A stretch of 24,502 nt of DNA, from positions 1 to 24,502 of the IMG/VR virus record IMGVR_UViG_3300035701_001486, one strand, 5' to 3'. This document shows, in pieces, positions 1 to 24,502 of this stretch. A model generated the notes under the pieces. That model was not told the DNA's origin. It saw only the letters and a program-made list of their open reading frames with translations, and made no database searches. Numbering within the stretch: position 1 is the stretch's first letter; each line of letters begins with the position of its first letter. The position numbers were made by a program, and so were the translations under genes. The DNA is from a virus.

Positions 1-318
1 CGCGGTCCCAATGCGCGTGACGAAGTTGTTGTTCAGGTCCGTCAGCTCGCTCATCTCCCCGATGGCGAGTGCCGCGCCGGCACGCACGCCCCAGCGCGTC
101 AGCCTGCGATTGAGTCGGTTCTCTAGGCGCTCGATGTCGTCGGTATTCCTAGCCCTGATTTCCGCCCGCATGGTTGCGCGTTCCATGCGAGCATCCCCCA
201 TCGGGGCTCTTGATTGTCTTGGTACATATGTCCCGCCCGCCAGCGATTGAGTCTCCGGGGTGCGCAGTTCGCTGGTGTCGAGCCTTAACTTGATCGAGAC
301 TTCATTTTCCAGCGCCAC
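1..318 (-). CDS. Probable tail tape measure protein, N-terminal part (runs off left edge)
   Basis: This minus-strand frame stays open from a GTG at 318 to the window edge, giving about 106 residues. The N-terminus (VALENEVSIKLRLDTSEL) resembles the short beta-strand start common in tape measure proteins. It is followed by an Arg/Glu-rich helical stretch and a small hydrophobic patch (AGAALAIG). It sits after the tail tube and the chaperone-slot gene, where a tape measure is expected. The GTG is the first possible start after an in-frame stop and has no clear Shine-Dalgarno. It overlaps the end of the preceding gene by 17 bp, so translation may be coupled or reached by frameshift. A later ATG at 201 is an alternative start. 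The tape-measure identity is inferred from position and N-terminal style; it could be another minor tail protein. Confidence 0.6.
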   Translation of the reverse strand, partial: MALENEVSIKLRLDTSELRTPETQSLAGGTYVPRQSRAPMGDARMERATMRAEIRARNTDDIERLENRLNRRLTRWGVRAGAALAIGEMSELTDLNNNFVTRIGTA

Positions 319-691
319 GTTTTGCGATCATATCCGCCGCGATCGCGGCAAAGGCGATAAGATCGTCTCCCTCAAGATGCTTGGAAACCTCGGGCGGATC
401 AAAGAATGCGTCCACGTTCACCGCCACGCCGTAGGCCGAAGTCGCCGCCTTGTCAAGCTCCTTGAGCAGGGTCTTGGCGTTGTCAGCCGCGTCCGTGTAG
501 TCCGCTTGGCCAGCCATGAAGGCGTTGCGGGCCGCCCGAAGCATCCCGTAGACGCGCCCGGCTTCCTCAAGCAACCGCCTGAACTCCTCCACTTCCTCGG
601 GCTTGAGAAACACAAACTTCAACGTGACGGGAGTTGGAGATCCATTCCTGAATTCCACCCCGTCCTGGCTGAACGCCCATTTGCAAGCCAT
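302..691 (-). CDS. Small tail protein in the tail-assembly-chaperone slot (129 aa)
   Basis: The 129-residue protein starts at an ATG with a good upstream GGAGGG. It has a beta-rich N-terminus (KWAFSQDGVEFRNGSPTPVTLKFVFL) and then a mainly helical, acidic/basic body rich in Ala, ending RGAGK. No family is recognised from sequence. It lies between the tail-tube region and the probable tape measure, the place usually held by tail assembly chaperones. Its stop codon lies inside the start region of the next gene, which is in the +1 frame relative to it. Function is inferred from gene order only. Confidence 0.75.
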   Translation of the reverse strand: MACKWAFSQDGVEFRNGSPTPVTLKFVFLKPEEVEEFRRLLEEAGRVYGMLRAARNAFMAGQADYTDAADNAKTLLKELDKAATSAYGVAVNVDAFFDPPEVSKHLEGDDLIAFAAIAADMIAKRGAGK

Positions 692-708
692 GCGATACCC
701 TCCATAGG

Positions 709-1902
709 CTATATCATCGATGTGCTGGAAGCGTAGGTATCCGAAATCGAGCAGCCCACGGCGGCAGACGGAAGGGACACGCGGTAGTTATGCGCCAGCT
801 TGGAGGCGATCTGCCCCACCTCATCGTTTGTGATCGGCTTCTTCCAGGTATCCCCCAGGCGCGGGGACTTGATATTGAGCGTGACAGTTTGATGGTTTCC
901 GGCAACGCCCATGCTCCCGGCGGCGGCGCCGCGGCTGAAAGAGAATCCCACCGTCATCCCGCTGGCACCCGTCAAAGCCACGGTGCCGGAACCCACCGTC
1001 GTATCCTCATCGGTTTCGGCCACCATGGACGTCAGCGCCGCATCACGATACCATTGGATTTTCCATATCGGCGCCGCCGCCTGCCTCTCGATGTAGACAT
1101 ACGCGCTGCCCTTGTTGCTGTCGGCTTCCGATGGATTCGTAATCGCGGGGGACAACACGCAAGTTGCCGTATCCCCGCTCTTGACGAGGGGACCGAGAAC
1201 GAGCGTAGCCGTCAATCCCGTGGGGCCGTCCTGCCATGCCCGCGCCAGCGTCAGCGCGTTGTCGCCCGTGATTTTCGTTGTCCCGTCAGGAAGGGCTTTC
1301 GTCAGGAAGTACGTCACCGTGAACTGCGGCGCGTCCACCGTGTCGTCCGTCACCTCGAAGTTGGCAATACCCGAAAGCGTGTGATCGCTCCCGACGATGG
1401 ACGACGTGGCGCTGTTCAGGACGCCGAGATTCGTAGCTGCGGACGCCAGAGCAGAGTACGTCAGGTTCGGCGCCTGGATGGTCTGCGAGTCCGCAAGCAT
1501 CTTCGCACGCAACGCGCCGAAACGCCCTTTACGCGCCAGAATGCTGATCTGCCCATTCGTCAGCGACGAATCGTAGACGTAGCTGATCGCCCCGGCAGAT
1601 TTGTCCTCATCGCTCGTGGAAAGCTCCACGTCCAGCACGGGAAAGAAGCTCGTCTCGAAAGCGGACCGCTGCGAAGAATGCATCGATGCGACGGTGGGCG
1701 ATACCGTATTTTCGAGCGCGTACTTGCTGTTCGTGGCGGCGATCTCCTCCTCGTCCACGCTCGTGGAATACGCTGCCGTGATCTGCCGCTTGCTGTACGT
1801 CGCCGTGGTGGCGAAGTGGGAATGCTCCCACAAAGCCTCGGTCTTGCGCAGGATCTTCAGTTCCGCGCCAAGTTGCTTGAATGAATTGGTGTAATCAACC
1901 AC
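709..1902 (-). CDS. Unrecognised virion structural protein (397 aa), tail region
   Basis: The start is a GTG at 1902, supported by a strong GAGGAGG seven bases upstream; there is no better ATG nearby. The N-terminal ~120 residues are helical and polar (VDYTNSFKQLGAELKILRKTEALWEH would be the first helix region). After about residue 180 the protein becomes Ser/Thr/Gly-rich beta structure. An Ig- or FN3-like stretch (around residues 280-340, with PIWKIQWYRD) resembles surface-exposed phage domains. The C-terminus returns to mixed helix. It lies directly after the tail tube gene and before the chaperone-slot gene, so it is probably a tail component or decoration protein. I do not recognise a named family. 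There is no Gly-rich sheath signature, so I do not call it a sheath. Confidence 0.8.
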   Translation of the reverse strand: MVDYTNSFKQLGAELKILRKTEALWEHSHFATTATYSKRQITAAYSTSVDEEEIAATNSKYALENTVSPTVASMHSSQRSAFETSFFPVLDVELSTSDEDKSAGAISYVYDSSLTNGQISILARKGRFGALRAKMLADSQTIQAPNLTYSALASAATNLGVLNSATSSIVGSDHTLSGIANFEVTDDTVDAPQFTVTYFLTKALPDGTTKITGDNALTLARAWQDGPTGLTATLVLGPLVKSGDTATCVLSPAITNPSEADSNKGSAYVYIERQAAAPIWKIQWYRDAALTSMVAETDEDTTVGSGTVALTGASGMTVGFSFSRGAAAGSMGVAGNHQTVTLNIKSPRLGDTWKKPITNDEVGQIASKLAHNYRVSLPSAAVGCSISDTYASSTSMI

Positions 1903-1915
1903 GGCGATTCCTCCT

Positions 1916-2926
1916 CTACGTTATCGAAATATTGACGAAGCCTGCGCTCGCGTCTACCAAGGCGCGGCCTAGGGCGCTGAAATCGCACCAGCCTTTATTG
2001 TCATGCCCGATCTTGTGTACCTCAAAGTCCATGTTCTTGATGTCGATAGTAAACGTCGAGGCCGGAAGAATACCGGCGGCTGGAGCCACCGCGGTGAAGA
2101 TGAATCTGCTGTTCGTCCCCGTGCGGGCGGCATCCAGAAGCGTCCAGGTCTCGTCCGAAAGCGTGCCCTTGAGGCTCACGCTGATGTAGGTTTTGCCGCG
2201 CTTCCAAATGTCCCACTTGTTGGTCATCGTCCATTCGCCGCTGATGCGTTGATCGAGCGTGATCTCCAATTCCGTATAGAGCAGTTCAAGGTCGATCCCC
2301 GAGGGATCGGTCGATCCGTCCCGCGTAAACTCCGCGCGCATCACGGGGTAGATCCGCAGGTCGGTCGGTGCCGCCGGCGAGGCGGGGATCACCACTCCCG
2401 CTGGAAGGCCATTCAAGGCATTGATATTATCAGCCCGCGCCTCGTATTCCCCTATCAGGATGATGCGCCCTTCGGTACGCACGTTGCGGATCGTCAGCTT
2501 ATGTATCCAAAGGTCGCTCGTGCGGATCAGGTTCTGGCCGCTCCCGCTTGCCGTGGATTCCGCCCATCCGAGCGTCAGCCACTTGTCGATCTGGCTCTTG
2601 AGCGCATATACGCCCGCCGTCGGCGGCCCCCAATTCGACCGCAGGCATAGCCCGACGCTTTGCGGGGTCGCCATCGTGCGGATGATCCCGCGGGGCTGCT
2701 CGGGCATCGAGTAGCGGCTGGCTTCGTTCTCCGAGTAGGGCGTCGTCATCCAGGGGCCGGGGCGGGACTTGATGCGCCCAGGATCGACGTCAATCTCCTG
2801 CGTCCAGCAGCGGATGCAGTTGGCCCCAAGCGTGAAATCAGCGACAGCCGTTTCCTTGGCGCTTTGCACTCCGAGGAATGCCGCGCTAGGCTTCCTGATC
2901 CGCCTGTCTGTAGCCGTGCCGCTCAT
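1916..2926 (-). CDS. Probable major tail tube protein (336 aa)
   Basis: The ATG overlaps the stop of the upstream gene in an ATGA. The protein is mostly beta-strand with conserved-looking features of tail tube proteins in its C-terminal half. These are a segment around KWDIWKRGKTYISVSLKGTL, then a helix (DETWTLLDAARTG), then strands ending near IGHDNKGWCDFSALG. A proline/glycine-rich N-terminal half (residues 1-130) includes a WTQEID segment. Its length is within the range for long tail tube proteins of siphoviruses. Position after the tail terminator-like gene and before the chaperone slot supports the call. The tube would polymerise beneath the head as the DNA channel. An alternative is a second tail structural protein, with the 397-aa neighbour being the main tube. 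Confidence 0.65.
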   Translation of the reverse strand: MSGTATDRRIRKPSAAFLGVQSAKETAVADFTLGANCIRCWTQEIDVDPGRIKSRPGPWMTTPYSENEASRYSMPEQPRGIIRTMATPQSVGLCLRSNWGPPTAGVYALKSQIDKWLTLGWAESTASGSGQNLIRTSDLWIHKLTIRNVRTEGRIILIGEYEARADNINALNGLPAGVVIPASPAAPTDLRIYPVMRAEFTRDGSTDPSGIDLELLYTELEITLDQRISGEWTMTNKWDIWKRGKTYISVSLKGTLSDETWTLLDAARTGTNSRFIFTAVAPAAGILPASTFTIDIKNMDFEVHKIGHDNKGWCDFSALGRALVDASAGFVNISIT

Positions 2927-3426
2927 GTGAATTTATTCTCGATACTCTCGGCTTCCAGCGTGATGACGCCATGCCAGCACGTCGCGTCCCCTATGGTGAT
3001 GCGCTCGATCAATTCGCGGTGCGCTACCGGCGTCGTCATCTCCCAATTCGTGAACACCGTCGTATTGAGCCGCAACCCGTCGCAGATCGACTCCATCTGG
3101 TCGATGAAGTCCTTCTCCGTCTTTCCCGTGTCCTGTATGCCCATGAATCCGTCGAGCTGGAACTTATGGATCAAATACACGCGGAACCATTCCGGCGCGT
3201 GTTCTTCGCGGGTGCTGATCTTGTTGACCATCCAGCCGTTTAGCTTCCCGCTCCATCCCGTATCGATGCGACCAAAGAGCGAAAGGAACTTCTGCGGATC
3301 GCGCCAGAACCGCTCATAGTCATGTACCACGTTGGCGACTGCCGATGGCGTCCCGGCGTTCAACGCGCTCTTGACGGCGCTGACGATGCCATTGCGAATC
3401 GTGGCTACGGTGGGGTTCGCGCTCAT
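2923..3426 (-). CDS. Probable tail terminator / tail completion protein (167 aa)
   Basis: The 167-residue protein begins with an ATG overlapping the previous stop (ATGA) and ends in another ATGA with the tail tube gene. The N-terminal helix (VATIRNGIVSAVKSALNAGTP) followed by a beta/alpha body with several aromatic-rich strands is the general layout of tail terminator proteins (lambda gpU / HK97-type). These cap the tail tube and join it to the head connector. The gene order (gp10-like, stopper-like, this gene, tail tube) fits that role. No diagnostic motif is present, so the specific call rests on position, size and predicted fold type. Confidence 0.6.
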   Translation of the reverse strand: MSANPTVATIRNGIVSAVKSALNAGTPSAVANVVHDYERFWRDPQKFLSLFGRIDTGWSGKLNGWMVNKISTREEHAPEWFRVYLIHKFQLDGFMGIQDTGKTEKDFIDQMESICDGLRLNTTVFTNWEMTTPVAHRELIERITIGDATCWHGVITLEAESIENKFT

Positions 3427-3797
3427 GTCTCGATCCTCACCACGGCGGGATTGACGTTGAAGCTGACGTCATAGGCATCCTCGGGAAGGCGGTTCGTGCT
3501 TGACCCGGACGCCCAGCGGCGGATCTCCCCGACGTAGGTGCCCGCGAGACCCGTATGCATGCCCGTGTAGGCAAAGCTGACGAGTCCCGAGGGGCCACTC
3601 GTCACCGTGCCCGTCAGATCAAACAGCTTGGCCGAGTCTACATCCTCGATATCGCGCTTGACGGCGAGCTTGATGGTCTTGCCCGTGATGACCAGCGTAT
3701 CGCCCGCTCGGTCCTTGAACTCGTACACAATCGTCGGCTGCGTGCCTTGCATGAGGTCGATCATCATGCCGGGCGTGATCGCGGGGTAGCTGGTCAT
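3423..3797 (-). CDS. Small beta-sandwich-like head-tail joining protein (124 aa)
   Basis: I place the start at ATG 3797, which overlaps the upstream stop in an ATGA; the longer open frame upstream is an Arg/Gly-rich shadow of the neighbouring gene. The 124-residue protein has strand-forming segments such as PTIVYEFKDRAGDTLVITGK and YVGEIRRWASG. It resembles the N-terminal Ig-like domains found in some baseplate or tail-associated phage proteins (BppU-like pattern of a described ligand followed by a strand). It lies between the gp10-like gene and the tail terminator-like gene, where a head-tail stopper or a small decoration protein could sit. I do not assign a specific family. Confidence 0.65.
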   Translation of the reverse strand: MTSYPAITPGMMIDLMQGTQPTIVYEFKDRAGDTLVITGKTIKLAVKRDIEDVDSAKLFDLTGTVTSGPSGLVSFAYTGMHTGLAGTYVGEIRRWASGSSTNRLPEDAYDVSFNVNPAVVRIET

Positions 3798-4291
3798 GTC
3801 GGCGTCCCCAGGTTCTGCTGCAGGGCCGTCATAAAGGAGTGCATATGGAATTCGCTCGCTTGCATGAGTTGATATGTCCTCTGGAACATCCTCCCGCGTC
3901 CCTCCAGGTTGGGGAGCGTCAGGCCGGAGCGCAATATCTTGCGCCTCACCATGTAGGCGATGCGCTTGCCTTCCTTGCCGCCGATGCCGAGTTTCCCGGC
4001 CACCCACGCCTCGATGGCTACCTTCGGCGGCATCTTGCTCCAATGCCCGTTGTACTCATGCGTCAGCGCCACTACGCCCTTGGCGTACACCGCCTGCTCG
4101 TCCCCTCCCATGCGCGGCTCGGCCTGCACGCCACGGACTAGGCCGCCCTTCCACCGGGGCGTCAGGTCGCGCACGTTGTCGCGCACTACGCGGGCGGATT
4201 TACCCAGCGCCGCACGCGCCCAGACCTTGACCCTCTCGGGGACCAACTGCAAGTCCCTTTGGCTCACCGTCATGGTCGCGGTATAGTTCAC
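3794..4291 (-). CDS. HK97-gp10-like tail completion protein (165 aa)
   Basis: The protein has the helical N-terminus followed by a short-strand layout of the HK97 gp10 family: VWARAALGKSARVVRDNVRDLTPRWKGG would begin the family region, with the TPxxKGG-like turn typical of it. Later come ALTHEYNG and a basic C-terminal helix. Proteins of this family act at the head-tail junction in siphovirus assembly. I chose a GTG at 4291 because it overlaps the previous stop as GTGA, the arrangement used repeatedly in this operon. An ATG six codons further in (4273) is the alternative. The open frame reaching back to 4483 is the shadow of the neighbouring adaptor gene. Confidence 0.7.
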   Translation of the reverse strand: MNYTATMTVSQRDLQLVPERVKVWARAALGKSARVVRDNVRDLTPRWKGGLVRGVQAEPRMGGDEQAVYAKGVVALTHEYNGHWSKMPPKVAIEAWVAGKLGIGGKEGKRIAYMVRRKILRSGLTLPNLEGRGRMFQRTYQLMQASEFHMHSFMTALQQNLGTPT

Positions 4292-4947
4292 TTCCAGCCC
4301 TTCTGCAACGCCGCCGGATCGGTCTGGTAGGCGATGGCCGCCTCGTCGCGCCGGATCTCCGTTTCCGCCTGGGCGATGAGCATCTTCCGCGCTGTCTCGA
4401 ATTCCTGCGCTTTCGAGCGATAATTTACGGCATCGAGGTTGTTGCTGACGCTGTTGGCGTACCGCGCCGAAAACTCCGCGCACGCGATGGCCGCCGCCAT
4501 GCGCCCGATGATCGCCTCGTGGCGAGAGTCCAGCGTGGACGCCGAGGCCGTCAGCGTATGGTCAGTCGTGTACGTCAGCCGGAACGCGCCGGCGGGGTTC
4601 GGGTCGATGTAGTACCTCATCCCCGTGGTGGTACGCGCCATGCGCACGTCCGGGTTAGGTCCGTAGGGAATCAAATACGTCGGCGGCGATTGATCCAACG
4701 GATACTCGACGCTGACGATGCGGGATTGATTCGTCCAATCCGTTGGCACGGTGTAGTAGCCCGTGGAGACATTCGTGACAGAGGCGCACTTGATTTGCGG
4801 GATGCGCCGGCAGTACCAGTTGAACGCCTGGGTGATGGCGGCATCGCGCACCGCCGTGGTCGCCGTGGAGTTGACGTTCTCGAGGGTGGAGCCCAGATCC
4901 TGCAAACTGTATTTGTATTCAGTCTGTATGTTGGCGAGTGCCGTCAT
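4288..4947 (-). CDS. Probable head-tail adaptor protein (219 aa)
   Basis: This is the first gene after the capsid gene and a terminator-like hairpin, with an excellent AGGAGGTGA six bases before the ATG. The N-terminal segment is helical (LANIQTEYKYSLQDLGSTLENV). A central beta domain contains GYYTVPTDW and MRYYIDPNP. The C-terminal third is a long helical region (EFETARKMLIAQAETEIRRDE). This helix-beta-helix plan and the position directly after the major capsid protein match phage head-tail adaptor/connector proteins that dock under the portal. No strict motif is known for these, so confidence is moderate on the function and high that it is a gene. Confidence 0.7.
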   Translation of the reverse strand: MTALANIQTEYKYSLQDLGSTLENVNSTATTAVRDAAITQAFNWYCRRIPQIKCASVTNVSTGYYTVPTDWTNQSRIVSVEYPLDQSPPTYLIPYGPNPDVRMARTTTGMRYYIDPNPAGAFRLTYTTDHTLTASASTLDSRHEAIIGRMAAAIACAEFSARYANSVSNNLDAVNYRSKAQEFETARKMLIAQAETEIRRDEAAIAYQTDPAALQKGWK

Positions 4948-5046
4948 GGCGGGTCACCTCCTGCACCGGGTGGCATTCCTGGCGCGGCGACGGCGGGTAC
5001 CTCCCACCACTCTACCGCACGCTACGAGTCATGCCCCGCGCCGGGC

Positions 5047-5091
5047 GTCCCTTAAAGGGACTCGGGGGAGCAGCGGTCTACCCCCGAGCCC
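5047..5091 (-). terminator. Terminator-like hairpin after the capsid gene
   Basis: In the 163-bp gap between the capsid stop and the adaptor gene, CTCGGGGG (5061-5068) pairs perfectly with CCCCCGAG (5081-5088). GGG/CCC extends the stem at 5057-5059 and 5089-5091 around one bulged base. A second small palindrome (GTCCC/GGGAC, 5047-5061) follows in the leftward direction. Only three T residues follow on the minus strand, so it is a weak intrinsic terminator. It may instead lower expression of the connector and tail genes relative to capsid, or act as an RNA processing site. The rest of the gap carries no gene. Confidence 0.55.
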
Positions 5092-5110
5092 CAAAAAGGA
5101 GCGTCCTAGT

Positions 5111-6547
5111 TTACCCCGCGAGCACGTTCACGAGCATCGTCTGCGCAGCGGGGTAGTAGGGCTTCAGCACCTCGGTGACGTAGATGCCAAACTCGTACCG
5201 CCTCTGCGACAGCGCCCACTCGTACTGCGTGTATTCGTTCTGAACTTCCATCTCCCAGACGTTGGGAATCTGGTTGTTCGGATAGGGCAGCTGCTCTACC
5301 AGGAAGATGATCGTCCCGCTCGGCAGATCGGGGTGGATCTTGATCGGGATCTCGTTGGGGAAGCCTTCCGCAAAGCTCGACGCGAACTTGTTGAGGTAGC
5401 TCCCGACGTAGATGCCCCCGACAATGTTCTTCTGCCCGTCCTGCAAGACCACGCGATAGGCGAGGGCGGAAGAAGCGCCGATCTTGGCCGTGATATCCTT
5501 CGCTTGCTGCGAGTTGCAAAGGATCATCGTGGGGCCGAGGCGGTAACTGTCCCACATGTTCTTGAGGACCGTATCGAACTGCGTGATGCCGCCGTAGGTG
5601 TCGCTCGTGAGCGTAGCCGCATCGAGCGACGTCACCGTGCCGTCAGCGGCGATGCTGCCGATGACGCCCGTGAACTCGTAGGCGCTGCCGGTCTCGTCGG
5701 ACGTATTGGGGGTCGTCCCCGCGGCGCCCTGGCTGATGATCGTACAGGAGTTCACCGTCACGGTCGAGTGGTACTTGATCGCGCCCGCGCCCTTCTTGGT
5801 GAAAACGTTGTAGGCGACCGCGCCCTTGACCCGCGTCCAGGTGGCCGTGATGGTATCCAACCCGCCGTTGATCGTGATCGAGGCGGAAGAACCCACCAGA
5901 GACTCGCCCTCCGCGTTGGCGGTGCCGGCGGCCTTCTCGGCCTTCTGGTAGCCGCGCAGCGAAAGCGCCGAGGCGTAGACGTAATACGTGTCCGTCGCCA
6001 ACGCGCCCGCCGTGCTGGATGACGTAGCGCCCGCCACGACCGTGGGGGTGCCGATGTCCGTGGCCTGCCCGCCCAGGATGACGCGCTCTTCCGAGATCAT
6101 CACCGAGTACAGCAGATTGAGGGCGGTGACGGCGCGGACGTCCTCGAAGCCCTTGGAGGCGTACAGCGCCTCGAAGCCGATGTAGTCGTCATGCCCCATC
6201 GTCACGAAGGTCGCGGACTTGCTGTCCGTCCCCGTCGTGTTGAACGCCGCAGCGCGGGTGTTTTCCGCCACGCCCGGCCAGAGGTTCGCCGTGTTGATGC
6301 CCGTGATCCGCTTCCAGTTCACCGCGGTGGCGCCGACCGGGGCGGCCACGCGGGCGATGCGGTTGCGCAGGGGCGAGTAGACCGGGAACAGCTTTTTGGA
6401 CGGCGCCTCGAGGTTGTACCCCGTCAGCGCCTGCGCGATGTTGATACCGGCCTTCTGCAGGCCCGGCGTCAGCACCGGCTTCTGGTTGAGGGCGCTTTTC
6501 GCAAGATCGACGGTCTCCTGCGTGATCGCCCCGATGGGAAGGCTCAT
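5111..6547 (-). CDS. Major capsid protein with inserted FN3-like domain (478 aa)
   Basis: This is the gene directly after the protease/scaffold gene, with a GGAG seven bases before the ATG. The N-terminal ~160 residues and the C-terminal ~170 residues fit an HK97-fold capsid protein. They have a helical N-arm, then RNRIARVAAPVG, and a long helix around SKGFEDVRAVTALNLL. The late region includes FAEGFPNEIPIKIHPDLPSG and ends in an IYVTEVLKPYYPAAQ segment. Between roughly residues 164 and 290 lies an extra beta domain with the fibronectin type III pattern ITATWTRVKGAVAYNVF. It is flanked by Gly/Ala/Ser/Thr linkers. The insert makes the protein longer than typical capsid proteins of ~300-400 aa. 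The insert probably projects from the capsid surface; that is inference. Confidence 0.85.
   Translation of the reverse strand: MSLPIGAITQETVDLAKSALNQKPVLTPGLQKAGINIAQALTGYNLEAPSKKLFPVYSPLRNRIARVAAPVGATAVNWKRITGINTANLWPGVAENTRAAAFNTTGTDSKSATFVTMGHDDYIGFEALYASKGFEDVRAVTALNLLYSVMISEERVILGGQATDIGTPTVVAGATSSSTAGALATDTYYVYASALSLRGYQKAEKAAGTANAEGESLVGSSASITINGGLDTITATWTRVKGAVAYNVFTKKGAGAIKYHSTVTVNSCTIISQGAAGTTPNTSDETGSAYEFTGVIGSIAADGTVTSLDAATLTSDTYGGITQFDTVLKNMWDSYRLGPTMILCNSQQAKDITAKIGASSALAYRVVLQDGQKNIVGGIYVGSYLNKFASSFAEGFPNEIPIKIHPDLPSGTIIFLVEQLPYPNNQIPNVWEMEVQNEYTQYEWALSQRRYEFGIYVTEVLKPYYPAAQTMLVNVLAG
5678..6055 (-). other. FN3-like domain inside the capsid protein
   Basis: Residues about 165-290 of the capsid protein form a separate module. 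Linkers rich in Ala, Thr and Ser precede a DTYYVYASAL strand and the strand pair TITATWTRVKGAVAYNVFT, a hallmark pattern of fibronectin type III folds (W near the B strand, Y in the C strand). The module ends near TSDETGSAYEFTG, after which capsid-type sequence resumes. Boundaries are approximate. Confidence 0.65.
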
Positions 6548-6572
6548 GGTGTTCTCCGTTTCAAAAAAAGGG

Positions 6573-7298
6573 TTACAGTTTCTCGCCTCGCAGGATCTTC
6601 TTCATGTCCAGCGTGGCGGCCTGCCTGAGCATGGCATCCTTGGCGAGCGGGTCCATCACGAACGCCGCCGCCTTGATGAGGAGCTGCTGCTCCATTTCGG
6701 CAGCGCGGAGTTCTCCGACTCCGCTTTTCTCCACCGCGGCGACACCCGCAGGCAGTTCCGTCCTCGCGGGACCGCCGGGCATCGGCGTGTTCTCCAGGGT
6801 TTCGAGGCGCTTCGAGAGTTCCGCCTGTCCCGACGCCATCGCGTCGAGCTTCGCGAAAACAGCCTTCTGCAAACCTTCGATCCCGGTGGAGAATGCTTTT
6901 TGCAATTCGTCGCTTCCCGCGGCGGCTTCCTTGACGTAGCCGCACTTCGGGCAGCCGGCGTGGATCGGCGCGGGCGGCATCGGGGGATTCGCCACGGGGG
7001 GCGCCTCGCCCGCCGCCTCATGCTCCGTCGCGGCTTCCTCGTAGCTTTCCGTCACGGTCGCGCCGGGGGCTTCCGCGGCCTTGCCCTGCATATCCGGCGG
7101 GCTGATCGTCGTCGCGGCCTCCTCGTGGGGGCCGGCGGGCTTGCCCGTCGAGGGATTGTCCGCGCTCTTCGCGGGCGTGGGCGGGGCTTCCATCGGCTTC
7201 AGCGACGGCGTGATCGGCGCCTGCGCCCCAGGCGGCGTGTGCTGACCCGGCTTGGGACTCGCGCCGATGCGCTTCCCCGCTTTCTCCAGTTCGCTCAT
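6573..7298 (-). CDS. Nested in-frame scaffold protein from internal start (241 aa)
   Basis: Within the protease/scaffold gene, codon 317 is an ATG (7298) preceded by GGAGGA with five bases spacing. This is a better ribosome site than that of the full-length gene itself. Translation from here would give only the low-complexity linker and the helical scaffold, without the protease. Many phages make a free scaffold this way from the 3' part of the protease gene (lambda C/Nu3 is the classical case). The Shine-Dalgarno is what the sequence shows; production of the shorter product is inference. Confidence 0.55.
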   Translation of the reverse strand: MSELEKAGKRIGASPKPGQHTPPGAQAPITPSLKPMEAPPTPAKSADNPSTGKPAGPHEEAATTISPPDMQGKAAEAPGATVTESYEEAATEHEAAGEAPPVANPPMPPAPIHAGCPKCGYVKEAAAGSDELQKAFSTGIEGLQKAVFAKLDAMASGQAELSKRLETLENTPMPGGPARTELPAGVAAVEKSGVGELRAAEMEQQLLIKAAAFVMDPLAKDAMLRQAATLDMKKILRGEKL

Positions 7299-8246
7299 GT
7301 TATCCTCCGAGTTAACGGTTCTAAACATGACACCATCATCATACTCTTCGTCTGCCGATTTTCTCCAGCCGCCATACTGCATGACAAGTCGTTCCTCCTG
7401 CTTGTATTTCGTTTCGTTCTCGTCGGCTATCGCCTGCTGCCTAGCGGCCCCCTCAGTATCGCCAGCGCGTAGTCTGCGGGTCGCCTCTTGCAATGCCCGA
7501 CGCGATGCGTTATTAAATCTTATCGCACGGCGAGAATGATGAAGTGCGCGCAGTTCATCTTTTCCATCTGCGTTTGGTTTTGTTTCGCTAGGTTTGCTTT
7601 CGCTCGGCTTGTCGCTGCTTGGCCCCCCTGCACTACCACCACCGCCCTCTCCAGGTGCAAACTGGCCGCCTTCGGGGGAGCCTGCGGGCTCATGGCTTTC
7701 GTTGAATTTGTCGATGTCCTCCCCTCGCGGGGCGTCGGCGTCGATCTCCGCGAAGGCGCCCTTCGTGAGCTTGACCTCCGCGAAGGTGCTTTCGTAGCAG
7801 GCGGGCAAGTCCACAAGCGAGACTTCGGACAGCGCGAAGTCCACGACGTGATGCTCGGGTTCTCCCGCCTTGTTGAACTTGATCTCGCGCTTGCAGGACG
7901 GGGCACCAATGCTGAATCCCGTCAGGACGCCTTCCTGCACCTTCTGCCAGGCGTCCCGACCATCGGCTGAATCGGAGAGTTTCGCGCCCACCCAGATGCG
8001 CTTGTTGACTTCATCGGGGATGACGGAGATAAGGCGGCCTATGGCTTTCGGTTGATGCATTTCACGGACCGGCCCGAGCGACTTCCCGCCCGTGACGCCG
8101 CCTACCGTGTCCGCGAGTTCCGCGAAGGCTTTCTTCGACGCCTCGAAATCAACGATTTCCCCCTGGCGGTCGAGGCTCTCTTGCGTGGCCGCCCCCCAGA
8201 CCTCGTGGAGTTCGTGATTGACCTTGAGGAAAGGGAGATTGACCAT
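6573..8246 (-). CDS. Fused prohead protease and scaffold protein (557 aa)
   Basis: Residues 8-165 match the HK97-type prohead (S78) protease layout. Likely catalytic His is at 64 (EMHQPKAIGR), likely Ser at 112 in LTGFSIG, and the conserved LSEVSLVDLPA strand is at 139-149. Residues 180-200 (FNESHEPAG...GGQFAPG) are a short motif of the type seen in head proteins that link to cargo or scaffold. A long Pro/Ala/Ser/Glu-rich low-complexity middle follows, with a single CPKCG pair near residue 429. The C-terminal ~130 residues are a helical, coiled-coil-like scaffold (ELQKAFSTGIEGLQKAVFAKLD...). The enzyme would clip itself, the scaffold and the capsid N-arm during maturation. An internal start for a separate scaffold is very likely (next entry). 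Confidence 0.82.
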   Translation of the reverse strand: MVNLPFLKVNHELHEVWGAATQESLDRQGEIVDFEASKKAFAELADTVGGVTGGKSLGPVREMHQPKAIGRLISVIPDEVNKRIWVGAKLSDSADGRDAWQKVQEGVLTGFSIGAPSCKREIKFNKAGEPEHHVVDFALSEVSLVDLPACYESTFAEVKLTKGAFAEIDADAPRGEDIDKFNESHEPAGSPEGGQFAPGEGGGGSAGGPSSDKPSESKPSETKPNADGKDELRALHHSRRAIRFNNASRRALQEATRRLRAGDTEGAARQQAIADENETKYKQEERLVMQYGGWRKSADEEYDDGVMFRTVNSEDNMSELEKAGKRIGASPKPGQHTPPGAQAPITPSLKPMEAPPTPAKSADNPSTGKPAGPHEEAATTISPPDMQGKAAEAPGATVTESYEEAATEHEAAGEAPPVANPPMPPAPIHAGCPKCGYVKEAAAGSDELQKAFSTGIEGLQKAVFAKLDAMASGQAELSKRLETLENTPMPGGPARTELPAGVAAVEKSGVGELRAAEMEQQLLIKAAAFVMDPLAKDAMLRQAATLDMKKILRGEKL

Positions 8247-8317
8247 CAGCCCCTTGGCGGGTATGCCAGTTTGCTCCGTAATCCCTGCCGTCTCTCCGCT
8301 GCTTCAAGAATATTGCC

Positions 8318-9964
8318 CTACGATTTGTCGTTTGTCAATAGTAACTTGTCGATTTCTTCTCCGATCAGTTTTGCGGCACGCTCGAAGCCCGTGAAGAACT
8401 CCTCCAACAAGTCGGCGGATAGCTCGATCTTCGTGCGTTCCTTGCCCGCCTTTTCGATCTCCTTGCCGATATCCCGCATATGCGTGGATGTGACGGACAC
8501 GACGCGGCGCAGCACCGCAAAGGCGGATTTGTTCTCTAACACGCTCGCACGCAACGCCAGGGCGAACTTCTCGTTCTTGGCGTACTTGCGGACCATGTTG
8601 CCCTTCATGGGGTCGAGGTTCTTCATCTTCCAGATGTGGCGCTTGCCCTCGACGCACATCTTCTCCACGGCTTGCAGTTCGTTGCGCAGGCGCTTGATCT
8701 CGTAGTCGAAATCATCGGCATCCCATTCTGAAGGCTTGGCGTGGGCGGCCTTGAGTAGCCCCGCCACGTCGCGCTTGTCGCCGCAGTATTGCTCGGCGAC
8801 CTGCTTCAACGGCATCTCCACGGTGCCGCGGATCTTTGCGCCGGCGGGGGATGTCTGGATGATCGGCTGTTTCGTGTTCGCTACGATGATCTCGAAGCCC
8901 GTGATGTAGCTCCTCATGTTCGGCAGCGTCCTGACCGTACCGCCGCCCACGCGGTTGACCTCCACATACTTCGTCTCGGGGAAGGCATTCAGCTTGCCGC
9001 CCCAAGTGTGTGTCACGCCTTCCGCGTGCGTCTGCTCGCCGGGGAAGGCCAAGTCCACGCCCACCAGCATGAGCGGACTGCACCCCATAAGACGGGCGAG
9101 ATGTAGAGACGTATGCGCCACCGTCTGCGCCTTCCAATCGACCGTGCGCAAGCCACCATCAAACCTCCTCGCCCATTCCCATACGGCGATGCCGCAATCC
9201 GATACGATCTTCGGGCCTTTCCAGAGTTCAGGCACTTCGGGCCAGCAATCGCCATCCCAAAACAGCGTCGTGTCGGGATGTATCTTCGCGCCCTCGTAGA
9301 ACTTCATGCAGCCTTCCGCCATGTCCAACTGCGCCACGATGTGCGGGTCTATGCCTTCCTTGACGAGCAGCTTGAAGGATTTCCCTACGCTCACGATCAA
9401 CATACGATCCCGGTACTCGCGCAGGATCGGCAACGCATCATTGAGCGACGGCCCCGATGCGACCACGGCCGCGGGTACGCCTTGGAGTGCCTCGAGGTAA
9501 TTCCCCACGGGCTGCGAATGTCGCAACTGCTGGAGGTTGCGGATGCCGTTCAGCGTCAGCCTGTCCGCGTGTACGAACAGCGTATTGATGTCCACTTGCC
9601 GCTGGTTGATCGCGCTGCCCAGGGCATCGGCAAGCACAAGCTGAAACTGACTCGTCCCGTTCTCTCCAGGGGGCGTCAGGATCTGTATCTCGAATGCCTC
9701 GCTCGCGTCGATGAACTTCTTCAGCGCATCCTGCACGGGACCGAGTTCCGGCCCGGCCTGGCAGACTACGCGGGGATCGCCCATGCGCCCGCAACCATCG
9801 AGCACCTTGAAGTCCTCCACGTTGCGCGATACTAGAAACAGCCACTTGCCGGGGGCGACACGCTCCAGGACATCGAGCGCGTCCGCGCCGTCGGGCCCGA
9901 GGCCGTTGACGATGTACGCATCGGAACTGCCGTCACCGAAATTCTGATCCACGTATGCCGACAT
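8318..9964 (-). CDS. DUF115 / Maf-like glycosyltransferase-type protein in head operon (548 aa)
   Basis: Start chosen at ATG 9964, which has a GGAGGAGGA upstream; the longer open frame lacks one and is Arg/Gly-rich. Residues ~165-215 carry the DUF115 (MptE-like) signature: ASGPSLND (169-176), a strand/helix, GIDPH (204-208) and QLD. A later LMLVGVDLAF around residue 310 precedes GEQTHAEGV, also typical. Family members include flagellin glycosyltransferases of the Maf group and the pterin enzyme MptE, so sugar-nucleotide use is likely. The C-terminal ~170 residues are helical and charged and look unlike the catalytic core. It is unusual to find such a gene between a MuF-like gene and the protease; it might decorate the virion or act on the host surface. 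Enzyme activity is inferred. Confidence 0.8.
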   Translation of the reverse strand: MSAYVDQNFGDGSSDAYIVNGLGPDGADALDVLERVAPGKWLFLVSRNVEDFKVLDGCGRMGDPRVVCQAGPELGPVQDALKKFIDASEAFEIQILTPPGENGTSQFQLVLADALGSAINQRQVDINTLFVHADRLTLNGIRNLQQLRHSQPVGNYLEALQGVPAAVVASGPSLNDALPILREYRDRMLIVSVGKSFKLLVKEGIDPHIVAQLDMAEGCMKFYEGAKIHPDTTLFWDGDCWPEVPELWKGPKIVSDCGIAVWEWARRFDGGLRTVDWKAQTVAHTSLHLARLMGCSPLMLVGVDLAFPGEQTHAEGVTHTWGGKLNAFPETKYVEVNRVGGGTVRTLPNMRSYITGFEIIVANTKQPIIQTSPAGAKIRGTVEMPLKQVAEQYCGDKRDVAGLLKAAHAKPSEWDADDFDYEIKRLRNELQAVEKMCVEGKRHIWKMKNLDPMKGNMVRKYAKNEKFALALRASVLENKSAFAVLRRVVSVTSTHMRDIGKEIEKAGKERTKIELSADLLEEFFTGFERAAKLIGEEIDKLLLTNDKS

Positions 9965-9987
9965 GACGCTCCTCCTCCATAGGCGAC

Positions 9988-10614
9988 CTATTGCGGCGGG
10001 TGTGCCTCCGTGCGGGTGCGCTGGCCCTTCGGCGTGATAACCCACGCGTTATCACAGTTCAGGTGAGGCAAGTCCGGGTATCCAGCATCTTCCGCTTGTT
10101 CCTTCGTGTACGGACCTCGCTCACGTATATCTGCGCAGACGTCACATTCTTCATGGCCGGGGCGTCCGAGGTCCATATGAGGAAACGAGATTTCGTAGTC
10201 CCAATCGCTATCGTCCAGTACAGCACGCGCACCCTCGTTCTGCCCCGTGGCGTATTCGGTGTGCGTGATGAGGTCTGCTTTCTGGTCTGCAAGCGTGCGG
10301 GCGTAGTCATAGAGTTTCACCTTGATCTGTTCGGGCGTCAGCTTCTCCTCGCGCAGCGTCAGTATCTTCTGGCGTATCAGCCCGGCGTAACTGTCGAGCG
10401 ATTGCTCGATGATGCCCATGCGGTGATGGAGAGCCTGGGGAAAAAGCGAGCCCGCGTCCTCGAGCGAGCCCTCGAGGTCGAGCGCCCCGGCGGTGGCCGC
10501 CATGCCATCCGCGTATCCATCGGCGTACAAGCCGCCGATCAACACGATGATGCGGCGCTTCTCCTCTAGGTTCATGCCCTCGCCGTAGGGGCTGCCGATC
10601 AGATCGTCCGTCAC
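9988..10614 (-). CDS. MuF-like head morphogenesis protein (208 aa)
   Basis: The C-terminal third holds the MuF/SPP1-gp7 signature: HEECDVCADIRERGPYT, then YPDLPHLNCDN. This is the Cys/His-containing minor head protein motif. The remainder is helical (EEKLTPEQIKVKLYDYARTLADQKADL). At 208 residues it is shorter than most MuF proteins, lacking a large N-terminal domain. I chose the GTG at 10614 because it forms a GTGA overlap with the stop of the upstream small gene, matching local practice. The ATG at 10575 is the alternative. These proteins are packaged minor capsid components and sit beside the portal gene, as here. Role in DNA ejection or head assembly is family knowledge. Confidence 0.75.
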   Translation of the reverse strand: MTDDLIGSPYGEGMNLEEKRRIIVLIGGLYADGYADGMAATAGALDLEGSLEDAGSLFPQALHHRMGIIEQSLDSYAGLIRQKILTLREEKLTPEQIKVKLYDYARTLADQKADLITHTEYATGQNEGARAVLDDSDWDYEISFPHMDLGRPGHEECDVCADIRERGPYTKEQAEDAGYPDLPHLNCDNAWVITPKGQRTRTEAHPPQ

Positions 10615-10841
10615 GCTCGGGCCACTTCCTTCCTCACGTCCCGCAGCCAATCCATGTAATCGCCGTGGGTCTTGCCGCTGGCCTTCTGCGCGGCTTCCTT
10701 GTACTTCTCGGGATGATGCGTGAGCATGTCGATCATCTCGTCAAGCTTGTAGAGCAAGTCGTGCTTGCTCGTCGCCTGCATCGACTGCATCAGGCTTTCG
10801 AGTAGGTTGATCCGCTGCTTCTGGGTGCGATTCCTGCCCAT
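10611..10841 (-). CDS. Small helical protein in head operon (76 aa)
   Basis: A 76-residue, highly helical, basic protein (NLLESLMQSMQATSKHDLLYKLDEMIDML; then KYKEAAQKASGKTHGD). It lies between the cysteine-containing 72-aa gene and the MuF-like gene. The ATG follows the previous stop by two bases, with AAAGGAG about a dozen bases upstream. It belongs to no family I recognise. The codon usage and position in a tight operon make it a real gene. Its size and helical content would suit a small head accessory protein or assembly factor. Confidence 0.7.
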   Translation of the reverse strand: MGRNRTQKQRINLLESLMQSMQATSKHDLLYKLDEMIDMLTHHPEKYKEAAQKASGKTHGDYMDWLRDVRKEVARA

Positions 10842-10843
10842 CG

Positions 10844-11062
10844 CTAGACGCTCCTTTCCTCGAATAGTTCACACGTTTTTGCGGATTCGAGCGCCGACTT
10901 CAAGTCGAATTGATCCATCCCGTATATACTGAACTTGCCTTTATGCTTTTCGCATCCCATGAACGCTTCCGCTCCCGGCGTCAAATCGGAAAACCCCTCG
11001 CTTCCTCCGTCAAAACTGAAATGCTTACACAACCAGCAAAGCCGCTGCTCATTGTCGATCAT
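10844..11062 (-). CDS. Small cysteine-containing protein next to the portal gene (72 aa)
   Basis: The protein has a CWLC pair near the N-terminus, a Cys at about residue 37 (FMGCEKH) and another near the C-terminus (AKTCELF). That pattern could bind one zinc ion or a metal cluster. I place the start at ATG 11062, which overlaps the portal stop by one base (TGATG) and stands six bases after GGAG. The GTG one codon earlier is the alternative. No family recognised. It is tightly coupled between portal and the 76-aa gene, so it is probably made with the head proteins. Confidence 0.65.
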   Translation of the reverse strand: MIDNEQRLCWLCKHFSFDGGSEGFSDLTPGAEAFMGCEKHKGKFSIYGMDQFDLKSALESAKTCELFEERSV

Positions 11063-12933
11063 CACACGCTCCTTTCCACCTCGGCCTCCAGGGCCGCACG
11101 CAACCTTGACCGCAAGTCCCCCGCCATGTGCGCCATATCGCCCTTCGTCGGCGGTTGCAACCTCACCGGGGGCGGTGTCCCCCGATGCGCCGCGAACAGC
11201 CGCTTGATCTCCTCGGGGATGCTCATAGGCGTGACCGCCTTGCGGATAAGGTCCGCTTCCTCATCCCCGATAAATTCGGTTTCAAACGACGACTTGGACA
11301 GCTTGCCCTCGCGGAGCCGTGCAAGCGCCCAGCGCTCCCATTCGCCCAGCTCGGCCAAGCGCGCCTTCAACATCGCCTTTTGCGTAAAGGCAGGGGGCGG
11401 GGCTTTCTCCTGCGCGGGCGGCTCTGCCGGCGCACCCGACGCCACGGGCGGCTGCTGCATCTGCGCGGCCATCTGCTGCTGCATCTGCTGACGCTGCGCC
11501 TCCTCACGCGCCAACGATTCCCGCGTGGGGAATACCTGATAGCCCCCGCCGGTCATGATGCCTGGCGGTATATCAAGGGGCTTCATGCCCTCTTCCTCGC
11601 GCACCTCGTCGAGCGTCAGCACGCCGACCTTGATATATTCGACGTTGCGCTCGACGCGCTTCATCTGCAAGCGCCCGCGATCCGTGATCCAGTTGAAGTT
11701 CAGCCAGGGCATCGCCAGCTCGTGGTCGATGATCTCGTTGACCATCTTCTCGATGAACTGCTTCAACACCGCCACGCCTCCCTCGGCTTCGGAATCGCCA
11801 AGCTCCTCCGCTACGCTGCGATTCGTCATCGAGATGAACGGTATCGGGCTGATACCGCAGGCGAAACAGAATACACGCGCCATCCATTCATCGAAGCTGT
11901 TCTTCGTGTTGTAGAGTTCGTCCTCCTTGAACTTCGTCAGGTTGAAGCCTTCGGGTACGAACTTGATGCGGCTGCGGTTCTGGATATCTCCCGCCAAGAG
12001 CGAATCCCAATACTCCTGCCATTGCCTGATCTCCTCGGGCGTCCAGTCTTTCGGCACGCTGCCCACGCCCGTGGGGATGTTCCCGTCCGTGAATTGCGCG
12101 AGCTGCATCAACTCCCGCCGCATCCCCTGGTTGATCGTGACGGCCGTTTGCTCCGTGGGCGGGTATCCATAAAACTTATTCGCCCGCCGCGTCATCGGCC
12201 TGTAGATCAACTCCTCCCGCGTCATGTTCGCATACGGCACGCCGTAGAGGAACTGCTGATACGCCGGGATCGGACGCACCGTGGACGATATCGGCTCGAA
12301 TCCACGCGTGTCGCATAGCGCCTTGATGGTGCTGCCGTCGATCACCTCCAACGCCCACAACTTGCCGTTGCGCGACCGATGCTTGTAGATCGCCAGCGCA
12401 TCGAGTACGAGGATCTCCTCCAACACCATGCCGAGCCATTCGTGCCACGAGTGGCGCTTGTCGGGCTTCTCCCAGAACTCCTTGCAGACGGCGATATCCG
12501 CCGAGTAGTCCACGCCGCTGTCGGTTTCCTGCGGCACGATGTCCCATTCGTGGGCCTTCAACGAGTTCTTGATATGCTCGATGATGATCCTGATGATCGT
12601 GTACTCCCCGAGGGAGCGCAGTTGCGCGAAGCTGACTTGTTCCGTCGAGCGCGGCTGGATGGCGATGTTGTAGCCGGGCGTGAACTGGAACTTGCGCGGG
12701 GGTTCGCCGGGCGGCTGCTTGGGCGTCAACGGCACGTTGCCCGTCAACCAGGGGTCTTTGCCGAGGAACACGTCGTCGTACTGGTGCATCCCCGAGAGGA
12801 AGCTCGATTCCGCCGGCGTCATCAGCCCTACGCTCTTGGCGAGCTTGCCCGCGGCGCCCAGGAGCTTGAACAGCGGCCCCGTCTTTTTAGATGCCGAGGG
12901 ACCGGGCTTCGTCGATTTGTCGTTGTCTGCCAT
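11062..12933 (-). CDS. HK97-type portal protein (623 aa)
   Basis: This is a long portal protein with the expected central fold: EQVSFAQLRSLGEYTIIRIIIE, followed by a crown/stem region. The stretch SIIRI... to PFISMTNRSVAEELGDSEA (about residues 105-390) is the part most like HK97-type portals. A Gln-rich low-complexity stretch (QRQQMQQQMAAQMQQ) and a charged tail (ELGEWERWALARLREGK) make up the C-terminal ~150 residues. I start at ATG 12933, supported by AGGGGG upstream. That places it 47 bp inside the end of the terminase gene. Twelve portal subunits would form the DNA entry ring and bind the large terminase. Confidence 0.85.
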   Translation of the reverse strand: MADNDKSTKPGPSASKKTGPLFKLLGAAGKLAKSVGLMTPAESSFLSGMHQYDDVFLGKDPWLTGNVPLTPKQPPGEPPRKFQFTPGYNIAIQPRSTEQVSFAQLRSLGEYTIIRIIIEHIKNSLKAHEWDIVPQETDSGVDYSADIAVCKEFWEKPDKRHSWHEWLGMVLEEILVLDALAIYKHRSRNGKLWALEVIDGSTIKALCDTRGFEPISSTVRPIPAYQQFLYGVPYANMTREELIYRPMTRRANKFYGYPPTEQTAVTINQGMRRELMQLAQFTDGNIPTGVGSVPKDWTPEEIRQWQEYWDSLLAGDIQNRSRIKFVPEGFNLTKFKEDELYNTKNSFDEWMARVFCFACGISPIPFISMTNRSVAEELGDSEAEGGVAVLKQFIEKMVNEIIDHELAMPWLNFNWITDRGRLQMKRVERNVEYIKVGVLTLDEVREEEGMKPLDIPPGIMTGGGYQVFPTRESLAREEAQRQQMQQQMAAQMQQPPVASGAPAEPPAQEKAPPPAFTQKAMLKARLAELGEWERWALARLREGKLSKSSFETEFIGDEEADLIRKAVTPMSIPEEIKRLFAAHRGTPPPVRLQPPTKGDMAHMAGDLRSRLRAALEAEVERSV

Positions 12934-15472
12934 CCACGACCCCCTCTTGCCGAAGTGCCTGCGTAGCACCAGGGACATCACTCATGCCCCTCACCGATGC
13001 CGCCTCTTTATCTTGTACCCCGCTTTTGTTGAGATTGCAAGCGCGAGCCCGCATATATTCCAAGAGTCCCCAGTTGGCCTTGCCCTTGGCGGCTACGGCG
13101 TCGGCTATCGCGGGCGGTACGGACGCAAGCGCGAGCGCATCGGCGCGGTCTGGAGAATACCCGAGCCGACGCTTCGCTTCCGCCTTCTCCTCAAGCTTGA
13201 TCTGCCCTTTGCTCGTCATCTTGTACCTCAATACGCTCAAGTCGCGTAGCAGCTTCTTGTCGGAGGGATCGAGCGCGATCTCGCCCGTCCTGAACCTCTC
13301 CCGCAACACCCAGAAGATTTCGGATCGTGCGTTAGCGTACTTCTCCTGATCGCTCGAATTGCTGCCGAAGTTGATAGCCTTGATTCGATGCCCCTGCTCT
13401 ACGAGTCTATCGGTTACGCCACCGCCCAGGCCCGTGTCGTCCACCATGACGTTCTCGTAGGAGATGCCCTCCGATGCGAACTTGATGATCCTCCCCGTCG
13501 TGTCCATCAAGTCAGCGCCTTGCACGGCGTGGACACAACGGAACTTGATGCCCTCGCCCTTGTAGAATACCGTTTGATCCGAGCCGAAACGTGCGATGTC
13601 GCAACCGAGCGCCGCGGCAAGCCCTGTCGGCGCATCGTTCCACTTGGCGTATGCCTTCTCGATCCACGCCAGGGGGATCAGCGTATCCGCTACGTCATCG
13701 GGGAATACGCCGAGTACACGCGCCTTCCAAACGGGGCTATCCTCGCCGAACTCTTGCCGTATCTCCTCGATCCATTGTTTCGAGCAGTAGGACGACAAGC
13801 GGCTGTCAAGCGTGAACTGCTTATACATCGCCGCGTTGCGCGTGAACATGGCGTAGAATTCGCTGTCGGGCTCGTACGTCGCGTTGCCGATACAAAGTTC
13901 CCGCGCCTCCCCTACGGAAGTCATCAGCGAGTTGATTCCCGGCCAGATACGCGCCTCCACGCCAGGCGCTTCCGTCACGATCACAAGCAAGTTGGGGGAG
14001 TGAAACCCCTGGAACGCATTCGAGTCCTTCGCCGTGAACCCGATGATGAAGTGCTCGCTGTCTACCTTGCCGTCGGGAAGGAAGCTCTTGAGCATGGAGT
14101 CGTTTAACTCCCCGCCGATCTCGTATCGCGCATGGTTGTACGCGGCCTTTAGTTCCCCCCAGGTGATGTAGTTGACCTGGCGCTCGGTGGGGCCTGTGAT
14201 GACGACCTTCGACGGATAGTGCGTCAAGTGAAACCACAACCCGAGGCGGGCGGAACAGAAGTCCTTCCCGCAGTTCCTAAGCACCATGTAGTCAGCGCCG
14301 AGTATGCGATGATTCCCGTCTACGTTGAACCCGTAGTAGCCTCCCTCTCCAAGATATTCAATCTTTTCTATCCCGAATCGCGTCACGATCCTTGATGGTC
14401 CGCGTACATACTTCTTCCGCTTGATGCGGCATGGAATCGGGAAGTTGAACGACATGTACACGCGCCAGTAGACTCCCTCGGTGTGATGCGTTGCGTCAAA
14501 GTCCGTCGATACATACTTTGGGCTCATGTGCGCACTCCCTCCTACCGAGCGCACAAGCTCAACGATCTGCTCCGATAACTCGCGCCGCTTCTGGATGAAG
14601 TCGTAGCAGCCAGGACGGATCATGGAACCATCCGTATCCAACAGCCCCGCCAACAACTCAAGCCTATCCTTCCGAGTGGACAGCATATAATCAGCGGGTA
14701 TGTGCTTGTTCTTGAATACGCCGATCTCCTTCAGTTTCTCAACGAATGGATTCCTATGCTGCCTTCTGAACAATCCCCCATCATAGCTCGTTGATATCCA
14801 CCAGTTCTTCCCGTTCTTGTTGGGAGATAACCAACATCCGATGGAGTCGGAATATCGTTTCAATTCCTCGATGACCTCTTCATCCGTGTTGCAGAAGTCG
14901 CCCCCCCCCTCGTATCCATCTCCGAGCCACACGCCAAGGATGTACGGTGGGATCGGCTGATACTTCTTCGTATATTCAGCACTCGCCCTGAATCCTGCAT
15001 GACGCCGCCTTTTCTCCTTCGCCCATGCCGCTACATCCTCGATGGCCTCCTCGCATACGTCCCCCGTCTTGTATGCGTAGTGAGATGCCATCGCAACCAG
15101 GACAAGTTCATGCGGGCCGTTGTGGATGTACTCGGTCCCATCTCGATACGTCACCTTGAACATCCTGTCGCGCCCGTGATACAGGCAGCGCACGCGCCTG
15201 GGGGTTGAATCGTCCCCCATCAGAAGGTCATCGACTTCGATATCCTCTACGGACTTTACGCTCCCGTCGTACATCCTGAACATCGTCCCAGCCGCGAAGC
15301 ATGAATGCCCTGATTTCGCAACAAACCGCCGATGCTTCGGGAACTGCGATATCATCTCCTCCTGCTGCCTGTCGAGTTTGTCGCCGAGGACTTCGTTGAA
15401 GAAATAGATCGGATCTTCGATGGATTTCCTAAGCGCCTTGACGCACAACTCGGGGTCAGTGATTTTGTCCAT
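12887..15472 (-). CDS. Terminase large subunit with intein in its P-loop (861-aa precursor)
   Basis: The start is ATG 15472, overlapping the small terminase end by 17 bp; the frame upstream is an Arg/Ser-rich shadow. Residues 1-57 are the N-terminal ATPase region ending KSGHS. Residues 58-400 are the intein, and the ATPase continues with CGKDFCSARL. The joined protein (518 aa) reads SGHS+CGKD at the P-loop, and its Walker B region is LLVIVTEAPGV, with Thr where Asp is usual. The nuclease domain has GCDIARFGSDQT, VDDTGLGGG and SPDRADALAL, the three RNase-H-like acidic motifs. The enzyme pumps and cuts phage DNA at the portal. Family call is firm; the atypical P-loop and Walker B residues are noted for checking. 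Confidence 0.9.
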   Translation of the reverse strand: MDKITDPELCVKALRKSIEDPIYFFNEVLGDKLDRQQEEMISQFPKHRRFVAKSGHSCFAAGTMFRMYDGSVKSVEDIEVDDLLMGDDSTPRRVRCLYHGRDRMFKVTYRDGTEYIHNGPHELVLVAMASHYAYKTGDVCEEAIEDVAAWAKEKRRRHAGFRASAEYTKKYQPIPPYILGVWLGDGYEGGGDFCNTDEEVIEELKRYSDSIGCWLSPNKNGKNWWISTSYDGGLFRRQHRNPFVEKLKEIGVFKNKHIPADYMLSTRKDRLELLAGLLDTDGSMIRPGCYDFIQKRRELSEQIVELVRSVGGSAHMSPKYVSTDFDATHHTEGVYWRVYMSFNFPIPCRIKRKKYVRGPSRIVTRFGIEKIEYLGEGGYYGFNVDGNHRILGADYMVLRNCGKDFCSARLGLWFHLTHYPSKVVITGPTERQVNYITWGELKAAYNHARYEIGGELNDSMLKSFLPDGKVDSEHFIIGFTAKDSNAFQGFHSPNLLVIVTEAPGVEARIWPGINSLMTSVGEARELCIGNATYEPDSEFYAMFTRNAAMYKQFTLDSRLSSYCSKQWIEEIRQEFGEDSPVWKARVLGVFPDDVADTLIPLAWIEKAYAKWNDAPTGLAAALGCDIARFGSDQTVFYKGEGIKFRCVHAVQGADLMDTTGRIIKFASEGISYENVMVDDTGLGGGVTDRLVEQGHRIKAINFGSNSSDQEKYANARSEIFWVLRERFRTGEIALDPSDKKLLRDLSVLRYKMTSKGQIKLEEKAEAKRRLGYSPDRADALALASVPPAIADAVAAKGKANWGLLEYMRARACNLNKSGVQDKEAASVRGMSDVPGATQALRQEGVVDGRQRQIDEARSLGI
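14273..15301 (-). other. Intein (343 aa) with LAGLIDADG homing endonuclease, inserted in terminase P-loop
   Basis: The splice region begins Cys-Phe-Ala-Ala-Gly-Thr (CFAAGT, block A) and ends VLRN, followed by Cys as +1 residue. Block B is GPHELV; block F is YGFNVDGNHRILG. Two LAGLIDADG-type motifs (ILGVWLGDG and LLAGLLDTDG) mark a DOD-family endonuclease in the centre. The penultimate residue is Arg, not the usual His, so splicing may need a variant mechanism or be slow. The insertion point is inside the ATPase P-loop, so only spliced terminase should be active. By eye this stretch is less GC-rich than the flanks, in keeping with transfer. Confidence 0.88.
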
Positions 15473-15974
15473 TCGTCCCGTTCCCGTTTGCGGGCTTAGG
15501 CGGCAATTCCTTCGCGGTCGCATCGAGAATCCTCTGCGGCGACGCCTGCCCGCCGAAGCTTTGCGATACGATCTGGATGATCGTCTGCATCGACACGCGA
15601 TGGCCTTCCCCGTCCTTCGGTACGCCCGTGCCGAGAGGAAGCAGCAAACCCTCCGCACGCGCCACGCGCTCGACCTGGCGGCCGGCGCCCTCCATGGCGA
15701 GCTGCTTTTCTTCGAGCGTTGCGTTTGCGCTACCGAGCGTCTCGAACATGAGGTTGACCGCCTCCTCCGCGATATCGCACAAGTTCCGATACGTCTGATG
15801 CTGATGCTGCTTCCGGTCAACGTTGAACTCGGCTATTGCGTTTGCAACCTCGGGGTTGCGCATGAGGGAGAATCCTGAATACTTCGAGTAGCCCGCGCTC
15901 GCCGCGGATCGGCAAACCATTCCGCTGTTGACGACGTTCTCCACGAACTTGCGTTGCTGATCGTTCAAGGCCAT
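15456..15974 (-). CDS. Terminase small subunit (172 aa)
   Basis: The N-terminal ~55 residues form the DNA-binding domain of the Terminase_2 (small subunit) family: LNDQQRKFVENVVNSG, then RSAASAGYSKYSG and NPEVANAI. A helical oligomerisation region follows (ATLEEKQLAMEGAGRQVERVARAEG), and the C-terminus is polar and Gly/Asn-rich. The protein recognises the packaging start site and stimulates the large subunit. ATG 15974 has AGGA eight bases upstream. Its 3' end overlaps the large terminase start by 17 bp. It is the first gene of the leftward morphogenesis operon and lies just beside the TGAGACGGT repeat array. Confidence 0.85.
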   Translation of the reverse strand: MALNDQQRKFVENVVNSGMVCRSAASAGYSKYSGFSLMRNPEVANAIAEFNVDRKQHQHQTYRNLCDIAEEAVNLMFETLGSANATLEEKQLAMEGAGRQVERVARAEGLLLPLGTGVPKDGEGHRVSMQTIIQIVSQSFGGQASPQRILDATAKELPPKPANGNGTNGQNH

Positions 15975-16271
15975 GACGTTATCCTATCCCTTCTTGCCTT
16001 GAAAGCAAGGGTGAAAATCTTGCCTTGAAGCTCCGAGACGCGTATACGTCTAATCAAAAGCGAGCCCGAACCGTCGCCAGGGTTTTGATAGAGTACGTTT
16101 TTCAAGCAAAGTCTGAAAGTTGGTTTTCCGAACCGTCTCACAAAATCGCCACCGTGAGACAGTCCACCGTCTCAAACCCCCCTTTCCCCCTAAAGGGGGT
16201 GAGACGGTGAGACGGTCCCCCCCATGAGACGGTATGAGACGGTATGAGACGGTTCCATGAGACGGTTGTTT
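15975..16271. repeat. Gene-free region with TGAGACGGT repeat array and large hairpin
   Basis: This 297-bp gap holds no gene. Six exact copies of TGAGACGGT lie at 16200, 16208, 16225, 16235, 16245 and 16258, with 8-, 17-, 10-, 10- and 13-base steps. A one-mismatch copy is at 16155. The inverse, ACCGTCTCA, is at 16132 and 16166. The inverse at 16166-16174 plus a C-run and the direct copy at 16200-16208 plus a G-run form a 14-bp hairpin with a small AA bulge. Closer to terS are a repeat of CTTGCCTTGAA (15993-16003 and 16019-16029) and a GACG/CGTC palindrome around 16037-16050. It could be an origin, a packaging (cos/pac) site, or operators. Confidence 0.8.
16166..16208 (-). terminator. Long hairpin within repeat array, after helicase gene
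   Basis: ACCGTCTCA then CCCCC pairs with GGGGG then TGAGACGGT, giving 14 bp around a ~12-base loop, which itself contains an alternative CCCCC/GGGGG pairing. It lies 64 bp beyond the helicase stop codon in the leftward direction. No T-run follows, so it is not a textbook terminator. It could protect the mRNA 3' end, or extrude as a cruciform in the DNA. Confidence 0.45.
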
Positions 16272-17807
16272 TCATGGGTTATTATCAATGACTTGCGCGG
16301 TTTTTAGAACCTCGTAAATGATGGTCATTCCCTTCCCCTGTGGCGTCTCCGAGATAGCTTTGTCCGCAACGAGTCTATTCAAGATTCTATTGGTTGTCGG
16401 CTTCGAGATTCCCTTGTCCTTCATGATTTTCGTTATATCGCAACCCTTGACTTTGATACACCCTTGGAGGGCGATGGCTTTGAGGGTGTTCAGGACATCG
16501 TTGTAGTTGTCCTGGGGCTTGGGTTTCTTCTCCTTTACCTCGGGTTCAAGGCGCTCAAGCGTCCAGCGGACGGAGTTTTCGTCGGGCTTGGCGTCATAGG
16601 TGACGTTGAACTTGTAGCCCTCGTCGTACTTGGAAATCAGCCTTACTTCGGTGACGTTGGTTTCGCAGCGGTTGCCCCAGTCTAGGATGACGTCGGCGGC
16701 GGCGGATATGACGGAGCTACCGCGTGCGCGTTCAACGGAATCCTGCTGTTGTCCGTCGCCCTGGCCCTTGCGGGAATGGTGGATGTAGAGGATCGAGACT
16801 TTGAGATCCCTGACGATGCGCTTTAGGTTCGCCATCAGCGGCTTGACGTCGGCGCTGGAGTTTTCGTCCTCCGCCTGGTGGACGTAGGATAGAGTGTCGA
16901 TTACAACGATGTCGATCTTGAGTTCCTCGATCTTGTCGCGGAGCAGGCGGTTGCCTTGGGCGGTATCCATCATCAAGGTGGGATTGTCGCAAAGGTGGAA
17001 GTTGGCCGGGAGTTTGTAGCCGTCGTAGTCCATGCCGTTGAGGTAGCGACAGGCTCGCTTGACGATTAGGAGTGGGGAATCCTCGAAGGAGATATAGAGG
17101 ACGTTTGCGGGCCGGTCGGAGGCGTAAGCCCAGACGCCTGATTTCCATTCTCCGATGGATGCCGATAAAGCCGTATGGAGTGCGAACACGGACTTGCCCC
17201 CCTTGGGCGCCCCGTGGAGTTGCGTCAGGCAGCCCTTTATCAAGATCGGCTTGATAAGGTAGTCCACATCTACGTCAATCAGGTCCGCGAGGGAGGATAC
17301 GGGGACGACTTCCGATTGCGTGATAGTCTTCCAGTCCGGGGGCAGCGCCTTGAAACCATCCTTGGTCGCCGCCACGAGGTTGTCGATCTCGCCGTCAAGG
17401 GGCTCGCCGTGTTCGATCTTCGCCGCGATAATTGACGCCAGATGCGCCGCCTTGCGTCTTCCGTGATACTCAAGGATAGCATGAGCGAACTTGTCGATCC
17501 CGGTTTCGGTCGTATCGGGGCAGTCGTCCACGAGCGCGGCGAGCTTGGCGGGGCCGCCCATGCGCTCCAGGGCGCCGTCCCCGGAAAGCTCCGCCGCGAG
17601 CGTGACAAGATCCCCCGTCCCGCCCTTGGCGGCGATCTTCCGTAGCGCCCGCAGGATCGGCGCGTGGACTTGCGATATCGCGTCCTGCGGGAGGATGCCG
17701 TCCAGGCGTGCAAGCGCAGCCCCCGTGTCGGGCTGCATGACGAGCGCCCCCAGGAGACAGCGCTCGTGGATGAGGGCGGGCGTGAGCTTTTCAGCGGGCG
17801 ACTGCAT
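16272..17807 (-). CDS. DnaB-N / RepA-type replicative helicase (511 aa)
   Basis: Residues 10-120 resemble the DnaB N-terminal domain (HERCLLGALVMQPD, then QVHAPILRAL). The core ATPase is RepA/AAA_25-like: Walker A GAPKGGKS at 199-206, Walker B DIVVIDTLS at 299-307, and YIHHSRKGQGD (341-351) carrying the arginine/His-containing loop common in that family. The C-terminal ~80 residues (DITKIMKDKGISKPTTNRILNR) look like a winged helix that may bind DNA. The protein would unwind DNA at the phage origin. Start ATG 17807 has AGGGGG six bases before it. It is the main product of the leftward early transcript and ends just before the repeat array. The DnaB-N plus RepA-core layout is uncommon but consistent across the sequence. 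Confidence 0.85.
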   Translation of the reverse strand: MQSPAEKLTPALIHERCLLGALVMQPDTGAALARLDGILPQDAISQVHAPILRALRKIAAKGGTGDLVTLAAELSGDGALERMGGPAKLAALVDDCPDTTETGIDKFAHAILEYHGRRKAAHLASIIAAKIEHGEPLDGEIDNLVAATKDGFKALPPDWKTITQSEVVPVSSLADLIDVDVDYLIKPILIKGCLTQLHGAPKGGKSVFALHTALSASIGEWKSGVWAYASDRPANVLYISFEDSPLLIVKRACRYLNGMDYDGYKLPANFHLCDNPTLMMDTAQGNRLLRDKIEELKIDIVVIDTLSYVHQAEDENSSADVKPLMANLKRIVRDLKVSILYIHHSRKGQGDGQQQDSVERARGSSVISAAADVILDWGNRCETNVTEVRLISKYDEGYKFNVTYDAKPDENSVRWTLERLEPEVKEKKPKPQDNYNDVLNTLKAIALQGCIKVKGCDITKIMKDKGISKPTTNRILNRLVADKAISETPQGKGMTIIYEVLKTAQVIDNNP

Positions 17808-17849
17808 TTGATCCCCCTTCGTATTTCCTCATGTACTCCAATGCGTTTT

Positions 17850-17990
17850 TTAATATTCCAGTATTTTCCTTAGCGAATCCGATCGGGGTGGCGTCAAGTC
17901 CTTCGCCATTCCAGCCCCGATCTCGACCTTGATAGCCTCGCCGCACGCCACGCAGGACACGCGGATCGCTTGGCTCCGATCGCCTTTCAT
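17850..17990 (-). CDS. Small CxxC protein upstream of helicase (46 aa)
   Basis: This 46-residue frame has a single zinc-knuckle-like pair (VSCVACGEAIKVEI) in a short protein of plausible composition. It lies in the leader of the leftward operon, 43 bp before the helicase start. It has only a weak ribosome site. A different, overlapping frame (18021-17791) could instead be read, but its N-terminal part is Arg/Gly-rich and looks like a shadow. No family recognised. Because it is short the call is tentative. Confidence 0.45.
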   Translation of the reverse strand: MKGDRSQAIRVSCVACGEAIKVEIGAGMAKDLTPPRSDSLRKILEY

Positions 17991-18033
17991 GGTTGTCACT
18001 TTCGAGTATGCCGAAACGCATCCACTCCGGTCA

Positions 18034-18059
18034 GGGGCGGGCGCGCCAGCGCCCCGCCC
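18034..18059. other. GC-rich hairpin in leftward leader
   Basis: GGGCGGG (18035-18041) pairs with CCCGCCC (18053-18059), and a further three bp close a four-base loop, with one bulged G. It lies 44 bp before the small CxxC gene in the leftward leader. There is no T-run, so I do not call it a terminator; it may be a leader structure. Confidence 0.45.
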
Positions 18060-18130
18060 TCTGTATCTCTATACCTCTACCGCTTTTCCACTCCTAACCC
18101 CTTGATCCTCAAAGGGCGTTTTTTGGCGAC

Positions 18131-18187
18131 ACCTACCAAATAAGGGGGGGGGGACCTACCAAATAAGGGGGTGAGGCATACCAAATA
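18131..18187. repeat. Three TACCAAATA iteron-like repeats
   Basis: TACCAAATA occurs at 18134, 18157 and 18179, spaced 23 and 22 bp, so about two helix turns apart. The first two copies share the longer ACCTACCAAATAAGGGG. A run of ten G residues follows the first. The AT-rich divergent promoter region begins about 120 bp away. The spacing and position fit iterons of a replication origin or operators for a phage regulator. Confidence 0.7.
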
Positions 18188-18192
18188 CACCT

Positions 18193-18208
18193 CATTATGG
18201 AAATAATG
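18193..18208. promoter_or_regulatory. Palindrome CATTAT-GGAA-ATAATG
   Basis: Six-base arms are perfectly inverted around a four-base centre, the size and symmetry of a dimeric repressor site. It lies six bases from the last TACCAAATA repeat and about 100 bp downstream of the leftward promoter start. Binding here is inference. Confidence 0.45.
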
Positions 18209-18242
18209 TCCCGAGCCGACCCCGCCCTCTCGACGTGCGGCT

Positions 18243-18308
18243 GCTAGGCGGCAGTCGGACGGTGAGAATCGGCGCGGGAAATTTTCCATGGTGTAACCGC
18301 CGCCTAGC
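18243..18308 (-). promoter_or_regulatory. Leftward leader inverted repeat at the predicted transcript 5' end
   Basis: GCTAGGCGG (read leftward from 18308) pairs with CCGCCTAGC (ending 18243), nine bp enclosing 48 bases. The loop contains a perfect 12-base palindrome (GGAAAATTTTCC). The predicted transcription start from the promoter at 18317-18344 falls within about two bases of the first arm, so the RNA 5' end would be locked in the stem. The rightward leader has a matching arrangement. Confidence 0.5.
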
Positions 18309-18316
18309 ATGAGAGA

Positions 18317-18344
18317 ATTATAACGAACAGATTATGCTTGTCAA
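18317..18344 (-). promoter_or_regulatory. Leftward early promoter, perfect -35 and -10 boxes
   Basis: On the minus strand TTGACA (18344-18339) and TATAAT (18322-18317) both match the sigma-70 consensus exactly, with a 16-base spacer. It would drive the small CxxC gene and the helicase. It stands opposite the rightward promoter, 65 bp away, in an AT-rich stretch. Confidence 0.8.
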
Positions 18345-18409
18345 CAGTATTCGGGAAATCAAAAATGCGTCATAGGCTATAATTTATTTTCGTATTTTTG
18401 TGTTTATTC

Positions 18410-18437
18410 TTGACATTTAACATTCCATCTGTAGAAT
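18410..18437 (+). promoter_or_regulatory. Rightward early promoter
   Basis: TTGACA (18410-18415) and TAGAAT (18432-18437, five of six consensus bases) have a 16-base spacer. Predicted start near 18444. It would drive the rightward early operon. Confidence 0.75.
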
Positions 18438-18442
18438 ATATA

Positions 18443-18506
18443 TGTGCAGAGCATGAGAAAACAACGGCCCCCCGCAGCGGCGTCCACTACCGGCCAGCTC
18501 TGCACA
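18443..18506 (+). promoter_or_regulatory. Rightward leader inverted repeat at the predicted transcript 5' end
   Basis: TGTGCAGAGC (18443-18452) pairs with GCTCTGCACA (18497-18506), ten bp around 44 bases, with the predicted start at the first arm. It resembles the arrangement in the leftward leader although the sequences differ. The leader continues untranslated to 18560, with no gene seen. Confidence 0.5.
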
Positions 18507-18560
18507 CAGTTTGTCGGCACGGCGCCCTGCGGTGGGCTTGATGGAAGGATGGGTAGGGGA

Positions 18561-18728
18561 ATGAAGTTCACGGACTGGATGTCGTACGCACAGGGATACG
18601 CCGATGGGAGAACGGATGCGAAGCGTTCTATCTTTCGGGACACGTCAAAAAAGACGATCTACTACAAGAGCGGGTATTCTGATGGAAAATCCGGGCGGAA
18701 GCCAGCGAAGGAAGTCGTACTCGCATGA
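18561..18728 (+). CDS. Small protein with two GYxDG motifs (55 aa)
   Basis: The first gene of the rightward operon has two similar segments, AQGYADGRTDAK and KSGYSDGKSGRK, a pattern common in small phage proteins of unknown role. I take ATG 18561, after GGTAGGGGA; an in-frame ATG at 18549 is the alternative. The longer frame from 18444 would cover the leader structure and is not favoured. It is basic and would be made early. No function is known to me. Confidence 0.65.
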   Translation: MKFTDWMSYAQGYADGRTDAKRSIFRDTSKKTIYYKSGYSDGKSGRKPAKEVVLA

Positions 18729-18790
18729 ACACGCATACTTCCCCTATCTCAACCGTGGCCCGGTTCAAACCCGCGCCACGGTACTTTTGA
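18725..18790 (+). CDS. Possible coupled leader peptide (21 aa) running through a hairpin
   Basis: An ATG overlaps the previous stop (ATGA) and opens 21 codons ending in TGA at 18790. These codons cover the whole terminator-like hairpin 18752-18782. The stop lies on the T-run and the next gene's Shine-Dalgarno GAGGAGG begins right there. A ribosome translating this frame would hold the hairpin open. It could also be a chance ORF. No protein function is proposed. Confidence 0.35.
   Translation: MNTHTSPISTVARFKPAPRYF
18752..18788 (+). terminator. Terminator-like hairpin early in the rightward operon
   Basis: CCGTGGCCCGG (18753-18763) pairs with CCGCGCCACGG (18771-18781) with one C-C mismatch, and an outer A-T makes 12 pairs around a seven-base loop. 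It is followed by ACTTTT. The T-run is short, so termination is probably partial. It resembles the T-arm of a tRNA but no other tRNA parts are present. Confidence 0.6.
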
Positions 18791-18799
18791 GGAGGACGC

Positions 18800-19027
18800 A
18801 TGAGCGCATCAATCAACTTCCACGCGGAATACCCGGAGGCGCAGTTGAAATCGAGTCAATATAAGGCACACGACGGGCTCGATGCATACGCCTGCATTAT
18901 CTTGCAGGCGGGGGGTACCGATTTGAATCTGTTCTTGAGCCAGCAGCTGCTCGTGAATCTCGCCGCGGAGTGCAACGCCGCCGCGCAGTTCCTGGCCGAG
19001 CAGAACGCGAAGAAGGAGGCCATATGA
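18800..19027 (+). CDS. Small early protein (75 aa), unrecognised
   Basis: ATG 18800 follows GAGGAGG with four bases between. The 75-residue protein has an N-terminal strand region and a C-terminal helix (LLVNLAAECNAAAQFLAEQNAKKEA). The end overlaps the next gene in an ATGA. It is part of the early operon and probably expressed with the recombination genes. No family is recognised. Confidence 0.7.
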   Translation: MSASINFHAEYPEAQLKSSQYKAHDGLDAYACIILQAGGTDLNLFLSQQLLVNLAAECNAAAQFLAEQNAKKEAI

Positions 19028-19335
19028 GCCGCGAACACAGCATGGAGTACGAACATGAGGTTTTGCTGATGCTCGACTGCGAATTCGACATCGAGCCGTA
19101 CAGCCCCGGCGGGCGGGATGAAGCCCCGAGCGGCGGTTGCGCCAGGCTCTACAAGGTCCGCATCGGCGGGAAGGAGATCCCCGGCGAACTGTGGGCGGCC
19201 ATCGGCCTTGACGCCAAGACCGTGGAGAAGATCAATGAGCAGGCTTACGAGCGCGCCTGCGAGGACGCCCGCGATGCGGCGGACGCCGCCGGGGACGCGA
19301 AATACCACATGCTGAAAGACGAGGGGCGCATATGA
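19024..19335 (+). CDS. Acidic early protein (103 aa), unrecognised
   Basis: Start at ATG 19024, in an ATGA overlap and preceded by AAGGAGG; the open frame further upstream is a shadow. The N-terminus (EYEHEVLLMLDCEFDIEPYSPGG) is beta-rich and acidic. The C-terminal half is helical (KTVEKINEQAYERACEDARDAADAAGDA). It overlaps the following zinc-ribbon gene by ATGA. It may be a small DNA-binding or accessory protein of the early operon, but this is not shown by any motif. Confidence 0.7.
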   Translation: MSREHSMEYEHEVLLMLDCEFDIEPYSPGGRDEAPSGGCARLYKVRIGGKEIPGELWAAIGLDAKTVEKINEQAYERACEDARDAADAAGDAKYHMLKDEGRI

Positions 19336-19511
19336 TCCGCAAGTGCGCGTGGTGCAAGCGGGAAATCAGCCGGGATGATATAGAGCCGAAGCTGGCGGTA
19401 TCGCACGGGATTTGCCAGACGTGCGTCCAGAAGCAGGAGGCGGCTATCGAGGACGCGAACGACGAAGCGAGATTGTTCCCGAGTACGGAAGTTGATGATT
19501 CGGAAGAATAG
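19332..19511 (+). CDS. Small zinc-ribbon-like protein (59 aa)
   Basis: The 59-residue protein has CAWC near its N-terminus and CQTC around residue 28, the two pairs of a zinc ribbon, followed by an acidic tail (AAIEDANDEARLF). It starts within an ATGA overlap. It lies directly before the annealing protein gene. Its size and cysteine spacing suggest a small DNA- or RNA-binding zinc protein; the target is unknown. Confidence 0.6.
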   Translation: MIRKCAWCKREISRDDIEPKLAVSHGICQTCVQKQEAAIEDANDEARLFPSTEVDDSEE

Positions 19512-19527
19512 GAAAGGAGCGTAGCGT

Positions 19528-20694
19528 ATGGTCGAAGCAGCGGCGCAAAAGGTTCAAGGCGGGCCATCGGAGAACAAGGCGTTGATCCCGCAGGAGAAGG
19601 ACGCTGGCGCAATCGCCTTGCGGCCGCCCTCCTCGCAACTCCCGGCCCTGCCCGAGCGCGATCCGTACCAGGGCATTGCGGCGAAGGCGTTCCCGGCAAA
19701 GGCGCAGGAGATCCTCCAAGGGACCATCGACCCGGCGGACGTGGAAATCCGGCCCGATGGAATCGTCTACCTCCCCGAAATCATGTATCGGCGGGTGTTG
19801 AACAGGGCTTTCGGGGCCGGCGGCTGGGCGCTGATGCCCCGCGAGAAGCTCACCATGCAGGACGGCATCATGTACCAGCGGTGGCAGTTGATGGTGGACG
19901 GACGCTACGCGAGCGAGGCGGTGGGCGAACAGGAGTATTTCGCCAACAACCAGAACATGACGTTTGCGAGCGCCGCCGAGGCGACGAAATCCAACGCCAT
20001 GATGCGGTGCTGCAAAGACCTCGGCATCAGTAGCGAGTTGTGGACGCCGTCGTACATCGAGAACTGGAAGAAGCAGTACGCCATCAAGGTGTTCCGCCAG
20101 AAGGCAGTCAAGATGCCGTATCAATGGCGGCGCAAGGACCGGGAGCCGTTCTACGACGAAGCGCAAACGCAGCAGCAAGTGCAAAAACTTGAAGACACGA
20201 TGGGGTTTGTAAAGCCGACTTCCCATGTAGCCGCCCCCGCCCCCGGCGAACCGCAGCGCAAGCCGAAGGCGGCTGTCGCGCCCCCGCCGACGGCGGCGGC
20301 CAAACCCGCAGCGCCCCCCCAGGGCATGGTGGCATCGGCGGCACCCGTCAAGCCACCCACGGCCCCCGCCCCCGCCCACAAGCCGCCCTTGACATGGCGA
20401 GGCATCATCACGGAAGTGGCCGAGAAAAAGGGGACGACCAACGGTAGTCCCTGGACGATGTGGCGTATCAACGGCGAGGATTTCGGCGCCGTGACGTTTG
20501 ACAGCAATCTCGCGGATGAAGCCCAGGGCTACCAGATGTCTCTCGCCGTGGTGGACATCGGCTACCAGCAAGGCGCCCGCGGGCCGGTGATCCTTTCGCT
20601 CGCCTTCGCGGATGTCAAGGCCGCCGGGGATGCGGGAGACGCGATGGACTCCAGCACGCCCCCGGATGTGATCGACGCCGCGGAGGGGAGGTAG
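19528..20694 (+). CDS. Mgm101/Rad52-type annealing protein with C-terminal OB-like domain (388 aa)
   Basis: Residues ~65-205 carry the Mgm101-family pattern: IVYLPEIMYRRVLNRAFG, GGWALMPRE, GRYASEAVGEQEYF, and EATKSNAMMRCCKDLGISSELW. Mgm101 is a Rad52-like single-strand annealing protein known from yeast mitochondria, with phage relatives. Residues ~230-286 are a Pro/Ala-rich flexible linker. Residues ~287-365 look like an OB-fold (PLTWRGIITEVAEKKGTT, then MSLAVVDIGYQQG), which could bind single-stranded DNA. A GAAAGGAG precedes ATG 19528. It would pair complementary single strands in phage recombination, probably with the nuclease-like neighbour. The added OB-like module is not part of the classical Mgm101 protein as I know it. 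Confidence 0.85.
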   Translation: MVEAAAQKVQGGPSENKALIPQEKDAGAIALRPPSSQLPALPERDPYQGIAAKAFPAKAQEILQGTIDPADVEIRPDGIVYLPEIMYRRVLNRAFGAGGWALMPREKLTMQDGIMYQRWQLMVDGRYASEAVGEQEYFANNQNMTFASAAEATKSNAMMRCCKDLGISSELWTPSYIENWKKQYAIKVFRQKAVKMPYQWRRKDREPFYDEAQTQQQVQKLEDTMGFVKPTSHVAAPAPGEPQRKPKAAVAPPPTAAAKPAAPPQGMVASAAPVKPPTAPAPAHKPPLTWRGIITEVAEKKGTTNGSPWTMWRINGEDFGAVTFDSNLADEAQGYQMSLAVVDIGYQQGARGPVILSLAFADVKAAGDAGDAMDSSTPPDVIDAAEGR

Positions 20695-20695
20695 G

Positions 20696-21031
20696 ATGGA
20701 CCTGAAAGAGCGTCTGGCTAGGTCCGTAGCATCGCTCGGTTCGCAGAAAACCCGCAAAATTCGCGTTATTTCGCGGTCTCCGGTGCAAACCGCTCGAGAT
20801 ACGTGGAATAAGGCTATCACGCGGACTGATGCCCATTCAGCAACTTGCGGGCGCTGCAACAGGCGGCAGCATGATCCAGGCCTGGCGGTGATACTCGGGG
20901 CCTTGACGGACCCGAAACTCAATCCGTATCGCCAATGCAAAAAGGCGGTCGATTTGGAATCCGCCGAATGCCAAGCACGGATGGCATATCTCGCCGAAGG
21001 TGGGAAACTTCCCTGCGGGGAGGTATACTGA
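20696..21031 (+). CDS. Cysteine-rich early protein (111 aa), unrecognised
   Basis: The N-terminal half is basic and helical (LKERLARSVASLGSQKTRKI). The second half has CGRC at about residue 51, and single Cys residues near 80, 91 and 107, so a metal site is possible. It sits between the annealing protein and the nuclease-like gene, with ATG 20696 right after the previous stop and an AGGAGG-like site. The 3' end overlaps the next start by one base. No family recognised; an accessory role in recombination is inferred from position only. Confidence 0.7.
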   Translation: MDLKERLARSVASLGSQKTRKIRVISRSPVQTARDTWNKAITRTDAHSATCGRCNRRQHDPGLAVILGALTDPKLNPYRQCKKAVDLESAECQARMAYLAEGGKLPCGEVY

Positions 21032-21636
21032 TGACCACCGCCATCGACCGCGGCGATCACACGTACGTCAGCCCCGCAGGGCATATCCTACCGGGAATCT
21101 CCAGCGTCTTGCGTGCGGCGGGACTGCTGGCGGATATGCCCGGCGGCAACGAGGCGGCGATGCAACGTGGGAGTCGAGTCCACAAGGCCGTGGAATTCGA
21201 CACGACCAACGAACTTGACGAGGCGTCGATGGACGATGGGGAGTTGTTCCTCGTCCATGCGGCGCGGCGGGCCCGGCAGGATCTCAAGCTCGATATCATC
21301 GCCGTGGAGTCCTGCGTCTGCAACGAGGCGCTCGGGTACGCTACGAAGGTGGATGCCGTTGTGCGTTGGGAGGGGAAGTTGACGGTGGTGAACTACAAGA
21401 CGGGGAATTTTTACCGCCACTACCCGATCCAGATGGCGCTCGAGGCGTTGTGCGTGGAGGAACCCGTGCGGCGCCTGGGGATCTATCTGCGTCCGAGTAC
21501 CCACTATCTCATACAAGAGTACACCGACCGGGAGGACTACGCGGTGGCGAGAGCGTGCGCGACCATCGCGGCCTGGAAACGTGGACAGAAGAACAACGAG
21601 GAAGCGATGAGCGACCTGAAAGAGGAGATCGTATGA
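21031..21636 (+). CDS. PD-(D/E)XK nuclease-type protein with altered active site (201 aa)
   Basis: The layout matches RecB/Cas4-like nucleases: GSRVHKAVE at 47-55, AVES with E93, KVDAVV with D108, a strand, then VVNYKTG at 119-125, and IQMALEA (Q134) as the motif-IV-like glutamine. The catalytic [DE]-x-K motif reads N-Y-K, with Asn121 where Asp or Glu is expected. So the enzyme may be weak, need a changed metal set, or have lost cleavage. It overlaps the previous gene by one base. Paired with an annealing protein it would normally be the exonuclease of a recombination pair. Confidence 0.75.
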   Translation: MTTAIDRGDHTYVSPAGHILPGISSVLRAAGLLADMPGGNEAAMQRGSRVHKAVEFDTTNELDEASMDDGELFLVHAARRARQDLKLDIIAVESCVCNEALGYATKVDAVVRWEGKLTVVNYKTGNFYRHYPIQMALEALCVEEPVRRLGIYLRPSTHYLIQEYTDREDYAVARACATIAAWKRGQKNNEEAMSDLKEEIV

Positions 21637-22310
21637 CCAATACCATGATCGAGATGCCCGACAAGGGCGAACTCCAAGCGGCTACGGCGCCCGTGCTAAC
21701 GGCGGCCAGATGTCTCGTCATTACGGACAAGCCATCCCACGGCACGGGGATGAATCTGCTCAAGACGTTGGCCTGCGCCGAGCGCACCGTCAAGTCCAAG
21801 CTGAACCCCATCGTGGATACCGCCCACAAGGCCCACGCCATGTTGACGGCGCTCCGCAAGGAGCTGCTCGATCCCATCACCGAGGCCAAGGGAATCGTCA
21901 GCGGGAAGTTGATGGAGTACGAGGAGGCCGCGAAAGCCGCTGCCGAGGAGGAAGCCCGCCTGCTCGCCGAACAGGAGCGCAAGGCCGAGGAGGAGCGTAG
22001 GCTCCAGGCCGCCACGGATGCCGAGTCCCGCGGCGACAAGGCCGGAGCCGAGGCGATCCTGAACGAGCAGCCCGCCGAAGTCGTCGTCCACGTCGATGCG
22101 GAGGTCGCCGCCGTCGAGGGCGTCGGCAAGACCTATGAGGTATGGAGCGCGGAGGTGACGGACCTCGAGGCGCTCGTAGCACACGGCGTGGTGGAATACC
22201 TCCTGCCGAATACGGTGGCCTTGAACGCCATCGCCAGGGCCATGAAGGGCGGGTTGAAGATCCCCGGCGTGCGTGCCGTTTGCAAGACCACAAGGGCGGT
22301 GCGGGGATGA
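21633..22310 (+). CDS. Coiled-coil early protein (225 aa)
   Basis: Starts in an ATGA overlap. Residues ~45-145 form a long Lys/Glu/Ala-rich coiled coil with a repeated EEARLLAEQERKAEEE pattern. The C-terminal third has strands (VVVHVDAEVAAVEGVGKTYEVW) and a final helix. Proteins of this plan often occur beside annealing proteins in phage recombination operons, similar to DUF1351-type neighbours. Function is not known to me. The acidic-basic coiled coil could mediate oligomers or bind DNA-associated proteins. Confidence 0.7.
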   Translation: MTNTMIEMPDKGELQAATAPVLTAARCLVITDKPSHGTGMNLLKTLACAERTVKSKLNPIVDTAHKAHAMLTALRKELLDPITEAKGIVSGKLMEYEEAAKAAAEEEARLLAEQERKAEEERRLQAATDAESRGDKAGAEAILNEQPAEVVVHVDAEVAAVEGVGKTYEVWSAEVTDLEALVAHGVVEYLLPNTVALNAIARAMKGGLKIPGVRAVCKTTRAVRG

Positions 22311-22513
22311 TCGACGAAAGCTGGAAGGCAGTCATTAACTGGGTTGAAACAACGTCAGTAACAGAATATATCGCGTGGTTGTGGGCGTTGGAGCGCGAGC
22401 TAGAGGCGCCGCCAATCGCGGGCGAATACGACATCGACGGAAGACAACCGTTCCTTCACGAGTGGCATCAGGCGATCTGCGAGGGCATGGTCGATGATTC
22501 TATGCGTCAATGA
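22307..22513 (+). CDS. Small early protein (68 aa), unrecognised
   Basis: It starts in an ATGA overlap with the coiled-coil gene. The protein is Trp- and Glu-rich (WKAVINWVETTSVTEYIAWLWALE). The 3' end overlaps the next gene by 20 bp. The open frame running back into the previous gene is a shadow. It is a real small gene by spacing; no family recognised. Confidence 0.6.
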   Translation: MIDESWKAVINWVETTSVTEYIAWLWALERELEAPPIAGEYDIDGRQPFLHEWHQAICEGMVDDSMRQ

Positions 22514-22718
22514 CGAGGGCCGATTCCGTGAACTCACCTTCAGCCATCCGCCGAAAAATCAAAGGGATTGGCGGCCCGGACAATCCAGGCTTGATAAGCG
22601 GTACGTTTATGTCAAGGACCGGCTCGATGAGAAATTCCATTTGCGGCTCACTAAGAGCGAGGCGCTGGATATGATTTTGCACCTTGAGATCGAAACGGGG
22701 GATATGGATGACGCCTAA
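22494..22718 (+). CDS. Small early protein (74 aa), unrecognised
   Basis: ATG 22494 lies inside the end of the previous gene. The sequence has a beta-rich N-terminus (ILCVNDEGRFRELTF), a basic middle and an acidic helix (LTKSEALDMILHLEIETGDMDD). The 3' end overlaps the next start by 11 bp. Translational coupling with its neighbours is likely. No family recognised. Confidence 0.6.
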   Translation: MILCVNDEGRFRELTFSHPPKNQRDWRPGQSRLDKRYVYVKDRLDEKFHLRLTKSEALDMILHLEIETGDMDDA

Positions 22719-22896
22719 CGAGCTTCCCGAGGAGCAGTCGCACCCGACGCACAAGGACAGCGGAGAGCGATGCCGTAGCTACCACCAGGATCACAAGTGC
22801 TGCGTGAAATGCGCCCTCTGCGGCGAATGGATACGCCCCGAGGATATGGCCGGCGAATGCCGCGGCTACGATCCCGTGAAGGGAGCGATGGCGTGA
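22708..22896 (+). CDS. Small cysteine-rich protein (62 aa)
   Basis: I take ATG 22708 as the start. The 62-residue protein carries several Cys and His residues (HKCCVKCALCGEW, then GECRGYD) that could form one or more zinc sites. It overlaps the preceding gene by 11 bp and the following GTG start by four bases. It belongs with the series of small zinc-type proteins at the right side of the window; role unknown. Confidence 0.6.
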   Translation: MTPNELPEEQSHPTHKDSGERCRSYHQDHKCCVKCALCGEWIRPEDMAGECRGYDPVKGAMA

Positions 22897-23555
22897 AAGA
22901 CTTCGGCTACGACACCGACAAGGCATGGGACTACGAGAACGGGTTCTACCTCACCTCGCCCGTGACGCGACTCGCCAAGGCGGTAGCGCATTACGAGTTA
23001 TACAAGTCGATCATCGGACTGCCTGGGCAAGTCGTGGAATGCGGCGTATTCAAGGGCGCCTCGCTCATCCGCTGGGCGACGTACCGGGAGATCCTCGAAA
23101 GCCCGCATTCGCGCAGGATCATCGGGTTCGACGCCTTCGGACAGTTCCCCGAGCAGACGGACGCCGCTGACGCCGCCTTCGCCGCCCATTGGGAGAAGGT
23201 TTGCGGCGAGGGGATCTCCGTGGGCGAACTCAATCGGCTGATGGCCGCCAAGGGACTCGTCAACAACATCGAGCTTGTACGCGGGGATATCGTCGAGACC
23301 GTGGAGGTCTACGCGAAGGCGCATCCCGAGTTGAAGATCGCGCTCCTGCACCTGGACGTGGACGTATACGCCCCCGCTATGGCCGTACTCCAGAACCTGT
23401 GGAAGCGCATCGTCCCCGGCGGCCTGCTCGTCATGGATGACTACGGGACGCTACCAGGGGAGACGCGGGCGGTGGATGAATGGTTCGCCGGCCAGCGCGT
23501 GGAGATCCAGAAGCTGCCTTTGAGCCACGTCCCGGCGTTTGTGAGGAAGATATGA
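22893..23555 (+). CDS. TylF-type O-methyltransferase (220 aa)
   Basis: The sequence has the TylF/MycF sugar O-methyltransferase motifs: VVECGVFKGAS at 47-57 (SAM-binding), GFDAFGQF at 78-85, HLDVDVY at 153-159 with the metal-binding acidic residues, and VMDDYG at 180-185. Start is GTG 22893, overlapping the previous stop in a GTGA, with AGGGAG eight bases upstream. The family methylates hydroxyls of deoxysugars using SAM and a divalent metal. In a phage this might modify glycans on the virion or on the host. Its partner enzyme could be the DUF115-type protein of the head operon; that pairing is inference. Confidence 0.85.
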   Translation: MKDFGYDTDKAWDYENGFYLTSPVTRLAKAVAHYELYKSIIGLPGQVVECGVFKGASLIRWATYREILESPHSRRIIGFDAFGQFPEQTDAADAAFAAHWEKVCGEGISVGELNRLMAAKGLVNNIELVRGDIVETVEVYAKAHPELKIALLHLDVDVYAPAMAVLQNLWKRIVPGGLLVMDDYGTLPGETRAVDEWFAGQRVEIQKLPLSHVPAFVRKI

Positions 23556-23752
23556 TCGTTTGGAATGAGGCGACCTTGGCGGGGCGAGAATTCGATGCCC
23601 TCCCGGTCGGGACTATCTTGGTGACGCGTTCATGGAGCGATTACAACCTTCCGTGGCGCGTGCAAAGGATTATCGGGCAGGGAGAGGACGAGGATATCGC
23701 TAGGTTCAAGAATCAACAGGACGCTCTAGAATTTTCGAGGGAATTGAAGTGA
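23552..23752 (+). CDS. Small early protein (66 aa), unrecognised
   Basis: Starts in an ATGA overlap with the methyltransferase gene and ends in a GTGA overlap with the next. The sequence is beta-rich and then helical (DIARFKNQQDALEFSRELK). It may act with the methyltransferase or be independent. No motif is recognised. The frame running back from 23480 is a shadow. Confidence 0.6.
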   Translation: MIVWNEATLAGREFDALPVGTILVTRSWSDYNLPWRVQRIIGQGEDEDIARFKNQQDALEFSRELK

Positions 23753-24027
23753 AAAAGCGCAGATCCTGCTCCCGTTGTGGCCATGAATACGGTTGCCACT
23801 ATTTCGAGAATAAGGACGTGTGCGCGTACCGCGACAAGCGCGGCTGGTGTCCATGCAGGGGCTACCGCGAGCGCAGGTCTAGGACTTGTGCATGGATGAA
23901 AATAGATGAACTCGGTATGTGGTATCTAGCTGTCGGCAAAGCGGCGATGAAGGAGAAGGCCCCAGCGGATATCGTCTTTTTCTATACCTGGATCTATGCT
24001 TTGCGCGATGCGGGGAAACGCCTATGA
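23749..24027 (+). CDS. Cysteine-rich small protein (92 aa)
   Basis: A GTG start at 23749 overlaps the previous stop. The N-terminal ~45 residues are dense in Cys, His and basic residues (CSRCGHEYGCHYF, then WCPCRGY), so one or two zinc sites are likely. A helical, more hydrophobic C-terminus follows (IVFFYTWIYALRDAGK), which might form a short amphipathic or membrane-near helix. Unrecognised family. Confidence 0.6.
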   Translation: MKKRRSCSRCGHEYGCHYFENKDVCAYRDKRGWCPCRGYRERRSRTCAWMKIDELGMWYLAVGKAAMKEKAPADIVFFYTWIYALRDAGKRL

Positions 24028-24284
24028 GAAGCTGCGCGAATTGCGGACATGGAGAACACGGCGGTGTTGTGTGCCCCGAGCTGCCGAAGAAAAAAGACGG
24101 TGAAACCGTGAAAGGCGAGAAAGTCGAAAAATGCAAATCCACGTTCGTTGTGGATCTGACACACTTCGGGTGCAGGCTCTCCTCCAACCATACGTGCGAC
24201 CACTACTACGAGGGGGTAATGAAAAACGGAAAATACTTCACCGTGTCATGGGAGCGCACGAAGAATGATTCGAGGAAAGCATGA
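24024..24284 (+). CDS. Cysteine-rich small protein (86 aa)
   Basis: It starts in an ATGA overlap. CANCGHGEHGGVVC at the N-terminus gives three cysteines and two histidines; further Cys residues occur at KCKS, FGCRL and HTCDHYY. The pattern suggests two small zinc-binding units. The 3' end overlaps the next start by ATGA. No family recognised. Confidence 0.6.
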   Translation: MRSCANCGHGEHGGVVCPELPKKKDGETVKGEKVEKCKSTFVVDLTHFGCRLSSNHTCDHYYEGVMKNGKYFTVSWERTKNDSRKA

Positions 24285-24418
24285 AGCGTAAACGATGGAA
24301 GGTGAAGACGAAACTTCCTCCCGCTAACGCCGTGCGCGTGTGCGCTCGTTGCGGGAAGGGCTTTAGGGAAGCCGGAAGCTACTGCCTTGATTGTTGGGAA
24401 CATTGGATGGGACGATGA
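24281..24418 (+). CDS. Small zinc-ribbon-like protein (45 aa)
   Basis: This 45-residue basic protein has CARC near residue 21 and CLDC near residue 35, with KRKRWKVK at the N-terminus. The arrangement suits a zinc ribbon that contacts nucleic acid. It is not in the larger open frames of this region because of its size. Its start is in an ATGA overlap. Confidence 0.55.
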   Translation: MKRKRWKVKTKLPPANAVRVCARCGKGFREAGSYCLDCWEHWMGR

Positions 24419-24438
24419 TTGATTCGGTGAAACCATGA
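24415..24438 (+). CDS. Seven-codon coupled mini-ORF
   Basis: ATG at 24415 overlaps the previous stop and its own stop overlaps the next ATG at 24435, so it would hand ribosomes from one gene to the next. Too short to be confident; it may be chance. Confidence 0.2.
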   Translation: MIDSVKP

Positions 24439-24502
24439 ACAAGGCAGAAGCGAAGGAGATGGAAGACGCGGCCCACGGCATTCTAGTAGACCAGTTGACT
24501 TT
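24435..24502 (+). CDS. Start of a gene cut by the right edge
   Basis: The frame opens with ATG 24435 (MNKAEAKEMEDAAHG) and remains open to the window end, 22 codons. It starts in an ATGA overlap with the mini-ORF. Helical and acidic in what can be seen; no family can be judged. Confidence 0.5.
   Translation, partial: MNKAEAKEMEDAAHGILVDQLT

Follow-up and report, generated by a model that had tools for sequence, protein, structure and literature searches.

Iteron arrays around a hairpin core directly downstream of AAA_25 helicase genes: a putative replication origin in a phage and similar arrangements in other phages

We propose that a dense array of nine-base iterons, found immediately 3' of a replicative helicase gene in a stretch of viral DNA, is a phage replication origin, and that the phage's own AAA_25 helicase, encoded next to it, probably serves as the initiator; from sequence comparison we put the probability of this reading at roughly 0.8. 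The stretch, referred to here as the window, comprises 24,502 nt (positions 1 to 24,502 of IMG/VR virus record IMGVR_UViG_3300035701_001486). The layout recurs in dozens of otherwise different phages, in which the repeated word is nearly always another. The gap that holds the array is bordered by the terminase small subunit gene terS and the helicase gene, and its features are as follows.

15456 to 15974, minus strand: terminase small subunit gene, terS (PHROG 51, 6.8e-7; Terminase_2, 1.2e-4), beside the putative origin and not considered part of it
15975 to 16271, no strand: intergenic region with the proposed origin, 51.5% GC against 60% in the window
16132 to 16140, minus strand: iteron, exact, left arm
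16155 to 16163, plus strand: iteron, near copy TGAGACAGT, left arm, in the orientation opposite to its neighbours
16166 to 16174, minus strand: iteron, exact, left arm; belongs to the outer hairpin
16186 to 16199, minus strand: hairpin core, which is CCCCCTTTAGGGGG in the direction of the helicase gene and is centred 79 bp beyond the stop codon of that gene
16200 to 16208, plus strand: iteron, exact, right arm; belongs to the outer hairpin
16208 to 16216, plus strand: iteron, exact, sharing one base with the copy at 16200
16225 to 16233, plus strand: iteron, exact
16235 to 16243, plus strand: iteron, exact
16245 to 16253, plus strand: iteron, exact
16258 to 16266, plus strand: iteron, exact
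16272 to 17807, minus strand: AAA_25/DnaB_N replicative helicase gene, 511 aa, proposed self-loading initiator (PF13481, 2.4e-26; PF00772, 1.6e-9)
16293 to 16514, minus strand: predicted winged-helix-like C-terminal domain of the helicase (about residues 432-505), proposed iteron reader

The array (16132-16266) contains eight exact copies of TGAGACGGT, six on the plus strand and two inverted, together with one near copy, exactly the set that the earlier note had described within 135 bp. All eight exact occurrences of GAGACGGT in the window lie inside it; in 60 order-1 Markov simulations the most frequent 9-mer of any kind reached only 2-4 copies (once 6), and the window as a whole contains 12 matches to the iteron with at most one mismatch, against a mean of 4.9 and a largest value of 10 in 100 dinucleotide shuffles. 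Left and right of the core the exact iterons are all in dyad orientation. The hairpin built from an inverted and a direct copy plus C/G runs, also noticed earlier, is borne out: the arms 16165-16179 and 16195-16209 are 87% complementary, the inner core CCCCCTAAAGGGGG (16186-16199) is perfect and reads as a CCCCC-TTTA-GGGGG hairpin on the helicase strand, and single-strand folding of 16125-16275 is far stronger than that of shuffles (z = -5.4 for the minus strand and -5.1 for the plus strand). The only reading frame to overlap the array is an unsupported antisense ORF of 61 codons (16025-16210, plus strand), which covers its left part. Clustered iterons beside replication genes, a general mark of phage origins, are present in the window. 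The cumulative GC-skew minimum of the window falls at 16190, within the array, which is weakly consistent with an origin; the helicase gene and the minus-strand genes that flank it have opposite skews.

The helicase of the window matches the Pfam families AAA_25, DnaB N-terminal and DnaB_C only, with a PF13481 score of 93 bits against a curated cut-off of 27, and a fold search with it leads to DnaB; among solved structures, the first match of the helicase-group profile is RSF1010 RepA. The AAA_25 domain is found in all ten group helicases tested, and their N-terminal modules, where recognised, vary (Toprim, PriCT_2 or Prim-Pol, and DnaB_N in the window). An AlphaFold model places helices at residues 432-447, 458-464 and 469-481 with pLDDT of about 60-70, giving a C-terminus that weakly resembles a winged helix; a single-sequence model of this domain alone is of low confidence, and all HTH and wHTH Pfam matches of the last 80 or so residues are below threshold. 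Searches with helicase peptide patterns in IMG/VR and with DNA among cultured phages turned up no close relative of the window.

Other genes of the window include a large terminase gene (12887-15820, minus strand) that carries an intein (Hom_end_hint, 1.6e-13, ORF residues 174-288), after which the terminase resumes; by eye, the intein interrupts the P-loop, or Walker A, region (AKSGHS / CGKDF). In a recombination module at 19528-22310 (plus strand), exonuclease-type genes come after that of an MGM101/Rad52-like annealing protein, which matches PF06420 (1.4e-58) but no PHROG, and a TylF-type methyltransferase gene (22797-23555, plus strand, 3.5e-17) lies within the phage context.

The arrangement recurs after distant AAA_25 helicases when no word is assumed. 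Forty-eight loci with such helicases were taken and 44 of them, with near-duplicates left out, were searched for clustered 7-mers; the top cluster was centred 5-282 bp past the helicase stop codon in 14 of the 44 and within 300 bp upstream of the helicase start in none. The window and locus L104 show the same placement but had been chosen for their arrays. The words differ from array to array (AGTGACA, GGTAACA, AGCCACT, TGTCACA, CGGTATC, CAGCACA, AAACGAC, CAGTACC, CGGTAAC, ATGGAAG, ACCGGGA and others); inspection of about ten loci revealed a common anatomy of iterons, a C-run, an A+T-rich centre (TTTA, TATA or TTAA), a G-run and inverted iterons. Similar arrays with a hairpin after AAA_25 helicase genes in many phages lend good support to the origin reading of the earlier note; its expectation that the repeats would be conserved in relatives holds for the layout and the hairpin core and fails for the word itself, which differs between phages.

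A reciprocal scan of IMG/VR with the 14-bp core of the window alone leads back to the same kind of helicase. The control was its reversal GGGGGATTTCCCCC, a hairpin of identical composition; each scan returned at least 120 contigs, and the counts refer to the matches listed. Among these, an AAA_25-type helicase is present in 60/120 core contigs versus 4/120 controls (p = 1e-17); in 41/120 versus 0/120 (p = 1.4e-14) its 3' end falls between -60 and 400 bp from the core, most commonly at a distance of 50-150 bp. At least four copies of one 7-mer lie no more than 200 bp from the core in 35 of these 41 listed loci, compared with 6/120 listed controls. Loci with at least four oriented iteron copies number 36 including the window, and 34 are left once similar helicases are removed, indicating that the recurrence is not one lineage counted repeatedly. 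A seeming tendency of the iterons to point at the core was rejected as a product of selection favouring such loci; in the unbiased left/right test used instead, left and right copies are mutually inverted across the core at 18 loci versus 5 (p about 0.01). The similarity of the helicases correlates with that of the words (Mantel r = 0.21, p = 0.002); the idea that the word tracks the C-terminal domain specifically was dropped, the domain following it no more closely than the helicase core does (r = 0.08, p = 0.05). An adjacent helicase is missing at about half of the listed core matches, and at least four 7-mer copies occur in 34 of the 79 listed matches of this kind, some of which have a helicase 1-1.5 kb off. 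Six loci (L333, L364, L389, L429, L440, L445) share ACTTACC iterons around a CCCCCTTTAGGGGG core and lack an AAA_25 helicase up to 400 bp away; their initiator may be encoded elsewhere or belong to another family.

Arrays after AAA_25 helicases are also found in cultured phages: Salicola CGphi29 (word GGGGACA; CCCCCCTGTAGGGGG), Roseobacter CRP-821 (ten copies of GTATAAA; CCCTTTAGGG), Escherichia sortregn (word GTAAC; CCCCCCCTTATAGGGGGGG) and Enterococcus EFC-1 (word AATAGCT; CTCCCTTCCAGGGA). The arrangement is looser but similar in Escherichia IME_EC2, Escherichia jat (seven copies of GCGGGAC) and Streptococcus Javan68, and no such array was seen, by the identical search or by eye, in the AAA_25 phages BFK20, Trine, TomBombadil, Lauer and Vibrio 1245. 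A GC-skew switch is seen in the window and, no nearer than to within 1-2 kb, in CGphi29 and sortregn; being absent in CRP-821 and most other loci, it was rejected as general proof of an origin.

The window's own word was followed as the motif TGAGACnGT. A two-copy scan of IMG/VR supplied L104, in the order CHC2-type primase, AAA_25 helicase, array, an interval (with an HNH gene by eye) and terS, and L078, in the order AAA_25 helicase, array and primase (CHC2-type by eye). The motif as a universal signal was discarded: a three-copy scan of IMG/VR gave 27 stretches and the reversed control 21, and many of these stretches were coding repeats; the word by itself therefore shows no enrichment over its reversal in viral contigs. 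A scan of genome contigs returned largely simple octamer tandem repeats from unrelated bacteria; octamers of the form TGAGACGG/TGAGACTG stand in tandem at several loci of one genome, in unrelated phyla: in one Oceanospirillales MAG (L130, L141, L145, L157, L163, L178), one Bacteroidales MAG (L124, L139, L146, L154, L181, L191) and a Gemmatimonadaceae MAG (L179, L180, L188). In four related viral contigs (L023, L047, L069, L257), TGAGACAGT arrays in both orientations surround a tRNA-like sequence and are perhaps an attachment or integration feature. L041 carries a ACCGTCTCA-type array inside an open-ended gene (3-422, minus strand) that resembles a DnaD-like phage initiator by eye and has no Pfam match, apparently the same word with another type of initiator.

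The earlier note had also raised a packaging site, in which the small terminase binds the repeats of a pac or cos site and packaging starts there. That terS is the next gene in the window speaks for this, as does L101, in which a related TGAGACAGT array immediately precedes terS and no helicase is visible. Elsewhere, however, the array keeps to the helicase: a primase gene comes next in L078 and a gene for a hypothetical protein in CRP-821, CGphi29, EFC-1 and sortregn, and in these five terS or terL lies kilobases away. Apart from L101, terS is not adjacent in the annotated array-bearing phages, CRP-821, CGphi29 and EFC-1 among them; it follows in the window, and in L104 after the interval. 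The CRP-821 genome has 12 copies of its word, 10 of them within the array and none next to terS. Because the array accompanies the helicase and not terS, we consider a pac site very unlikely. Also very unlikely is a part in transcription, whether as operators for the helicase or the late genes or as a terminator. The hairpin is intergenic, operators can be repeated sites, and a single weak match to a terminator lies where the helicase gene ends; on the other side, the core hairpin has no following T-run, the array stands 3' of the helicase gene and the genes beyond it differ, the reversed hairpin of equal composition lacks the helicase association, and we found no positive evidence for the late operators that had been suggested.

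It is most improbable that the array is a non-functional tandem expansion of the TGAGACGG octamer. TGAGACnG tandem arrays in several MAGs and the near parity of the three-copy motif with its reversal would fit such an expansion, but spacing is irregular, the copies form a dyad around a recurring core and the place after the helicase is fixed; the association of the core with the helicase contradicts an expansion. A reading that keeps the origin but has the iterons read by a separate initiator that recruits the helicase, in the style of RepC in RSF1010 or O in lambda, we regard as unlikely. It draws on the nearest solved relative, RSF1010 RepA, which depends on another iteron-binding protein, on small genes without assigned function upstream of the helicase, and on the weak co-variation of the word with the C-terminal domain. 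Against it, the array is tied to the 3' end of the helicase gene despite differing neighbours and N-terminal modules, and an unsystematic look noticed no conserved second gene.

For an origin fired by its own helicase, we propose that the C-terminal winged-helix-like domain would read the iterons and that the helicase would assemble on the two oppositely oriented halves of the array. The DNA would then open either at the A+T centre or where the hairpin is extruded, and two helicase rings would depart in opposite directions, giving bidirectional replication; two self-loaded rings would make a separate initiator or loader unnecessary. The sequences themselves show the position of the array, its architecture and its recurrence; iteron binding, recognition by the C-terminus, the role of the hairpin, bidirectional loading and origin activity are in this scheme what we infer, and self-loading on the helicase's own iterons is suggested by the match of the layout to SaPI Rep and SCCmec Cch2.

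Several known systems share parts of this design. In phage P4, alpha is a single protein that combines the helicase with the iteron-binding initiator through a C-terminal winged helix and type I iterons; it is an SF3 helicase with GGTGAACA-type iterons, whereas the window has an AAA_25 core and a different word, and the P4 origin and crr layout is unlike that of the window. RSF1010 RepA/RepC/oriV likewise joins a homologous hexameric helicase to an iteron origin, but a separate RepC binds its long iterons and RepA lacks the extra C-terminal domain of the window helicase. In lambda, O/P and ori likewise link a replication gene to a phage origin whose iterons are inverted repeats; unlike in the window, these lie inside the initiator gene, and the host helicase is loaded by P. 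The closest layout is that of SaPI Rep and SCCmec Cch2, for which the parts of PMC7581432 drawn on here describe an iteron origin with inverted and direct repeats directly 3' of the helicase gene and a helicase proposed to self-load, as we propose for the window. According to the same parts, binding of the iterons directly downstream of the helicase gene by the C-terminal domain of Cch2 was shown biochemically, and SaPI Rep has a similar downstream-origin layout (PMC7581432, citing Ubeda et al. 2007). Those helicases are of the DUF927 or D5/Primase_Cterm type, in contrast to the AAA_25 RecA fold of the window, and a C-run/A+T/G-run core like that of the window is not described for them in these parts of the source (PMC7581432). 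An initiator helicase with downstream iterons is known; the window would add another helicase family with a hairpin core of its own. We found no description of such an origin class in phages in the open-licence literature, a scope that could miss a report in a subscription journal.

On balance we lean towards a widespread, apparently undescribed origin class, in which AAA_25 helicases would initiate by themselves at a C-run/A+T/G-run hairpin right 3' of their gene, in tailed phages of proteobacterial, firmicute and uncultured hosts, with drift of the word giving each phage a nearly private replication specificity. The origins of metagenomic phages are mostly unknown; if the proposal is true, an iteron dyad around such a hairpin just 3' of an AAA_25 helicase gene would predict them for a large set of phages. 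Firing of an origin by a self-loading DnaB/RepA-type helicase would then be directly testable in E. coli K-12 phages (sortregn and jat both have MG1655 as the host on record), and the many natural helicase/iteron pairs would allow the study of how recognition specificity changes. It would also suggest that the self-loading logic of the SaPI and SCCmec helicases arose in a RecA-fold helicase family as well.
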